Shown here: positions 1 to 64,000 of the stretch, piece after piece
Layout of the letters: the number at the start of each line of letters is the position of its first letter
Position numbering within the stretch: position 1 is the stretch's first letter
NCBI RefSeq assembly: GCF_001458395.1
Contig: NZ_CYSR01000040.1
Location: forward strand, 1 to 64,000
Direction: 5' to 3'
Source: Leisingera aquaemixtae
Lineage (GTDB): Bacteria > Pseudomonadota > Alphaproteobacteria > Rhodobacterales > Rhodobacteraceae
Length of the DNA stretch: 64,000 nucleotides
Notes under the pieces: model-generated
What the model saw: the letters and a program-made list of their open reading frames with translations, nothing else
Databases searched by the model: none
Told to the model about the DNA's origin: nothing
Program-made: the position numbers and the translations under genes

Positions 1-474
1 GACAGCGTGGTGATCATCCCCGGCTACGGCATGGCGGTGGCGCAGGCGCAGCAGAACGTGGCCGAGCTGACCCGCCGCCTGCGCGCGAAAGGCAAGACTG
101 TGCGCTTTGCGATCCACCCGGTCGCAGGCCGCCTGCCGGGCCACATGAACGTGCTGCTGGCGGAGGCCAAGGTGCCCTACGACATCGTGCTGGAAATGGA
201 CGAGATCAACGAGGATTTCCCGGACACGGATGTGGCCATCGTGATCGGCTCCAACGACATCGTGAACCCTGCGGCGCAGGAGGACCCCAACTCCCCGATC
301 GCGGGCATGCCGGTGCTGGAATGCTGGAAGGCGAAACAGGTGTTTGTCTCCAAACGCGGCCAGGGCACGGGGTATTCCGGCATCGAGAACCCGCTGTTCT
401 TCAAGGAAAACACCCGCATGTTCTATGGCGATGCAAAGCAGAGCCTCGATACGCTGCTGGGCCTGATCCAGTAA
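1..474 (+). CDS. pntB: NAD(P) transhydrogenase subunit beta, C-terminal part (5' truncated by the window)
   Basis: Only the last 157 residues are present; the reading frame is open at the left edge. They correspond to domain III of PntB, the soluble NADP(H)-binding domain of the proton-translocating transhydrogenase that couples proton re-entry to NADPH formation at the inner membrane. Recognisable signatures are the [10 protein letters not shown] nucleotide-binding turn near the start, [14 protein letters not shown], the [13 protein letters not shown] segment that contacts NADP, and [16 protein letters not shown] near the C-terminus. The membrane domain lies outside the window. A hairpin terminator follows about 25 bases after the stop, so this is the end of its transcript. 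Identity is secure from the domain III motifs alone. Confidence 0.95.
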
Positions 475-496
475 GTCAACGCTCAACAAAACAGGG

Positions 497-523
497 AAAG
501 GCGCTCCAACCGGGGCGCCTTTT
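497..523 (+). terminator. Rho-independent terminator after pntB
   Basis: An 8-bp stem (GGCGCTCC with GGGGCGCC, one G-U pair) around an AACC loop is followed by TTTT. It lies about 25 bases after the pntB stop. Confidence 0.75.
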
Positions 524-536
524 CAATTTCCGGACC

Positions 537-592
537 CTTCTTCTGGCTGAAAATATCCCGGGGGAGGCCGCAGGCCGGGGGCAGAGCCCCCA
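537..592 (+). repeat. Dispersed Roseobacter-type intergenic element, copy 1
   Basis: It contains the core CTTCTTCTGGC, three bases, then AAATATCC. A G-rich run and a CCGGGGGC/GCCCCC inverted repeat follow. The same core recurs at four other intergenic places in this window. It lies between the pntB terminator and the DUF3422 gene. No coding potential was seen. Confidence 0.6.
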
Positions 593-704
593 GAAACACC
601 GGCCCTGTATACCATTGCATTCAGCTAACGTATTGAAATAAAACATTTCTGTACATCTTTACGAGAGCGTTCTATGGTCACCGGCATTGCCCCGGAGACC
701 AAGA

Positions 705-1985
705 ATGCCCCCGATCCAGGACCACCCCCTGCGGTATCCGCTCACCAACGAACTGCACGCCCGGCCGTTTCCCGCCATGTCCAACCCCTGCACGGTGGTC
801 TACCTGGCGGTCAAACAGCCCAATGAGGCCGAACACCGCGACCGGATGCAGGATCTGCACCATCTGACGGATCTGCTTGACCGCCACGGTGCGCCGCACC
901 CGCAGCCGGGGGCGACCCATTATATGGCGCAGATCGGCCGCCACATGCTGAAGTGGGAACAGCATACCGAGTTCGTCAGCTATACCGTCTACAGCGACGG
1001 GACCGGCACCCGGGCCTTTGATCCGGCGGATTTCGAGGTGTTCCCGGCGGAATGGCTGGCCGCGGCGCCGGGCCAGCGCATTACCTCCACGATGTTCCGG
1101 GTCGAGCCCCGGCCTGCGGACGCCGCAGTCAAGACTCTGGCACAGGAGTGGTTCGTGCCGGAAAGCGTGGTGGTCTCGCAGGTGCTGGACGGCAGCGCGG
1201 TGATTGCGGGCGATTTTCGCATCGACCCGGCGGGCCACATGCGGTTCGCGGTGTTTCCGAACGCGGAGACCGGCAGCCAGCGCATCGGCCGGATTGTGCA
1301 GCGCTTGTGCGAGATCGAAACCTACCGGGCGATGGCGATGCTGGGGTTCTCCCGCGCCCGCGGCCTGACTCCGACCATCAGCGCGCTCGACACCCATCTG
1401 AGCGAGATGATGGTTGCGATGACAGCCGGATCAGCACCGGCCGAGCAGACCTTGTCGCAGCTGCTGACGGTCTCCGCCGAACTGGAGGCGATGGCGGCGC
1501 GCTCTGCTTTCCGGTTCAGCGCCACCGGAGCCTATGATGCCCTGGTCAGCCAGCGCGTCAGCCTGTTGCGCGAGACGCGGTATGAGGGGTTCCAGACGCT
1601 GGCGGAATTCATGCTGCGCCGGTTTGAGCCGGCCATGCGCACGGTGAAATCCACCGAAAAGCGGCTGGAAACGCTGGCGGACCGGGCCCGCAGGGCAGGG
1701 GAGCTGCTCCGGACCCGGGTGGATGTGGAGCGGTCTGCGCAGAACCAGGCGCTGCTGGCTAGTATGGACCGCCGCGCCGATATGGCGCTGCGGCTGCAGC
1801 ACACGGTTGAGGGGCTGTCGGTGGTGGCGATCAGCTATTACGCGGTGTCACTGGCGGCTTACGCGCTTTACCCGCTGACAACGGCGCTGGATATCAGCAA
1901 GGGCAGCCTGACGGCGCTGATCACTCTGCCGGTTGTCGGGCTTGTATGGCTGGGCGTGCGGCGGATCCGGAAGAAGCTGCACTGA
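705..1985 (+). CDS. DUF3422 family membrane protein
   Basis: A 426-residue protein resembling the DUF3422 family of proteobacterial proteins of unknown function. The N-terminal stretch HPLRYPLTNELHARPFP is a family hallmark. A long mainly alpha-helical, probably cytoplasmic region follows, with a charged helix around residues 280-350. Two hydrophobic segments at the extreme C-terminus (about residues 365-385 and 400-415) suggest tail anchoring in the inner membrane, with a basic end (RRIRKKLH). ATG 705 is preferred over the in-frame TTG at 687 because GGAG sits seven bases upstream of the ATG. The last 65 bases overlap the end of the convergent YeeE-type gene. No enzymatic motif was recognised. 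Confidence 0.88.
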   Translation: MPPIQDHPLRYPLTNELHARPFPAMSNPCTVVYLAVKQPNEAEHRDRMQDLHHLTDLLDRHGAPHPQPGATHYMAQIGRHMLKWEQHTEFVSYTVYSDGTGTRAFDPADFEVFPAEWLAAAPGQRITSTMFRVEPRPADAAVKTLAQEWFVPESVVVSQVLDGSAVIAGDFRIDPAGHMRFAVFPNAETGSQRIGRIVQRLCEIETYRAMAMLGFSRARGLTPTISALDTHLSEMMVAMTAGSAPAEQTLSQLLTVSAELEAMAARSAFRFSATGAYDALVSQRVSLLRETRYEGFQTLAEFMLRRFEPAMRTVKSTEKRLETLADRARRAGELLRTRVDVERSAQNQALLASMDRRADMALRLQHTVEGLSVVAISYYAVSLAAYALYPLTTALDISKGSLTALITLPVVGLVWLGVRRIRKKLH

Positions 1986-2994
1986 GCACGGCGTTCATGC
2001 CGAGGCCGCCAACTGCGATGAACGCGAGCGCCAGCACGGCGGCGAGGCTGAGGGGTGGAATGCCCGCCAGCCCGGCGCCCACGGTGCAGCCGCCGGCCAG
2101 CACGCCGCCCATGCCCATCAGCAGAGCACCGGCCAGGTAACGGCCGGTCTGGCGGGGGCTTTCGAAGCTTTTCCACTGGAAGCTGCCGCTGACCACCGCC
2201 GCGGCCAGCGCACCGGCCAGCACCCCGCCGGCCAGCCCGGCGCCAAATCCCGCAGGGATGGAGCTGGAGGCGATCACGAAGAACAGCGTGTCGGCGGCAG
2301 GGGCGGTGAAGGAGAGGCTCTCCATCGCGATGGGGTCGAATTCGTCAAACAGCACATAGCCGGTGCCAACCCAGGCCACGGGCACCAAGAGGCCGAGCGC
2401 CGCCGCGCCAGCAAGCGTGGGCGCCCGGTTGCCGGAGCGCAGCGCGATCAGCAGGGCTGCCGCCACGATCACACCGCTCCACAGCAGTGCGCCGCCGGGC
2501 AGGGCGGCAAGGGAGACCTGCTCCCCCGCGGGCAGGGTAACCGCGCCAAGCGCGGTGCGCACCGGGGCCAGCACGCCCTTCAGCGTGGCATGGGCGGTGA
2601 TGGCAAAGACAGCCATCACCATAAGTGCCCGCAGGTTGCCGCTGCCCGCCAGCACCAGCAGACGCGAGGCGCAGCCGCGGGTCAGGATCATGCCGGCGCC
2701 GAACATCAGCCCGCCAAGCGCGATGGCCAGAAGCGGCAGGTCCAGCGCCATCAGCCGGTGCTCCGCAAAGCTGATCCAGCCCTGCGCCACGGCCGCCTGG
2801 GTGCCGGCAACGGCCACCGCCAGGGCCATTGCCCAGACGCCTGCGGCCTGGCGGCGGTCCTCACCAGCCAGGGCGCGGCGGAAGCAGAAGCGGGTCAGCT
2901 GCGCCAGCACGCCGAACAGGACGCCGATGCCAAGCGCAAACAGGACGGAAACCTCCCGTGCTGTGGTCTCTTCAAAGCCGAATGTTTCGAACAT
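1921..2994 (-). CDS. YeeE/YedE family sulfur-compound transporter
   Basis: A 357-residue polytopic membrane protein of the YeeE/YedE (TsuA) family, which imports thiosulfate or related sulfur species. The three conserved cysteines of the family are recognisable: Cys37 in TRFCFRRAL, Cys108 in TRGCASRLL and Cys303 in GGCTVGAGLAG. In the structurally studied homologue these cysteines line the thiosulfate path. About nine hydrophobic helices are visible. The start at MFETFGF (2994) is preferred over a 13-residue-longer form, because the extra N-terminus is charged and lacks family character. No sulfurtransferase (TusA/YeeD-like) partner is adjacent, so the substrate is inferred from family only. 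It is transcribed alone and overlaps its convergent neighbour by 65 bases. Confidence 0.85.
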   Translation of the reverse strand: MFETFGFEETTAREVSVLFALGIGVLFGVLAQLTRFCFRRALAGEDRRQAAGVWAMALAVAVAGTQAAVAQGWISFAEHRLMALDLPLLAIALGGLMFGAGMILTRGCASRLLVLAGSGNLRALMVMAVFAITAHATLKGVLAPVRTALGAVTLPAGEQVSLAALPGGALLWSGVIVAAALLIALRSGNRAPTLAGAAALGLLVPVAWVGTGYVLFDEFDPIAMESLSFTAPAADTLFFVIASSSIPAGFGAGLAGGVLAGALAAAVVSGSFQWKSFESPRQTGRYLAGALLMGMGGVLAGGCTVGAGLAGIPPLSLAAVLALAFIAVGGLGMNAVLSAASSGSAARPAIQARQPAE

Positions 2995-3152
2995 GGCGCT
3001 CTCCAGCTGCGGATTTGGAACGTTTTCCCGCAATGGCGGGTTTTTCGCGCCCGGGCAAGCGGCGGACGGCGGGCAAAACAGGGCGGGGGCGGGAAGAAGT
3101 TCCGGCTTGGGCAGGCCGGGCGAAATGCTGATTTTGCCGGACAGCGCTGCTG

Positions 3153-3187
3153 CAAAACAAACTGGCCGCTTTGGGGAAAGCGGCCAG
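3153..3187 (-). terminator. Terminator of the leftward ABC-transporter operon
   Basis: A perfect 11-bp stem (CTGGCCGCTTT with AAAGCGGCCAG) encloses a four-base loop. Read on the minus strand it is followed by TTTGTTTT. It lies about 40 bases beyond the stop of the downstream permease gene. Confidence 0.8.
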
Positions 3188-3226
3188 AAGGCATGTTTTT
3201 ATTTGAATGTGTGCGTGCGTTCCGCC

Positions 3227-4198
3227 TCAGCGGCCGCGGATCCGCGGATCCAGCGCATCGCGCAGCCCGTCGCCCAGGTAGTTCACGCTCAGCACCGTCA
3301 GCGAGATGGCCATGCCGGGCCAGAACACCCGCTCAGGATACTGCTGCAGGTAGTCGGTGGCATCGAACAGCAGCCGCCCCCAGGTCGGGAAGTCCGGCGG
3401 GAAGCCGAGGCCGAGGAAGGAGAGCGAGGACTCGGTGATGATCGCCGTGGCGATGCCCAGCGTGGCCGAGACCATGATCGGCGACAGCACGTTGGGCAGG
3501 ATGTGCCGGGTGATCAGGCCGCTGTTGGTGGTGCCGATGGAGCGCGCCGCCATCACGAACTCGCGCTCCTTCAGCGCCAGCACATCGCCGCGCACGATCC
3601 GCGCGGTCGGCATCCAGCTGGTCACCCCGATCGAGGCCACGATCAGGATAAAGATCCCCTGTTCCGGCCCGAAGGCTGCATTCAGCGGCTCGCGGAACAA
3701 GAGCATCATCACCAGCAGCAGCGGCAGAAGCGGCAGCGCCAGGAACAGGTCGGTCATCCGCATCAGCGGGCCGTCCAGCCTCTTGAAGAAGCCGGCCAGC
3801 ACCCCGATGAAGGAGCCCAGGAACAGCGCCAGCAGCATCGCAGTCAGGCCCACGGAAACCGAGGTCGCGCCGCCTGCCATCATCCGGGCCAGCATGTCGC
3901 GGCCCAGCTGGTCGGTGCCGAAGGGATGCGCCCAGCTGGGACCCTGGTTGCGGGCGCGGATGTCGATCTTGGTGGCGTCAATATCCCAGACATAAGGCCC
4001 CAGGTAGACCGCCAGGATGATGAACAGGAACAGGGCCCCGCCCATCAGCGCGCCGCGGTGCGACTTGAACTGGTCCCAGACATCCTGCCACTGGCTGCGC
4101 GGCGGGTTGTGAAGCTCCTCCAGCGCGCCGGCGCCGGGCACCGCGGTCGAGGCGGGCGCCATGCCTTCGTCGGGCACAAAGCGTTCCTTGTCAGTCAT
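3227..4198 (-). CDS. Peptide-type ABC transporter permease, DppC/OppC family
   Basis: A 323-residue inner-membrane permease of the DppC/OppC family, the second channel subunit of a peptide/nickel/opine (PepT-class) importer. It has a cytoplasmic N-terminus of about 50 residues, one membrane segment (about 57-75), an extracytoplasmic loop with HPFGTDQLGRDMLARM typical of the family, and five further helices. The EAA loop that docks on the ATPase reads MAARSIGTTNSGLITRHILP. ATG 4198 has GAGG upstream and overlaps the preceding permease stop by eight bases, indicating translational coupling. Cargo cannot be read from the permease, but the neighbouring M20 deacylases point to peptides or N-acyl amino acids. 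Confidence 0.92.
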   Translation of the reverse strand: MTDKERFVPDEGMAPASTAVPGAGALEELHNPPRSQWQDVWDQFKSHRGALMGGALFLFIILAVYLGPYVWDIDATKIDIRARNQGPSWAHPFGTDQLGRDMLARMMAGGATSVSVGLTAMLLALFLGSFIGVLAGFFKRLDGPLMRMTDLFLALPLLPLLLVMMLLFREPLNAAFGPEQGIFILIVASIGVTSWMPTARIVRGDVLALKEREFVMAARSIGTTNSGLITRHILPNVLSPIMVSATLGIATAIITESSLSFLGLGFPPDFPTWGRLLFDATDYLQQYPERVFWPGMAISLTVLSVNYLGDGLRDALDPRIRGR

Positions 4199-5198
4199 AG
4201 CGGATCCTCGGGTCAAGAATGCCGTACAGCACGTCGGCGATCAGGTTGAACAGCACGATCAGCACCGCAAAGATGAAGGTGAGCGTCTGCACCATCGGCA
4301 GGTCGTTGGCCTGAATGGCGCCGATCAGCAGCTGGCCGATGCCGTTCACCTTGAACACCTGCTCGGTGATGATGGCGCCGCCAAAGATCGACGGGATGCC
4401 GAGCGCGATCACAGTGACCACGGGGATCATCGAGTTGCGCAGAACGTGGACCATCACCACCACATATTCGCTCAGTCCCTTGGCGCGGGCGGTGCGGACA
4501 TAGTCCTGGTTCAGGTTGTCCAGCATCGAGGCGCGCATGAAGCGGGAGAGCTGCGCGGTGATCTGCAGCGCCAGCACCATCACCGGCATGATCATCTGCT
4601 TCAGCTGGTAGACAAAGCTGTCCCAGCTGTCGACGGTATGAGTGGTGTCATAGATCGACGGGAACCAGCCCAGCTGCACCGAGAAGATCACGATCACCAG
4701 CACGCCGGAGAAGAACGGCGGCACCGAGAAGCCCACCATCGACACGAACGTTCCCAGCTGGTCGAACCAGCTGTACTGGCGGTAGGCGGAGTAGATGCCG
4801 ATCGGCAGCGCGATCAGGATGGCGACCACATAGGCGGTACCGACCACCCACAGGGTCTGCGGGATTCGCTGGATCACGATGTCCATTACCGGCGAACGGG
4901 TCTGCCAGGAGATCACTCTGAGGTCGCCTGCAGAGAACGAGGTGCCCAGGTAGTGGTCGATCAGAACCTGCGGCTCGATCCAGAAGAACTGCACCAGCCA
5001 CTTCCAGAAACGGATATGCATCGGCTGGCCAAGGCCAAGCGCCTCGCGCATTTTCTCTTTGACTTCAGGGGGCACGGTCAGGGGAACCTGCGCCATCGGG
5101 TCGCCCGGGGCGAGCTCCAGCAGCAGGAAGATCACGAGGCTGATGAACAGCAGTGTTGGTACTGCCAGGATCAGCCGCCGGATTGTAAAGGTCAGCAT
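4191..5198 (-). CDS. Peptide-type ABC transporter permease, DppB/OppB family
   Basis: A 335-residue permease, the first channel subunit of the importer. The N-terminus (RRLILAVPTLLFISLVIFLL) is the typical DppB first helix, followed by the ELAPGDP motif. Five more helices follow. The EAA loop DYVRTARAKGLSEYVVVMVH contacts the ATPase, and the C-terminus LYGILDPRIRYD is characteristic. It sits 149 bases downstream of the binding-protein gene and overlaps the DppC-type gene by eight bases, so the three form one leftward operon. A GC-rich hairpin lies between it and the binding-protein gene. Confidence 0.93.
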   Translation of the reverse strand: MLTFTIRRLILAVPTLLFISLVIFLLLELAPGDPMAQVPLTVPPEVKEKMREALGLGQPMHIRFWKWLVQFFWIEPQVLIDHYLGTSFSAGDLRVISWQTRSPVMDIVIQRIPQTLWVVGTAYVVAILIALPIGIYSAYRQYSWFDQLGTFVSMVGFSVPPFFSGVLVIVIFSVQLGWFPSIYDTTHTVDSWDSFVYQLKQMIMPVMVLALQITAQLSRFMRASMLDNLNQDYVRTARAKGLSEYVVVMVHVLRNSMIPVVTVIALGIPSIFGGAIITEQVFKVNGIGQLLIGAIQANDLPMVQTLTFIFAVLIVLFNLIADVLYGILDPRIRYD

Positions 5199-5308
5199 CA
5201 GGTAGGCGCCTTTGCAACTTGTATTAAGGTCGGAGCAGGCGGGGAGGGCCTCACATCCATGTCACGCGCAGGCGGTTAAACGTAACCAATGCTGAATGGC
5301 AAGGGGCC

Positions 5309-5336
5309 CCGATGTAACGTCAGGGCCCCGAGTGAG
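5309..5336 (-). promoter_or_regulatory. Intercistronic hairpin between binding-protein and permease genes
   Basis: An inverted repeat GGGGCCC...GGGCCCC with a 12-13 base loop lies directly after the binding-protein stop. It lacks a T-run. In ABC operons such hairpins commonly protect the binding-protein part of the mRNA or attenuate readthrough; that role is inferred here. Confidence 0.5.
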
Positions 5337-5347
5337 GCAAGCGCTGC

Positions 5348-7051
5348 TTACTTGATGCGGTACCAGTCAGCTGCGTTCCACAGCTCGCTGTCCCACACGT
5401 TCAGGTCAACGCCGCCCAGCGTGTTGGAATGCGCCGACAGGCGGCCGCGGTGCACCAGCGGGATCATGCCGCCGTTTTCGACCATGATGTCGTTGAGGCG
5501 GCGGCCGATTTCGGCGCGGGCCTCAAGGCCGGCAGTCTTGGTCAGCTCGGCGTGCAGCTGGTCGAACTCCTCGTTGCAGAAGCGCGAGATGTTCTCACCC
5601 TGCCACTGGGATTCCGGTTTCGGTGCCTTGTCGCACAGGCCGTTGGCCAGGTAGGCCTGCGGGTCGGTGCCGTCGAAGTTGTTGGCGTACATTTCCACGT
5701 CCGCATAGAACTTCTGGAAGGTGTCAGGCGAGCCCGGGTCGCCGCCGAAGAACACCGAGGCGTTGATGTTGCGCAGCTCGGATTCGATGCCGATCTGGCC
5801 CCACCACTCCTTGATCAGCGCCTGGAAGTCCTGGCGCACGGCGTTGGTCGAGGTCTGGTACAGGATCTTCATCGGCTTGCCGTCCGGGGTCTCCCGCACG
5901 CCGTCGCCATTGGTGTCCTTATAGCCGGCTTCCTCCAGCATCGCCTTGGCGCCTTCGATGTCCTGAGTGGAGCAGTCAAAGGTGTCAGACGCAAAGGCCG
6001 CAGGCGCAGGCACCCAGTTGCAGCCGACCTTGCCGGCCTTGCCATAGCCGATTTCCACCAGCAGCGGGCGGTCGATGGCCATCGACATCGCCTTGTAGAC
6101 GGCCGGGTCCTTCAGGAACGGATGCGGATGCTTGGCGGTGGAGCGCTCGCCCTCCGGCAGGTCCGGCGACGGGTCGGTCTGGTTCAGCATGATGCGTTCC
6201 ACCAGCGAGCCGAAGCCCGCAACCGGCTTGCCCTTGCCGCCTGCTTCCATCTGCGCGATCACTTCCGGCGCCAGCTGCAGGTTCCAGGCATAGTCGAACT
6301 CGCCGGTTTCCATCACCGCGCGGCCGGCCGCGGTGGCATCGCCGCCGCCCTTGAACAGCACCTTCGCAAACGCGGGCTTGGCCGGATCGCGGTAGTTGGG
6401 GTTGGCCGACATGGTGATCACGTCGTTCGGCTTGAACTCATCCACCACAAACGGACCGGTGCCGATCGGGGCAAAGTTGGCGTCGGTGCATTCCGGCGCC
6501 CGGGCGCCCATGCAGTTCTCGAACTGCGCTTTCTGCAGGATCGGGCTTTCACCGCCGGAGAACGGGCCATAGGGGAAGGGGGTCGGCTTGTCGAAGGTGA
6601 CCTTGACGGTCATGTCGTCCACCAGCTCGACGGAGGTGACACCCTCGAACTTGGTCAGCTGCGCGCAGCCGCCTTCGGGGTGCATACAGTAATCGGCGGT
6701 GAACTTCACGTCATGAGCGGTGAAGTCGGTGCCATCGGACCACTTGATGCCGGGTGCGATCTTCCAGGTGATCGAAGTCAGGTCTTCGCTGACGCCGCCG
6801 TTCTCAACTGTCGGGATCTCGGTTGCCAGATAGGGCACCATGTTGCCCTCGGGGTCATAGCGGGCCAGCGGCTCAATCACCAGCGAGGCGGCCTGGATGT
6901 CCTTGGTGCCGCCGGACAGGAACGGGTTCAGGATCGACGGCGCCTGCCAGTAGATGATGTTGACCTGGCCATCGGACCCGCGCTCAGCAAAGGCTGCCGG
7001 CGCCAGGGCCGCCGTGGCAACGGCCCCCATCAATAGGGATTTGAGTTTCAT
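5348..7051 (-). CDS. ABC transporter substrate-binding protein, family 5 (peptide/opine type)
   Basis: A 567-residue periplasmic binding protein of the SBP_bac_5 (DppA/OppA) family that delivers cargo to the two downstream permeases. It has a classical Sec signal peptide (MKLKSLLMGAVATAALAPA) with predicted cleavage after AFA. The mature protein begins around QVNIIYWQAPSILNPFLSGG, typical of the family. Length and the mid-protein PSPDLPEGERSTAKHPHPFL region fit the larger opine/peptide subgroup. ATG 7051 is supported by AGGAG a short distance upstream. The permeases follow on the same strand, while the ATPase gene diverges on the other side. Ligand is unknown. Confidence 0.92.
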   Translation of the reverse strand: MKLKSLLMGAVATAALAPAAFAERGSDGQVNIIYWQAPSILNPFLSGGTKDIQAASLVIEPLARYDPEGNMVPYLATEIPTVENGGVSEDLTSITWKIAPGIKWSDGTDFTAHDVKFTADYCMHPEGGCAQLTKFEGVTSVELVDDMTVKVTFDKPTPFPYGPFSGGESPILQKAQFENCMGARAPECTDANFAPIGTGPFVVDEFKPNDVITMSANPNYRDPAKPAFAKVLFKGGGDATAAGRAVMETGEFDYAWNLQLAPEVIAQMEAGGKGKPVAGFGSLVERIMLNQTDPSPDLPEGERSTAKHPHPFLKDPAVYKAMSMAIDRPLLVEIGYGKAGKVGCNWVPAPAAFASDTFDCSTQDIEGAKAMLEEAGYKDTNGDGVRETPDGKPMKILYQTSTNAVRQDFQALIKEWWGQIGIESELRNINASVFFGGDPGSPDTFQKFYADVEMYANNFDGTDPQAYLANGLCDKAPKPESQWQGENISRFCNEEFDQLHAELTKTAGLEARAEIGRRLNDIMVENGGMIPLVHRGRLSAHSNTLGGVDLNVWDSELWNAADWYRIK

Positions 7052-7393
7052 CACACTCTCCTTGTCGGACACGTTTTGTGTCTTTTTGTTGGCCGGACCG
7101 CAGCGGGCCCGGAGATTTGCCGCATGGCTGCGGAAGGGTCGCAATCGCACCTGCGCGCAGGCCGGAATTGCAGGCATTAAGCACTCTTAACATGTTGCCG
7201 GACAGACCGGCGCATGACGCTCTGCAGGCAACCACGGGGGTATCGAAAACCACTTCCCGGTAAATTGCAAATTCCAATTTTAAAAACCCTATGCATTATT
7301 TGCATGAGCATTTTTGTGCAAAGTAGAGTTTACTCCGGATGCTGGGGCCGCCATCCGCGGCTGGCCCGGGGAATGAAAGATAGGGAAGCCGTC
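7052..7393. promoter_or_regulatory. Divergent control region between binding-protein and ATPase genes
   Basis: This 342-base gap holds no convincing gene. It must carry the promoters for the leftward binding-protein/permease operon and the rightward ATPase operon. The stretch 7260-7330 is conspicuously AT-rich. It contains the inverted repeat ATGCA-TTATT-TGCAT (7291-7305) and further TTGCA/TGCAA words nearby, compatible with a regulator site. Close to the leftward start is a second inverted repeat, GACAC-GTTTT-GTGTC (7068-7082). I could not place -35/-10 elements with confidence. Confidence 0.45.
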
Positions 7394-9214
7394 ATGCTGG
7401 ACAACGCCATTGCGTCCATTCGAAACCTGCGTGTTGAGTTTCAGACCAAGGATGGCCCGGTGGTCGGGGTGGAGAACGTCTCCTTTGACGTGAGCCCGGG
7501 CGAAACCGTCTGCATCGTTGGGGAATCCGGCTCCGGCAAATCGGTTTCCTCGCTGTCGCTGATGCGCCTGGTGGAATTCGGCGGCGGCGAGATTGCGGGC
7601 GGCGAGCTGCTGTTCAACCGGCGGGAGGGCGGCGAGACAAACCTGGCGGACACCGAACAGGATATGATGAAGCAGATCCGCGGCAATGAGATCGGCATGA
7701 TCTTCCAGGAGCCGATGACCGCGCTCAATCCGGTGTTCACCGTCGGCCGCCAGCTGACCGAGGGCCTGCGCATCCACAAGAACATGTCCAAGGCCCAGGC
7801 CGAGGAACGCGCGCTGGAGCTGCTGCGCCAGGTCCGCATCCCGGAACCGGAACGCCGCCTGCGGCAGTACCCGCATGAACTCTCCGGCGGCATGCGCCAG
7901 CGTGTGGTGATCGCCATGGCAATGGCCTGCGAGCCGCGGCTGCTGATTGCGGACGAACCCACAACCGCGCTGGATGTGACCATCCAGGCGGAGATCCTGG
8001 CCCTGATGGACCGCCTCAAGCGCGAGACCGGGACGGCGGTGATGTTCATCACCCACGACATGGCGGTGGTCGCCCAGATGGCCGACCGCGTGGTCGTCAT
8101 GTACCGCGGCAACAAGGTTGAGGAAGGCCCCGTCGAAGAAATCTTCGAGAACCCCAAGCACGACTACACCAAGGCATTGCTGGCGGCGGTGCCGAAGCTG
8201 GGCGAGATGCGCGGCAAGCACTACCCCGAGCCGATGAAGCTGATGGGGGTCGAGGACCAGAAGATCGAGCCGATCAAGGGCACCGACGAGGTGCTTCTGG
8301 ACGTGCAGAACCTGACCACCCGCTTTCCGGTCAAGGGCGGCCTGCTGCGCCGCACCATTTCCAACGTGCACGCGGTCGAGGACGTGTCCTTCAAGGTCCT
8401 CAAGGGCCAGACCCTGTCGCTGGTCGGGGAATCCGGCTGCGGCAAATCCACCGCGGGCCGCTCGATCCTGCGGCTGGTGGAGCCGCTGTCGGGCAAGGTG
8501 GATTTCGAAGGCCGCGACGTTCTGAAATTCAGCGCCTCCCAGATGCACAAGGCGCGCCAGGACATGCAGATGATCTTCCAGGATCCCTTTGCGTCCCTGA
8601 ACCCGCAGATGCAGCTGATCGACCAGGTGGCAGAGCCGCTCCGCAACTACGGGCTGGCCAAGGGATCGGAGCTGCACGACCGCGTCGCCAGCCTGTTCGA
8701 CCGCGTCCACCTGCCGCGCAGCTTCATGCGCCGCTACCCGCACGAGATGTCCGGCGGCCAGCGCCAGCGCATCGCCATTGCCCGCGCCCTGGCGCTGAAC
8801 CCCAAGCTGATCGTCGCGGATGAGGCCGTCTCGGCGCTCGACGTGTCGGTGCAGGCGCAGGTCTTGAACCTGATGATGGAGCTGCAGGCGGAACTGGGCC
8901 TTTCCTTCCTGTTTATCAGCCACGACATGGCGGTGGTGGAGCGCGTCAGCCATCAGGTCGGCGTCATGTACCTGGGCCGCATCGTTGAGATCGGCCCCCG
9001 CGACCGCGTGTTCGAGAACCCGCTGCACGCCTATACCCAGGCGCTGATGAAGGCGGTCCCGATCGCCGACCCGCGACAGCGCAAGTCGGAGAAAGAGCTG
9101 AACTTCAAACCGATCCCGTCGCCGATCCATGAGGTCGGCTATCAGCCGGAGCCGTCGGAGTATCTGGAACTGGAGCCCGGCCATTTCGTGCTGACCACCG
9201 ACAGCGGCTACTGA
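7394..9214 (+). CDS. Fused double ATP-binding subunit of the peptide-type ABC transporter (DppD-DppF fusion)
   Basis: A 606-residue cytoplasmic protein containing two complete ABC ATPase domains in tandem, equivalent to DppD and DppF joined. Domain 1 has Walker A GESGSGKS (43-50), Q-loop FQEP, signature LSGGMRQR (163-170) and Walker B LLIADEP (183-189). Domain 2 has Walker A GESGCGKS (345-352), signature MSGGQRQR and Walker B LIVADEAVSALD. Each domain is followed by the oligopeptide-transporter C-terminal region (ENPKHDYTKALLAAVP and ENPLHAYTQALMKAVP). The start ATG 7394 follows AGGGAAG; longer in-frame forms lack a ribosome site. It is divergent from the other transporter genes and leads an operon with an SDR, an ArgE-like gene and perhaps the M20 genes. 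Confidence 0.94.
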   Translation: MLDNAIASIRNLRVEFQTKDGPVVGVENVSFDVSPGETVCIVGESGSGKSVSSLSLMRLVEFGGGEIAGGELLFNRREGGETNLADTEQDMMKQIRGNEIGMIFQEPMTALNPVFTVGRQLTEGLRIHKNMSKAQAEERALELLRQVRIPEPERRLRQYPHELSGGMRQRVVIAMAMACEPRLLIADEPTTALDVTIQAEILALMDRLKRETGTAVMFITHDMAVVAQMADRVVVMYRGNKVEEGPVEEIFENPKHDYTKALLAAVPKLGEMRGKHYPEPMKLMGVEDQKIEPIKGTDEVLLDVQNLTTRFPVKGGLLRRTISNVHAVEDVSFKVLKGQTLSLVGESGCGKSTAGRSILRLVEPLSGKVDFEGRDVLKFSASQMHKARQDMQMIFQDPFASLNPQMQLIDQVAEPLRNYGLAKGSELHDRVASLFDRVHLPRSFMRRYPHEMSGGQRQRIAIARALALNPKLIVADEAVSALDVSVQAQVLNLMMELQAELGLSFLFISHDMAVVERVSHQVGVMYLGRIVEIGPRDRVFENPLHAYTQALMKAVPIADPRQRKSEKELNFKPIPSPIHEVGYQPEPSEYLELEPGHFVLTTDSGY

Positions 9215-9216
9215 TC

Positions 9217-9924
9217 ATGATCCCGACACCGCAGGACCGGCCTGTTGCCTTGGTGACAGGGGCTGCCCGCGGGATCGGGCAGGCCATCGCTCAGGCGCTG
9301 GCCGCAGACTACTCCGTTGCGATAACCCATTTGGAAACCCGGCCTGAGAACGGCTCTTTTCTGGCCGTACGCGCAGATTTCCGTGACCCGGAAGCTCCGG
9401 CAATGGTGGTGGAGCGCACGCTGCAGCACTATGGCCGGATAGATCTGATCGTTAATAATGCCGGTGCTTTCGCATCGGAGGGTCCGGAAGTGTTCGATAG
9501 CTCTGCCCTGCGGGAAATGTTCGATGTAAACCTCTTTGCCGCTCAGGGCTTGCTGGCTGCGGCGCTTCCACATCTTCGGCCTGGTGCCTCGGTGGTCTCG
9601 ATTTCTTCGGTGAATGCAACTTTGCCTCCGGCTGGAGCCGCGCTGTTCGGGGCCAGCAAGGCGGCGCTGGAGCTGTGGACCCGCGGCATGGCCAAAGAGC
9701 TGGGACCGCGCGGTATCCGGGTCAATGCCGTGGCTCCGGGGGCGGTCAATGATCCGCATAACCCAAGGCCGCCGGAGCTGACGGCTGAATTCGAGGAGTT
9801 GACTGCGCTGGGCCGTTTGCCTTCACCATCCGATATCGCAGCGGCGGTTAGCTTTCTCGCAGGGAGCGGAGCAAGCTTCGTAACCGGCGAGGTGCTTACC
9901 GTCTCAGGGGGCTACAGATTATGA
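9217..9924 (+). CDS. SDR family oxidoreductase (catalytic Tyr replaced by Phe)
   Basis: A 235-residue short-chain dehydrogenase/reductase fold protein. The cofactor motif TGAARGIG is at 14-21, NNAG at 80-83, and the catalytic Ser region SISS ends at 131. The expected YxxxK motif reads FGASK: Phe144 replaces the catalytic Tyr while Lys148 is kept. It is therefore either a non-canonical enzyme or a non-redox paralogue. It starts two bases after the ATPase stop and overlaps the next gene by four bases (ATGA), so it is embedded in the transporter/deacylase operon. Substrate is unknown. Confidence 0.85.
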   Translation: MIPTPQDRPVALVTGAARGIGQAIAQALAADYSVAITHLETRPENGSFLAVRADFRDPEAPAMVVERTLQHYGRIDLIVNNAGAFASEGPEVFDSSALREMFDVNLFAAQGLLAAALPHLRPGASVVSISSVNATLPPAGAALFGASKAALELWTRGMAKELGPRGIRVNAVAPGAVNDPHNPRPPELTAEFEELTALGRLPSPSDIAAAVSFLAGSGASFVTGEVLTVSGGYRL

Positions 9925-11087
9925 CTGCGAAACTGACACCGCTGGAGATCATGGGGCGCCTGGTCTCTTTCCCGACGGTGAGCCGGGATACCAACCTGCC
10001 GCTGGTGGAGTGGGTGCAGGACTATCTGTCGTCCCATGGCATTGAAAGCCACCGCTGGGTGGACCCGGACCAGCCGCACAAGGCCGCGGTCTTTGCCCAT
10101 GTTGGCCCTTGGGAAGAGGGCGCGGTGGTGCTCTCGGGCCATACCGATGTGGTGCCGGTGGACGGCCAGCCCTGGGACACCGACCCGTTCACGGTGGTGG
10201 AAAAGGACGGCAGATACTTCGGCCGCGGCACCTGCGACATGAAGGGGTTTGATGCGCTGGCGATCTGGGCGCTGGTCGAGGCACACAGCCAAGGCGTCAA
10301 ACGCCCCCTGCAGCTGGCGCTGAGCTTTGACGAGGAAATCGGCTGCACCGGCGCGCCGCCGATGATCGAGGCAATGCAGCCCGTGCTGCCCAAGGGCTCT
10401 GCGGTGATCGTCGGGGAACCTTCAATGATGAAGGCGGTGACCGGCCACAAGGGCGGCACTGGATTTGCCACCCATGTTGTCGGGTTCGAGGTGCATTCCT
10501 CGCTCATGCACACCGGCGTCAGCGCCATCATGCAAGGCGCCCGGCTGATCGACTGGGCCAACCAGAAGAATGCGGAGAACATGGCCAAGGAGCCGGGGGA
10601 GGTGCAGGCGATGTTCACCCCGCCCTGGACCACCTGCCACGTCGGCATGATCGAGGGCGGCACCGCCCACAATATCACCGCCAAGGACTGCCGCTTCATG
10701 ATGGATTTCCGGGTGGTGCCGGGGGAGAACCCTGCCGGTTGGGAGGCTGCCTATCTCGCCAAGGTCCGTGAGGTGGAGGCAGAGATGCAGGCCGTCCATC
10801 CGGAGGCCCGCATTGATGTCGCGAAACATTTTGACGTGCCCGGCCTGGTGCCGGAACAGGACGGCGCCGCGGAGGCGCTGGTGCGCAGCCTGACCGGCGA
10901 CAACGGCTCCCATGTGGTCAGCTACGGCACCGAGGCGGGGCAGTTCCAGCAGGCGGGCTACTCCGCCGTCATCTGCGGCCCCGGCGACATCGCCCAGGCG
11001 CATCAGCCGAACGAGTATATCACCGTGGCGCAGTTCAACGCGGGCCACAGCTTCATGCGCGGGCTGGTGGAAAAGCTGCGATCCTAG
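9921..11087 (+). CDS. argE: ArgE-like M20 family deacetylase (acetylornithine deacetylase family)
   Basis: A 388-residue zinc-dependent M20A hydrolase. ArgE proteins remove the acetyl group from N-acetylornithine; relatives deacylate other N-acyl amino acids. Metal and catalytic residues are visible: His74 and Asp76 in SGHTDVVPV, Asp106 in GTCDMKGFDA, and Glu138-Glu139 in SFDEEIGCTG. The dimerisation domain lies between about residues 180 and 290. The ATG overlaps the preceding SDR gene by four bases. Because it sits in an operon with a peptide importer, and roseobacters commonly make ornithine through ArgJ, a catabolic role on imported N-acyl amino acids is at least as likely as arginine biosynthesis. 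Confidence 0.88.
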   Translation: MTAKLTPLEIMGRLVSFPTVSRDTNLPLVEWVQDYLSSHGIESHRWVDPDQPHKAAVFAHVGPWEEGAVVLSGHTDVVPVDGQPWDTDPFTVVEKDGRYFGRGTCDMKGFDALAIWALVEAHSQGVKRPLQLALSFDEEIGCTGAPPMIEAMQPVLPKGSAVIVGEPSMMKAVTGHKGGTGFATHVVGFEVHSSLMHTGVSAIMQGARLIDWANQKNAENMAKEPGEVQAMFTPPWTTCHVGMIEGGTAHNITAKDCRFMMDFRVVPGENPAGWEAAYLAKVREVEAEMQAVHPEARIDVAKHFDVPGLVPEQDGAAEALVRSLTGDNGSHVVSYGTEAGQFQQAGYSAVICGPGDIAQAHQPNEYITVAQFNAGHSFMRGLVEKLRS

Positions 11088-11138
11088 GCTGCCGGCACCT
11101 TGAAACCGCGCGCATGATGCGCAGATTGATGCCAGGGC

Positions 11139-11180
11139 GGTGCACAGGCGGTGCACAGGGGGTGCACGCATGTCACCCCC
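11139..11180 (+). repeat. Triple GGTGCAC element, copy 1
   Basis: Three GGTGCAC words begin at 11139, 11150 and 11161, an exact 11-base period, followed by GCATGTCACCCCC. A second copy on the other strand at 58939-58981 matches it at 37 positions, with five mismatches and one extra base. This copy lies 110 bases upstream of the first M20 gene, in the same orientation. Confidence 0.6.
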
Positions 11181-11289
11181 GTTCCGACGGCTTCCGCCGC
11201 GTCCCGGCGGACCCCGGATACTTGCGAAGCTAAGTTTTTTCGCGGACAGTCTGCCGCAACGGAACCTGAAACATTAAAGGGAGGGGAAT

Positions 11290-12456
11290 ATGCCGGCCAA
11301 GAACTGCTTTGCCGAGATGCACCAGGAGATCACCGCCTGGCGCCATCACCTGCACGAGAACCCCGAACTGATGTACGAGGTGCATGAAACCGCTGCCTTT
11401 GTGGTGGAGCGGCTGAAGGCGTTCGGCATCACCGATATCACCACCGGCGTCGGCCAGACCGGCGTGGTGGCGGTGATCGAGGGCAAGACCAACACCTCCG
11501 GCCGCGCCATCGGCTTGCGTGCCGATATGGACGCTTTGCCGATCCCCGAAGCCTCGGGCGTGGACTATGCCTCCAAGACGCCGGGCGTGATGCATGCCTG
11601 CGGCCACGACGGCCATACATCGATGCTGCTGGGGGCGGCCAAGTACCTTGCAGAGACACGGAATTTCGACGGCAAGGCAGTGCTGATCTTCCAGCCCGCC
11701 GAGGAAGGCGGTGCCGGCGGCAAGGCGATGTGCGACGACGGTCTGATGAACCGCTGGGGCATTCAGGAGGTCTATGGGCTGCACAACATGCCGGGGCTTC
11801 CAGTGGGCGAATTTGCCATCCGCCCCGGGCCGCTGATGGCGTCCTCGGATGAATTCATCATCGCCGTTACTGGCAAGGGCGGCCACGCCGCCGCCCCGCA
11901 TGAGGCAATCGACACCACGCTGGCGGCCTCGCAGATTGTGGTCTCGCTGCATTCCATCGTCTCGCGCAATGTGGACCCGGTGAAACGGGTGGTGCTGACC
12001 GTCGGCACCTTTGAAACCGACAGCACGGCGTCAAACGTGATTGCCCATACTGCCAAGCTGCAGGGCACCGTCCGCACGCTGGACCCCGAATACCGCACCC
12101 AGGCCGAGGACTGGGTGCGCCGGGTAGCCGAAAGCACAGCCGCGGCCTTTGGCGCCACGGCGGAGGTCGAATGGGTGCCGGGCTATCCTGTTACAATCAA
12201 TGATGAAAACGGCACCGCCCACGCGGTGGAGGCGGCGCAGGCGGTCGCTGCCAAAGTGAACGCCGAGACCCCGCCGATCATGCCGTCCGAGGATTTCTCC
12301 TACATGCTGGAGCAGCGCCCCGGCGCCTATATCTTCCTTGGCAACGGCGACACCCAGATGTGCCACCACCCGGCCTATGTCTTTGACGACGAAGCGATCC
12401 CGCTGGGATGCAGCTGGTTCGCCGAGCTGGTGGAACGAAGAATGCCCGCGGCCTGA
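11290..12456 (+). CDS. M20D family amidohydrolase (hippurate hydrolase/aminoacylase type), paralogue 1
   Basis: A 388-residue metal-dependent amidohydrolase of the M20D family (HipO/IAA-amino-acid hydrolase relatives), which cleaves N-acyl amino acids. The metal-site residues are Cys104 and His106 in HACGHDGHT, Glu138-Glu139 in QPAEEGGAGG, His165 in YGLHNMP and the late SEDFSYML segment. AGGGAGGGG lies upstream of ATG 11290. It is followed 34 bases later by a clear paralogue, so the two arose by tandem duplication. Together with the upstream transporter operon this suggests uptake and deacylation of conjugated amino acids. Specificity cannot be told from sequence. Confidence 0.92.
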   Translation: MPAKNCFAEMHQEITAWRHHLHENPELMYEVHETAAFVVERLKAFGITDITTGVGQTGVVAVIEGKTNTSGRAIGLRADMDALPIPEASGVDYASKTPGVMHACGHDGHTSMLLGAAKYLAETRNFDGKAVLIFQPAEEGGAGGKAMCDDGLMNRWGIQEVYGLHNMPGLPVGEFAIRPGPLMASSDEFIIAVTGKGGHAAAPHEAIDTTLAASQIVVSLHSIVSRNVDPVKRVVLTVGTFETDSTASNVIAHTAKLQGTVRTLDPEYRTQAEDWVRRVAESTAAAFGATAEVEWVPGYPVTINDENGTAHAVEAAQAVAAKVNAETPPIMPSEDFSYMLEQRPGAYIFLGNGDTQMCHHPAYVFDDEAIPLGCSWFAELVERRMPAA

Positions 12457-12490
12457 GGCTGCGGGGAAAAGACAATCAAAGGAGTGAGAA

Positions 12491-13654
12491 ATGCCGGTCA
12501 AGAACCGCTTTGCCGAACTGCAGGATGAAATCACCGCCTGGCGCCGTGACATCCACAAAAACCCGGAAATCCTGTTCGAAACCCACCGCACCAGCGCGCT
12601 GGTGGCGGAGAAGCTGCAGGACTTCGGCTGCGATGAGGTGGTGACCGGCATCGGCCGCACCGGGGTCGTCGGCGTGATCAAGGGCAAGGCGGACACCTCC
12701 GGCAAGGTGATCGGCCTGCGCGCTGACATGGATGCGCTGCCGATCCATGAGCAGACTGGCTTGGAGTACGCCTCCAAGACCCCCGGCGCGATGCATGCCT
12801 GCGGCCATGACGGCCACACCGCGATGCTGCTGGGCGCCGCCAAGTATCTGTCGGAAACGCGCAATTTCGACGGCACCGTGGTGGTGATCTTCCAGCCGGC
12901 CGAGGAAGGCGGCGGCGGTGCCAAGGTGATGTGCGACGACGGGCTGATGGACCGCTGGGGCGTGCAGGAAGTCTATGGCCTGCACAACTGGCCGGGCCAG
13001 CCGCTGGGCACCTTTGCCATCCGCCCCGGATCTTTCTTCGCCGCCACCGACCAGTTCGACATCACATTCGAGGGCCGCGGCGGCCATGCCGCCAAGCCGC
13101 ATGAGACCATCGACACCACTGTTCTGGCTGCACAGGCAGTTTTGGCGCTGCAGACCATCGCGTCGCGCAATGCCGATCCGGTGCATCAGATTGTGGTCTC
13201 GGTGACGTCCTTCGAGACCTCCTCCAAGGCGTTCAACGTGATCCCGCAGAAGGTGCAGATCAAGGGCACCGTGCGCACCATGTCCAAGGAGATGCGCGAC
13301 CTGGCCGAAAAGCGGATCAAAGAGGTCTGCACCGGCATCGCGGCGACCTTCGGGGGCACTGCCGATGTCACCTATAACCGCGGGTATCCGGTGATGGTGA
13401 ACCACGAGGAACAGACGGAATTTGCCGCCAAGGTGGCTGCCAGCGTCTCCGGCTCCTGCGAGGATGCGCCGCTGGTGATGGGCGGCGAGGATTTCGCCTT
13501 CATGCTGGAAGAGCGCCCCGGCGCCTATATCCTGATGGGCAACGGCGACACCGCGATGGTGCATCACCCGGAGTACAACTTCAACGACGAGGCCATTCCG
13601 GCGGGCTGCAGCTGGTGGGCGGAGATCGTCGAGCAGCGGATGCCGGCGGCTTAA
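12491..13654 (+). CDS. M20D family amidohydrolase, paralogue 2
   Basis: A 387-residue protein co-linear with the preceding gene. Both begin MP.KN.FAE, share HACGHDGHT and QPAEEGG, and end in ER/QRMPAA. The metal ligands are retained. The second half of the late motif differs (GGEDFAFMLEERPGAYILMG rather than SEDFSYML), and divergence is concentrated in the lid domain, which suggests different acyl or amino-acid preference. AAAGGAG precedes the ATG. The gene ends before a dispersed intergenic element shared with a convergent glycosyltransferase gene. Confidence 0.92.
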   Translation: MPVKNRFAELQDEITAWRRDIHKNPEILFETHRTSALVAEKLQDFGCDEVVTGIGRTGVVGVIKGKADTSGKVIGLRADMDALPIHEQTGLEYASKTPGAMHACGHDGHTAMLLGAAKYLSETRNFDGTVVVIFQPAEEGGGGAKVMCDDGLMDRWGVQEVYGLHNWPGQPLGTFAIRPGSFFAATDQFDITFEGRGGHAAKPHETIDTTVLAAQAVLALQTIASRNADPVHQIVVSVTSFETSSKAFNVIPQKVQIKGTVRTMSKEMRDLAEKRIKEVCTGIAATFGGTADVTYNRGYPVMVNHEEQTEFAAKVAASVSGSCEDAPLVMGGEDFAFMLEERPGAYILMGNGDTAMVHHPEYNFNDEAIPAGCSWWAEIVEQRMPAA

Positions 13655-13665
13655 ACGGTGCAGGG

Positions 13666-13736
13666 GAGGGGGCTGTCTGCCCCCTCTTGAGCCTGCGGCT
13701 CAATTCACCCCCGAGGATATTTGCAGCCAGATGAAG
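13666..13736 (-). repeat. Dispersed intergenic element, copy 2
   Basis: Read on the minus strand it begins CTTCATCTGGC, three bases, AAATATCC, followed by CGGGGG. A hairpin with GAGCCGCAGGCTC and a GGGGGC/GCCCCC pair follow. It lies between convergent genes and may also act as their terminator region. Confidence 0.6.
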
Positions 13737-13765
13737 AGGGATCAGGTTGCGCTATGGCGCAGGGG

Positions 13766-14824
13766 TCAGTGCTCCAGCATCTCGCGGTAGATGGCGACCA
13801 GAGTCTCGGCCTCCTTCTCCAGAGCGAAGTTGGTCATGGCGTGCTTGCGGGCGGCCACGGACCATTCTGCCAGCCGGCCTTCGGTGGACAGCACGTTGTT
13901 GATGGCCGCCACCATCTGCCCGGTTTCGCCGGGGTCGATCAGCAGGCCGGTCTCGCCGGGCGCGATCAGCTCCTCAAAAGCGCCGACGCGGGTGGCCACC
14001 GCCGGCACGCCGCAGGACATCGCTTCGAGCGGGGTGAGGCCGAACCCCTCCCAGCGCTGCGGAGCGACGTAAAGATCCAGCGCCTGATACCAGCGGGAAA
14101 CCTCCCAAACCGGCACCTCGGGCGGGAACAGCAGCCGCTCGGAGAGGCCCGCCGCGCCGGCCTTGGTGCGCAGCGCCTTTTCGAACCCAACGTGTTTTTC
14201 CGTCGCGCGGCCCATCACCAGGCCGACCGCCTTGGGATGCGCTTTCAGAACCTCCAGCATGGCGTCGACAAAGACATCGGTGCCTTTTTGCGCCCGGATC
14301 CGCCCGTAGCAGCCGATCAGGATGGCGTCTTCCGGCAGGCCCAGCTCGCGCCTCAGCGCCGGTTTGTCGGCGGGCGGGGAGAATTCTTCGGTGTTGATCC
14401 CGTGATGCACCACCTGCACGGGCTTTTCCAGATAGGCCGCGCCCTTGGCCGAGGTGGCGATCACCCGGTCCATCCTGGACATCAGCCACTTGGTATAATC
14501 CGAGTGGTGGCGCTGCGAGGCGGAGGTGAACAAAAGCTTCAGCCGCTTGCCCAAGAGGTATTTCAGCGCCAGTCCGCCCAGCATTTCCACATTGCGCCGG
14601 GCGTGCCAGACGCGGGCGCCTGCGGGGCCGTTGCGGCTCATGAACACAAGCTGCGCCGCTGACAAATGCGGCATATCTGCGGGCAGGCCGCTGCCTGCGG
14701 TGGCGATGGCGATGTGACGCCGCTGCAGCGGCACCAGCCGCACGATGGTGGAGGTGACGCCGGACAGGCGGCGTTTGAAGTTCGGCGCGATGACTTCAAC
14801 CGTGCGGGCGTCCACTTCAGCCAT
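13766..14824 (-). CDS. Glycosyltransferase family 4 (LPS core biosynthesis)
   Basis: A 352-residue GT4 retaining glycosyltransferase with a GT-B fold. The donor-site signature EGFGLTPLEAM carries the E-x7-E pair (Glu259 and Glu267), preceded by YVAPQRWEG; VVHHGINTEEF marks the start of the C-terminal domain. ATG 14824 has a perfect AAGGAGG upstream and overlaps the waaA stop by eight bases, so the two are co-translated. The coupling to the Kdo transferase gene implies a role in the lipopolysaccharide inner core at the cytoplasmic face of the inner membrane. Which sugar is added is unknown. Confidence 0.9.
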   Translation of the reverse strand: MAEVDARTVEVIAPNFKRRLSGVTSTIVRLVPLQRRHIAIATAGSGLPADMPHLSAAQLVFMSRNGPAGARVWHARRNVEMLGGLALKYLLGKRLKLLFTSASQRHHSDYTKWLMSRMDRVIATSAKGAAYLEKPVQVVHHGINTEEFSPPADKPALRRELGLPEDAILIGCYGRIRAQKGTDVFVDAMLEVLKAHPKAVGLVMGRATEKHVGFEKALRTKAGAAGLSERLLFPPEVPVWEVSRWYQALDLYVAPQRWEGFGLTPLEAMSCGVPAVATRVGAFEELIAPGETGLLIDPGETGQMVAAINNVLSTEGRLAEWSVAARKHAMTNFALEKEAETLVAIYREMLEH

Positions 14825-16133
14825 CGCAGCCTCCTTCATGGGGCAGAAGCGCCAGTAGGGCATCCACCGTTGTGTCCAGTTGATCCGACTGCCGGGAGAT
14901 GAACTGCGCAGCCGCATCGCGGGCGGACTGGAAAACGCCCGGCTTCTCAAGCCATTCGGCAACCTGGCCTGCCAGCTCCGCAGCCGTGCGTACTTCCGCC
15001 GCGGCGCCAAGGGCGGTCAGCTCAGCATAGGTTTCGGCGAAATTGTAGTGCCCGGTGCCGGTGATCACCGCGGCGCCCGCCTGCATCGGCTCAAACGGGT
15101 TGTGGCCGCCGATGTCGCGCAAGGAGCCGCCCAGGAACACCAGCGGGCAGAGCGCGTACCAAGTGCCAACCTCGCCCAGCGTGTCGGCCAGATAGACTTG
15201 CGTCTGGGTCCCGGGCAGAACGCCCTTGCTGCGCCGCGCGCAACTGAGGCCCGCCTGTTTGACCAGCGCCTCCACTTTGCCGCCGCGTTCCGGGTGGCGG
15301 GGGGCCAGCAGCAGGCACAGACCGGGGTGCTGTTTCAAAAGCGCCTTGTGGGCCTCCAGCACGGTTTCTTCCTCACCTTCGTGGGTGGAGGAGGCGACCC
15401 AGACCGGGCGCTCGCCAATGCTGCCGCGCACCTTGGCGAGGGTGTCCTGATCGACCGGCAGCGGCGCAGAGACTGCCTTGAGGTTGCTGCCGGGGCGGAT
15501 GCGGTCCGGGGCGGCCCCCATCGCCTGGAGGTTCGCAGCTGTCTTCCGGTTCTGAGTGACCAGCAGGGCGAACTGATCGAGGATGAACCGCGCGGTGTCC
15601 GGGCGTTTTGTCCAGCCCGCGACCGATTTGTCCGAGAGCCGCGCGTTCAGCAGCACCAGCGGGCAGCCTGTTTTGCGGGCGCGCACCAGCATCTGCGGCC
15701 ACAGCTCGCTTTCGACAAACACACCCAGATCCGGGCGCCAATGGGCCAGAAAGCGGTCCACGGCGGCAGCGGTGTCCAGGGGCGGGAACTGGTGGCGGCA
15801 GCGCGGCGGCATCCGTTTGGCGATCAGCTCAGCCGACGTGGGCGTGCCGGAGGTGATCAGGAATTCCGCATCCGGCGCCTGTTCGCCCATGCGGGCAATC
15901 AGGGTCAGCACCGACAGGCTTTCCCCGACCGAAGCCGCATGGAACCAGATCAGCCGCCCGGCCGGGCGCGGCAGGGAGGCATGGCCGAGGCGTTCGCGCA
16001 CGCGGTCTTCCGGCAGGCCATAGTCGCGCAGCTTGCCCGCGACCTTGCGCCAGGCAAAGGGGGCGATCAGCGCGCTGGCGCCGCAGTAAAGGGAATAGAG
16101 CAGCGTCGCGCGCGCTGGGGCGGTCCTGGACAT
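14817..16133 (-). CDS. waaA: 3-deoxy-D-manno-octulosonic acid (Kdo) transferase
   Basis: A 438-residue GT30 enzyme that transfers Kdo from CMP-Kdo to lipid A precursor. A hydrophobic N-terminal segment (about residues 10-26) anchors it to the inner membrane. Family landmarks are WFHAASVGE, the FVESELWPQML segment, PGSNLK, the ASSTHEGEEE motif that starts the donor domain, and FLGGSLRDIGGHNPFEPMQA near the C-terminus. Length matches the family. It precedes the coupled GT4 gene, and lies two bases after moaA on the same strand, so moaA-waaA-GT4 may be one transcript. Confidence 0.95.
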   Translation of the reverse strand: MSRTAPARATLLYSLYCGASALIAPFAWRKVAGKLRDYGLPEDRVRERLGHASLPRPAGRLIWFHAASVGESLSVLTLIARMGEQAPDAEFLITSGTPTSAELIAKRMPPRCRHQFPPLDTAAAVDRFLAHWRPDLGVFVESELWPQMLVRARKTGCPLVLLNARLSDKSVAGWTKRPDTARFILDQFALLVTQNRKTAANLQAMGAAPDRIRPGSNLKAVSAPLPVDQDTLAKVRGSIGERPVWVASSTHEGEEETVLEAHKALLKQHPGLCLLLAPRHPERGGKVEALVKQAGLSCARRSKGVLPGTQTQVYLADTLGEVGTWYALCPLVFLGGSLRDIGGHNPFEPMQAGAAVITGTGHYNFAETYAELTALGAAAEVRTAAELAGQVAEWLEKPGVFQSARDAAAQFISRQSDQLDTTVDALLALLPHEGGCDG

Positions 16134-16135
16134 GG

Positions 16136-17146
16136 TCAGCCGCCGGTGTGGCTCATGTGGCGGGACATCTTGCCGCCGACGTCTTGCCGTGAATAGTCGA
16201 AGTCATGGCCGCGGGGCTTGTCGCCGATGGCGGCGCGGATGGCGGCCTCCAGCACACCAGCGCCTTCCTCGTTGGCGCGCAGCGGCGCCCGCAGGTCGGC
16301 TTTGCCTTCCTGGCCGAGGCAGGTGTAGATCTCGCCGGTGCAGGTGACCCGCACCCGGTTGCAGCTTTCGCAGAAGTTATGGGAGAGCGGGGTGATGAAG
16401 CCGATCTTCTGGCCGGTTTCCTCCAGCCGCACGTAACGGGCCGGGCCGCCGGTGCGCTCTGCCAGATCGGTGACGGTGTAGTGGTTTTCGTACTCCGCGC
16501 GCACGTCCTTCAGCGACCAGTACTGGCCGATGCGCTCCATGTTGCCGATGTCCTCGCCCATCGGCATCACTTCGATCCAGGTGAGGTCCATGTCCCGCTC
16601 GGCGCACCAGCGGGTGATCGCGGGGAGTTCCTGCTCGTTAAAGCCTTTGAGCGCCACGGCATTGATCTTGACCCTGAGGCCCGCGTTCTGTGCCGCATCA
16701 ATCCCCTTCAGCACCTGCGGCAGGCGGCCCCAGCGGGTGACATCGGCGAATTTCTGTTCGTCCAGCGTGTCGAGCGAAATATTCACCCGGCGCACCCCGG
16801 CGGCGTAAAGGTCGTCGGCGTATTTCACCAGCTGCGAGCCGTTGGTGGTCAGCGTCAGCTCTTTCAGCGCTCCGGTGTCCAGATGGCGGCTCATCGCCTG
16901 GAAAAAGGTCATGATGCCGCGGCGCACCAATGGCTCGCCGCCGGTGATCCTGAGCTTCTCGACACCCAGCCGGATGAAGGTGGAGCACAGCCGGTCCAGT
17001 TCCTCCAGCGTCAGCAGGTCCTTCTTGGGCAAAAAGGTCATGTTTTCCGACATGCAATAGACGCAGCGGAAATCGCAGCGGTCGGTGACCGAGACGCGCA
17101 GGTAGGTGATTGCGCGGGCGAAGGGGTCGATAAGCGGTGCCGTCAT
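16136..17146 (-). CDS. moaA: GTP 3',8-cyclase, molybdenum cofactor biosynthesis
   Basis: A 336-residue radical-SAM enzyme that converts GTP to 3',8-cyclo-dehydro-GTP, the first step of molybdopterin synthesis. The SAM-cluster cysteines are Cys24, Cys28 and Cys31 in CDFRCVYC. The second [4Fe-4S] cluster uses the late [12 protein letters not shown] motif plus a further downstream Cys, and the protein ends with the conserved Gly-Gly. ATG 17146 follows AGGAAG; a longer upstream start would add 25 unrelated residues. No moaC is nearby. Confidence 0.97.
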
Positions 17147-17236
17147 GCTTCCTAGGTAAAGCGGGGCACCGCCCGCGGCAAGGGGGGACAGCTTTTGTGT
17201 CTGGCAAAGAGTTTCGCGCAAAGCTAGGGTTTCCCT

Positions 17237-17686
17237 ATGCGTATGATAATCCTTTCCCTTACTTCGATTTCCCTGCTGGCGGCTTGCGAGGGCATCCAGC
17301 TGAATTCTTCCGTTCTGAATGGTCAGGACCGGCCGGCGGCGGCTGAACCGCAGGACCCTGTGCTGGAGCCCGTGCCCGGCATTGATACAGCAGAGGCGGA
17401 TCCGGCAGCGCCTGCGGGCTCTTCTGCGCCGTCATTCCGCGGCTCCGCCACCACGGTGGCGTCGCTGGGCGATCCCTCGGTTCCGGGGATGTGGATGGAG
17501 ACCCCGCTGGTGGCGGCGGAGCAGCAGGCGCTGATCCGGACCAGCCGCAACACCGAGGCGGTGGTCACCCTGAAGCCTGTGCCGGGCACGGACACGGGCA
17601 GCAGCCGGCTGTCGATCAGCGCCATGCGGGCGCTGGGCCTGCCGCTGACCGAGCTGGCCGAGGTGCAGGTCCTGCCCGCGGGCTAA
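17237..17686 (+). CDS. Small predicted lipoprotein
   Basis: A 149-residue exported protein with a short signal peptide and a lipobox (LLAAC, Cys17). An Ala/Pro/Glu-rich linker follows, then a C-terminal region (about 85-149) containing two Pro-Val-Pro-Gly-type words and the ending EVQVLPAG. No enzyme domain was recognised. Similar short roseobacter lipoproteins are sometimes labelled D-galactarate dehydratase in databases, which this sequence does not support. It diverges from moaA across 90 bases and is followed by GC-rich hairpins. Confidence 0.7.
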
Positions 17687-17739
17687 GCTCTGTTTTACCG
17701 GGAGGGGGAGCGCCCGCCCTCTTGGGGCGGGGGCGTGCG

Positions 17740-17761
17740 CTGCCCGGCGGCTGCCGGGCAG
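17740..17761. terminator. GC-rich hairpin between convergent genes
   Basis: A perfect 9-bp stem (CTGCCCGGC with GCCGGGCAG) encloses a four-base loop between the lipoprotein and AlkD-like stops. It has no T-run, so it is at best a weak or factor-assisted terminator. Confidence 0.4.
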
Positions 17762-17774
17762 GACCCTGGCAGGC

Positions 17775-18467
17775 CTAGGCGTGTCTCAGGTATTTCGCCG
17801 CTTCCTTACGGGCAAAAGCTTTCATCTGCGCGCCATGCGCGTCCAGAAAGGCGCGGGTGCGGGCGGCGTCATGCTTGCTGAGGTCGCGCAGCCACCAGCC
17901 GATGGCCTTTTGAATGAACCAGTCCCGGTCCGGCACGTAGCCGGCCGCCCAGCCCAGAACACGCTCGCGCGCTTCCTGATCCGCCGGTTTCAGGTTATTC
18001 ATCTTGGCCCAGGGCAGGGTGGCAACCAGCGCGGCGCGCCGGGTCCACATGTGATCCGATTGCGTCCAGCGCTCCACCGTATCCAGCCGCGCAGGCTCTG
18101 CCTGCAGGCGCTTGGCGATGGCGGAACAGGCGTGGTCGGCAATCGCCCAGCTGTCGAAGTCCTGCACCCAGGATTGCAGCAGATCCCAGACCGCCTCGTC
18201 GTCCTTGATCCGGGCTTGGGTCAGCAGCTTGGCAGCGGCAATGCGGGCCTCGAAGACATCGCTATCCCACAACGCCTGGGACAGGGAGACGCGCTCCTCA
18301 GTGGTCAGGACCTGCCGCCAGGCTTTGGTCAGGTCGTTTGCTGCCGGGTTCGGCACGCCCAGAACCGCGCGGGTCTGCTTGTGATAGGCGGCCATCTGCT
18401 CTGCCCGGCCGGGTTCCGCCTGGGCCTTGAGCTGCGCCAGCGCCTCCTCCAGCGTCACGCTGGTCAC
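17775..18467 (-). CDS. DNA alkylation repair protein, AlkD-like HEAT-repeat family
   Basis: A 230-residue all-alpha protein of the AlkD-like DNA alkylation repair family, HEAT-like repeat glycosylases acting on N3/N7-alkylated purines. Typical features are WDSDVFEARIAAAKLL, the central DSWAIADHACSAIAKR region with the conserved Asp-Trp environment, the SDHMWTRRAALVATLPWAK helix, and RDWFIQKAIGWWLRDLSKHD before the C-terminus. GTG 18467 overlaps the glmS stop (GTGA). A second GTG at 18458 has a better-placed GGAG and may be the true start, giving 227 residues. It is probably co-transcribed with glmU-glmS. Confidence 0.85.
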   Translation of the reverse strand: MTSVTLEEALAQLKAQAEPGRAEQMAAYHKQTRAVLGVPNPAANDLTKAWRQVLTTEERVSLSQALWDSDVFEARIAAAKLLTQARIKDDEAVWDLLQSWVQDFDSWAIADHACSAIAKRLQAEPARLDTVERWTQSDHMWTRRAALVATLPWAKMNNLKPADQEARERVLGWAAGYVPDRDWFIQKAIGWWLRDLSKHDAARTRAFLDAHGAQMKAFARKEAAKYLRHA

Positions 18468-20284
18468 TCCACCGTCACCGATTTCGCCAGGTTGCGCGGC
18501 TGGTCCACGTCGGTGCCTTTGGCAACCGCGGTGTGATAGGCCAAGAGCTGTGCAGGAATGGCATAAAGGATCGGCGACAGCGCCTCCTTGACCTTCGGCA
18601 TCCGGATTGCGCACCAGACGTCGTCGCCGGCCTCGTCAATCCCGTCTTGGTCGGAGATCATCAGAACCTTGCCCTTGCGGGCCAGGACTTCCTGCATGTT
18701 GGAGACAGACTTGTCGAACAGCGAGTCCCGCGGCGTCAGCACCACCACCGGCATGTTCTTGTCGATCAGGGCGATGGGGCCGTGCTTCAGTTCGCCGCTG
18801 GCATAGGCTTCGGCGTGGATATAGCTGATTTCCTTGAGCTTCAGCGCGCCTTCCAGCGCCAGCGGGTACATCAGGCCGCGGCCCAGGAACAGCACGTCGC
18901 GGGCCTCGCTGACCTTCTGCGCGGCCTGGCGGATCGCCTCGTTCTGCTCCAGCGCGGCGGACAGCACGTTGGGCAGCCCGCGGATGGCGGTGGCGTAACC
19001 GGCCATGTCCTCGGGCGAAAGATACCCGCGGTCGCAGGCCGCTTTCAGCGCCAGCGCCAACAGCACGGTCAGCTGGCAGGTGAAGGCCTTGGTGGAAGCA
19101 ACGCCGATTTCCGGCCCGGCAAAGATCGGCAGCGCCAGATCGCTTTCCCGCGCGATGGAGCTTTCGGGGACGTTGACCACAGACAGGATCTTATCCGCCT
19201 TTTCCTTGCAGTAGCGCAGGGCGGCCAGGGTGTCGGCGGTCTCGCCCGACTGGGACACGAACAGCGCCAGCGTCTTGGCGGGGACCGGCGGCTCGCGGTA
19301 GCGAAACTCCGAGGCGATATCGACCTCAACCGGCAGCCTGGCGATTTGCTCGAACCAGTATTTCGCGGTGACGCAGGCGTAATAGGCGGTGCCGCAGGCC
19401 ACCATGGTCAGCCGATCAACCTGAGAGAAGTCGACCTCGCCGGGCAGCCGCACGGTGTCTTCCTCGACCGGCAGGTAATGGCGGATTGCCTCGGCAATCA
19501 CCTGCGGCTGCTCGGCGATTTCCTTGGCCATGAAATGCTTGTGGCCGGCCTTGTCGACCTGAACGGCGTCGATCTGGATGGTTTTGGTCTCGCGGTTCAC
19601 CAGGTCGCCATGCGCGTTGCGGATTTCCGCGCCCGCGCGGGTGACAACAGCGCGGTCGCCTTCCTCCAGATAGGTGATCCGGTCGGTCAGCGGTGCCAGT
19701 GCGATGGCGTCGGAGCCCACGAACATCTCGCCGTCACCATGGCCGATCGCCAGCGGCGAGCCCTTGCGGGCGGCGATGATCAGATCCTCCTCGCCGTCAA
19801 AAAGGAACGCGAGTGCAAAGGCGCCCTCCAGCTGGTTCAGCGTCGTAAAGGCTGCATCAACGGGGGTAAGCCCCTCTTTCAGATACCGTTCCGTCATCAG
19901 GGCAACGGTTTCGGTGTCGGTCTCGGTGCGGAACTCCATGCCGCAGTTCAAAAGCTCTGCACGCAGTTCCTTGTAGTTTTCGATGATGCCGTTGTGGACC
20001 ACGGCCACCGCGCCGGCGCGGTGGGGGTGGGCGTTGCTGACCGACGGCGCGCCATGGGTGGCCCAGCGGGTGTGGCCGATGCCGGACTTGCCGGCCAGCG
20101 GCTCATGCACCAGGAGGTCGCTGAGGTTCACCAGCTTGCCGACCGCGCGGCGGCGGCGCAGGGTGCCATTGTTCACGGTGGCGATGCCCGCACTGTCATA
20201 GCCGCGGTATTCCAGCCGCTTCAGCGCCTCGACCAGGATCGGGGCGGCTTCGTGATTACCGAGAACGCCGACAATTCCGCACAT
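18464..20284 (-). CDS. glmS: Glutamine-fructose-6-phosphate aminotransferase (isomerizing)
   Basis: A 606-residue cytosolic enzyme making glucosamine-6-phosphate from fructose-6-phosphate and glutamine, the entry step to UDP-GlcNAc. The protein begins MCGIVGVLG, so Cys1 of the mature N-terminal glutaminase is in place. Two SIS sugar-isomerase domains follow (SQSGETADTLAALRYCK in the first, SEARDVLFLGRG in the second). The C-terminus LAKSVTVE is the conserved tail. The ATG shares one base with the glmU stop (TGATG). No glmS ribozyme-like leader is visible, as expected for a proteobacterium. Confidence 0.97.
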   Translation of the reverse strand: MCGIVGVLGNHEAAPILVEALKRLEYRGYDSAGIATVNNGTLRRRRAVGKLVNLSDLLVHEPLAGKSGIGHTRWATHGAPSVSNAHPHRAGAVAVVHNGIIENYKELRAELLNCGMEFRTETDTETVALMTERYLKEGLTPVDAAFTTLNQLEGAFALAFLFDGEEDLIIAARKGSPLAIGHGDGEMFVGSDAIALAPLTDRITYLEEGDRAVVTRAGAEIRNAHGDLVNRETKTIQIDAVQVDKAGHKHFMAKEIAEQPQVIAEAIRHYLPVEEDTVRLPGEVDFSQVDRLTMVACGTAYYACVTAKYWFEQIARLPVEVDIASEFRYREPPVPAKTLALFVSQSGETADTLAALRYCKEKADKILSVVNVPESSIARESDLALPIFAGPEIGVASTKAFTCQLTVLLALALKAACDRGYLSPEDMAGYATAIRGLPNVLSAALEQNEAIRQAAQKVSEARDVLFLGRGLMYPLALEGALKLKEISYIHAEAYASGELKHGPIALIDKNMPVVVLTPRDSLFDKSVSNMQEVLARKGKVLMISDQDGIDEAGDDVWCAIRMPKVKEALSPILYAIPAQLLAYHTAVAKGTDVDQPRNLAKSVTVE

Positions 20285-21639
20285 CACTTGGCTCCCTTCT
20301 GCAAGCGGGCCTTCTTGGCGCGCAGCATCTCCATCAGCTTGCGCGCGCGGCCCGGTTTGTTGGTTTGTTCGGCGCGGCCAATGGCCAGGTCGCCGTCTTC
20401 GACATTCCTTGTCACCACCGCGCCGGTCGCCGTCATCGCTTCATTGCCGATCCGGACCGGGGCCACCAGCATGGTGTTCGACCCGATAAAGGCACGGGCG
20501 CCGATCTCGGTGCGGTGCTTCATCACCCCGTCATAGTTGCAGGTGATCGTCCCTGCGCCAATATTGGCCGCCTCGCCGACAAAGGCATCGCCGATATAGC
20601 TAAGGTGGTTCACCTTGGCGCCTTCGGCAATCTCGGCGTTCTTAATTTCGACGAAATTGCCGATGTGTGTGTTCTCCGCCAGTTCCGCGCCGGGGCGCAG
20701 GCGGGCATAAGGACCGACCTTGGCGCCGCGGCTGACGTGGCAGCCCTCCAGGTGCGAGAACGCCCGGATCAGCGCGCCGCTTTCCACCGTCACGCCGGGG
20801 CCGAAAACCACGTTGGGCTCGATCACCGTGTCGCGGCCGATGAAGGTGTCAAAAGCGAGGTAAACCGTTTCAGGCGCCATCAGGGTGACGCCCAGCTCCA
20901 GCAGCTCTGCCCGGGCGCGCGCCTGGAACAGCGCGTCGGCCTGTGCCAGCTCGGCGCGGGAATTGACGCCCAGCGTCTCCGCCTCGTCGCAGGACACGGC
21001 GGTCACCTTCAAGCCCTCGCGCCTGGCCAGCTCGACCAGATCGGTCAGGTAATACTCGCCGGAGGCGTTCTCATTGCCGACCTTGGCGATCAGATCAAAG
21101 ATCGCGCTGGCTTTGCCAGCCATCAGGCCGGAATTGCAGAAGGAGATGGCGCGCTCCGCCTCAGTGGCGTCCTTGAACTCAACAATCCGCTCCAGGCTGT
21201 CGCCATCCATCACCAGACGGCCATAGCGGCCCGGGTCGGCGGCCTCGAACCCCAGGATCACCAGATCGGCGCGCTGGCGGGCCTCGACCATGCGTTCCAA
21301 GGTTTCGGCGCTGACAAAGGGCGTGTCGCCATAGAGCACCACCACATCGCCTTCGAACCCGGCCAGCGCGGCGCGGGCCTGGTCGACCGCGTGCGCGGTG
21401 CCAAGCTGTTCTTCCTGCAGAACTACCTCGGCGTCTTCGTCAATCTCTGACACCGCTGCGCGCACTGCCTCAGCCCCGTGGCCTGCCACGATGATGGTGC
21501 GCTCCGGCGCCAGCGCCCGGCCTGCAGCCATCGCGTGCTCCAGCATCGGTGCCTGGGCGATCGGGTGCAGGACTTTGGGGAGGTCGGAGTTCATCCGCGT
21601 GCCTTTTCCGGCCGCCAGGATGACAAGGGCAATGCTCAT
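20284..21639 (-). CDS. glmU: Bifunctional UDP-GlcNAc pyrophosphorylase / glucosamine-1-phosphate acetyltransferase
   Basis: A 451-residue bifunctional enzyme making UDP-GlcNAc from GlcN-1-P, acetyl-CoA and UTP. The N-terminal uridyltransferase has LAAGKGTRM at residues 8-16. The C-terminal left-handed beta-helix acetyltransferase shows hexapeptide repeats and the GAGTITCNYDG motif. Length matches the family. It is the first gene of the glmU-glmS-AlkD-like series and diverges from the HAD phosphatase gene over a 131-base gap. Confidence 0.97.
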   Translation of the reverse strand: MSIALVILAAGKGTRMNSDLPKVLHPIAQAPMLEHAMAAGRALAPERTIIVAGHGAEAVRAAVSEIDEDAEVVLQEEQLGTAHAVDQARAALAGFEGDVVVLYGDTPFVSAETLERMVEARQRADLVILGFEAADPGRYGRLVMDGDSLERIVEFKDATEAERAISFCNSGLMAGKASAIFDLIAKVGNENASGEYYLTDLVELARREGLKVTAVSCDEAETLGVNSRAELAQADALFQARARAELLELGVTLMAPETVYLAFDTFIGRDTVIEPNVVFGPGVTVESGALIRAFSHLEGCHVSRGAKVGPYARLRPGAELAENTHIGNFVEIKNAEIAEGAKVNHLSYIGDAFVGEAANIGAGTITCNYDGVMKHRTEIGARAFIGSNTMLVAPVRIGNEAMTATGAVVTRNVEDGDLAIGRAEQTNKPGRARKLMEMLRAKKARLQKGAK

Positions 21640-21770
21640 AATCGCTTTTCTCTTTGTCTTTTTAGCGCTCCCGTTTTATCCGCTAACAGGCGGGGCGCAA
21701 GGGATGGCGCCATCAAACTAGATTGCGGCCTGCAACATGCGGCGGCGGAAAAGTGCCGAAAGGGCAGGGA

Positions 21771-22433
21771 ATGCGGACAGTTATCTTCGATCTGGACGGC
21801 ACGCTGGCGGATACGTCGGGCGATCTGCTGGCCGCGGCCAACTTCTGTTTCCGGCAGATGGGTCTGGGCGATGTGCTGAGCCATCCCGGCGATGCAGGCA
21901 TTGCCCTGCGCGGCGGCCGGACGATGCTGACCGCAGGTCTGAAACGGGCCGGTCAATTCAACCCGGCCACGGTGGACGAGTTTTATCCGGTGCTGCTGGA
22001 GGCGTACCGTGACGCCATCGACCATCACACCGTGCTTTATCCGGGCGCGATGGCGGCGGTGGAGGCGCTGAAATCCGCAGGCTTTGGCGTCGGCATCTGC
22101 ACCAACAAGCCCGAGGGGCTGGCGGATCAGCTGATGCGCAGCCTGGGCGTGCGCGAAGCTTTTGCCTCGCTGGTCGGGGCGGACACGCTGCCGGTGCGCA
22201 AACCCGACCCCGCGCCGCTGTTCGAAGCCGCCCGCCGCGCAGGCGGCGATCCGGCCCGCACCCTGCTGGTGGGCGACAGCGACACTGACCGCAACACGTC
22301 TGCCAATGCGGGCGTGCCGTCAGTGCTGGTGACCTTTGGCCCCTCGGGCGAAGACATGGCAGCCCTGAAGCCCGAGGCGCTCTTGCACCGGTTCGAGGAT
22401 CTGCCGGAGGTCGCGGGCCGGCTGATTGCGTGA
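21771..22433 (+). CDS. gph: HAD family hydrolase, phosphoglycolate phosphatase type
   Basis: A 220-residue haloacid-dehalogenase phosphatase of the Gph subfamily, which dephosphorylates 2-phosphoglycolate. Motif I DLDGTLADT has the nucleophile Asp7 and acid/base Asp9. A helical cap domain follows (about 20-85), then motif II ICTNKPEG, the motif III lysine in RKPDPAPL and motif IV VGDSDTDRNT. ATG 21771 follows AGGGCAGGGA; an upstream TTG would add 16 residues without a site. Substrate within the HAD superfamily is not certain. It is divergent from glmU. Confidence 0.85.
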   Translation: MRTVIFDLDGTLADTSGDLLAAANFCFRQMGLGDVLSHPGDAGIALRGGRTMLTAGLKRAGQFNPATVDEFYPVLLEAYRDAIDHHTVLYPGAMAAVEALKSAGFGVGICTNKPEGLADQLMRSLGVREAFASLVGADTLPVRKPDPAPLFEAARRAGGDPARTLLVGDSDTDRNTSANAGVPSVLVTFGPSGEDMAALKPEALLHRFEDLPEVAGRLIA

Positions 22434-22512
22434 TCCCGTAACTCAGTTTCGGGAAAACCGTCTGTCCGGCTTGCCTCTTGACCGCTGACCGCCCGCGGCT
22501 CACAAACGCCGC

Positions 22513-23706
22513 ATGAGCGAGACATTTACCGGGTCTTTCACCCAGCAGGAACCCATCCCCGAAGACGCCATCGAGGCTGCGCTGGCCGTGCTCCGCCACG
22601 GGCGGCTGCACCGGTACAACGTGGCTGAGGGCGAAGCGGGCGAAACCGCGCTGCTGGAACAGGAATTTGCGGCGCAGATGGGCGCGAAATACTGCCTGGC
22701 CGTTGCCTCCGGCGGCTATGCGCTGGCGACGTCGCTGCGGGCGGTCGGGGTAAAGCCCGGCGACAAGGTGCTGACCAACGCCTTCACCCTGGCGCCGGTG
22801 CCGGGCTCCATCGCCTCCGTCGGGGCGGAGCCGCTGTTTGTCGAGGTGACGGAAAACCTGACCATCGACCTGGATGACCTTGCCGCCAAGGCGGATCAGG
22901 CAAAGGTGTTGATGCTGTCGCACATGCGCGGGCATCTGTGTGACATGGACCGGCTGATGGAGATCTGCAACGCTGCCGGCATCACCGTGATCGAGGATTG
23001 CGCCCACACCATGGGCGCCTCCTGGAACGGGGTGCTGTCGGGCCGCCATGGTGCGGTCGGCTGCTACTCCTGCCAGACCTACAAGCATGTGAACTCGGGC
23101 GAGGGCGGGCTGCTTGTCACCGATGACGATGAAATCGCCGCCCGCGCCATCATGATGTCCGGCTCCTACATGCTTTTTGGCCGCCACCTGGCAGCCCCGG
23201 GGCCGGAGGTGTTCGAGCGGGTGAAATACGAGACCCCCAACATCTCTGGCCGGATGGACAACCTGCGCGCTGCAATCCTGCGGCCGCAGCTGCGCGACCT
23301 GGATACCCAGGTCGAGCGCTGGAACGACCGCTACCGCACGGTGGAGGACGGCCTGCGCGGAACGCCCGGCCTGACGGTTGTGGAGCGGCCGAAGCAAGAG
23401 ATTTATGTCGGCTCCTCCATCCAGTTCCTTCTCTTGGACTGGAGCGAAGACGCCGTGCAGGAGGTTGTCCGCCGCTGCGCCGCCCGCGGCGTGGAACTGA
23501 AATGGTTCGGCACGCCGGAGCCTGTCGCCTTCACCTCCCGCTATGACAGCTGGCGCTATGCGGACACCCCGCGGCTGCCGCAAAGCGATCGCATCCTGGC
23601 AGGCATCATCGACATGCGGGTGCCGCTGACCTTCAGCTTGGAGGACTGCGCCCAGATCGCCCGGATCATCCGCGCCGAGGTTTCCGCCGTTTATCAGTCG
23701 GGCTGA
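22513..23706 (+). CDS. DegT/DnrJ/EryC1 family aminotransferase
   Basis: A 397-residue PLP-dependent sugar-aminotransferase-fold protein. The PLP-binding lysine is Lys191 in SCQTYKHVNSGEGG, with the upstream IEDCAHTMGA aspartate motif and the GGYALATSLRA phosphate-binding turn. Family members usually aminate keto-sugar nucleotides for surface polysaccharides. No sugar-nucleotide genes adjoin it here, so the substrate is open. The last 13 bases overlap the end of the convergent creA gene. Its transcription is parallel to gph but 79 bases away. Confidence 0.9.
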   Translation: MSETFTGSFTQQEPIPEDAIEAALAVLRHGRLHRYNVAEGEAGETALLEQEFAAQMGAKYCLAVASGGYALATSLRAVGVKPGDKVLTNAFTLAPVPGSIASVGAEPLFVEVTENLTIDLDDLAAKADQAKVLMLSHMRGHLCDMDRLMEICNAAGITVIEDCAHTMGASWNGVLSGRHGAVGCYSCQTYKHVNSGEGGLLVTDDDEIAARAIMMSGSYMLFGRHLAAPGPEVFERVKYETPNISGRMDNLRAAILRPQLRDLDTQVERWNDRYRTVEDGLRGTPGLTVVERPKQEIYVGSSIQFLLLDWSEDAVQEVVRRCAARGVELKWFGTPEPVAFTSRYDSWRYADTPRLPQSDRILAGIIDMRVPLTFSLEDCAQIARIIRAEVSAVYQSG

Positions 23707-24152
23707 TACAGCGGCACGGTCGAGATCGAGACCTTGGCAGAGCCGTCCGTCAGCTCAGCCGCGTGGGCGACATAGATCAGCGTCTGGTTGGCTTCATCAA
23801 ACAGGCGCTTGACCCGCAGCGACTTGAGGATGATGGACCGGGACTCCCGGAACACGTCCTCGCCGTCATCGCTGCGGTCGATATCTCCCAGCGTGATCGG
23901 CCCGGTCTGGCGGCAGGCCAGCGAGGCGTTGGAGGGATCCTCGAACCAGTTGCCTTTGGACAGGCGGTCGATCAACCCGCGCTCGAAATAGGCGATGTGG
24001 CAGGTGACGCCCTCGACCTTGGGGTCGGAGATCGCCTCGATCACAATGTCATTGCCGACCCAGTCGACCCCGATCTGGCCGATCTCCTCGGCGGCGGCGG
24101 GCAGGCTCAGCATACAGAATGCGGCAGCCAGGGCGCGGTTCGAACGTTTCAT
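23694..24152 (-). CDS. creA: CreA family periplasmic protein
   Basis: A 152-residue exported protein of the CreA family (function unknown, named from the E. coli creABCD locus). It has a Sec signal peptide ending in AAAEE, then the family-typical IGQIGVDWVGNDIVIEAISDPKVEGVTCH and FEDPSNASLACRQTGPI motifs. Two cysteines (in VTCH and LACRQ) could form a disulfide. No creB/creC regulators are nearby, so the gene stands alone. It is convergent with, and overlaps, the DegT-type gene by 13 bases. Confidence 0.88.
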   Translation of the reverse strand: MKRSNRALAAAFCMLSLPAAAEEIGQIGVDWVGNDIVIEAISDPKVEGVTCHIAYFERGLIDRLSKGNWFEDPSNASLACRQTGPITLGDIDRSDDGEDVFRESRSIILKSLRVKRLFDEANQTLIYVAHAAELTDGSAKVSISTVPLYQPD

Positions 24153-24316
24153 GAAAATCTCCTGATTCTATCGGGCGGTGCGGGGTGCGCCCGCCTTATC
24201 ATTACTTACGCGCAGAAGCGGGGAAGGATCCATGGAACCTTTTTCCGCGGGTGGAGTTACTCCTGCTCAACGGCGCGTTGAGGCGCCGCAGACAGGAAAT
24301 GGAAGAGGAGACTACT

Positions 24317-24970
24317 ATGTTTACGCCGAAACGCGCCCTGACCGCATCTGCCCTGGCCCTGCTGGCTGCACCGGTTTGGGCCGGCGCCCAAGTGCAGGCC
24401 GTGACCGACCTGAACCTGCGCGCAGGCCCCGGACCGCAGCACGAAATCATCGGTGTTATCTCCAAAGACGGCGCTGTCAAACTGGACGGCTGCCTTGAGC
24501 AGAGCAACTGGTGCAAGGTCGGCTATGACGGTGCTGAAGGCTGGGCCTATGGCGAGTATCTGACCGAAACCGTTACCGAGAAATACATTCCGGTTGTCGC
24601 CAAGGACAGCCCGGTCGAAGTCACCACCGTGACCTATGAAAACACCGGTGAAGCCGATGCGCCGCTGGGGGCTATCGGCGGTGCCATCACCGGCGGTCTG
24701 ATTGCAGGCCCGGCCGGGGTTGTTGCCGGCGCGATCGCCGGGGCTGCCGCAGGTGAAGCAGCTGTGCCGGACGAGGAAGTGGTGACCTATGTGCGCACCA
24801 ACGCGACCGAACCGGTGTATGTGCAGGGCGAAGTGGTGACTGGCGTGGTCATCCCGGAAGAAGTCCAGCTGACAGACATCCCGGACTCGAACTTCCGTTA
24901 CGTTTATCTGAACGGCCTGCCGGTTCTGGTGGAGGCGGACAGCCGCACCGTGATCCACGTGGTCCGCTGA
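24317..24970 (+). CDS. Exported SH3-domain protein with DUF1236-like C-terminus
   Basis: A 217-residue envelope protein. A signal peptide (about 1-24) is followed by a bacterial SH3 domain (26-82) with TDLNLRAGPGPQHEIIG and GWAYGEYL. A glycine/alanine-rich hydrophobic stretch (118-146) resembles a glycine zipper. The C-terminal part (about 155-217), ending NFRYVYLNGLPVLVEADSR and TVIHVVR, resembles DUF1236. It probably binds cell-wall or envelope components; no catalytic residues were seen. ATG 24317 follows GAGGAG. It is followed by its own terminator. Confidence 0.85.
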   Translation: MFTPKRALTASALALLAAPVWAGAQVQAVTDLNLRAGPGPQHEIIGVISKDGAVKLDGCLEQSNWCKVGYDGAEGWAYGEYLTETVTEKYIPVVAKDSPVEVTTVTYENTGEADAPLGAIGGAITGGLIAGPAGVVAGAIAGAAAGEAAVPDEEVVTYVRTNATEPVYVQGEVVTGVVIPEEVQLTDIPDSNFRYVYLNGLPVLVEADSRTVIHVVR

Positions 24971-24992
24971 TTTTACTGATATCTTTTGATTG

Positions 24993-25020
24993 CGGGCGGC
25001 CCTGGCGGGCTGCCCGTTTT
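24993..25020 (+). terminator. Rho-independent terminator after the SH3-domain gene
   Basis: A 10-bp stem (CGGGCGGCCC with GGGCTGCCCG, one G-U pair) and a TGGC loop are followed by TTTT. Confidence 0.75.
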
Positions 25021-25042
25021 CGTGCGCGCGCCAGCACCCCGG

Positions 25043-25057
25043 GTCAATGCGATTGAC
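25043..25057. promoter_or_regulatory. Palindrome upstream of the isovaleryl-CoA dehydrogenase gene
   Basis: A perfect inverted repeat GTCAAT-GCG-ATTGAC. It sits about 40 bases upstream of a good -10 element, at a place suited to an activator or repressor. No regulator gene is present in the window. Confidence 0.45.
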
Positions 25058-25074
25058 GCGAATCATGTGGTCGT

Positions 25075-25103
25075 CTATTGAATTGAACAACTGTTCATAT
25101 AAT
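25075..25103 (+). promoter_or_regulatory. Predicted promoter with embedded operator for the leucine-degradation cluster
   Basis: A consensus -10 TATAAT lies at 25098-25103, with a weak -35 (CTATTG, 25075-25080) 17 bases upstream. The spacer contains a perfect palindrome TGAACA-AC-TGTTCA (25084-25097) that abuts the -10, a classic repressor position. Transcription would start about 20 bases before ATG 25130. Confidence 0.5.
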
Positions 25104-25129
25104 CGGCTGTGCCCTGGAGGATCTGCGGG

Positions 25130-26290
25130 ATGTTCAACGCAAGCATGAGTTTTGATCTTGGTGAGGATGTTAACGCCCTGCGCGATGTGGTTCACCGCTG
25201 GGCGCAGGACCGCGTCAAGCCGATGGCGCAGGAGATTGACCAGAAAAACGAATTCCCTGCCGATCTGTGGCAGGAAATGGGCGAGCTGGGCCTGCTGGGC
25301 ATTACAGTGCCGGAAGAATTCGGCGGCGCGGGCATGTCCTATCTGGCCCACACTGTCGCGGTGGAGGAAATCGCCCGGGCCTCGGCCTCTGTCTCGCTGT
25401 CCTACGGCGCGCATTCCAACCTGTGCGTCAACCAGATCAAGCTGAACGGCAACGCCGAGCAGAAGCAGAAATACCTGCCCGGGCTGATCTCGGGCGAGCA
25501 TGTCGGCGCGCTGGCAATGTCCGAGGCGGGCGCGGGATCCGACGTGGTGTCCATGTCGCTGCGTGCCGAAAAGCGTAACGATCACTTCCGCCTGAACGGC
25601 AACAAGTACTGGATCACCAACGGCCCGGATGCCGACACGCTGGTGGTCTATGCCAAGACCGACCCGGAGGCGGGCTCCAAGGGGATCACCGCCTTCCTGA
25701 TCGAAAAGGAAATGAAGGGCTTCTCCACCTCCAAGCATTTCGACAAGCTGGGGATGCGCGGCTCCAACACGGCTGAACTGGTGTTCGAGGACGTGGAAGT
25801 CCCGTTCGAGAACGTGCTGGGCGAAGAGGGCAAGGGCGTGCGCGTTCTGATGTCCGGCCTGGATTATGAGCGTGTGGTGCTGGCGGGCATCGGCCTCGGC
25901 ATCATGGCGTCTTGCATGGATGAGATGATGCCCTACATGGCGGAGCGCAAGCAGTTCGGCCAGCCGATCGGGAACTTCCAGCTGATGCAGGCCAAGATTG
26001 CCGATATGTACACGGCGATGAACTCCGCCCGGGCCTATGTCTATGAAGTGGCGAAATCCTGCGACAATGGAACCGTGACCCGCCAGGACGCGGCGGCCTG
26101 CTGCCTTTATGCCTCCGAGGTGGCGATGACCCAGGCGCATCAGGCGGTGCAGGCCTTCGGCGGCGCGGGCTACCTGTCCGACAACCCGGTCGGCCGCATC
26201 TTCCGCGATGCCAAGCTGATGGAAATCGGCGCAGGCACCAGCGAGATCCGGCGGATGCTGATCGGCCGCGAGCTGATGGGCACTATGTAA
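25130..26290 (+). CDS. ivd: Isovaleryl-CoA dehydrogenase
   Basis: A 386-residue FAD-dependent acyl-CoA dehydrogenase that oxidises isovaleryl-CoA to 3-methylcrotonyl-CoA in leucine catabolism. The acyl-CoA dehydrogenase signatures are [12 protein letters not shown] (131-142) and the C-terminal [20 protein letters not shown]. The presumed catalytic base is Glu247 in [10 protein letters not shown], the position used by isovaleryl-CoA dehydrogenases rather than the C-terminal Glu of short- and medium-chain enzymes. GGAGG precedes ATG 25130. Neighbouring genes encode the following enzymes of the same pathway, which makes the assignment firm. It ends at a bidirectional terminator. Confidence 0.95.
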
Positions 26291-26296
26291 CAAAAG

Positions 26297-26332
26297 AAAA
26301 CCCCGCGCCTTTGAGGGAGGCGCGGGGTTTGA
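26297..26332. terminator. Bidirectional terminator between ivd and ompW
   Basis: A perfect 11-bp stem (AACCCCGCGCC with GGCGCGGGGTT) and a nine-base loop are flanked by A-rich and T-rich ends. It serves the convergent ivd and ompW genes. Confidence 0.8.
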
Positions 26333-26386
26333 AACAAGCCTGGCGGCACGAGGTCAGCCGCCAGACCGGAACCAGGTCACTAAGGA

Positions 26387-26989
26387 TCAGAAGCGGTGCA
26401 CGTAAGCGAGGTTCACGACAACCGGATCAATCTCTGCGGTGCCGATGCTGGCGCCGTTCAGGGTCGCGTCGGTGTCGATGTCCATCCAGCGCACGTTGAA
26501 CCGCAGCGCGCCATTGTCGGAGATCTGGTAGTCGGCACCGGCGTTGACCGCCACACCAAAGCTGTCGTCAAGGTCCAGCGTGCCAAGCGCGGTCTCTTCC
26601 TCGAAGAAGGTGGTGTAGTTCAGGCCCAGGCCCACGAACGGCTTGACCTTGCCGGCGGTCGGGAAGTGGTAGTTGACCGACAGGGTCGGCGGCAGCTGCT
26701 TGGCGGACGCGGCAAAAGCGCCGTTCAGGCGGACGTCGTGCTCGAACGGCGAGGCTGCCAGCAGCTCGACACCCCAGTTGTCGCGGAAGAAGTATTCAAC
26801 GGTCAGCGACAGCGCGGTGCCATCGTCGATATCCGCGGCGGCGCCAGCCAGGGTGCCATTGCCGGATTTCGGGTTGACGTTGGCGATACCAACACCAACG
26901 GTCCAGTCGCCTTGCTGCTGGGCCAGCGCGGGGCCGGCCAGGGCGGCGAGGGCAGAAGTCAGTGCCAAAGCGGAAACCATGCGTTTCAT
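26387..26989 (-). CDS. ompW: OmpW family outer membrane protein
   Basis: A 200-residue eight-stranded beta-barrel of the OmpW family, small outer-membrane channels for hydrophobic or cationic compounds. A signal peptide ends at ALAQQQ. Family motifs are DWTVGVGIANVNPKSGNG at the mature N-terminus, the NWGVELLAASPFEHDV strand, PPTLSVNYHF, the KPFVGLGLNYTTFFEE strand, and a C-terminal YVHRF with the terminal Phe required for BAM insertion. ATG 26989 lies eight bases after GGGAC. It interrupts the leucine-catabolic cluster on the opposite strand. An FNR-type site lies upstream. Confidence 0.92.
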   Translation of the reverse strand: MKRMVSALALTSALAALAGPALAQQQGDWTVGVGIANVNPKSGNGTLAGAAADIDDGTALSLTVEYFFRDNWGVELLAASPFEHDVRLNGAFAASAKQLPPTLSVNYHFPTAGKVKPFVGLGLNYTTFFEEETALGTLDLDDSFGVAVNAGADYQISDNGALRFNVRWMDIDTDATLNGASIGTAEIDPVVVNLAYVHRF

Positions 26990-27050
26990 CGGGTGCGTCC
27001 CTTTTCTTGTGTTTACCCCGCAGTGGTGCCCCATGGAGCGGCGGAAAACT

Positions 27051-27064
27051 CTGATCTGGATCAA
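27051..27064. promoter_or_regulatory. FNR/FnrL-type binding site
   Basis: The palindrome CTGAT-CTGG-ATCAA matches the FNR consensus TTGAT-N4-ATCAA at nine of ten positions. It lies 62 bases upstream of ompW and 75 bases upstream of the divergent acyl-CoA ligase gene, so it could serve either. In enterobacteria ompW is FNR-regulated, which favours ompW. Confidence 0.55.
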
Positions 27065-27138
27065 GGGCTGGATCGCTTTGCTATTGAAAATCCAGTGAAA
27101 AATTGCATGGCCGCCATGCGTTTCAGGAATACCTAAAT

Positions 27139-28668
27139 ATGCATGATGCTTGTAACATTCCTGGACTTCGCCCGGATGGCAGCTGGGACCTGCCGGAGCG
27201 GCTGAACATGGCGGCGCAATGCCTGGCGCAGCCGGCTGAAAAGACCGCGATTATCGACATGACCGGCGCGGCGCGGCGCGACATTACATTTGGCGCGCTG
27301 GGCGCCATGGTTGACGGGCTGGCCCGCTATCTGCTGACCCGCATCCAGCCCGGCGACCGTGTCGGAGTACTGCTCAGCCAGTCGCCCTGGTGTGCGGCCG
27401 CGCATCTGGCCATATGGAAGGCGGGCGGCATCTCGGTGCCGCTGTTCAAGCTGTTCAAACATGATGCGCTGGCATCGCGTGCCGGTGACGCGGGCGTGCG
27501 CTTCGTCTTCACCGATGCCGAGGGCGCCGGCCTTCTGGGAGATCTGGCCGAAGCGGTGATCGCGGACAGCGCCGGGCTGGAGGGCGCACCAGTCCCCTTC
27601 GCCGGTACCGCGCCGGAAACCCCGGCCGTTCTGATCTACACCTCCGGCACCACCGGCAGCCCCAAGGGCGCGCTGCACGGCCACCGGGTACTGACCGGCC
27701 ACCTGCCGGGGGTTGCCATCAGCCATGACCACCTGGGCCAGCCGGGCGATGTCCTTTGGACCCCTGCCGACTGGGCCTGGATCGGCGGGCTGTTCGACGT
27801 GCTGATGCCGGGCCTGGCGCTGGGCATTCCGGTGGTTGCCGCGCGGCTGGACAAGTTCACACCGGAGGCTTGCGCCGGTCTGATCGCCAAGGCCGGGGTG
27901 CGCAACATCTTCTTCCCGCCAACCGCATTGCGGATGCTCAAGGCAGCGGGGCAGGGGCTCGACGGCCTGCGCTCGGTTGCCAGCGGCGGAGAGCCCCTGG
28001 GCGCAGAGATGCTCGCCTGGGGCCGGCGCCGCCTGGGCGTGACGATCAACGAATTCTACGGCCAGACCGAATGCAACATGGTGGCCTCGTCCTGTGCGGC
28101 GGAATTCGAGCCGCGCCCGGGCTGCATCGGCAAGCCGGTGCCGGGGCACGAACTGGCGGTGATCGACGAGGCGGGCAACCCCACGCAAGACGAGGGCGAT
28201 GTCGCCATCCGCCGCGGCTCCGCCTCGATGCTGCTGGAATACTGGAACCGGCCCGAGGAGACCGCCGCCAAGTTCCGGGGGCCTTGGCTGGTGACTGGCG
28301 ACCGCGGCATCTGGGAAGGGGAATACCTGCGCTTTGTCGGCCGCGAGGATGACGTGATCACCTCCGGCGGCTACCGCATCGGCCCGGCGGAGATCGAGGA
28401 TTGCCTGCTGACCCATCCGGCGGTGGCGACCGTGGGCGTGGTCGGCAAGCCGGATCCGCTGCGGACGGAAATCGTCAAGGCTTATGTGGTGCTGAAGGCA
28501 GGGGGCGAAGCCTCCGAAAAGGAACTGCAGGACTACGTCAAGGACCGGCTCGCGCACTATTCCTATCCGCGCGAAGTGGCGTTCCTCGACGCGCTGCCGA
28601 TGACCGTGACCGGCAAGGTGATCCGCAAGGAGCTAAAGGCGCGGGCTGCGGGGGAGACCGCGCAATGA
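27139..28668 (+). CDS. AMP-dependent acyl-CoA synthetase of the leucine-degradation cluster
   Basis: A 509-residue ANL-superfamily acyl-CoA ligase that activates a carboxylic acid through an acyl-adenylate. The P-loop [11 protein letters not shown] is at 167-177, the aromatic substrate-side motif is [10 protein letters not shown], the hinge region is [20 protein letters not shown], and the catalytic lysine is in [14 protein letters not shown] near the C-terminus. Context suggests acetoacetate (the pathway end product) or a branched short-chain acid as substrate; sequence alone cannot decide. ATG 27139 has AGGA nine bases upstream; a TTG at 27103 is less likely. Confidence 0.88.
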
Positions 28669-28744
28669 CCCGCGGTGTTGCATACCCGGCGCACGCTGCG
28701 CCAACCGGGAACAAAGATCTCAACCCTATAACGGGAGAGTGGAC

Positions 28745-30349
28745 ATGAAACTCACATCCAAGGCGATGCCTTCCTCGGAAGGCTTCAAGCAGAACCGCGA
28801 GGCGCATCTGGCGGCCCTTGCGCAGATCAGCGAGGCGGCGGAGGCCGCGCGCATGGGCGGCGGCGAGAAATCCCGCGCCCGTCATGAAAGCCGCGGCAAG
28901 ATGCTGCCGCGCCGCCGGGTGGCGAACCTTCTGGATCCGGGCTCCCCGTTCCTGGAAATCGGTGCCACCGCGGCACACGCAATGTATGACGGCGCAGCAC
29001 CTGCGGCGGGCGTGATCGCGGGCATCGGCCGGGTGCACGGGCAGGAGGTCATGGTGGTCTGCAACGACGCCACCGTAAAGGGCGGCACCTACTACCCGAT
29101 GACGGTCAAGAAACACCTGCGCGCGCAGGAGATTGCCGAGGAGAACTGTCTCCCCTGCATCTATCTGGTCGATTCCGGCGGCGCCAACCTGCCCAACCAG
29201 GACGAGGTCTTCCCCGACCGCGACCACTTCGGGCGCATCTTTTACAACCAGGCGCGGATGTCGGCCAAGGGCATCCCGCAGATCGCGGTCGTCATGGGTT
29301 CCTGCACCGCGGGCGGCGCCTATGTGCCCGCGATGTCGGACGTCACCATCATCGTGAAGGAGCAGGGCACCATCTTCCTCGCGGGCCCGCCGCTGGTGAA
29401 GGCTGCCACGGGCGAGGTCGTCAGCGCCGAGGACCTGGGCGGCGGCGACGTGCACACGCGCCTCTCCGGTGTGGCCGATTACCTGGCCGAGGACGACGCC
29501 CACGCGCTGGCGCTGGCGCGGCGCGCGGTGCAATCGCTGAACATCACCAAGCCGCTGACGGTGAACTGGGCCAGCCCCGAGGAACCCGCCTATGACCCAG
29601 AGGAAATCCTTGGCGTGGTGCCCGGCGACCTGCGCACGCCTTACGACATCCGCGAGGTGATCGCGCGGCTGGTGGATGGCTCCCGCTTTGACGAGTTCAA
29701 GCCGCGCTTCGGGGAAACGCTCGTCACGGGCTTTGCCCACCTCAAGGGCTGCCCGATCGGCATCGTCGCCAACAACGGCGTTCTGTTCTCGGAAGCTGCC
29801 CAGAAGGGCGCGCATTTCATCGAGCTTTGCAGCCAGCGCAAGATCCCACTGGTCTTCCTGCAGAACATCACCGGCTTCATGGTGGGCCGCAAATACGAAA
29901 ACGAAGGCATCGCGCGCCACGGCGCCAAGATGGTGACGGCGGTGGCGACCACCAATGTACCGAAGGTGACGATGCTGGTCGGCGGCTCCTTCGGGGCGGG
30001 CAACTACGGCATGTCGGGCCGGGCTTACCAGCCGCGGTTCCTGTGGTCCTGGCCCAACTCCCGCATTTCTGTGATGGGCGGCGAGCAGGCGGCAGGCGTG
30101 CTGGCAACCGTCAAACGCGACGCTATCGAACGCCAGGGCGGCAGCTGGAGCGCTGAGGAAGAGGCCGAATTCAAACGCCCCACCATCGAGATGTTCGAGG
30201 AGCAGAGCCACCCGCTTTATGCCTCGGCACGCCTTTGGGACGACGGCATCATCGACCCGCGCAAGAGCCGCGACGTGCTGGCTCTGTCGCTCAGCGCGGC
30301 GCTGAACGCCCCGATTGAAGAGACCAAATTCGGCGTCTTCCGGATGTAA
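28745..30349 (+). CDS. mccB: Methylcrotonyl-CoA carboxylase, beta (carboxyltransferase) subunit
   Basis: A 534-residue carboxyltransferase subunit that moves CO2 from carboxybiotin to 3-methylcrotonyl-CoA. N- and C-terminal crotonase-like halves are recognisable: the N-half has [19 protein letters not shown] and [17 protein letters not shown]; the C-half has [35 protein letters not shown] and [16 protein letters not shown], typical of the MCC rather than the propionyl-CoA type. GGGAGAG precedes ATG 28745. The alpha subunit gene follows 90 bases later after a dispersed repeat. Confidence 0.95.
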
Positions 30350-30357
30350 GCGCCGGG

Positions 30358-30412
30358 CGCTTCTTCTGGCCAGAAATATCCCCGGGGGTCCGGGGGCAGG
30401 AAGCCCCCGGTC
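30358..30412 (+). repeat. Dispersed intergenic element, copy 3
   Basis: CTTCTTCTGGC, three bases, AAATATCC, then CCGGGGG and a CCGGGGGC/GCCCCCGG hairpin. It sits inside the operon between the two carboxylase subunit genes, eight bases after the mccB stop. Confidence 0.6.
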
Positions 30413-30439
30413 CAGAGATCCAGACAAAGGACCAACCCC

Positions 30440-32377
30440 ATGTTTGACAAGATCCTGATTGCCAACCGCGGCGAAATCGCCTGCCGCGTGATGGAAACCG
30501 CCCGCGCCATGGGCGTGCGCACGGTGGCGGTCTATTCCGACGCCGATGCGGCCGCAAAACATGTGCAACTGGCGGATGAGGCAGTGCACATCGGCGGGCC
30601 GGCCCCGGCGGACAGCTACCTGAAGGGCGACGAGATCATCCGGGTGGCCCGGGAAACCGGCGCCCAGGCGATCCACCCGGGCTATGGCTTCCTGTCGGAA
30701 AACCCGAAATTCGTCGAGGCGGTGGAGGCCGCAGGCCTCGTGTTCATCGGGCCGTCGGCGGATGCAATCCGCAAGATGGGCCTCAAGGACGCCGCCAAGG
30801 CGCTGATGGAGGAGGCCGGCGTGCCGGTGGTGCCGGGCTATCACGGCAGCAGCCAGGACCCGGAGTTCCTGGCAGGCGAGGCCGAGAAGATCGGCTATCC
30901 CGTGCTGATCAAGGCGGTGGCCGGCGGCGGCGGCAAGGGGATGCGGCTGGTTGAGAAGCCGGAAGAGTTTGCCGACGCTCTGAAAAGCGCGCAGGGCGAG
31001 GCGACCACGGCCTTTGGCAACGCCGACGTCCTGATCGAGAAATACATTCAGCAGCCCCGCCATATCGAGGTTCAGGTTTTTGGCGACGGCGAAAAGGCGG
31101 TGCATCTGTTTGAGCGCGACTGCTCGCTGCAGCGCCGCCATCAGAAGGTGATCGAGGAAGCCCCGGCGCCCGGCATGACCGAGGAGATGCGCGAGGCGAT
31201 GGGCGAGGCCGGCGTGCGCGCAGCCGAAGCCATTGGCTATAAGGGCGCGGGCACGGTGGAATTCATCGTCGACGGCTCCGGCGGGCTGCGCCCCGATGGC
31301 TTCTGGTTCATGGAAATGAACACCCGCCTGCAGGTGGAGCATCCGGTGACCGAGCTGATCACCGGCATCGATCTGGTGGAATGGCAGCTGCGCGTGGCGT
31401 CGGGGGAGAGCCTGCCCGCCAAGCAGGAAGACCTCACCATCACCGGCCATGCGTTTGAGGCAAGGCTTTATGCGGAGGATGTGCCGAAGGGCTTCCTGCC
31501 CGCAACCGGCACCCTGACCCATCTGTCCTTCCCGGCAGAGGCCCGCGCCGACAGCGGGGTGCGGGCAGGGGACACTATCAGCCCCTGGTACGACCCGATG
31601 ATCTCCAAGGTGATCGTGCATGGCTCTACCCGCAAAGTGGCGCTGTCGCGGCTGGCGCGCGCGCTGGAGGACACCGAGGTCGGCGGCACCGTCACCAACC
31701 TGGCGTTCCTTGGCGCGCTGGCCGCGCATGAGGGGTTTGCCAATGGCGAGGTGGACACCGGCCTTATCGCCCGCGATCTGGACGCTCTGGTGGCCGCGCC
31801 GCAGGTCGAGCTGCGCCACAAGGCGGCGGCGGGCATGGTGGCGCTGGACCTAGTGGAGGCCGCAGCGCACACCGGCTTCAGCCTGTGGACGCCGCTGCAC
31901 CGCGCTGTGACCCTGACCCATGCGGGCGAGGAGTTCACCGCCGATGTGCAGGTGGACGGGCCCGATCGGCAGCTGTGGACCATTGACGGCGATACCGTCC
32001 TGGCCGAGCGCAGCCAGGGCCAGTGGCGCATCGGCGAGCGCCGGATGCCAACAGTCTCGCAGTCCGGGTCCCTGATCACCGTGCATGATGCCTACGGGCT
32101 GGAATTCACCGTGGTGGACCCGCTCGACCGCGCTGCTGCCGCGGGCGGCGACATGAACGTGGTTGAGGCGCCGATGCCGGGCCTGGTCAAGGCGGTGTTT
32201 GCCGAAGCGGGCCAGGCGGTGAAAGAGGGCGACCGGCTTGCCGTTCTGGAAGCCATGAAGATGGAGCACTCGCTGCTGGCGGCGCGCGATGGCGTTGTCG
32301 CGGAGGTGCTGGCCTCGGCCGGCGACCAGGTCGAGGCGGGGGCCGCGCTGGTGCGGCTGGAAGAAGACGACAGCTGA
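30440..32377 (+). CDS. mccA: Methylcrotonyl-CoA carboxylase, alpha subunit (biotin carboxylase and biotin carrier)
   Basis: A 645-residue subunit that carboxylates biotin with ATP and bicarbonate. The biotin carboxylase domain spans about 1-445 with KILIANRGEIACRV, the ATP-grasp glycine loop GGGGKGMR, QRRHQKVIEEAPAP and MEMNTRLQVEHPVTE. A linker domain follows, then the biotinyl carrier domain, whose biotin acceptor is Lys607 in LEAMKMEH. Composition and order match MCC alpha. It needs the biotin ligase encoded by the birA-type gene further down this window. The HMG-CoA lyase gene follows. Confidence 0.95.
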   Translation: MFDKILIANRGEIACRVMETARAMGVRTVAVYSDADAAAKHVQLADEAVHIGGPAPADSYLKGDEIIRVARETGAQAIHPGYGFLSENPKFVEAVEAAGLVFIGPSADAIRKMGLKDAAKALMEEAGVPVVPGYHGSSQDPEFLAGEAEKIGYPVLIKAVAGGGGKGMRLVEKPEEFADALKSAQGEATTAFGNADVLIEKYIQQPRHIEVQVFGDGEKAVHLFERDCSLQRRHQKVIEEAPAPGMTEEMREAMGEAGVRAAEAIGYKGAGTVEFIVDGSGGLRPDGFWFMEMNTRLQVEHPVTELITGIDLVEWQLRVASGESLPAKQEDLTITGHAFEARLYAEDVPKGFLPATGTLTHLSFPAEARADSGVRAGDTISPWYDPMISKVIVHGSTRKVALSRLARALEDTEVGGTVTNLAFLGALAAHEGFANGEVDTGLIARDLDALVAAPQVELRHKAAAGMVALDLVEAAAHTGFSLWTPLHRAVTLTHAGEEFTADVQVDGPDRQLWTIDGDTVLAERSQGQWRIGERRMPTVSQSGSLITVHDAYGLEFTVVDPLDRAAAAGGDMNVVEAPMPGLVKAVFAEAGQAVKEGDRLAVLEAMKMEHSLLAARDGVVAEVLASAGDQVEAGAALVRLEEDDS

Positions 32378-32385
32378 CCCGGGTC

Positions 32386-32440
32386 CGGGGCGGCGCGTCT
32401 GCCGCCCCCGCAGGGATTTGAGTATTTTGGGAAAGATGAA
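32386..32440 (-). repeat. Dispersed intergenic element, copy 4
   Basis: On the minus strand it reads CTTCATCTTTC, three bases, AAATACTC, with GC-rich hairpin sequence beyond. It lies between mccA and the HMG-CoA lyase gene. A decoy in-frame ATG (32436) falls inside the element. Confidence 0.55.
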
Positions 32441-32456
32441 GCCGAAGGGGCGTTTC

Positions 32457-33314
32457 ATGAGCGAGTTTGCCGAGATCTTCGAGGTCGGTCCGCGCGACGG
32501 GCTGCAGAATGAGAAACGCGAAATTCCGGTGGCCGAGAAAGTGGCGCTGACCGATTGCCTGAGCCGCGCCGGGTTCAAGCGGATCGAGGTGGCGAGTTTC
32601 GTGTCGCCCAAATGGGTGCCGCAGATGGCGGGCAGCGCAGAGGTGCTGGCCGGCATCACCCGCGCCCCCGGCGTCCGCTACGCGGCGCTGACGCCCAACA
32701 TGCGCGGGTTTGAGGATGCTGTGGCGGCAAAGGCGGATGAGATCGCTGTTTTTGCATCCGCCTCCGAAGGGTTCTCCAAGGCCAATATCAACGCCACCAT
32801 CGAGGAAAGCATCACCCGCTTTCTGCCCATTCTGGACGCGGCAAAGGACATGGGGCTGCCGGTCCGCGGTTATGTGTCCTGCGTGACCGACTGCCCGTTT
32901 GACGGGCCGACCCCGCCGCAGAAGGTGGCAGAGGTGGCGCGCCGGCTGTTCGAGCTGGGCTGCTATGAGATTTCGCTGGGCGATACCATCGGGCAGGGCA
33001 CGCCGGAAACGATCTCGGCAATGCTGCGGGCCGTGGTCCAGCAGGTTCCGGTCGGGCGCCTTGCCGGCCATTATCATGACACCGCGGGCAGGGCGCTGGA
33101 CAATATCGAGGCCTCGCTGGATCTTGGCGTGCGGGTGTTCGATGCCGCCGTGGGCGGCCTTGGCGGCTGCCCCTACGCGCCGGGGGCCGCGGGCAATGTG
33201 GCCACCGAAGCGGTGCACAAGCGCCTGACGGAGCTGGGCTATCACACCGGCCTGGACGCGGATGTGCTGGACGAGGCCGCCGCGATGGCCCGCGCCATGC
33301 GTGGCTTGCAGTAA
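32457..33314 (+). CDS. Hydroxymethylglutaryl-CoA lyase
   Basis: A 285-residue TIM-barrel lyase that splits HMG-CoA into acetyl-CoA and acetoacetate, the last step of leucine degradation. Active-site landmarks are GPRDGLQNE (Arg13, Asp14), the metal ligands His205 and His207 in GHYHDT, and the signature Cys238 in GGLGGCPYAPGAAGN. ATG 32457 with AAGGGG six bases upstream is chosen over ATG 32436, which lies inside a repeat element. The hydratase gene follows 20 bases later. Confidence 0.95.
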   Translation: MSEFAEIFEVGPRDGLQNEKREIPVAEKVALTDCLSRAGFKRIEVASFVSPKWVPQMAGSAEVLAGITRAPGVRYAALTPNMRGFEDAVAAKADEIAVFASASEGFSKANINATIEESITRFLPILDAAKDMGLPVRGYVSCVTDCPFDGPTPPQKVAEVARRLFELGCYEISLGDTIGQGTPETISAMLRAVVQQVPVGRLAGHYHDTAGRALDNIEASLDLGVRVFDAAVGGLGGCPYAPGAAGNVATEAVHKRLTELGYHTGLDADVLDEAAAMARAMRGLQ

Positions 33315-33334
33315 GAACTCAGCGGAGACACAAG

Positions 33335-34117
33335 ATGTTTGAAACGATCACCCTGGAAACCGACGCCCGCGGCGTCTGCACTCTGACGCTGAACCGCCCG
33401 GACAAGCACAACGCCATGTCCGGCCAGATGCTGCAGGAGCTGACCCTGGCGGCAAAGCGGCTGGCCGCGGATGACTCTGTGCGCGTGGTGGTGCTGACCG
33501 GCGCGGGCAAGAGCTTTTGCGCGGGCGGCGACCTGGGCTGGATGCGCCAGCAGATGGATGCGGACGCCGAAACCCGCGGCCGCGAGGCGCGGGTGCTGGC
33601 AGAGATGCTGATGGCGCTCAACACCCTGCCCAAGCCGGTGATCGGCGCGCTGCAGGGCAATGCCTTCGGCGGCGGCGTCGGCATGGCTTCGGTCTGCGAT
33701 GTGGCCATCGGCGCGGATCATCTGAAGATGGGCCTCACTGAGACCAAGCTGGGGCTGATTCCCGCCACAATCGGCCCGTATGTGATTGCCCGCATGGGCG
33801 AGGCCAAAGCGCGCCGCGTGTTCATGTCGGCGCGGCTGTTCGGCGCGGACGAGGCCGTGGAGCTGGGCCTGCTGGCCAAGGCGGTTCCGGCGGACCAACT
33901 GGACGAGGCGGTCGAGGCGGAGGTTTCCCCCTATCTCAACTGCGCGCCGGGGGCTGTGGCCGCCGCCAAGAAGCTCGCCCGCGACCTGGGGCCGCGGCTG
34001 GACGATGCGGTGATCGACCATACAATCAAGGCGCTTGTGGAGCGCTGGGAGGGGGAGGAGGCCCGCGAGGGCATCACCGCCTTCTTCGAGAAGCGCAAAC
34101 CCGTCTGGCAAGCCTGA
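33335..34117 (+). CDS. Enoyl-CoA hydratase family, probable methylglutaconyl-CoA hydratase
   Basis: A 260-residue crotonase-fold enzyme. The oxyanion-hole segments are KSFCAGGDLGWM and GNAFGGGVGMASVCD. Placement after mccB-mccA-HMG-CoA lyase indicates 3-methylglutaconyl-CoA hydratase, which links the carboxylase product to HMG-CoA. The residues around TKLGLIPATIGPYVIARMG fit that subgroup. It is the last gene of the cluster and is followed by a strong terminator. The general family is certain; the exact substrate is inferred from context. Confidence 0.92.
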   Translation: MFETITLETDARGVCTLTLNRPDKHNAMSGQMLQELTLAAKRLAADDSVRVVVLTGAGKSFCAGGDLGWMRQQMDADAETRGREARVLAEMLMALNTLPKPVIGALQGNAFGGGVGMASVCDVAIGADHLKMGLTETKLGLIPATIGPYVIARMGEAKARRVFMSARLFGADEAVELGLLAKAVPADQLDEAVEAEVSPYLNCAPGAVAAAKKLARDLGPRLDDAVIDHTIKALVERWEGEEAREGITAFFEKRKPVWQA

Positions 34118-34148
34118 AAAACCGGCATTGCCGATACATTTTTGGAGG

Positions 34149-34181
34149 GCGGCCGCAGCTTTCGTTGCGGCCGCTTTTCTT
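34149..34181 (+). terminator. Terminator of the leucine-degradation operon
   Basis: A perfect 9-bp stem (GCGGCCGCA with TGCGGCCGC) with an eight-base loop is followed by TTTTCTT. Confidence 0.8.
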
Positions 34182-34261
34182 ATGGAATCACTAAGAAATC
34201 ACATCAGCGTTGCGGCTGTGCTTTTTCCTGTCACAAACCCCGTTGTTTAACCTTGCCTTAG

Positions 34262-34290
34262 TTGACGCTGTAGGGGCGGAGGGGTAGACA
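34262..34290 (+). promoter_or_regulatory. Predicted sigma-70-type promoter of the nuo operon
   Basis: TTGACG (34262-34267) and TAGACA (34285-34290) are separated by exactly 17 bases. The predicted start leaves a leader of roughly 55 bases before nuoA. No FNR-like palindrome was seen in this gap. Confidence 0.5.
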
Positions 34291-34351
34291 CACTCCAAAT
34301 CAACACGCCAATTGACGTCGCGCGGGAAACCGCCGGGGAAAGGAGCTGCTC

Positions 34352-34717
34352 TTGGAAGAGATGTTGAGGGAATACCTGCCGATCCTGGTCTTCCTGGCCG
34401 TCGCGGCAGGCCTGGGGATTGTCCTCATCCTGGCAGCCGTTGTGCTGGCGGTCCGCAACCCGGACCCGGAGAAGGTCAGCGCCTACGAATGCGGTTTCAA
34501 CGCTTTCGACGATGCCCGTATGAAATTCGATGTCCGGTTCTATCTGGTGTCGATTCTCTTCATTATTTTCGACTTGGAAATCGCTTTCCTGTTTCCCTGG
34601 GCCGTCGGTTTCAAGGACATCAGCGACACCGGCTTCTGGTCGATGATGGTGTTCCTGGGCGTGCTGACCATCGGATTCGCCTATGAGTGGAAGAAAGGGG
34701 CCCTGGAATGGCAGTGA
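34352..34717 (+). CDS. nuoA: NADH-quinone oxidoreductase subunit A
   Basis: A 121-residue membrane-arm subunit of complex I at the quinone-binding junction. Three hydrophobic helices (about 8-32, 65-87 and 92-112) and the conserved [21 protein letters not shown] loop are present. The TTG at 34352 is chosen as start because AGGAG lies six bases upstream, while the nearest ATG (34361) would have spacing of about 15; the resulting [14 protein letters not shown] also matches the family N-terminus. It overlaps nuoB by ten bases. Confidence 0.93.
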
Positions 34718-35241
34718 TGACCGGAGCCAACACCGCTGGTGTGGACAAGGAAGTTGTCACCCGGGCCCTGAATGCAGAGCTTCAGGACAAGGGTTTCCTG
34801 CTCACCTCGGCCGAGGACATCATCAACTGGGCGCGTACTGGCTCCCTGCACTGGATGACCTTTGGCTTGGCCTGCTGCGCGGTTGAGATGATGCACACCT
34901 CGATGCCGCGCTATGACGCCGAACGCTTCGGCATCGCACCGCGCGCCTCGCCGCGCCAGTCGGATGTGATGATCGTCGCAGGCACCCTGACCAATAAGAT
35001 GGCGCCGGCCCTGCGCAAGGTCTACGACCAGATGCCCGAGCCGCGCTACGTGATCTCGATGGGCTCCTGCGCCAACGGCGGCGGCTACTACCACTACAGC
35101 TATTCCGTAGTGCGCGGCTGCGACCGGGTTGTGCCGGTTGACGTCTATGTGCCCGGCTGCCCGCCGACGGCTGAGGCGCTGCTGTACGGGCTGATGCAGT
35201 TGCAGCGCAAGATCCGCCGCACCGGCACCCTGGTGCGCTGA
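34708..35241 (+). CDS. nuoB: NADH-quinone oxidoreductase subunit B
   Basis: A 177-residue peripheral-arm subunit binding the terminal [4Fe-4S] cluster N2 that reduces quinone. Cluster cysteines are Cys56-Cys57 (LACCAVEMM), Cys121 (GSCANGGG) and Cys151 ([10 protein letters not shown]). ATG 34708 overlaps nuoA; an alternative ATG three codons later (34717) cannot be excluded, but AGGGG is better spaced for the first. nuoC follows 17 bases later. Confidence 0.96.
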
Positions 35242-35258
35242 GGAAGGGCGGAGAAAAC

Positions 35259-35864
35259 ATGACTGAAGCACTGAAAGAGCTTGGCGCCCAGATCGAAGCC
35301 AAACGCCCCGATTGCGTGGTGGCCTGGAGCGTGTCCTTTGACGAGCTGACCATTGACGTGACGCCCTCGAACATCGCCGGTCTGGTGGAGTTCCTGAAAT
35401 CGGACCCGAATTGCAAGTTTTCAACCCTGGTGGACATCACCGCGGTGGATTACCCGGAACGCGCCAAGCGGTTCGACGTGGTTTATCACTTCCTGTCGAT
35501 GTACCGGAACCAGCGCATCCGCCTGCGCGCCGCCGTGCGCGAGGATGAGATGGTGCCCTCCATCGTGAAGGTGCACCCCTCGGCCAACTGGTTCGAGCGG
35601 GAAGTCTACGACATGTTCGGCATCCTGTTCTCGGGCCACCCGGACCTGCGCCGAATCCTGACCGACTACGGCTTCCGCGGCTTCCCGCTGCGCAAGGACT
35701 TCCCGACCACCGGCTATACCGAGGTGCGGTATGACGAGGCGCAGAAGCGCGTGGTCTATGAGCCGGTGAAGCTGGTGCAGGAATACCGCCAGTTCGATTT
35801 CATGTCCCCGTGGGAAGGTGCCGAATACATCCTGCCTGGCGACGAGAAGGAGGGGGCGCAATGA
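35259..35864 (+). CDS. nuoC: NADH-quinone oxidoreductase subunit C
   Basis: A 201-residue peripheral-arm subunit (30-kDa type), not fused to NuoD as it is in E. coli. The signature [15 protein letters not shown] and the [20 protein letters not shown] motif are present, as is the [17 protein letters not shown]-terminal segment. The stop overlaps the nuoD start (ATGA). Confidence 0.96.
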
Positions 35865-37087
35865 TGGACGGCTCCAAATTTGACGACGGCAGCGTCGACG
35901 CGCTGAGCGGCGAGCAGAAGATCCGCAACTTCAACATCAACTTCGGCCCGCAGCACCCTGCGGCGCATGGGGTTTTGCGTCTGGTGCTCGAACTCGACGG
36001 CGAGATCGTCGAGCGTTGCGACCCGCATATCGGCCTGTTGCACCGCGGCACCGAAAAGCTGATGGAAAGCCGCACCTACCTGCAGAACCTGCCGTATTTC
36101 GACCGCCTCGACTATGTGGCGCCGATGAACCAGGAGCACGCCTGGTGTCTCGCCATCGAGAAGCTGACCGGCACCGAGGTGCCGCGCCGCGGCCAGCTGA
36201 TCCGGGTGCTCTACTCGGAAATCGGCCGGGTGCTGAACCATCTGCTGAACGTCACCACGCAGGCGATGGACGTCGGCGCGCTGACCCCGCCGCTGTGGGG
36301 CTTTGAAGAGCGCGAAAAGCTGATGATCTTCTACGAGCGGGCCTGCGGCGCGCGCCTTCACGCGGCCTACTTCCGCCCCGGCGGCGTGCATCAGGACCTG
36401 CCGGACGACCTGCTGGATGATATCGACCTCTGGGCGATGGAATTCCCTAAGGTGCTGGATGATATCGACGGCCTTCTGACAGAAAACCGCATCTTCAAGC
36501 AGCGCAACTGCGATATCGGTGTGGTGACCGAGAAGGAGATCCAGGAATACGGCTTCTCCGGCGTCATGGTGCGCGGCTCTGGCCTCGCCTGGGACCTTCG
36601 CCGCGCGCAGCCTTATGAATGCTATGACGAGTTCGAGTTTCAGGTGCCGATCGGCAAGAACGGCGACTGCTACGACCGCTACCTCTGCCGGATGGAAGAG
36701 ATGCGCCAGTCGACCTCGATCATCCGCCAGGCGATTGCCAAGCTGCGCGACGCCACCGGCGACGTGGTGGCCCGCGGCAAGCTGTCCCCGCCCAAGCGCG
36801 GCGACATGAAAACCTCGATGGAAAGCCTGATCCACCATTTCAAGCTTTACACCGAAGGCTTCCACGTCCCGGCAGGCGAGGTCTACGCCGCCGTCGAGGC
36901 GCCCAAGGGCGAGTTCGGCGTCTATCTGGTGGCGGACGGCTCCAACAAACCCTACCGCTCCAAGATCCGCGCGCCGGGCTTCCTGCACCTGCAGGCGATG
37001 GACCACATTGCCAAGGGCCACCAGCTGGCCGACGTCGCCGCCATCATCGGCACCATGGACGTCGTGTTCGGGGAGATCGACCGGTGA
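35861..37087 (+). CDS. nuoD: NADH-quinone oxidoreductase subunit D
   Basis: A 408-residue 49-kDa-type subunit forming the quinone site with NuoB. Hallmarks are [29 protein letters not shown], the Tyr-containing [12 protein letters not shown] segment and the C-terminal [12 protein letters not shown] 35861 overlaps the nuoC stop by four bases. A dispersed repeat (copy 5) lies between it and nuoE. Confidence 0.97.
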
Positions 37088-37099
37088 GCCAGCCTGCCG

Positions 37100-37146
37100 C
37101 TTTTCATCTTTCTAAAAATACTCCCGCCGGAGGCATCCGCGCGGGC
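37100..37146 (+). repeat. Dispersed intergenic element, copy 5
   Basis: TTTCATCTTTC, three bases, AAATACTC, then a CCCGCCGGAGG / CCGCGCGGG stretch. It lies between nuoD and nuoE and matches the core of the other copies with one change at the first base. Confidence 0.5.
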
Positions 37147-37169
37147 AACTCCCTCGAAAAGGTGATCTG

Positions 37170-38339
37170 ATGCTGCGCCGTCTCCACTCAGAACAACCCG
37201 ACAGCTTTGCCTTCACCCCGGCCAACCAGGCCTGGGCTGAGGCGCAGATCACCAAATATCCTGAGGGCCGCCAGGCCTCCGCGGTCATTCCGCTCTTGTG
37301 GCGCGCGCAGGAGCAGGAAGGCTGGGTTTCCAAGCCCGCGATCGAGGCCATCGCCGACATGCTCGGCATGGCCTATATCCGGGTGCTGGAAGTTGCCTCC
37401 TTCTACTTCATGTTCCAGCTGCAACCGACTGGTTCCGTTGCGCATGTGCAGATCTGCGGCACCACGTCCTGCATGATCTGCGGGGCAGAGGACCTGATCG
37501 CGGTCTGCCAGGAAAAGATTGCCGAGAAGCCGCACACCCTGTCGGCGGACGGCAAGTTCACCTGGGAAGAGGTCGAGTGCTTGGGCGCCTGCACCAATGC
37601 CCCGATGGCGCAGATCGGCAAGGATTATTACGAGGATCTGACGGCAGAGGGCTTTGCCAAGCTGCTGGACGATCTGGCGGCCGGCCAGCTGGTCGCGCCC
37701 GGCCCGCAGAACGGCCGTTACGCGGCTGAGCCGAAGTCCGGCCTCACCTCGCTGACCGAGTTCGACAGCGGCAAGACGCAGTACAATGCCAGCGCGCAGC
37801 TGGCGATGGACGTCAAGGACGGCATCAAGCGCATTCAGGGCGATGAGGTGCCGCTGCTGACGCCCTGGATCGGCAAGGACGGCACCGTTGCCGGCCGCGC
37901 TGCCGAGGGCCAGCCGCCCAAGGCGCCCGAAGCCCCGCTTCCCGCAGCCCGGCAAGCGGAAGCGGTCAAGACCGCGCCGTCGAAGAAATCCGATGCGGCT
38001 GAGCCTTCCTCGCCCGAGGGGGCTGCGGCCAAGGCAACCGAGGAAAGCGAGCCGGAGCTTCTGAAGGAAGCCCGCGGCGGGCTGGCCGATGACCTCAAGA
38101 TGCTGAAGGGCGTCGGCCCCAAGCTGGAGGCAAAGCTGAACGAGCTTGGCTTTTACCACTTCGATCAGATCGCCGACTGGACCGAGGAAGAGATCGCCTG
38201 GGTCGATTCCCGGCTGCAGTTCCGGGGCCGGATCGCCCGCGATGGCTGGGTTGAGCAGGCAAAGCGGCTGCAAGTGGGCGATGAGACCGAATTCGCGAAA
38301 CGTGCCAAAGAATCGCACATCTACGACGACGACGAATAA
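37170..38339 (+). CDS. nuoE: NADH-quinone oxidoreductase subunit E with C-terminal helix-hairpin-helix extension
   Basis: A 389-residue protein, about twice the usual NuoE length. Residues 1-175 are the thioredoxin-like 24-kDa subunit with the N1a [2Fe-2S] ligands Cys96, Cys101, Cys137 and Cys141. Residues 175-245 are a connecting region, 246-300 an Ala/Pro/Glu-rich flexible linker, and 305-368 a helix-hairpin-helix-like domain ([18 protein letters not shown]). Extended NuoE proteins occur in Rhodobacteraceae; the role of the tail is not established. It accepts electrons near the FMN site on NuoF. Confidence 0.94.
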
Positions 38340-38383
38340 TCAGGCCGCGGCCCCCGGGGCCGGGCTTGGGTGATAGGGAACAG

Positions 38384-38611
38384 ATGACCAGGGAACAGGA
38401 CCAGGCCATTGCAGCAAAGGGCCGGCACATCGCGCTTGTGATTGCCGGGACCATCTCGCTGTGGGTCGCGCTGTCGCTGTTCATCGGCCCCATGCTGGGG
38501 CTGCCGGGGCGCTATGCGCTGCTGTTCGACTTCGCCGCGCTGGCGGGCATGATCTATGCCCTGGTCAACATATTTCAACTCTGGCGCATGCGCCGGGACA
38601 GCCAAAGGTAG
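38384..38611 (+). CDS. Small two-helix membrane protein (DUF5337-like) in the nuo operon
   Basis: A 75-residue protein with a short charged N-terminus (MTREQDQAIAAKGRH) and two membrane helices (about 18-38 and 46-66), ending in a basic tail. It resembles DUF5337 proteins found beside nuoE/nuoF in Rhodobacteraceae. ATG 38384 has AGGGA five bases upstream; a TTG six codons earlier is unlikely. It may be an accessory or assembly factor of complex I, by position only. Confidence 0.75.
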   Translation: MTREQDQAIAAKGRHIALVIAGTISLWVALSLFIGPMLGLPGRYALLFDFAALAGMIYALVNIFQLWRMRRDSQR

Positions 38612-38617
38612 GCACAC

Positions 38618-39916
38618 ATGCTGAAGGATCAGGACCGGATCTTTACCAACCTTTACGGGATGCACGACCGCACGCTGGCGGGCGCCAAGGCGCGCGGCCA
38701 TTGGGACGGCACCGCGGGCATCATCGAAAAGGGCCGCGACTGGATCGTTCAGACCATGAAGGACTCGGGCCTTCGCGGCCGCGGCGGCGCGGGGTTTCCG
38801 ACCGGCCTCAAATGGTCCTTCATGCCCAAGGAAAGCGACGGCCGCCCGGCGTATCTGGTGGTGAACGCGGATGAGTCGGAGCCCGGCACCTGCAAGGACC
38901 GCGAAATCATGCGCCACGATCCGCACACGCTGATCGAGGGCTGCCTGATCGCCTCCTTCGCGATGAATGCGCATACCTGCTATATCTACCTGCGCGGCGA
39001 ATACATCCGCGAGCGCGAGGCGCTGCAGGCGGCGATTGACGAAGCTTACGACCAGGGCCTCCTGGGCAAGAACGCGGCCGGCTCCGGCTGGGACTTCGAC
39101 ATCTTCCTGCACCACGGGGCAGGGGCCTATATCTGCGGCGAGGAAACCGCCCTGATCGAGAGCCTGGAAGGCAAGAAGGGCATGCCCCGGATGAAGCCGC
39201 CGTTCCCGGCGGGCGCGGGCCTGTACGGTTGCCCGACCACCGTGAACAACGTGGAATCCATCGCCGTTGTGCCCACCATCCTGCGCCGCGGCGCCGACTG
39301 GTTCGCGGGCTTCGGCCGCCAGAACAATGCGGGCACCAAGCTGTTTGCGATCTCCGGCCACGTCAACAACCCCTGCGTGGTTGAAGAGGCGATGTCGATC
39401 TCCTTCGAGGAGCTGATCGAGAAGCATTGCGGCGGCATCCGCGGCGGCTGGGACAACCTGCTGGCGGTGATCCCCGGCGGCTCCTCAGTCCCGTGCGTGC
39501 GCGGCGAGAATATGCGCGACGCGCTCATGGACTTCGACTACCTGCGCGGCGAACTGGGCTCCGGCCTTGGCACCGCGGCGGTGATCGTGATGGACAAGCA
39601 GACCGACATCATCAAGGCGATCTGGCGCCTGTCCAAGTTCTACAAGCACGAAAGCTGCGGCCAGTGCACGCCCTGCCGCGAAGGCACTGGCTGGATGATG
39701 CGCGTCATGGACCGTCTGGTCAAAGGCGAGGCGGAGCTGGAAGAGATCGACATGCTGTGGGACGTGACCAAGCAGGTCGAGGGCCACACCATCTGCGCGC
39801 TTGGCGATGCGGCGGCCTGGCCGATCCAGGGCCTGATCAAGAACTTCCGCGAGGAAATCGAAGACCGCATCAAGGCCCAGAAAGCGGGCCGCATTGGCGC
39901 GATGGCGGCGGAATAA
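38618..39916 (+). CDS. nuoF: NADH-quinone oxidoreductase subunit F
   Basis: A 432-residue 51-kDa subunit that binds NADH, FMN and cluster N3. The NADH/FMN glycine motif [32 protein letters not shown] and the [4Fe-4S] ligands Cys347, Cys350, Cys353 and Cys393 (CGQCTPC and HTICALG) are all present. It starts seven bases after the DUF5337-like gene. Confidence 0.97.
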
Positions 39917-39922
39917 CTTTTG

Positions 39923-40339
39923 ATGGAAGCTTTTGCCGCATATTCCCACGCTCTGGCCGCGCTGGTGATCTTTACCCTGATCATCCTGGCGCTGTCGCCG
40001 GTTTCGGCGCTGGCCAAGCAGAAGGCGGGCCTCGCTCCCGGCGCCACGCCGCGGGAGGATTATGCGGACAAGGCCTACCGGCTGAACCGGGCCTATCTGA
40101 ACGGCTGCGAGACGCTGCCGGCTTTCCTGACCGTGACGCTGGTGGCCATTCTGGCCGGTGCGGCGCCGTTCTGGGTGAACCTGCTGGCCTCGCTGGTGCT
40201 GGTGTCGCGGATGGTGATGATTGTCATCCACCTGCGCGGGGCCGGCAAACCGCACGGCGGGCTGCGGTCGGTTTTCTACGTGATTGGCTGGGCCTGCATA
40301 GGCGGCCTGGCGCTTTTGACATTGGCGGCAGTATTTTGA
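39923..40339 (+). CDS. MAPEG family membrane protein in the nuo operon
   Basis: A 138-residue four-helix membrane protein of the MAPEG family (membrane-associated eicosanoid/glutathione metabolism relatives). The conserved RAYLNGCETLPAF motif corresponds to the ERVxxNxxE-type segment of the family. Six bases separate it from nuoF, and its stop overlaps the next reading frame. Bacterial MAPEG proteins are mostly uncharacterised; a glutathione-linked role is only a family expectation. Confidence 0.82.
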   Translation: MEAFAAYSHALAALVIFTLIILALSPVSALAKQKAGLAPGATPREDYADKAYRLNRAYLNGCETLPAFLTVTLVAILAGAAPFWVNLLASLVLVSRMVMIVIHLRGAGKPHGGLRSVFYVIGWACIGGLALLTLAAVF

Positions 40340-40701
40340 GCATTTTGAAAACATACCGGATCGCCGCGCCGATGGCGTGCCTGGCAGCGATGACGCTTGT
40401 TACGGCCTGCGGCAGCTCCCTCAGCAATCGGGAGCGCCAGCTGTATGACGGCGTGCCGTTCAAAGCCAAGGCCAAGCCCGTCGACAAGAAGACGGACCGG
40501 GCCGTGTTTTACGTTGAAATCAAGGGGGCAGACCGCTCCGTCAAGGGCGCGCGCGAGGCTGCGGCCCATGCCGGCACGACTTACTGCGTGGTCAACTACG
40601 GCTCTTCCAGTATCGCCTGGGCCATCGACCCCAGGGATGAGGCAGCACCGCTGACCCTGACCGATGGCCGCGCAACCTTTCAGGGAACCTGCACCCCGTG
40701 A
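40336..40701 (+). CDS. Small predicted lipoprotein in the nuo operon
   Basis: A 121-residue exported protein with a basic N-terminus, hydrophobic signal and lipobox (LVTAC). The mature part is about 97 residues, with Cys in TTYCVVNYG and in the C-terminal FQGTCTP that could form a disulfide. The start is uncertain: TTG 40336 (overlapping the MAPEG stop as TTGA), TTG 40345 or ATG 40372 all keep the signal sequence. No known domain was recognised. Its place inside the nuo operon is the only hint to function. Confidence 0.65.
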   Translation: MSILKTYRIAAPMACLAAMTLVTACGSSLSNRERQLYDGVPFKAKAKPVDKKTDRAVFYVEIKGADRSVKGAREAAAHAGTTYCVVNYGSSSIAWAIDPRDEAAPLTLTDGRATFQGTCTP

Positions 40702-40736
40702 GCGGATTTCAGGCATATCCGGGCCGGAAGGCCGGT

Positions 40737-40753
40737 CTGCTATTGAATAGCAG
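40737..40753. other. Small intercistronic hairpin
   Basis: A perfect 7-bp stem (CTGCTAT with ATAGCAG) and a TGA loop lie in the 101-base gap between the lipoprotein gene and the DUF5333-like gene. It could be an RNA stability or processing element. Confidence 0.35.
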
Positions 40754-40802
40754 CGCAGCATGCACGCGCATGGGGGCTTTCACATCGAAGGAGTCCCCTG
40801 TC

Positions 40803-41207
40803 ATGCGTGCCTTGATTGCCATTGCCCTGTCCGCCTTTGTTGCCCTGCCTGCTGCGGCGATGGCCAAGCCGTCGCTGCGCGACGTGCAGGAAATCGAAGA
40901 TCCGCTGTTTGCCGTCGCCGTGGCGAAAGAAGTTTCGGATTACTGCGACGGTATCTCCCCCCGGTACCTGAAAGGGCTGGGCGAGTTGCGCCGGCTCAAA
41001 GCGCGGGCAAACGCGTTGGGATACACGGACGCGGAAATCCGCGATTACATCGAATCTGATGCCGAAAAGGACCGGATGCGTGCCAAGGGAGAGAAGCTCC
41101 TGGCGCAGAACGGCGTGGATTACGGCAAACCGGAAACCTTCTGCGCCTATGGCCGCGCGGAAATCGAAAAGAACAGCGCGATCGGCGTGTTACTGAGGGC
41201 GAAATAG
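40803..41207 (+). CDS. Exported small protein (DUF5333-like) in the nuo operon
   Basis: A 134-residue protein with a clear signal peptide (MRALIAIALSAFVALPAAA, cleavage near AMA-KP). The mature part is helical and charged (SLRDVQEIEDPLFAVAVAKE, RRLKARANALGYTDAEIRDY), with Cys in SDYCDG and in ETFCAYG. It resembles DUF5333 proteins of Rhodobacteraceae. ATG 40803 has AAGGAG upstream; a GTG at 40698 would precede the signal peptide with 35 unsuitable residues. It lies three bases before nuoG. A periplasmic location is predicted; the role is unknown. Confidence 0.75.
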   Translation: MRALIAIALSAFVALPAAAMAKPSLRDVQEIEDPLFAVAVAKEVSDYCDGISPRYLKGLGELRRLKARANALGYTDAEIRDYIESDAEKDRMRAKGEKLLAQNGVDYGKPETFCAYGRAEIEKNSAIGVLLRAK

Positions 41208-41210
41208 ACC

Positions 41211-43229
41211 ATGTCTGACCTCCGCAAGATCAACATTGACGGAACCGAGATCGAGGTGGATGGGGCGATGACCCTGATCCAGGCCTGTGAGGAGGCCGGT
41301 GTCGAGATCCCGCGCTTCTGCTATCATGAGCGGCTGTCCATCGCGGGCAACTGCCGCATGTGCTTGGTTGAAGTCGTCGGCGGCCCGCCGAAACCCGCCG
41401 CCTCCTGCGCGATGCAGGTTCGCGATCTGCGCCCCGGCCCCGAAGGCCAGGCGCCGCAGGTGAAGACCAACTCGCCGATGGTCAAGAAGGCCCGCGAAGG
41501 CGTTATGGAATTTATGCTGATCAACCACCCGCTGGACTGCCCGATCTGCGACCAGGGCGGCGAGTGCGACCTGCAGGACCAGGCGATGGCCTATGGCGTC
41601 GACTTCTCCCGCTTCCGCGAGCCCAAGCGCGCGGTGGATGATCTGGATCTGGGGCCGCTGGTCGGCACCGCCATGACCCGCTGCATCTCCTGCACCCGCT
41701 GCGTGCGCTTCACGACTGAGGTCGCGGGCATCACCCAGATGGGCCAGACCGGGCGCGGCGAGGATGCGGAGATCACCTCCTACCTGAACGAAACCCTGCA
41801 ATCGAACCTGCAGGGCAACATCATCGACCTGTGCCCGGTGGGCGCGCTGACGTCGAAGCCCTATGCGTTTACCGCACGGCCCTGGGAGCTGACCAAGACC
41901 GAAACCATCGACGTGATGGACGCGCTGGGTTCGAACATCCGCGTCGACACCAAGGGCCGCGAAGTGATGCGCATCCTGCCGCGCAACCACGACGGCGTGA
42001 ACGAGGAGTGGATCAGCGACAAGACCCGCTTTGTCTGGGACGGCCTGCGCCGCCAGCGCCTCGACCGTCCCTATGTGCGCGTCGATGGCAAGCTGAAGCC
42101 CGCCACCTGGCCGGAAGCCCTGGCTGCCGCGGCGAACGCCATGAAGGGCAAGAAGGTTGCGGGCCTGATCGGCGACCTGGTGCCGGTTGAGGCGGCCTTT
42201 GCCCTGAAACAGCTGGTCGAAGGCCTGGGCGGCAAGGTGGAATGCCGCACCGACAACGCCCGTCTGCCGATCGGCAACCGCGCGGGCTATGCCGGCACGG
42301 CCACCATCGAGGACATCGACACCGCCAAGTTCATCCAGCTGATCGGCACCAACCCGCGCGACGAGGCGCCGGTGCTGAACGCCCGCATCCGCAAGGCCTG
42401 GCTGAACGGCGCGCAGATCGGCCTGGTCGGCCAGCCGGCAGACCTGACCTATGAATACACCCACGTGGGCACCGACCGCGCCGCGCTGGAAAGCCTGCTG
42501 GACAAGGACTACGGCGCCGTCAAGGACGCGCCGTCCCTCGTGATCGTGGGGCAGGGCGCCCTGCGCGAGGCCGACGGCCTGGCGGTGCTGGCTGCCGCGC
42601 AAAAGCTGGCTGCGGACACAGGCTCCAAGCTGCTGGTGCTGCACACCGCCTCCTCCCGCGTCGGCGCGATGGACATTGGCGCGGTGACCGAAGGCGGCAT
42701 GGCAGCGGCCATCGACGGGGCAGAGGTGATCTATAACCTCGGCGCCGATGAGGTCGAAATTGACGCAGGCGCCTTTGTGATCTACCAGGGCTCTCACGGG
42801 GACCGCGGCGCGCACCGCGCCGACGTGATCCTGCCGGGTGCCGCCTACACCGAAGAAAACGGCCTGTTCGTGAACACCGAAGGCCGCCCCCAGCTGGCCA
42901 TGCGCGCGGCTTTCGCGCCGGGCGAGGCCAAGGAAAACTGGGCGATCCTGCGGGCGCTCAGCACCGAAGCTGGTGCCAAGCTGGGCTATGACTCGCTGGC
43001 GCAGCTGCGCACAAGCCTGGTGGCCGAAGTACCGCATCTGGCGCGGATTGACGAAGTGGCCGAAAAGGACGGCGAGCCGCTGACGCAGGACAAGCTCGGC
43101 AACGCCGGTTTCCTGCCGGCGGTCAAGGATTTCTACCTGACCAACCCGATCGCCCGCGCCTCGACGCTGATGGCGGAGCTGTCGGCCGGCGTGAAAGCCC
43201 GCGCAACCGGGAAACTGGCCGCCGAATGA
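41211..43229 (+). CDS. nuoG: NADH-quinone oxidoreductase subunit G
   Basis: A 672-residue 75-kDa-type subunit. The N-terminal ferredoxin domain carries the [2Fe-2S] motif [16 protein letters not shown] and a later Cys, followed by the His-Cys cluster region [18 protein letters not shown] and the 4Fe-4S motif [10 protein letters not shown]. The molybdopterin-oxidoreductase-like remainder is shorter than in E. coli and mitochondrion-like. The stop overlaps the next gene (ATGA). Confidence 0.96.
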
Positions 43230-43612
43230 GCCGCTTTGCCCTCATAACGCCCTTTCTGCTGGCTGCCTGCGCTATGGCGCCCGGCAGCGGAGGCGAGCGG
43301 CCCGCCCCGGTTTACGAAGGGGTGGAAACCAGCCTGCTGGAGGGCGATCTGGTGCAATTTCACGTCTCCATGCGCGGCCCGCGCATGGTCGGCGATCTCG
43401 ATACCTATGCGGAATGCGCCGCCGCGCAATACGCGCTGATCCGGGGCTACGGGTTTGCGCGCCATGTGCGCACAACTTTGACACAGGCAGGGGGCAGCCG
43501 GACCGCTGATGCGGTCTATCTGATTTCGCCCTCTCTGCCGCGCGGCCTGCGCACCATCGACGCCGAAGTCGTGGTCGCGGATTGCGCGGCGAACGGAATA
43601 CCCACGGTGTGA
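43226..43612 (+). CDS. Small predicted lipoprotein between nuoG and nuoH
   Basis: A 128-residue exported protein with a very short signal and lipobox FLLAAC (Cys15). The mature part has a Pro-rich start, a beta-rich core ([12 protein letters not shown]) and four further residues of note, namely Cys in YAECAAAQY and in VADCAANG, which may pair. No domain was recognised. It overlaps nuoG by four bases and precedes nuoH by six, so it is co-translated with complex I subunits. Confidence 0.72.
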
Positions 43613-43618
43613 GGACCT

Positions 43619-44656
43619 ATGGCTGATTTCTTTAACACTCCAGGCGGCATCGCTGTTCTGATCCTGGCGCAAGTGCTTGCAGTTGTTGCCTTTGTGATGA
43701 TCTCGCTCCTGTTCCTCGTCTACGGGGACCGCAAGATCTGGGCCGCGGTCCAGATGCGCCGGGGACCGAACGTGGTGGGCGTCTTCGGCCTGCTGCAATC
43801 GGTGGCCGACGCGCTGAAATACGTTGTGAAAGAGGTGGTGATCCCGGCCGGTGCCGACCGCACCGTCTTTATCCTGGCGCCGATGACCTCCTTCGTTTTG
43901 GCGATGATCGCCTGGGCGGTGATCCCCTTCAACGACGGCTGGGTGCTAAGCGACATCAACGTTGCCATCCTCTATGTCTTCGCGGTCTCCTCGCTGGAAG
44001 TTTACGGCGTGATCATGGGCGGCTGGGCGTCGAACTCGAAATACCCGTTCCTGGGCTCGCTGCGCTCCGCCGCGCAGATGATCTCTTACGAGGTCTCCAT
44101 CGGCCTGATCATCATCGGCGTGATCATTTCCACCGGCTCGATGAACTTCGGCGACATCGTGCGCGCGCAGGATGGCGATCTGGGCCTCTTGAACTGGTAC
44201 TGGATCCCGCATTTCCCGATGGTCTTCCTGTTCTTCATCTCGGCGCTGGCAGAAACCAACCGCCCGCCCTTCGACCTGCCGGAAGCGGAATCGGAACTGG
44301 TTGCGGGCTACCAGGTGGAATATTCGGCGACGCCCTTCCTGTTGTTCATGGCCGGTGAATACATCGCGATCTTCCTGATGTGCGCGCTGACAACCCTGTT
44401 GTTCTTTGGCGGCTGGCTGTCCCCGATCCCGGGCCTGCCGGACGGCGTCCTGTGGATGGTCGCCAAGATGGCATTCTTCTTCTTCCTCTTCGCAATGGTA
44501 AAGGCGATCACCCCGCGCTACCGCTACGACCAGCTGATGCGCCTGGGCTGGAAAGTGTTCCTGCCGTTCTCGCTGGCCTGGGTGGTGTTTGTGTCCTTTG
44601 CTGCAAAATTTGACTGGTTCTGGGGCATCTTCGCCCGCTGGACCGTGGGAGGCTGA
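43619..44656 (+). CDS. nuoH: NADH-quinone oxidoreductase subunit H
   Basis: A 345-residue membrane subunit (ND1 type) with eight predicted helices that forms the quinone channel with NuoB and NuoD. Hallmarks are [20 protein letters not shown] and the acidic loop [20 protein letters not shown]. nuoI follows after three bases. Confidence 0.97.
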
Positions 44657-44659
44657 CCG

Positions 44660-45154
44660 ATGGCGAACATCGACTACACCCGCGCCGCCAAGTACTTCCT
44701 GCTGCAGGATTTCTGGGTCGGTTTCAAACTGGGGATGAAGTATTTCTTCGCCCCCAAGGCCACTCTGAACTACCCGCACGAGAAGGGTCCGCTGTCGCCC
44801 CGTTTCCGCGGTGAGCACGCGCTGCGCCGCTATCCGAACGGCGAGGAGCGCTGCATTGCCTGCAAGCTGTGCGAGGCGATCTGCCCGGCGCAGGCGATCA
44901 CCATCGACGCGGAACCGCGCGAGGACGGCAGCCGCCGCACCACGCGCTATGACATCGACATGACCAAATGCATCTACTGCGGTTTCTGCCAGGAAGCCTG
45001 CCCGGTGGACGCGATTGTCGAAGGCCCGAACTTCGAATTCGCCACCGAAACCCGCGAGGAGCTGTTCTACGACAAGGAGAAGCTGCTTTCGAACGGCGAA
45101 CGCTGGGAAGCCGAGATCGCCCGCAACCTGGAAATCGACGCGCCCTACCGATGA
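44660..45154 (+). CDS. nuoI: NADH-quinone oxidoreductase subunit I
   Basis: A 164-residue 23-kDa-type ferredoxin subunit holding clusters N6a and N6b. The two motifs are Cys65/68/71/75 ([12 protein letters not shown]) and Cys104/107/110/114 ([12 protein letters not shown]). It starts three bases after nuoH. Two AT-rich hairpins follow its stop. Confidence 0.97.
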
Positions 45155-45163
45155 GGCGCCCGC

Positions 45164-45213
45164 GCAAAAGTTTTCTGAAAACTTTTGCCAAGAATTTTAC
45201 TGAAAATTCTTGG
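45164..45213. repeat. Two contiguous perfect AT-rich inverted repeats after nuoI
   Basis: The first palindrome (45164-45188) has 12-bp arms GCAAAAGTTTTC/GAAAACTTTTGC around one base. The second (45188-45213) has 11-bp arms CCAAGAATTTT/AAAATTCTTGG around ACTG. They share one base. They stand out from the GC-rich operon and precede the CMD-family gene's ribosome site. A role in mRNA processing or partial termination is inferred. Confidence 0.7.
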
Positions 45214-45227
45214 CCGGAGGAGAGGAC

Positions 45228-45662
45228 ATGACCAAACAGCCGCCCAATCCGTTTGAGGCCATGATGCAGCAGATGCAGGCCCAGGCCCAGCAGATGGCCA
45301 AGGCGTTCAACCCGGCGCTGGAGAACTTCTCGCCCTCCGAGGCTTTCAAGGAGTTCGAGGCCCTGTGGCCCACCATGCCCAAAGAGGTCATGGAGATGAT
45401 GTTCGGCAACACCGTCAACAAGGACGGTCTGGATGCCAAAACCCGGCTGCTGCTGACGCTGGCCGGGCTGACTTGCCAGGGCGCGCAGGCTGACTCAGCC
45501 GTGCGCCAGACCGTGCGCCACGCCCTCGCGGCCGGCGCCAAGAAACAAGAGATCGTGGAAGCGATCGCACAGATGTCGGTGTTTGCCGGCATTCCGGCCA
45601 TGAACCGGGCGCTGGATCTGGCGCAAGCGGTCATGGACGACAACAAGGACGATGAGACATGA
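45228..45662 (+). CDS. Carboxymuconolactone decarboxylase (CMD/AhpD-like) family protein in the nuo operon
   Basis: A 144-residue protein. The N-terminal quarter is Gln/Met-rich ([16 protein letters not shown]) and likely coiled coil. Residues 60-140 form the all-helical CMD domain ([19 protein letters not shown] and [20 protein letters not shown]). Only one Cys is in the active-site helix (LTCQGA), rather than the CxxC of AhpD, so peroxidase-linked activity is doubtful. ATG 45228 follows GGAGGAGAGG. The stop overlaps nuoJ (ATGA), so it is coupled to complex I synthesis. Confidence 0.82.
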
Positions 45663-46261
45663 GCGTTTTTGCCTTCTACCTCTTCGCCATCAGCGCCATC
45701 ACCGGCGGGCTGTTCACCGTGATCAGCCGCCAGCCTGTGCATTCGGTTCTGTGGCTGATCCTGGCCTTCCTGTCTTCTGCCGGGCTGTTCGTGCTCCTGG
45801 GGGCGGAATTCGTCGCCATGCTGCTGGTCATCGTCTACGTCGGCGCGGTCGCGGTGCTGTTCCTGTTTGTGGTGATGATGCTGGATGTGGATTTCGCCGA
45901 GCTGAAGGCGGAAATGGCGAAATACATGCCGCTCGCCCTGCTGATCGGCCTGGTGATCCTGATGCAGTTCGTGATGGCCTTCGGTGTCTGGGAAACCGCG
46001 CACCTGGCGCCGGAGCTGCTGGCCAATCCGGTGCCTGCCGACCGCCACAACACCGAGGCGCTTGGCCTCATCATCTATGATCAATATTTCCTTCTGTTCC
46101 AGCTGGCGGGCCTGATCCTGCTGGTGGCGATGATTGGCGCGATTGTGCTGACCCTGCGCCACCGCACCGATGTCAAGCGCCAGGACGTGGTTGCCCAGAT
46201 GATGCGCGACCCGGCCAAGGCGATGGAGCTTAGGGACGTGAAACCGGGGCAGGGGCTTTGA
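45659..46261 (+). CDS. nuoJ: NADH-quinone oxidoreductase subunit J
   Basis: A 200-residue membrane subunit (ND6 type) with five helices. The conserved [20 protein letters not shown] helix with its pi-bulge region and [13 protein letters not shown] follow the family. It starts inside the preceding stop (ATGA) and is followed four bases later by nuoK. Confidence 0.96.
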
Positions 46262-46265
46262 GCAC

Positions 46266-46571
46266 ATGATCGGACTTGAACATTATCTGACCGTCGCGGC
46301 GACGCTGTTCGTTATCGGCATTTTCGGGCTCTTCCTGAACCGCAAGAACGTGATCATCCTCTTGATGAGCATCGAACTGATGCTCTTGGCGGTGAATATC
46401 AACCTGGTCGCCTTCTCCAGCTTCCTGGGCGATCTGGTCGGGCAGGTCTTCACCCTGTTCGTGCTGACCGTGGCCGCCGCCGAGGCCGCCATCGGCCTTG
46501 CGATCCTGGTCTGCTTCTTCCGCAACCGCGGCACCATCGCCGTCGAAGACGTCAACGTGATGAAGGGCTAA
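46266..46571 (+). CDS. nuoK: NADH-quinone oxidoreductase subunit K
   Basis: A 101-residue three-helix membrane subunit (ND4L type). The proton-path glutamates are visible in [13 protein letters not shown] and [12 protein letters not shown]. Length is standard. Confidence 0.97.
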
Positions 46572-46577
46572 AGAACC

Positions 46578-48698
46578 ATGGAAACCATCCTCCTCTTTGC
46601 CCCGCTAGTCGGCGCAATTATCTGCGGCTTCGGCCACAAGATGATCGGTGAGAAAGCCGCCACCGTAACCGCCACGGCGCTGCTGTTTCTGTCAGCGCTG
46701 CTCAGCTGGATCACCTTCCTGTCGTTTGACGGGGTCACCCAGAACATCGAGATCTTCCGCTGGATCGAAAGCGGCTCGCTGTCGACCTCCTGGGCGATCC
46801 GCCTGGATCGGCTGACCGCGATCATGCTGATCGTGATCACCACGGTATCCTCGCTCGTGCACCTCTACTCCTTCGGGTACATGGACCATGACCCGCAGTG
46901 GAAAGAGGGCGAAAGCTACAAGCCGCGCTTCTTTGCCTATCTTTCGTTCTTCACCTTCGCAATGCTGATGCTGGTGACGTCGGACAACCTGGTGCAGATG
47001 TTCTTCGGCTGGGAAGGCGTGGGCGTGGCCTCCTACCTGCTGATCGGCTTCTACTACCGCAAGCCAAGCGCCAATGCGGCGGCGATGAAGGCCTTCATCG
47101 TGAACCGTGTGGGCGACTTCGGCTTTGCGCTGGGGATCTTCGGTCTGTTCTTCCTGACCGACAGCATCAACCTGTCTGACATCTTTGCCGCAGCGCCGAC
47201 GCTGGCAGAGACCCAGGTGTCCTTCCTGTGGACCGAATGGAACGCGGCGAACCTGCTGGCCTTCCTGCTGTTTGTCGGCGCGATGGGCAAATCGGCACAG
47301 CTGCTGCTGCACACCTGGCTGCCGGACGCGATGGAAGGCCCGACCCCGGTGTCGGCGCTGATCCACGCGGCAACCATGGTGACCGCGGGTGTGTTCCTGG
47401 TCTGCCGGATGTCGCCGCTGATGGAATTTGCGCCTGAAGCCACTGCATTCATCACCGTGATGGGCGCAGCCACGGCATTCTTTGCGGCGACCGTCGGGCT
47501 GGTTCAGAACGACATCAAGCGCGTGATCGCCTATTCGACCTGTTCGCAGTTGGGCTATATGTTCGTGGCCGCTGGCGTCGGCATGTATTCCGCTGCCATG
47601 TTCCACCTGTTCACCCACGCGTTCTTCAAGGCGATGCTGTTCCTTGGCGCCGGTTCGGTGATCCACGCGATGCATCACGAGCAGGACATGCGCCATTATG
47701 GCAACCTGCGCAAAAAGATCCCGTGGACCTTCCGCGCGATGATGATCGGCACGCTGGCAATTACCGGCGTTGGTATCCCGCTCAGCGGCTGGGTTGGCTT
47801 TGCCGGCTTCGTCTCCAAGGACGCCATCATCGAAAGCGCCTATGCGGGCGGCTCGATGTTCGGCTTCTGGGCGCTGGTAATCGCGGCCTTCATGACCTCC
47901 TTTTACTCGTGGCGCCTGATGTTCATGACCTTCTACGGCGAGGCGCGCGGGGACAAGCACACCCACGACCACGCGCATGAAAGCCCCTGGACCATGCTGG
48001 TGCCGCTGGGCGTGCTGGCGGTGGGCTCGATCACCGCAGGCATGATCTGGTACGGCAGCTTCTTCGGCCACGCCGATCAGGTCGGCAAGTTCTATGGCAT
48101 CCCGGTGGCGGAAGCCTCCGCTGCGGATCATGGCGAAGAGGCCGCGCATGGCGAAACCGCTACCCTTGGCGAGGAAGCTGCGCACGGCGAAGAGGCTGCT
48201 CACGGCGGCGAAGGCGAGCACCACTATGTGTTTGCCGGCCAGCCGGGCGAGGGAGCGCTCTATATCGCGCCGGACAACCACATCCTGGAGGAGGCCCACG
48301 CGGCGCCGAAATGGGTGAAGCTGTCGCCGTTTGCAGCGATGCTGGGCGGCCTGCTCCTGGCGCTGTGGTTCTACATCTGGAATCCGTCGCTGCCGAAGCG
48401 CCTGGCCGAACAGCAGCGTCCGCTGTATCTGTTCCTGCTCAACAAATGGTACTTTGACGAAATCTATAACGTGATCTTCGTCAAACCGGCCTTGGCCCTG
48501 GGCCGCTTCTTCTGGAAGCGCGGCGACGGCGGAACCATCGACGGCTTCCTCAATGGCCTTGCCATGGGCGTTGTGCCCTTCTTCACCCGTCTCGCCGGAC
48601 GCGCACAGTCCGGGTACATCTTCACTTACGCCTTCTGGATGGTGCTGGGCATTGCAGCCCTGGTCACCTGGATGTCGATCGGCGGAGGAGCGCACTGA
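46578..48698 (+). CDS. nuoL: NADH-quinone oxidoreductase subunit L
   Basis: A 706-residue antiporter-like proton-pumping subunit (ND5 type) with the long lateral helix expected at its C-terminal end. Landmarks are [20 protein letters not shown] with the key Glu, [25 protein letters not shown], and [17 protein letters not shown]. Residues about 513-551 form an unusual His/Glu/Ala-rich loop built from a hexapeptide GEEAAH. The stop shares one base with the nuoM start. Confidence 0.97.
48132..48203 (+). repeat. Four 18-base tandem repeats inside nuoL
   Basis: Units start at 48132, 48150, 48168 and 48186 and encode [18 protein letters not shown] and GEEAAH. The reading frame is kept and the array lies in a predicted extramembrane loop. 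Confidence 0.75.
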
Positions 48699-50245
48699 TG
48701 GACAATCTCCTTTCTATTGTCACCTTCATCCCGGCGCTCGCGGCGGCCATCCTGGCCCTGTTCCTGCGCGGCGAGGATAAGGCGGCGCAGCGCAACGCCA
48801 AGTTTGTTGCGCTCTTTGCCACCACGATCACCTTCCTGGTGAGCCTTGGCATCTATTTCGAGTTCGATCCCGCCAACACCGGTTTCCAGTTCGTGGAAGA
48901 GGCGGAGTGGATTTTCGGGCTGAAGTACAAGATGGGCGTTGACGGCATTTCGGTGCTCTTCGTGCTGCTGACCACCTTCATCATGCCGCTGACCATTCTG
49001 GCCAGCTGGAACGTCACCACCCGCGTCAAGGAATACATGGTGGCCTTCCTGCTCCTGGAGACCCTGATGCTGGGTGTCTTCATGGCGCTGGACCTGGTGC
49101 TGTTCTACCTGTTCTTCGAGGCGGGCCTCATTCCGATGTTCCTTATCATCGGCATCTGGGGCGGCAAGGAGCGGATCTACGCCTCCTTCAAGTTCTTCCT
49201 CTACACCTTCTTCGGCTCGGTGCTGATGCTGGTGGCGATGGTCTTCATGTATGTGGATGCCGGCACCACCGATATCGAAACCCTGTTGACCCACAGTTTC
49301 TCGGCGGCGTCGTTTGACGTGCTGGGCGTCCACATCGTCGGCGGCGCGCAGACGCTGATGTTCCTGGCCTTCTTTGCCTCCTTCGCGGTGAAGATGCCGA
49401 TGTGGCCGGTCCACACCTGGCTGCCGGACGCCCACGTTCAAGCGCCGACCGCGGGGTCCGTGGTGCTGGCGGCGATTCTGCTGAAGATGGGCGGCTACGG
49501 CTTCCTGCGCTTCAGCTTGCCGATGTTCCCGGTGGGCGCCGACGTCATGACCGATGTGGTCCTGTGGATGTCCGCGATTGCAGTGGTCTACACCTCGCTG
49601 GTGGCGATGGTGCAGGAGGACATGAAGAAGCTGATTGCCTATTCCTCGGTTGCGCACATGGGCTTTGTCACCATGGGCATCTTTGCCGCCAACCAGCAGG
49701 GCATCGACGGCGCCATCTTCCAGATGCTGTCGCACGGCTTCATCTCCGCCGCGCTCTTCCTTTGCGTTGGCGTGATCTATGACCGGATGCACACCCGCGA
49801 CATCGACGCCTACGGCGGCCTGGTGATCCGGATGCCGGCTTATGCGCTGGTCTTCATGTTCTTCACCATGGGCAACGTCGGCCTGCCGGGCACCTCCGGC
49901 TTCATCGGCGAATTCCTGACCCTGATGGGCACCTTCCAGAAGAACACCTGGGTGACCGCGGTTGCGGCGACCGGTGTGATCTTCTCGGCCGGCTATGCGC
50001 TGTGGCTCTACCGCCGCGTGGTGTTCGGCGACCTGATCAAGGGCAGCCTGATGGGCATCAAGGACATGTCCGCGCGCGAACGCTTCGTCTTTGCGCCGCT
50101 GATCGCCATGACCCTGATCCTGGGCGTCTACCCGGCGGTGGTCACCGACATCATCGGCCCCTCGACCGAGGCGCTGATTGCAAACTTCAACCAGTCTCTG
50201 GCGGCGGCCGACACCTCGGCCGCCACCCAGATTGCTTCGCATTAA
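48698..50245 (+). CDS. nuoM: NADH-quinone oxidoreductase subunit M
   Basis: A 515-residue antiporter-like subunit (ND4 type) with 14 predicted helices. Landmarks are [60 protein letters not shown] and [14 protein letters not shown]. It starts on the last base of the nuoL stop codon. Confidence 0.97.
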
Positions 50246-50260
50246 GGGAGCATCAGGCAG

Positions 50261-51700
50261 ATGATCCAAGCTGATCTTACTGTAATCCTGCCAGAGATCG
50301 TTCTGGCGCTGTACGCCATGGCCGCGCTGATCGGCGCGGTCTACACCGGCAAGGACACGCTGGCCGCCCCGCTGGTCTGGAGCACTGCGGCGCTGATGGC
50401 CGTGGTGGCCTTCTGGATCGCCACCAGCCCGGCCGGCACCCAGACCGCTTTTGGCGGCATGTTCATCGACGACAGCTTCTCGCGCTTTGCCAAGGTGGCG
50501 CTGCTCTTGGGCGCGTCCGCTGTTTTGCTGATTGGCCAGGACTACATGGCGCGCCGCGGCATGCTGAGGTTCGAATACCCGGTTCTGGTGGCACTGGCTG
50601 CCGTCGGCATGATGATGATGGTGTCCGCAGGCAACCTGATGTCCCTCTACATGGGGCTGGAGCTGCAGTCGCTGTCGCTTTACGTCGTGGCCGCCATGCG
50701 CCGCGACAGCGTCAAGTCGACCGAGGCGGGCCTCAAGTACTTCGTTCTGGGCGCGCTGTCCTCCGGCCTGCTGCTGTACGGTGCCTCGCTGGTCTACGGC
50801 TTTGCCGGCACCACCCAGTTCGCGGGCATCATCCAGGTGGCGGAGCAGGGCCACATGTCCCTCGGCATGCTGTTTGGCCTGGTGTTCATGATCTCGGGTC
50901 TTGCGTTCAAGGTTTCGGCGGTGCCCTTCCACATGTGGACCCCGGACGTCTACGAAGGCTCTCCGACCCCGGTCACCGCCTTCTTTGCCACCGCGCCCAA
51001 GGTAGCGGCGATGGGCCTTTTCGCCCGCGTGCTGCATGACGCCTTTGGCGGCGCCATTGCCGACTGGCAGCAGATCATCGTGGTGCTGTCGGTGCTGTCG
51101 ATGTTCCTGGGCGCCATCGCGGCGATCGGCCAGCGCGACATCAAGCGCCTGATGGCCTTCTCCTCGATCGCTCACATGGGCTATGCGATGATCGGCCTGG
51201 CAGCGGGCACCGAGGCGGGCATCACCGCGATGCTGGTTTACCTCGCGATTTACGTGACCATGAACATCGGCACCTTTTCCTTCATCCTGATGCTGCAGAA
51301 GGACGGCAAGCCGGTCACTGACATTCTGGCCCTGAACCAGTTCGCCGCGCGCGAGCCGGGCAAGGCGCTGGCGGTGCTGATCCTGATGTTCTCGCTGGCA
51401 GGCGTGCCGCCGATGCTGGGCTTCTTTGCCAAGTTCGGCGTGTGGCAGGCGGGTGTGGATGCGGGGCTGATGGGGCTGGTCGTGGCCTCCGCCATCGCCT
51501 CGGTGATCGGCGCGTTCTACTACCTGCGCATTGTCTTCTACATGTACTTCGGCACCGGCGAAGACGATGTCGAGGCCAAAGGCTCGCCGGTGCTGACTGT
51601 TGCGCTGATGGCGTCTGCCGCGATGATGCTGGTCGGGCTGGTTTACCAGTTCGGCGTGGACACTGCGGCGGCTGCCGCCGCAGCAACCCTTGTAAATTGA
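50261..51700 (+). CDS. nuoN: NADH-quinone oxidoreductase subunit N
   Basis: A 479-residue antiporter-like subunit (ND2 type), the last core gene of the operon. Landmarks are [38 protein letters not shown] and [17 protein letters not shown] strong terminator follows 24 bases after the stop. Confidence 0.97.
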
Positions 51701-51724
51701 TCTGCTTTTCAGGCAGGCTGGAAA

Positions 51725-51750
51725 GGCCCGGTCACGCGACCGGGCCTTTT
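51725..51750 (+). terminator. Terminator of the nuo operon
   Basis: A perfect 9-bp stem (GGCCCGGTC with GACCGGGCC) and an ACGC loop are followed by TTTT. The biotin ligase gene starts 20 bases later, so partial readthrough into birA-coaX-RNase J is possible. Confidence 0.85.
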
Positions 51751-51769
51751 CGCACTTTCGAGGAATGAG

Positions 51770-52516
51770 ATGAGCTGGCCAGCAGGATATGGAAAACGGG
51801 TGCTTGCCGAAGTGGACAGCACCCTCAATGAGGCTGCCCGCATCGCCGGGGAACTGGCGGGACCGGAGTGGATCCTGGCGCTGCGCCAGACCCAGGGAAG
51901 GGGTCGCCGCGGCCGCGACTGGAAGGACCCCAAGGGCAACTTTGCCGCCACCCTGGTGATGCGCCCCGAAGGCACCCCGGATCAGGCGGCGCTGCGCAGC
52001 TTTGTTGCCGCCCTGGCCGTTTACGATGCCTGCGTCGCAGTGACGGGCCGCAGCGAGGGGCTGTCTCTGAAGTGGCCCAACGACGTGCTGCTGAAGGGCG
52101 GTAAGCTGGCGGGCATCCTGCTGGAAAGCGCGGGCAACGGGCAGGGGGTCAACCACCTGTTTGTCGGCATCGGTGTCAATCTGGTGGAAACCCCGATGCA
52201 GGAATGGCTGGAACCCGGCGCGGTCTACCCGGTGTCGCTGCTGTCGGAAACCGGCGTGCAGGTCACGCCGGAGGAGTTTCTGGAGGCCGTCGCCGGCGCG
52301 TTCGCCCGCTATGAGCAGCAGTTTGCGACCTACGGGTTTGAGCCGATCCGCACCGAATGGCTGGCGCGCGCCGCCAAGCTGGGCGAGGTGATCACCGCCA
52401 AGACCGCCAGCTCGGAAACCGAGGGCACCTTTGAAACGGTGGACGCCAGCGGCAACCTTGTCCTAAACACCGCCAAGGGCCGCGTCAGCATTCCCGCGGC
52501 CGACATCTATTTCTAG
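51770..52516 (+). CDS. birA: Biotin-[acetyl-CoA carboxylase] ligase
   Basis: A 248-residue biotin protein ligase that biotinylates carrier domains such as that of acetyl-CoA carboxylase and the methylcrotonyl-CoA carboxylase encoded here. The biotinyl-AMP loop GRGRRGRDW (43-51) and the LKWPNDVLLKGGKLAGILLE motif are present, followed by a C-terminal SH3-like domain. There is no N-terminal DNA-binding helix-turn-helix, so it is a catalytic-only (class I) ligase and not a repressor. coaX follows 12 bases later. Confidence 0.95.
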   Translation: MSWPAGYGKRVLAEVDSTLNEAARIAGELAGPEWILALRQTQGRGRRGRDWKDPKGNFAATLVMRPEGTPDQAALRSFVAALAVYDACVAVTGRSEGLSLKWPNDVLLKGGKLAGILLESAGNGQGVNHLFVGIGVNLVETPMQEWLEPGAVYPVSLLSETGVQVTPEEFLEAVAGAFARYEQQFATYGFEPIRTEWLARAAKLGEVITAKTASSETEGTFETVDASGNLVLNTAKGRVSIPAADIYF

Positions 52517-52528
52517 GAAGGGGCAGCA

Positions 52529-53311
52529 ATGCTTCTGGCAGTTGATTGCGGCAACACAAACACCGTCTTCTCGATCTATGACGGGGAAAAGTTCATCGCT
52601 CTGTGGCGCACCGCCACCGACTGGAAGCGCACTGCCGACCAGTATTATGTCTGGCTGAACACGCTGATGCGGCTGCAGGGGATCGAGGCGGATATCACCG
52701 ACATGATCGTCTCTTCCACCGTGCCGCGGGTGGTGTTCAATCTGCGGGTGCTGGCGGACCGCTACTTCAACACGCGGCCTTTGGTGGTGGGCAAGCCCGA
52801 ATGTCTTCTGCCGGTCTCGGTGCGGGTGGACGAGGGCACCGCCGTCGGTCCCGACCGGCTGGTCAACACGGTTTCGGGGTTCGACACCTACGGCGGCAAC
52901 CTGATCGTGGTGGATTTCGGCACCGCCACCACCTTTGACGTGGTGGCCGAGGATGGCGCCTATGTCGGCGGGGTGATTGCGCCGGGTGTGAACCTGAGCC
53001 TGGAAGCGCTGCACCAGGCCGCCGCGGCGCTGCCCCACGTGGACATTTCCAAGCCGCAAAATGTCATCGGCACCAACACCGTCGCCTGCATGCAATCCGG
53101 CGTGTTCTGGGGCTACGTTGGCCTCGTGCGCGAAATCTGCGCCCGTATCAAGGCTGAGCGCGCAGTACCGATGAAAGTGATCTCAACAGGCGGGCTGGCG
53201 CCTCTGTTCCAGCAATCTGCCGATCTGTTTGACGCATATGAGGACGATCTCACCATGCATGGGCTGCAGATCATCCATAAATACAACAAGGAAAATGGTA
53301 CTGACGCATGA
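52529..53311 (+). CDS. coaX: Type III pantothenate kinase
   Basis: A 260-residue cytosolic kinase for the first step of coenzyme A synthesis. ASKHA-fold signatures are the N-terminal VDCGNTNTVFS phosphate loop (Asp6), GPDRLVNTVSGFDTYG, VVDFGTATTFDVV and GGVIAPGVNLSLEALHQ. Length is typical. The stop overlaps the RNase J gene (ATGA). Confidence 0.96.
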   Translation: MLLAVDCGNTNTVFSIYDGEKFIALWRTATDWKRTADQYYVWLNTLMRLQGIEADITDMIVSSTVPRVVFNLRVLADRYFNTRPLVVGKPECLLPVSVRVDEGTAVGPDRLVNTVSGFDTYGGNLIVVDFGTATTFDVVAEDGAYVGGVIAPGVNLSLEALHQAAAALPHVDISKPQNVIGTNTVACMQSGVFWGYVGLVREICARIKAERAVPMKVISTGGLAPLFQQSADLFDAYEDDLTMHGLQIIHKYNKENGTDA

Positions 53312-54975
53312 GCAGTGAAAGATTGATCTACCTGCCCCTCGGCGGGGCGGGTGAAATTGGCATGAATGCCTATGTCTATGGCTACGGCCCCAAGGACAAG
53401 GAACGCCTGGTTCTGGTCGACCTGGGCGTGACCTTCCCCGATATGGACACCACCCCGGGCGTGGATTTGATCATGCCCGACATCACCTGGCTGAAGCAAC
53501 GCGCCGACCGGCTGGAGGGGATCTTTATCACCCACGGGCATGAGGACCACATTGGCGCCATTGCCCATATGTACGGGCATCTGAACGTGCCCGTCTACGC
53601 CCGCGCCTTCACCGCTAATCTGGCGCGCCGCAAGATGGAGGAGGCAGGCCACGACCCGGCCAATGTGCATACCGTGCAGGCCTGGCCCGAGGTGACCAGA
53701 CTTGGCCCCTTCACCATCGGCGTTGCGCCGATGAGCCACTCGATCCCCGAAAGCGGCGGACTGGTGATCGACAGCCCGGCAGGGCGGGTGGTGCACACCG
53801 GCGACTTCAAGCTGGACGCAAACCCGCTGGTGGGCGAACCCTTTGACCCGGAGATGTGGGCGCAGATTGCAGGAGACGGCGTTCAGGCGCTGGTCTGCGA
53901 TTCCACCAATGTGTTCTCGCAGCACCCGGGCCGTTCGGAATCCGAACTGCCGGAGGAGATCACCAAGCTGTTTGCTGAGGCCAAGGGACTGGTGGCCGCG
54001 ACCACTTTTGCCTCCAACGTGGCCCGTGTGAAAACCCTCGCCGTGGCTGCCGAGAAGGCGGGACGTTCCGTGGTCCTTCTGGGCCGCGCCATGCGCCGCA
54101 TGATCGAGGCGGCGGTCGAAACCGGCGTGCTGACGGAGTTCCCGAAGACGATCAGCCCCGAGGACGCCGCCAACGTGCCGCGTGACAACCTGATGCTGAT
54201 CACCACCGGCAGCCAGGGCGAACGCCGCGCCGCCAGCGCGCAGTTGGCGCGCGGCAAATACCGCGGGCTGGAGCTGAAGGAGGGCGATCTGTTCCTGTTC
54301 TCCTCCAAGACCATCCCGGGCAACGAGAAGGGTGTCATCCGCATCATCAACCAGTTTTCCGAAATGGGGGTGGATGTGGTCGATGACAGCTCCGGCCTTT
54401 ACCACGTCTCGGGCCATGCCAACCGTCCGGACCTGGAGGAGGTGCACCGCCTCTTGAAACCCAAGATGCTGATCCCGATGCATGGCGAGCACCGCCACCT
54501 GCGCCAGCACGCCCGTCTGGGCGAGGAAAAGGGCATCGCCAGCGCCGTTGTTGTCAACGGCATGATGATGGACCTGACAGGCGACGTGCCGAAGGTGACC
54601 GAATGGATCGAAACCGGGCGCACCTATCTGGACGGCACCGTCAAATACGGCGCCATGGACGGGATCGTGCGCGACCGTATCCGCATGGCTCTGAACGGCC
54701 ATGTGCTGGTGACGGTGATCCTGGACGAGGAAGACGAGCCGCTGGGCGAACCCTGGTGCGACGTCAAGGGCCTGCCCGAAACCGGCACCTCAAACGCGGC
54801 ACTGGTCGAGGTGATGGAAGAAGACCTGAACCAGTTCCTGATGCGGGCAGGCGCCAAGACCCTGCGCGATGACGACAAGCTGGAGCAGGAGCTGCGCCGC
54901 ATCGCCCGCCAGAGCGCCTTCAGCGAGATCGGTAAGAAGCCAGAGGTCACGGTGGTGGTCAGCCGCATGCGCTGA
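53308..54975 (+). CDS. rnj: Ribonuclease J family protein
   Basis: A 555-residue metallo-beta-lactamase/beta-CASP nuclease combining endo- and 5'-3' exonuclease activity in RNA turnover. The zinc motif is THGHEDHIGA (His76, His78, Asp80, His81). The beta-CASP part contains VCDSTNVFSQHPGRSE and TTGSQGERRAAS, and the later HVSGHANRPDLEEV and PMHGEHRH motifs complete the metal site. The coupling with coaX, following nuo and birA, is a conserved alphaproteobacterial arrangement. Confidence 0.95.
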   Translation: MSSERLIYLPLGGAGEIGMNAYVYGYGPKDKERLVLVDLGVTFPDMDTTPGVDLIMPDITWLKQRADRLEGIFITHGHEDHIGAIAHMYGHLNVPVYARAFTANLARRKMEEAGHDPANVHTVQAWPEVTRLGPFTIGVAPMSHSIPESGGLVIDSPAGRVVHTGDFKLDANPLVGEPFDPEMWAQIAGDGVQALVCDSTNVFSQHPGRSESELPEEITKLFAEAKGLVAATTFASNVARVKTLAVAAEKAGRSVVLLGRAMRRMIEAAVETGVLTEFPKTISPEDAANVPRDNLMLITTGSQGERRAASAQLARGKYRGLELKEGDLFLFSSKTIPGNEKGVIRIINQFSEMGVDVVDDSSGLYHVSGHANRPDLEEVHRLLKPKMLIPMHGEHRHLRQHARLGEEKGIASAVVVNGMMMDLTGDVPKVTEWIETGRTYLDGTVKYGAMDGIVRDRIRMALNGHVLVTVILDEEDEPLGEPWCDVKGLPETGTSNAALVEVMEEDLNQFLMRAGAKTLRDDDKLEQELRRIARQSAFSEIGKKPEVTVVVSRMR

Positions 54976-55191
54976 TCCCGCCGGGCCGGACCTTGCAGGG
55001 CAGGGCAGTGCTCCCGCCCGGCCCAAGCTGCATCAAAGATGCAGCAGGCCCCGTTGGGCCAGGCGCCGCGTGCCCCGACGGGCCCGCGGCGTGGGCGCAG
55101 AAAGCCAGCGCTAGGCAACGAAAAACGCCGCGGCCCCCAGGGGCACGCGGCGTTTTCAATTCCGTGCGGCTGCCGGAATCCGGCAGGCGTC
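54976..55191. other. GC-rich non-coding gap after RNase J
   Basis: No convincing gene was seen. The gap contains a perfect 8-bp hairpin GCTGCATC-AAA-GATGCAGC (55027-55045) and the bidirectional terminator at 55122-55156. Open frames across it are low-complexity Pro/Arg/Gly translations typical of GC-rich shadow frames. Confidence 0.5.
55122..55156. terminator. Bidirectional terminator between RNase J and the RSP_7527-like gene
   Basis: A perfect 11-bp stem (AAAACGCCGCG with CGCGGCGTTTT) with a 13-base GC-rich loop. A- and T-runs at the ends serve both strands. Confidence 0.8.
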
Positions 55192-55371
55192 TCAGCCGTG
55201 CAGCGGGCGGGCGCAGCTGGGGCAGGAGATGACCTTGCGCGGCGCGCGGACAAGAGCGCGGAACAAGCTGCGCATCATGCTGGCAAATGCCTCTGCGCGC
55301 AGCTCATGGGCGCGGGCCTCGATGGCCTGGAATTGGGAGATCGTCAGGGTTTTGGTGTCAGTGGTGTTCAT
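55192..55371 (-). CDS. 59-residue micro-protein, RSP_7527-like
   Basis: It reads MNTTDTKTLTISQFQAI at the start, then a helical segment (ARAHELRAEAFASMMRSLF), a basic stretch (RALVRAPRKVIS) and the tail CPSCARPLHG with a CxxC pair. The Arg-rich helix resembles the RSP_7527/DUF1127-type small proteins of Rhodobacteraceae, several of which are linked to RNA or stress functions. The CPSC knuckle suggests metal or nucleic-acid binding. The ribosome site is weak. It ends before a strong terminator, which supports it being a real transcript. The gene lies in a 610-base gap between RNase J and the helicase. Confidence 0.65.
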   Translation of the reverse strand: MNTTDTKTLTISQFQAIEARAHELRAEAFASMMRSLFRALVRAPRKVISCPSCARPLHG

Positions 55372-55538
55372 GGCTTAGCCCATCGTCAATGGCGCGTTTC
55401 TGTGTTGCGATCCCTATACGCCCGTTGCCGCAGGCTGACACCGGCCAAGATCGAAGACCCGGTATGCTGCAACTGCAAAGGTCACTATGCTGCGGCTGCA
55501 TGGCCGCTGAGGGCAGCGCAGCTGGGAAGCCACCAACG

Positions 55539-55563
55539 AAAAAGGCCGCTCCGAAGAGCGGCC
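55539..55563 (-). terminator. Terminator of the DEAD-box helicase gene
   Basis: On the minus strand an 8-bp stem (GGCCGCTC with GAGCGGCC) around a TTCG tetraloop is followed by TTTTT. It lies just after the helicase stop. Confidence 0.85.
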
Positions 55564-55585
55564 CTGAAACGTTCTGTTGCGCTGC

Positions 55586-56989
55586 TTAGCTGGCGCGGCG
55601 TTCGGCAAAGCTGAGCGCGATGAAGCTAGGCAGGTGGTCGCCCATGCCAACCACGGCCTTGTCGTCGCGCTTGCTGTATTTCCCGCGCGAGGACGCGCGC
55701 TCGGGCTTCTGCGCAGCCTTGTCCTCCTTGCGGGGGGCACGCGATCCGGTGTCTGCCTTGGCAGTGTCCTGCTTGGCTGTGTCCGGCTTCGCAGCGTCCG
55801 GCTTGGCAGACCGGGAGGGCTTTTCCTGTTTCGGTTCGGGCTTGACCGGGTTGTCCAGGCGCTTGATCTCCTTCTGGATCAGCTTCTCCACTGCATCCAG
55901 CGCCTTTTCGTCGCGCGGAGTGCAGATGGTGATCGCCTTGCCCTCGCGGCCGGCACGGCCGGTGCGGCCGATCCGGTGGACGTAATCCTCGGCGTGGCCA
56001 GGCACGTCGAAATTGAACACATGGCTGACGCTGGGCACGTCCAGGCCGCGTGCGGCCACATCCGAGGCCACCAGGATACGCAATGACCCCTCACGGAAGG
56101 AATCCAGCGTCCTGGTCCGCTGGCTCTGGTCCAGGTCGCCATGGATTGCGGCGGCGTCATAGCCGTATTTCTTGAGCGATTTCGCGCAGATATCCACATC
56201 CGTCTTGCGGTTGCAGAAGATGATGCCGTTGGTCAGCTTGTCGCCTTCGCCGTCGATCAGGGCGCGCAGAACCGTGCGCTTCTCGCTGCCCTCGCGGTCG
56301 CGGCGCGACGGTTTGACTTGCACCACGGCCTGTTCGATGGTTTCCGAGGCAGTCGCCTGGCGCGCCACCTCGATACGGGCCGGACCCGACAGGAAGGTGT
56401 TGGTGATCCGCTCGATCTCCGGCGCCATGGTGGCGGAGAAGAACAGCGTCTGGCGGGTAAACGGCGTCAGCGAGAAGATGCGTTCGATATCCGGGATGAA
56501 GCCCATGTCGAGCATCCGGTCGGCCTCATCCACCACCATGATCTGCACGCCGGTGAGCAGGAGCTTGCCGCGCTCGAAATGGTCCAGCAACCGGCCCGGG
56601 GTCGCGATCAGCACATCGACGCCCTTGTCGATCAGCGCGTCCTGCTCCTTGAAGGACACACCGCCAATCAGCAGCGCCTTGGTGAGCTTCACATGCTTGG
56701 CATAGGTGTCGAAGTTTTCCGCCACCTGAGCGGCCAGCTCGCGGGTGGGGCACAGCACCAGGCTGCGCGGCATCCGGGCCCGGGCGCGGCCGCGGGCCAG
56801 AAGGGTGATCATCGGCAGCGTGAAGGACGCGGTCTTGCCGGTGCCGGTTTGGGCGATTCCCAGAACATCGCGCCCTTCCAGCGCAGGCGGGATTGCCCCG
56901 GCCTGGATCGGCGTTGGGGTTTCATAACCAGCTTCCTCAATAGCTTTGAGGACCTTGGGATTCAGGTTCAGATCGGTAAATTTTGTCAT
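55586..56989 (-). CDS. rhlE: DEAD-box ATP-dependent RNA helicase, RhlE type
   Basis: A 467-residue RNA helicase. The Q-motif region GYETPTPIQ, Walker A AQTGTGKT (46-53), DEAD in VVDEADRMLDMG, SAT in FFSATMAPE, and HRIGRTGRAGREG are intact. After the helicase core (about residue 375) a tail is rich in Lys, Ala, Asp and Pro (repeated AKPDTAKQDTAKADT), suited to non-specific RNA binding. A leader of about 90 bases precedes the ATG, as is common for cold-responsive helicases. Acts in ribosome maturation or RNA decay, and lies close to RNase J. Confidence 0.93.
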   Translation of the reverse strand: MTKFTDLNLNPKVLKAIEEAGYETPTPIQAGAIPPALEGRDVLGIAQTGTGKTASFTLPMITLLARGRARARMPRSLVLCPTRELAAQVAENFDTYAKHVKLTKALLIGGVSFKEQDALIDKGVDVLIATPGRLLDHFERGKLLLTGVQIMVVDEADRMLDMGFIPDIERIFSLTPFTRQTLFFSATMAPEIERITNTFLSGPARIEVARQATASETIEQAVVQVKPSRRDREGSEKRTVLRALIDGEGDKLTNGIIFCNRKTDVDICAKSLKKYGYDAAAIHGDLDQSQRTRTLDSFREGSLRILVASDVAARGLDVPSVSHVFNFDVPGHAEDYVHRIGRTGRAGREGKAITICTPRDEKALDAVEKLIQKEIKRLDNPVKPEPKQEKPSRSAKPDAAKPDTAKQDTAKADTGSRAPRKEDKAAQKPERASSRGKYSKRDDKAVVGMGDHLPSFIALSFAERRAS

Positions 56990-57088
56990 CTGTGTCCGTC
57001 ATTGCGGACACTGACCTGGCCCGCGCGTGTGTGTTCCAGCCGGATCCGCAAATGGTCATGCGGGATGGCAGCTTCCGGCTCGTTGCGG

Positions 57089-57117
57089 GGCATATCAAAA
57101 TCCTGGGCGATCGTCAA
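57089..57117 (-). promoter_or_regulatory. Possible promoter of the RhlE-type helicase gene
   Basis: On the minus strand TTGACG and TATGCC are separated by 17 bases, which would leave a leader of roughly 90 bases. The -10 is imperfect. The remainder of the 56990-57257 gap holds no convincing gene. Confidence 0.35.
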
Positions 57118-57257
57118 TTAATGCTGGATTTTACAGTATTTTCGCCTGTGAACTATGCAGAAAGGAAACAAATCAGCCAGAATCCGGGCAGTGTTCTGCC
57201 AATTGCGGTGCTGCGGCCGGGCCGGCGAATCTGTTGGCGGCCGCAGCAGGACGCAGG

Positions 57258-57287
57258 AAAAACGCCCGGAGGGCCGGGCGTTTTTTG
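57258..57287. terminator. Bidirectional terminator at the end of prfC
   Basis: A perfect 12-bp stem (AAAAACGCCCGG with CCGGGCGTTTTT) and an AGGG loop directly abut the prfC stop codon. Confidence 0.85.
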
Positions 57288-58895
57288 TTAAACCATCATT
57301 TCCTTGGTCGCGGTCAGTTTCAGATCGGGGTAGTCGCGCACGACCCGGTCGATGTCCCACTGCAGCCGCGTCAGATAGACGATGTCGCCGTCGTGGTCAT
57401 GGGCGATGTGCTGCTTGTTGGCGTTGATGAACTTGTCCACCGCCGCCTTGTCGCCGCTGACCCAGCGTGCGCTGGTGAACTGGCTTGCCTCAAACCGCAC
57501 CGGCAGGCCGTATTCCATCTCGATCCGGCTCGCCAGCACCTCGAACTGCAGCTGGCCGACCACGCCGACGATGAAGCCGGAGCCGATCGAGGGTTTAAAC
57601 ACCTTGGCCGCGCCTTCCTCGGCAAACTGCATCAGTGCCTTTTCCAGGTGCTTGGCTTTCATCGGATCACCCGCGCGCACCGTCTGCAGCAGCTCCGGCG
57701 CAAAGGAGGGGATGCCGGTCACCCGGATCGCCTCGCCCTCGGTCAGCGTGTCGCCGATGCGCAGCTGGCCGTGGTTCGGGATGCCGATGATGTCGCCAGC
57801 CCAGGCTTCCTCGGCCAGCTCCCGGTCGGAGGCCAGGAACAGCACCGGGTTCGACACCGCCATCGGCTTCTTGGTGCGCACATGCGTCAGCTTCATGCCG
57901 CGCTTGAAATGGCCCGAGGCCACCCGCACAAAGGCCACCCGGTCGCGGTGCTTGGGGTCCATGTTGGCCTGCACCTTGAACACGAAACCGGCGACCTTCT
58001 TTTCTTCCGGGCTCACCTGGCGCGGCTCAGCCGACTGGGGCTGCGGCTCGGGGCCGTATTTGCCGATCCCGTCCATCAGCTCCTTGACGCCAAAGGAGTT
58101 GATCGCGGAGCCGAACCAGATCGGGGTCATGTGGCCTTCAAGCACCGACTGCGGGTCCAGCGCGGGCAGCAGCTCGCGCGCCATTTCGACCTCTTCCAGC
58201 AGCTTCTCAAGCAGGTGCTCCGGCACGTGTTCGGCCAGCTTGGGGTCGTCCAACCCGTTGATCTGGATACTTTCCGCCACCTTGTTACGGTCGGCGCGGT
58301 CCATCAGCTCCAGCCGGTCGCGCAGCATGTCGTAACAGCCGATGAAATCGCGGCCCACCCCGATGGGCCAGCTGGCGGGGGTCACGTCGATCGCCAGCAT
58401 CTCTTGGATTTCATCAATGATCTCAAAGGTGTCCCGGCTCTCGCGGTCCATCTTGTTACAGAAGGTCAGGATCGGCAGGTCGCGCAGGCGGCAGACCTCG
58501 AACAGCTTCTGGGTCTGGCTTTCCACGCCCTTGGCGCCGTCGATCACCATCACCGCCGCGTCCACCGCCGTGAGCGTGCGATAGGTGTCCTCGGAGAAAT
58601 CCGAGTGGCCCGGCGTGTCCACCAGGTTGAAGCGAAAGCCGCTGAAATCGAACGACATTGCGGATGCCGAGACGGAAATGCCGCGGTCCTTCTCCATCTG
58701 CATGAAGTCCGAGCGCGTGCGCCGCGCCTCGCCCTTGGCGCGCACCTGTCCGGCCATCTGAATCGCACCGCCATAGAGCAGGAACTTTTCAGTCAGCGTG
58801 GTCTTGCCGGCGTCCGGGTGCGAAATGATCGCAAAGGTCCGGCGCCGCGCAATTTCGGGCGGCAGTTCGGGGCGGTTTGCAGCGGTGTCCAACAT
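57288..58895 (-). CDS. prfC: Peptide chain release factor 3
   Basis: A 535-residue translational GTPase that removes RF1/RF2 from the ribosome after peptide release. G1 is HPDAGKTT (26-33), G2 lies in RGISVSASAM, G3 is DTPGHSDFSEDTY and G4 is CNKMDRE. The RF3-specific domains II and III follow, with KFINANKQHIAHDHDGD near the C-terminus. ATG 58895 is the family start; an upstream extension of 18 residues has no ribosome site. The second triple-GGTGCAC element lies about 45 bases upstream in the same orientation. Confidence 0.96.
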   Translation of the reverse strand: MLDTAANRPELPPEIARRRTFAIISHPDAGKTTLTEKFLLYGGAIQMAGQVRAKGEARRTRSDFMQMEKDRGISVSASAMSFDFSGFRFNLVDTPGHSDFSEDTYRTLTAVDAAVMVIDGAKGVESQTQKLFEVCRLRDLPILTFCNKMDRESRDTFEIIDEIQEMLAIDVTPASWPIGVGRDFIGCYDMLRDRLELMDRADRNKVAESIQINGLDDPKLAEHVPEHLLEKLLEEVEMARELLPALDPQSVLEGHMTPIWFGSAINSFGVKELMDGIGKYGPEPQPQSAEPRQVSPEEKKVAGFVFKVQANMDPKHRDRVAFVRVASGHFKRGMKLTHVRTKKPMAVSNPVLFLASDRELAEEAWAGDIIGIPNHGQLRIGDTLTEGEAIRVTGIPSFAPELLQTVRAGDPMKAKHLEKALMQFAEEGAAKVFKPSIGSGFIVGVVGQLQFEVLASRIEMEYGLPVRFEASQFTSARWVSGDKAAVDKFINANKQHIAHDHDGDIVYLTRLQWDIDRVVRDYPDLKLTATKEMMV

Positions 58896-58938
58896 GAGCG
58901 CGCGTATAGCAGGAATGCCGGAAGAGGCAAGAAAAACA

Positions 58939-58981
58939 GGGGGTGCCACGCGTGCACCCCCCCGTACACCCCCTGTGCACC
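58939..58981 (-). repeat. Triple GGTGCAC element, copy 2
   Basis: Read on the minus strand it contains GGTGCAC, GGTGTAC and GGTGCAC followed by GCGTGGCACCCCC. It aligns end to end with the element at 11139-11180. It lies upstream of prfC, pointing the same way. Confidence 0.6.
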
Positions 58982-59121
58982 GGGCGGCTGCCCTTTGAAA
59001 AGGTGTTGCGTTTCCTGCGCACGCCCCGCTTGCCGGGACTTAACCGGACTAGGGCAGGGTTGGGATCAGCGCGGGAGTGCCGCCCCGCTGCGAACCGCCG
59101 CCATCAAGGGGACGCCACGGG

Positions 59122-59484
59122 ATGCCCAGCAAGCAATATTACGACAATGAGATGCAGCTGGAGCTGGACGCGCTGCAGCAGAAGCTGCGCCGCGACTGGC
59201 TGGACAAGAGCCTGCCGGAGGATTGGGACGGCATCCTGAGCTGGGAGCGGCTGGACAAGCCCAAGACCCGGGTGACGATCCGGCTGGACGCGGACATGGT
59301 CAAATGGTTCCGCAAGCTGGGCCCGAACTATGGCCGCCGCATCAACTCGATCCTGCGGATCTACTGGCTGGCGCTGCTGGCCGGGCATATCCAGGCCCAT
59401 GACAAGGACAAAACGGTCCTGCGCATTGCCGCGCGGGCGCGGGAGATGCAGCGCGACCTGCAGAGGCGCGGGGTGGGGGAGTGA
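59122..59484 (+). CDS. BrnA-like antitoxin family protein without a toxin partner
   Basis: A 120-residue protein. The C-terminal half matches BrnA antitoxins, which carry a ribbon-helix-helix-like DNA-binding domain: TRVTIRLDADMVKWFRKLG and YGRRINSILRIYW. The N-terminal half (QYYDNEMQLELDALQQKLRR) is a charged helix replacing the usual short N-terminus. No BrnT toxin gene is found on either side; the upstream gene is prfC on the other strand. It is GC-rich like the chromosome and so does not belong to the adjoining low-GC island. Either an orphan DNA-binding regulator or a remnant of a toxin-antitoxin pair. Confidence 0.78.
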   Translation: MPSKQYYDNEMQLELDALQQKLRRDWLDKSLPEDWDGILSWERLDKPKTRVTIRLDADMVKWFRKLGPNYGRRINSILRIYWLALLAGHIQAHDKDKTVLRIAARAREMQRDLQRRGVGE

Positions 59485-59592
59485 GGGGGCGTCTAACTTA
59501 TTGAAAAACAGCTATAAGTGTATTGGGGGCTGGGCTTGCAAGCGCAGCAGGAACGTGCAATTAGCACTCTGCGTTCCTTAGGAGGTTGGGCG

Positions 59593-60627
59593 ATGACAAA
59601 AATTGTGTCTCTGTACAATAATAAGGGTGGCGTTGCGAAAACAACAACTCTGTTCAACATGTCGGTGCTGCTTTCCCAGCGAGGCAAGAAAGTGTTGCTT
59701 GTTGACTGCGACCCTCAATGCAATTGTACAGAATTGTTCTTCTGCTCGAGTGAAGATTTTGAAGATCCGGAGGTTCCCCTGCCTGGAACCAGTATTTACG
59801 AAGCACTTCGCCCTCGATTCGACGGTGATGCTTCTAGGGTTGATGCGCAAAAAGTGTCGTTGTCTGAGTCCTCGCTATACGACAATCTTTTCATTCTGAG
59901 AGGTGACATAAATTTCTCAAGAGCGGAGCAGTATTTTTCGAATGCCATCGCGCAGGCTGTAACGGAGTCAATACACGACAAAAACACCTACGCTGTTATG
60001 TCGAGGCTGCTGAGGGATCTTGGGGCATACCATGGGTTCGATTACATATTGTGTGATGTAGGCCCCAGCGCTGGTTCGATTACCAGGATGACAATTCTAT
60101 CTTGTGATGGAATTTTTGTCCCTACTGCGCCTGACAGGTTTTCGTTTCAAGCTGTTCAGGGGATGGGGGCAATTATGGGTGAGTGGTTGCAACGGCATGA
60201 AATGATTACGTCTACCTTTGCGCCATACGGAATCGATGCTTCCTTTTCCACCCCGGCATTCTATGGGGCAATTGTGAACAATTACAAGATTCATAAGGTG
60301 GGCAAAATGAAGGGTTCCTATCTGAAGTGGGAGGCAATGATTAGGGACAGTTTTATAGAAAACTTACTGTCTGGCGATGGGCGGAAGCTCCAAGTTAGTA
60401 ATCCGGAGTTAATGAAAAATCCGTTTGTTGCTTCCATTAGGGATGTTGGTCCTACAGCGCCGGTTGCACAAATTGTTGGAAAGGCGATCTTTGATATCGC
60501 CCAGAAAGATACGGCGCACGCAACACCTAGCGGAGATTTCTATCGAGGGTCTGTTTGGGCCGGTTGGGTTGAACGAATGGCTGAATATAAGCGTCAGATC
60601 GAAAGTATTGTTGAGGCAATTGTATGA
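59593..60627 (+). CDS. ParA/MinD-type P-loop ATPase of a low-GC accessory island
   Basis: A 344-residue ATPase of the ParA/Soj (AAA_31-like) group. The deviant Walker A is KGGVAKTTT (11-19) with the signature Lys11, the A' motif is VDCDPQCN (Asp38, Asp40), and Walker B is DYILCDVGPSAG (Asp155). The C-terminal third (about 230-344) is longer than in chromosomal ParA and carries YLKWEAMIRDSF and FYRGSVWAGWVERM segments without a known domain. A perfect AGGAGG precedes ATG 59593. No parB or parS was seen. Base composition is far lower in GC than neighbouring genes and codon use is AT-rich, indicating recent transfer. The stop overlaps the next gene (ATGA), so the two act together. Confidence 0.88.
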   Translation: MTKIVSLYNNKGGVAKTTTLFNMSVLLSQRGKKVLLVDCDPQCNCTELFFCSSEDFEDPEVPLPGTSIYEALRPRFDGDASRVDAQKVSLSESSLYDNLFILRGDINFSRAEQYFSNAIAQAVTESIHDKNTYAVMSRLLRDLGAYHGFDYILCDVGPSAGSITRMTILSCDGIFVPTAPDRFSFQAVQGMGAIMGEWLQRHEMITSTFAPYGIDASFSTPAFYGAIVNNYKIHKVGKMKGSYLKWEAMIRDSFIENLLSGDGRKLQVSNPELMKNPFVASIRDVGPTAPVAQIVGKAIFDIAQKDTAHATPSGDFYRGSVWAGWVERMAEYKRQIESIVEAIV

Positions 60628-61316
60628 GTGGAGCAGCTACGCCACACGCATTCGTATCGCTTCTTGATGTTCTGGGATACCGGAACAAGATACACAGTGA
60701 TCGGGAGAACGGACGAGAAGAATTTAAAGATAATTTACTATCTTCCCTTTCAGTTCTTAGCTCTATTAATGAAATGGAGATGAGTTACCAGGCGATCAGT
60801 GACACAATTATTTTCTCAGCAATTGGAAGCTCTGGGTTTGAAAAGTTTTTGAAGCACAATTCTGATGTGCACCTTTCTTTCTTGAGGAATGGTCTATTTG
60901 TGCGTGGTGGAATTTCGTTCGCTCCCCACTTTAAATCTGGTTCCCTTACTTATAGCCACGCTCTGCCGATTTCCTATGAAATAGAGCAGAGGCAAGCGGT
61001 TTATCCAAGGATTGTAATAGACAGGAATATCATTGAAATGTTGAAGCCGGGCGGATTGCTTGCGGACCAATCTGCATCAATTACTTCACAGGAATTGATT
61101 TGTGAGGAAAATGGTGTATTTTTCCTAAACTTTGTTGGCAGTGATCTGAAAGATTACTACGATCTTTCACGTGAAATATATGAAAGCGATAGGGAGTTTC
61201 TGCAGGGCAAAGAGCATGAGCTTGCAAAGCATAGATGGCTTCAGAATTTCATTGTTTCAATGTCGGGCAAAAAATTGAATCCCTATATTGCACCTGTTCG
61301 GGTTTTTAAGTCCTGA
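60624..61316 (+). CDS. Uncharacterised protein with class III nucleotidyl-cyclase-like landmarks
   Basis: A 230-residue cytosolic protein with no signal or membrane segment. The N-terminal HAFVSLLDVLGYRNKI resembles the metal-binding FxDIxGF turn of class III cyclases (Asp15). AISDTIIFSA places a second acidic residue (Asp60) 45 residues later, close to the spacing between the two metal aspartates in that superfamily. VRGGISFA (94-100) and ISYEIEQRQAVYPRIVID (116-133) continue the resemblance. Activity is not established: the canonical transition-state Asn/Arg pair is not obvious. The gene is low in GC and overlaps the ParA-type gene by four bases. Confidence 0.7.
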   Translation: MSGAATPHAFVSLLDVLGYRNKIHSDRENGREEFKDNLLSSLSVLSSINEMEMSYQAISDTIIFSAIGSSGFEKFLKHNSDVHLSFLRNGLFVRGGISFAPHFKSGSLTYSHALPISYEIEQRQAVYPRIVIDRNIIEMLKPGGLLADQSASITSQELICEENGVFFLNFVGSDLKDYYDLSREIYESDREFLQGKEHELAKHRWLQNFIVSMSGKKLNPYIAPVRVFKS

Positions 61317-61355
61317 AGGAGGATTTCCTTAACTCCGGCCGTCTGAATGGAAGTT

Positions 61356-62381
61356 TTACCGCAACGACGCCCGCTTCAAGAGCCCCACCGCATCCGGCCT
61401 GTTCAGCAGCGACCGGCTCACATCCAGCCCATGCGCGCCGCGCTTGTGGGCGGCGGGCAGGGGGGCGTGCGGGTGTCCTGCGCGCGTGATCCAGATATCC
61501 TCCGGCAGCGCCGGGCGGGTGACCGGGTCGAGGAAAGTGCTCTCGGCGGCGATGCCCTCGGCGTAGATGATGTGGTGGCGGTCGAACAGGATCTGGAAGT
61601 AATCGGCAAAGCCGCCGTCCAGCACCACCACGCTGTCGCCGTTCACCAGGTCGCGGGCGCGGACCAGGATCTCGGGCGCGCCGGCGCCGATCTCGTCGCT
61701 GCGCTGGTAGACCATCAGCCGGTGGCCGGGGCTGACGATCAGGTCGCGGGCGTTGTTCAGGGCGCCCTTGCGGATCAGGACCGGGGCCAGATCGCCGACC
61801 GCGCGCAGGGTGGACTGGCCGACCCAGCGCACCTCCTGGATGCCGTCGTCGCGGGTCAGGACGCGGTCGCCGGGGCGCATGTCCTCGATCGGGCGCTGCG
61901 CGCCGGTGGACAGCGTGATGCGGGTGCCGCGGGTGAAGGAGACGCAGGCCGATTGCGCCAGCTTGCGCCGGGCGGGCTCGCGCACCGCCTTGACCAGCGT
62001 GTAGGGCACCTGCGGCTGCAGGGGCGCCAGCGGCACCAGGTAGATGGCGGCGATATAGCCCTCGGCATCGGCCTCGACCAGCACCAGGATCTCGGTGTTG
62101 GGGCCGCGGTCGGGCATCAGGGTCAGCAGGCAATCCAGGTGCAGCGCGGCGCCGGGGGTGCCAAGCGCGGAGGCCTCCGCCACAGAGAGGCTGCCGTCGT
62201 GACCGGCGGCGATGCCCAGCCGCTGCGGCGCGGAGGCGGCGTCCAGCATGTAGACGTCATCCAGCACCAGATCCTCAAGCACGCCCAGCGGGTCGCCGGC
62301 GTTGGCACCGTATTCGACGCGGAAATGCTCGGCCAGGCAGGCCTGGACGGAGGTGTGGCTGGCAGTCAAGGTCTGTCCCAT
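61356..62381 (-). CDS. Hint-domain protein (Hint_2 type)
   Basis: A 341-residue protein. Residues 1-140 form a beta-rich N-terminal domain without a recognised family. Residues 145-300 are a Hint (hedgehog/intein) domain: Cys146 in SACVSFTRGTRI is the presumed splicing or cleavage nucleophile, PIEDMRPGDRVLTRDDG and EVRWVGQSTL follow, and His220 is in VSPGHRLMV. The C-terminal His-Asn and an extein are missing, so autocleavage rather than splicing would be expected. Such proteins are frequent and unexplained in roseobacters. ATG 62381 lacks a clear ribosome site; GTG 62405 is an alternative. GC content is high, unlike the island next to it. Confidence 0.85.
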   Translation of the reverse strand: MGQTLTASHTSVQACLAEHFRVEYGANAGDPLGVLEDLVLDDVYMLDAASAPQRLGIAAGHDGSLSVAEASALGTPGAALHLDCLLTLMPDRGPNTEILVLVEADAEGYIAAIYLVPLAPLQPQVPYTLVKAVREPARRKLAQSACVSFTRGTRITLSTGAQRPIEDMRPGDRVLTRDDGIQEVRWVGQSTLRAVGDLAPVLIRKGALNNARDLIVSPGHRLMVYQRSDEIGAGAPEILVRARDLVNGDSVVVLDGGFADYFQILFDRHHIIYAEGIAAESTFLDPVTRPALPEDIWITRAGHPHAPLPAAHKRGAHGLDVSRSLLNRPDAVGLLKRASLR

Positions 62382-62585
62382 AAGCGGCGTGTGTTTCGTT
62401 TCCACTGTGAACCCGCGCGGGGCGCTGTCCAATAGATCTGCTGCAGGAATGTGGCAGAAAGCGGTCCGGAAGGGGCTGATTTTCCGGCGGTTTGACGATT
62501 GGCGCGGAGGGCGCGGGGCTGGTCTTCGCCGGGCAGGCGGTGCAAGCTCTGCGGCGACTGAAAAGATTCCCGAGGGAGGACGGCA

Positions 62586-63365
62586 ATGGATCTGGGTATT
62601 TCGGGCAAGCGCGCGCTGGTTTGCGCCAGCAGCAAGGGGCTGGGGCTGGGCTGCGCCGAGGCGCTGGCGGAGGCGGGTGTGAACCTGGTGATGAACGCCC
62701 GCGGGGCAGAGGCATTGGAGGCGTCGGCGCAGGCGATCCGCGACGCCTATGGCGTCAATGTGGTAACAGTGGCCGCCGATGTGACCACGCCGGAGGGCCA
62801 GCAGAAGGTGCTGGAGGCGGCTGAGGGCGTGGACATCCTGGTCACCAATGCGGGCGGGCCGCCGCCGGGCCTGTGGACCGACTGGGACCGCGAGGATTTC
62901 ATCAAGGCGCTGGACGCCAACATGCTGACCCCGATTGCGCTGATCAAGGCGCTGGTCCCGGGCATGATCGAGCGCGGCTGGGGCCGGGTGGTCAATATCA
63001 CCTCGGTCTCGGTCAAGTCGCCGGTCCCGGTGCTGGGGCTGTCGAACGCGGCGCGGGCGGGCCTCACCGGCTATGTCGCGGGCACTGCGCGGCAGGTGGC
63101 GGGCAAGGGCGTCATTATGAACAACCTGCAGCCGGGCCTCCATGCCACCGACCGGGCCGAAGCGCTGGACGGCGGCGCGGCCAAGGCGCAGGGCATTTCG
63201 GTGGAGGACGCCAAGAAGCAGCGCTGCGCCACCATCCCGGCGGGCCGCTATGGCACCCGTCAGGAGTTCGGCGCCACCTGCGCCTTCATGTGCTCGCAGC
63301 ATGCGGGCTTCATGGTCGGGCAGAACATCCTGCTGGACGGCGGCGCCACCAACACCACGATGTAA
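62586..63365 (+). CDS. SDR family oxidoreductase lacking the classical Tyr/Lys pair
   Basis: A 259-residue Rossmann-fold SDR. The cofactor loop is ASSKGLGLG (14-22) instead of TGxxxGxG, and TNAGGPPPG replaces NNAG. Ser140 (NITSVSVKSP) occupies the catalytic Ser position, but at the YxxxK site the protein reads LSNAARAG: Ser153/Arg157 (or Asn154) stand where Tyr and Lys belong. This belongs to a known divergent branch annotated as 3-oxoacyl-ACP reductase-like whose chemistry is unclear. GGGAGGA precedes the ATG. The AlkC-like gene follows 10 bases later. Confidence 0.88.
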   Translation: MDLGISGKRALVCASSKGLGLGCAEALAEAGVNLVMNARGAEALEASAQAIRDAYGVNVVTVAADVTTPEGQQKVLEAAEGVDILVTNAGGPPPGLWTDWDREDFIKALDANMLTPIALIKALVPGMIERGWGRVVNITSVSVKSPVPVLGLSNAARAGLTGYVAGTARQVAGKGVIMNNLQPGLHATDRAEALDGGAAKAQGISVEDAKKQRCATIPAGRYGTRQEFGATCAFMCSQHAGFMVGQNILLDGGATNTTM

Positions 63366-63375
63366 GGAGCGCCGC

Positions 63376-64000
63376 ATGGCCAGCGGGTTTTCCCTGAAGG
63401 ACCAGCTGTTCAACCGCGGCAAGGTCCGCTATCTGGCGGGCCTTTTTTCCGCGGCTGAGGCTGGGTTTGATGCAGAGGCTTTTGAGGCCCAGGTGATGGC
63501 GGAGCTGCCGGCGCTGGAGCTGAAGCAGCGAATCGCGCTGATTGCGCAGGTGCTGGCGGACCATCTGCCCGCGGCGCTGCCGGACGCCGCACCTGTTCTT
63601 TTGCGGGCGCTGCCGCCGCCGCTGGATCCCGGCAAGACGGACGATGATTTCGGCGATTTCATCTTTGCCCCCTTGGGGGAGTATGTCGCCGCGCGGGGCC
63701 TTGAGGCGCACCGGGATCTGTCGCTGGACATGCTGGAGGAAATCACCCAGCGGTTTTCGATGGAATGGGCGATCCGGCCTTTCCTGAACCGCTGGCCGGA
63801 TGAGGTGCTGGCACGGATGCAGGACTGGGCTGGGCACAGCAGCTATCACGTGCGGCGGCTGGTCAGCGAGGGCACCCGCCCGCGGCTGCCCTGGGGCGAG
63901 TCGGTTGGCCTTGCGCTCGACGCCCCGCTGCCGCTTTTGGACCGGCTGCATGGCGATGGCGCCCGCTTTGTCACCCGTTCGGTCGCCAATCATCTGAACG
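63376..64000 (+). CDS. DNA alkylation repair protein, AlkC-like (3' end beyond the window)
   Basis: The first 208 residues are present, open at the right edge. The start MASGFSLKDQLFNRGKVRYL and the later DWAGHSSYHVRRLVSEGTRP and RLPWGESVGLALD match the AlkC branch of HEAT-like alkyl-purine DNA glycosylases. The conserved SSYHVRRLxSEG(T/S)RPRLPW block is intact. It probably forms an operon with the preceding SDR gene. This is the second alkylation-repair HEAT protein in the window. Length and C-terminus cannot be judged. Confidence 0.85.
   Translation, partial: MASGFSLKDQLFNRGKVRYLAGLFSAAEAGFDAEAFEAQVMAELPALELKQRIALIAQVLADHLPAALPDAAPVLLRALPPPLDPGKTDDDFGDFIFAPLGEYVAARGLEAHRDLSLDMLEEITQRFSMEWAIRPFLNRWPDEVLARMQDWAGHSSYHVRRLVSEGTRPRLPWGESVGLALDAPLPLLDRLHGDGARFVTRSVANHLN

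What the first reader, a model, noticed from the sequence alone, without database searches (positions are those of the whole stretch)
59485..61316. Low-GC two-gene island: ParA-type ATPase coupled to a cyclase-like protein
Seen directly: two genes overlapping as ATGA, preceded by AGGAGG, with GC of about 47-48% in four 60-base stretches I counted (two in each gene), between GC-rich chromosomal genes (brnA-like and Hint-domain). No parB, parS, replication or integrase gene is present. Known: ParA-type ATPases act as molecular switches in partitioning, positioning and some anti-phage systems. Inference: this is a compact transferred module in which the ATPase controls or positions the cyclase-like protein, possibly a defence or signalling system. 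I know of no described system with exactly this pair.
Basis: partly seen in the sequence, partly recalled or inferred. Interest (0 to 1): 0.78.

Follow-up and report, generated by a model that had tools for sequence, protein, structure and literature searches.

The report
ParA switch with cyclase-fold partner
A two-gene unit that moves between very different microbes joins a ParA-type molecular switch to an uncharacterised protein shaped like a nucleotide cyclase; relatives of the same switch are joined instead to toxin-like enzymes, so this looks like a new version of a growth-arrest or anti-virus module, but its activity is untested.

The parts
59486..61355 (.). AT-rich block between the BrnA-like gene and the Hint-domain gene; content differs among congeners
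59580..59585 (+). AGGAGG ribosome-binding site, seven bases before the ATG
59593..60627 (+). ParA/MinD-like deviant Walker A ATPase, 344 aa; Walker A begins at residue 11, so no room for an N-terminal HTH (inference)
   Evidence: AAA_31 2e-27; phrog_164 2.8e-37; AF2 pLDDT 93.2, best PDB fold 3pg5, then McdA and Soj/ParA
59623..59646 (+). KGGVAKTT deviant Walker A motif; K11, G12, G13, V14, K16, T17, T18 in 29 of 29
60055..60057 (+). Asp155 at the Walker B position, 29 of 29 (motif assignment recalled)
60624..60627 (+). ATGA stop/start overlap; start-to-stop spacing -8 to +14 nt in 28 of 29 pairs (L061 counted from a TTG; in L066 the nearest ATG is 56 nt on, though its open frame runs across the ParA stop)
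60624..61316 (+). Cyclase-fold protein, 230 aa; no family over its cut-off in Pfam or NCBIfam, none in PADLOC up to E 1; phrog_23933 (unknown function) 3.8e-20
   Evidence: fold
60666..60668 (+). Asp15, first metal-binding Asp position of class III cyclases (29 of 29 paired, 29 of 30 solo)
60801..60803 (+). Asp60, second metal-binding Asp position (29 of 29 paired, 30 of 30 solo)
60927..60929 (+). His102, mark of ParA-paired members (29 of 29; 2 of 30 solo)
60954..60956 (+). Ser111, mark of ParA-paired members (29 of 29; 1 of 30 solo, Gly in the other 29)

Best explanation
The two genes form one mobile functional unit. Shown: tightly coupled co-occurrence across phyla; an intact ParA-type ATPase motif set; a partner with the class III cyclase fold, invariant metal Asp positions but a different set of other conserved residues; and related ParA clades that carry HEPN RNase-like, RelA/SpoT-like or (one case) SIR2-like partners in the same downstream slot. 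Inferred: the ParA-like protein is a nucleotide-driven regulator or sensor that keeps its partner silent and releases it on a trigger (most likely an invading phage or plasmid). The cyclase-fold protein is the effector: a metal-dependent enzyme acting on nucleotides (making a signal nucleotide or spoiling an NTP pool) that stops growth, in the place that an RNase or alarmone-synthetase-like enzyme fills in the related systems.
For: Of the 80 genome loci kept, 27 hold a ParA of this clade; 25 are full length (over 330 bits) and 25 of these 25 have the partner directly downstream. 28 distinct pairs besides the window, ParA first in each; spacing -8 to +14 nt in 28 of 29. Mantel r 0.923, 0 of 9999 permutations as high. 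Quick ParA tree of 100 rows: cyclase-paired rows one clade (29 rows, SH-aLRT 99), HEPN-paired 32 rows with 2 changes, RelA/SpoT 4 rows one group (98); without the 34 'other' rows three changes, the least possible for four states. Ten partners scanned with Pfam: HEPN_RiboL-PSP six (three over the cut-off, three below), RelA_SpoT two, SIR2_2 one, none one. Rx4H in 32 of 32 HEPN partners (31 RNxxxH, one RDxxxH). Fold: the 50 rows shown by Foldseek and the 50 by VIA-align are class III cyclases. D15 and D60 in 29 of 29. Precedent: ParA/Soj-HEPN dyad proposed as toxin-antitoxin with ParA as antitoxin (PMC3710099, passages); cNMP-cyclase domains, some inactive, and MinD/ParA-like domains in other conflict systems (PMC7159879, passages).
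Against: No activity, toxicity or defence was tested. The canonical Asn/Arg (transition state) and Lys/Asp (base) positions are not conserved, so it may be inactive or do other chemistry; that mapping rests on a profile alignment of low probability (2.6%, E 0.018), although it is in register over the domain. Solo relatives of the cyclase-fold family have no such ParA within the DNA held, so ParA is not needed by the whole family. Many ParAs of the wider family (34 of 100 tree rows) have no recognised partner. The neighbour test for defence genes is inconclusive, and the window's own neighbours are release factor 3, a BrnA-like gene and a Hint-domain gene. L064 (Rhodoferax MAG) carries a clade ParA without the partner, in a copy that matches only over residues 1-214.
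Confidence: 0.45

Rival explanations
1. A signalling pair without toxicity: the cyclase-fold protein makes a (non-canonical) cyclic nucleotide, and the ParA-like ATPase positions or gates it, as Min/Mcd-type ATPases position cargo.
Against: Base-selecting and transition-state positions not conserved; related partners are RNase-like and alarmone-synthetase-like enzymes; patchy, mobile distribution.
Confidence: 0.2
2. Reversed roles: the cyclase-fold protein is a catalytically dead nucleotide sensor (pseudo-cyclase), and the ParA-like ATPase is the effector that disturbs chromosome or division dynamics.
For: Loss of canonical catalytic positions; MinD/ParA-like domains listed among effector domains, and inactive cNMP cyclases described, in other conflict systems (PMC7159879, passages).
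Against: The ParA is the constant part while the partner changes between toxin-like enzymes across the tree, which points to the partner as effector; residues outside the cyclase set (R94, G95, E121; K202 and W205 nearly) are conserved even in solo relatives, suggesting an active site.
Confidence: 0.15
3. A partition or maintenance cassette: ParA with the cyclase-fold protein standing in for ParB, keeping a prophage, plasmid or island.
For: ParA family; copies on five IMG/VR viral contigs and one 0.8 Mb plasmid; phage ParA family phrog_164 matches.
Against: None of the genome's five ParB_N matches is on the window's contig; all-against-all of 149 neighbouring ORFs gave no group larger than five, that one being nrdB (six loci); the partner has an enzyme fold.
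Confidence: 0.08
4. Two unrelated genes side by side by chance.
For: None beyond the lack of experimental data.
Against: 28 further distinct tight pairs, one ParA clade, distance correlation 0.92.
Confidence: 0.01

Closest known systems
ParA/Soj + MAE_18760-type HEPN dyad, predicted toxin-antitoxin (Anantharaman et al. 2013, PMC3710099; passages)
   Same: ParA/Soj-like ATPase gene and a small partner gene as a two-gene module; ParA-HEPN pairs are neighbours of this clade in my tree
   Different: Partner is a cyclase-fold protein, not a HEPN RNase; the ParA forms its own clade (99). That my HEPN pairs are the dyad of 2013 is likely but was not tested
Class III nucleotide cyclases (e.g. Rv1264, Rv1900c, Ma1120, soluble guanylate cyclase)
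   Different: Asn/Arg and Lys/Asp positions not conserved; further C-terminal helices; other conserved residues; no Pfam match
Pycsar (pyrimidine cyclase + cyclic pyrimidine receptor; PMC11224242, start of abstract in a search listing only)
   Same: A cyclase-fold protein in a two-gene unit
   Different: Partner is a ParA-like ATPase, not a cyclic-pyrimidine receptor; no PADLOC model matches P0001 up to E 1
DUF2652 nucleotide-cyclase-like proteins (PMC4886424, first of six parts)
   Same: Uncharacterised bacterial proteins assigned to the class III cyclase fold
   Different: DUF2652 is not among the seven Pfam families that any of the 29 paired members matched at E up to 0.1
ParA/Soj partition ATPases; DIP2308 (3pg5)
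   Same: Deviant Walker A ATPase; 3pg5 is the best match by sequence (1.8e-21) and by fold
   Different: No ParB_N match on the window's contig; some 80-100 aa longer than the solved Soj chains; tied to the cyclase-fold gene

Membership tests
[quoted passage not shown]
Class III nucleotide cyclase | Two metal-binding Asp | tested here: met
   D15 and D60 in 29 of 29; register from a profile alignment of low probability
Class III nucleotide cyclase | Transition-state Asn and Arg | tested here: not met
   Aligned columns P115 (I 16, T 4, A 4, P 3, V 2) and E119 (mixed) carry no conserved Asn/Arg; mapping by a low-probability alignment. PMC4886424 notes that some established cyclases lack the Asn
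Class III nucleotide cyclase | Base-selecting Lys and Asp/Glu | tested here: not met
   Column 56 mixed (Q 8, K 6, T 5 ...); column 108 F/I/L/V/T; same caveat on mapping, spacing recalled
Class III nucleotide cyclase | Cyclic nucleotide synthesis | not testable with these tools
   Needs biochemistry
ParA/MinD-type ATPase | Deviant Walker A with signature Lys, Walker A' Asp, Walker B Asp | tested here: met
   K11, K16, D40, D155 in 29 of 29; motif names recalled
ParABS partition system | ParB gene beside ParA | tested here: not met
   Window: five ParB_N matches in the genome, none on contig C40. Other loci: downstream gene is the cyclase-fold gene; upstream genes not searched for ParB one by one. 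parS not searched
ParA/Soj-HEPN dyad | HEPN partner with Rx4-6H | tested here: not met
   Partner has the cyclase fold; HEPN is found with related ParAs
Toxin-antitoxin or abortive-infection system | Toxicity of one gene, neutralised by the other | not testable with these tools
Anti-phage defence system | Location among defence genes more than expected | tested here: inconclusive
   At E 1e-10, 162 PADLOC models hit among 149 neighbour ORFs against 11 among 148 control ORFs; but of 20 neighbour proteins scanned singly at E 1e-20 only 4, in 3 loci, had a hit, and two of them (one type I R-M operon) account for 56 model hits
Pycsar | Cyclic-pyrimidine receptor effector beside the cyclase | tested here: not met
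   Partner is a ParA-like ATPase in the 29 pairs

The most novel reading that the evidence does not exclude
A family of ParA/MinD-like ATPases acts as a general on/off switch for interchangeable growth-arrest enzymes (HEPN RNase, RelA/SpoT-like, SIR2-like, and here a new one). The new effector is a class III cyclase-fold enzyme that has kept the metal site but changed its chemistry, with His102 and Ser111 as marks of the ParA-controlled form.
Probability: 0.3. Interest if true: 0.85.

Novelty: new variant of a known kind. Interest (0 to 1): 0.66.

Why it matters
It gives a testable two-gene unit for two open questions: what ParA-type ATPases do outside partition and positioning, and what a wide family of unannotated cyclase-fold proteins does (in the plasmid rows listed its members are 'hypothetical protein' or not annotated). 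If the partner is an effector, it adds a cyclase-derived enzyme to the toxin-like partners of ParA dyads; if it makes a signal, it would be a nucleotide-signal system whose receptor is unknown.

Tried and rejected
Rejected: chance neighbours (co-occurrence). Rejected as the likely reading: partition cassette.

Led nowhere: promoter/terminator and repeat scans gave no promoter-like site upstream of the ParA start, no terminator-like site after the pair, and no direct repeat that looks like the two ends of an insertion. Named phages have no match to the cyclase-fold proteins of the window (E up to 0.01) or of L041 (E up to 1e-4); E. coli genomes have none to the L041 gene by blastn. Viral-contig scans with the cyclase-fold protein found nothing; those with the ParA found pairs in 5 of 13 and 5 of 44 loci, the same five contigs. 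PDB sequence search with the 29-row profile found nothing up to E 1. The BFVD fold search gave one match under E 0.001 (3.9e-5, rmsd 11.7). Profile-profile comparison with 11 cyclase domains of the same genome was weak. Defence-gene enrichment: 162 against 11 models, not borne out in the 20 proteins scanned singly; models such as PDC-S05, PDC-S36, mREase_IV and MTase_II were not traced to loci, the control came from seven other genomes (four of the family, two of the class, one of the phylum), and thresholds differed (1e-10, 1e-20). A clean empty site was not found in the five congener loci read.

Rows dropped before counts: L001, L002 (window itself), L057, L131-L135 (repeat fetches), L055 and L070 (same pairs as L038 and L040), L100 (its cyclase-like hit lies on the other strand; its ParA is HEPN-paired). 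L064, L075, L142, L165, ParA hits under 140 bits and duplicates were left out of the tree. L034, L218, L223, L224, L235 and hits of 40 bits or less were left out of the 30 solo sequences, which include L100's. 149 of 273 neighbour ORFs, chosen by hand as the nearest, were scanned; the control lost one of 149 drawn ORFs to the size limit. The HEPN and RelA/SpoT labels come from profiles built from 17 and 4 of the same partners.

Full report
What is there. The window holds a ParA-like gene at 59593-60627 (344 aa) and a second gene at 60624-61316 (230 aa) that overlap as ATGA, with AGGAGG seven bases before the first ATG. GC is about 0.41-0.48 across them and 0.64-0.74 in the windows just outside. 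The second gene has no other match in this 4.6 Mb genome; the five other ParA matches are distant (26-47% identity over part of the protein). Upstream lie release factor 3 and a BrnA-like gene, downstream a Hint-domain gene on the other strand.

The first protein. It matches AAA_31 (2e-27), the phage ParA family phrog_164 (2.8e-37) and, among solved structures, DIP2308/3pg5 (1.8e-21). Its predicted structure (pLDDT 93.2) is closest to 3pg5 and then to McdA and Soj/ParA. K11, K16, D40 and D155, by recall the signature Lys, Walker A Lys, A' Asp and Walker B Asp, are present in 29 of 29 clade members. The genome has five ParB_N matches, none on the window's contig.

The pair is a unit. Of those 80, 25 have a ParA above 330 bits with the 7-row profile, and 25 of 25 are followed directly by the cyclase-fold gene. 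Two more clade ParAs do not show it: L075 runs off its contig, and L064 (Rhodoferax MAG) matches only over residues 1-214 and has no partner. With viral-contig and plasmid copies, and after removing duplicates, there are 28 distinct pairs besides the window, ParA first in each; three of them (L039, L041, L042) came only from viral contigs. Spacing is -8 to +14 nt in 28 of 29: L061 is counted from a TTG, and in L066 the nearest ATG lies 56 nt on, though the open frame crosses the ParA stop. The 28 were chosen for having both genes, so the unbiased figure is 25 of 27. Origins as titled in the records span Pseudomonadota, Bacillota, Thermodesulfobacteriota, Verrucomicrobiota and a Methanosarcinales MAG; a MAG contig may be misbinned. 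Pairwise distances of the two proteins correlate at 0.923 (0 of 9999 permutations as high).

Partner exchange. In a tree of 100 ParA proteins the cyclase-paired ones form one clade (29 rows, SH-aLRT 99), the HEPN-paired ones are 32 rows (2 changes) and the RelA/SpoT-paired ones one group of 4 (98); with 34 'other' rows left out, three changes explain the partners, the least possible for four states (quick method, SH-aLRT alone). Ten partners were scanned with Pfam: six matched HEPN_RiboL-PSP (three over the cut-off, three below it), two RelA_SpoT, one SIR2_2 (the congener G018, whose ParA is a long branch of unsure place), one nothing. Rx4H is present in 32 of 32 HEPN partners (31 RNxxxH, one RDxxxH). 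The 'other' rows, many of them from viral contigs, have no recognised partner, so partnership is not universal in the wider family.

The cyclase-fold family is wider than the pair. With the 29-row profile (E up to 1e-8) it was found in 14 of 385 genomes of the class and 13 of 398 of the phylum, own genome included in both. Of the other loci fetched, only L211 (probably the same genome as the UR115 plasmid record) and L224 have the ParA upstream, and they are the only ones above 200 bits; the next, at 133 bits, and those below lack it within the roughly 1.5 kb held. Seven plasmid loci with 5-6 kb on each side also lack it. In the plasmid rows listed, members are 'hypothetical protein' or not annotated.

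Mobility. In 20 other genomes of the genus the ParA has only distant matches (best E 1.4e-25, 30% identity). DNA of the right-hand Hint gene is present in 21 of 21. In the five congener loci read, the space beside it differs: G003 and G004 carry a hybrid histidine kinase of about 538 codons between release factor 3 and the Hint gene; G020 has a BrnA-like gene (matching over residues 27-110) and an AT-rich gene with DUF7946/DUF7947; in G001 and G014 other genes stand there. So the pair sits at a variable spot; a clean empty site was not seen. Five IMG/VR viral contigs carry pairs, probably proviruses; two of them are the same pairs as genome loci L055 and L070. In 6 of 28 pair loci (four Pseudomonas, two sphingomonads) the ParA starts 5-367 nt after nrdB: three were named by Pfam (L059, L061, L065), three by similarity to these (L058, L067, L076). 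These ParAs fall in four places of the tree, which suggests a recurrent insertion spot.

Is it defence? At E 1e-10, 149 of 273 neighbouring ORFs hit 162 PADLOC models, 148 control ORFs hit 11. But of 20 neighbour proteins scanned singly at E 1e-20 only four had hits, in three loci (L063, L071, L074), and two proteins of one type I R-M operon account for 56 model hits. I call this inconclusive.

In print. Anantharaman et al. 2013 (PMC3710099; passages) describe a dyad of MAE_18760-family HEPN with a ParA/Soj-like ATPase and propose the ATPase as antitoxin. My HEPN partners match Pfam's RiboL-PSP HEPN model best, so identity with that dyad is likely but was not tested. PMC2701414 (2009; passages) lists ribbon-helix-helix and ParA genes as neighbours, as part of larger associations; here a BrnA-like gene precedes the ParA, but it is GC-rich. 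PMC7159879 (2020; passages) names cNMP cyclases, some inactive, and MinD/ParA-like domains in other conflict systems. PMC4886424 (2016; first of six parts) assigns DUF2652 to the cyclase fold; DUF2652 is not among the families matched by any of the 29 members at E up to 0.1. PMC10440598 (passages) maps partner exchange among toxin-antitoxin pairs; it holds no whole word 'ParA'. PMC13092281 (passages) has no occurrence of ParA. The listings showed no paper on a ParA plus cyclase-fold pair; they are capped, and subscription papers and preprints are mostly not in that library.

Verdict. A real, conserved, mobile two-gene unit with a new partner family: a new variant of the ParA-effector dyad. The regulator/effector assignment rests on partner exchange and fold and is unproven.

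Noticed in passing
L027-L037 (not L030), L212-L236 (not L224): A wide family of solo cyclase-fold proteins on plasmids and chromosomes, mostly sharing D15, D60, R94, G95, E121, K202 and W205 but with Gly at position 111 and no such ParA in the DNA held.
   Followed up: partly
L058, L059, L061, L065, L067, L076: The pair lies directly downstream of nrdB (ribonucleotide reductase small chain) in 6 of 28 loci, with ParAs from four places in the tree: a likely insertion hot spot.
   Followed up: partly
L008 1459-3356: In a congener (G018) a distant ParA-like gene overlaps a SIR2-like gene: a possible ParA-SIR2 dyad.
   Followed up: partly
L104 6980-9893: Xanthomonas hortorum: ParA-like gene, then a DDE transposase gene, then a RelA/SpoT-like gene, as if an insertion sequence stood between the two partners of a dyad.
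   Followed up: partly
L207 4361-5584: In G020 an AT-rich gene of about 400 codons with DUF7946/DUF7947 occupies the site that the pair holds in the window, behind a BrnA-like gene.
   Followed up: partly
L143-L164 (viral contigs): ParA-like proteins of about 360 aa with no recognised partner; in three of those looked at (L154, L157, L163) the upstream gene looks repressor-like by eye.
   Followed up: no
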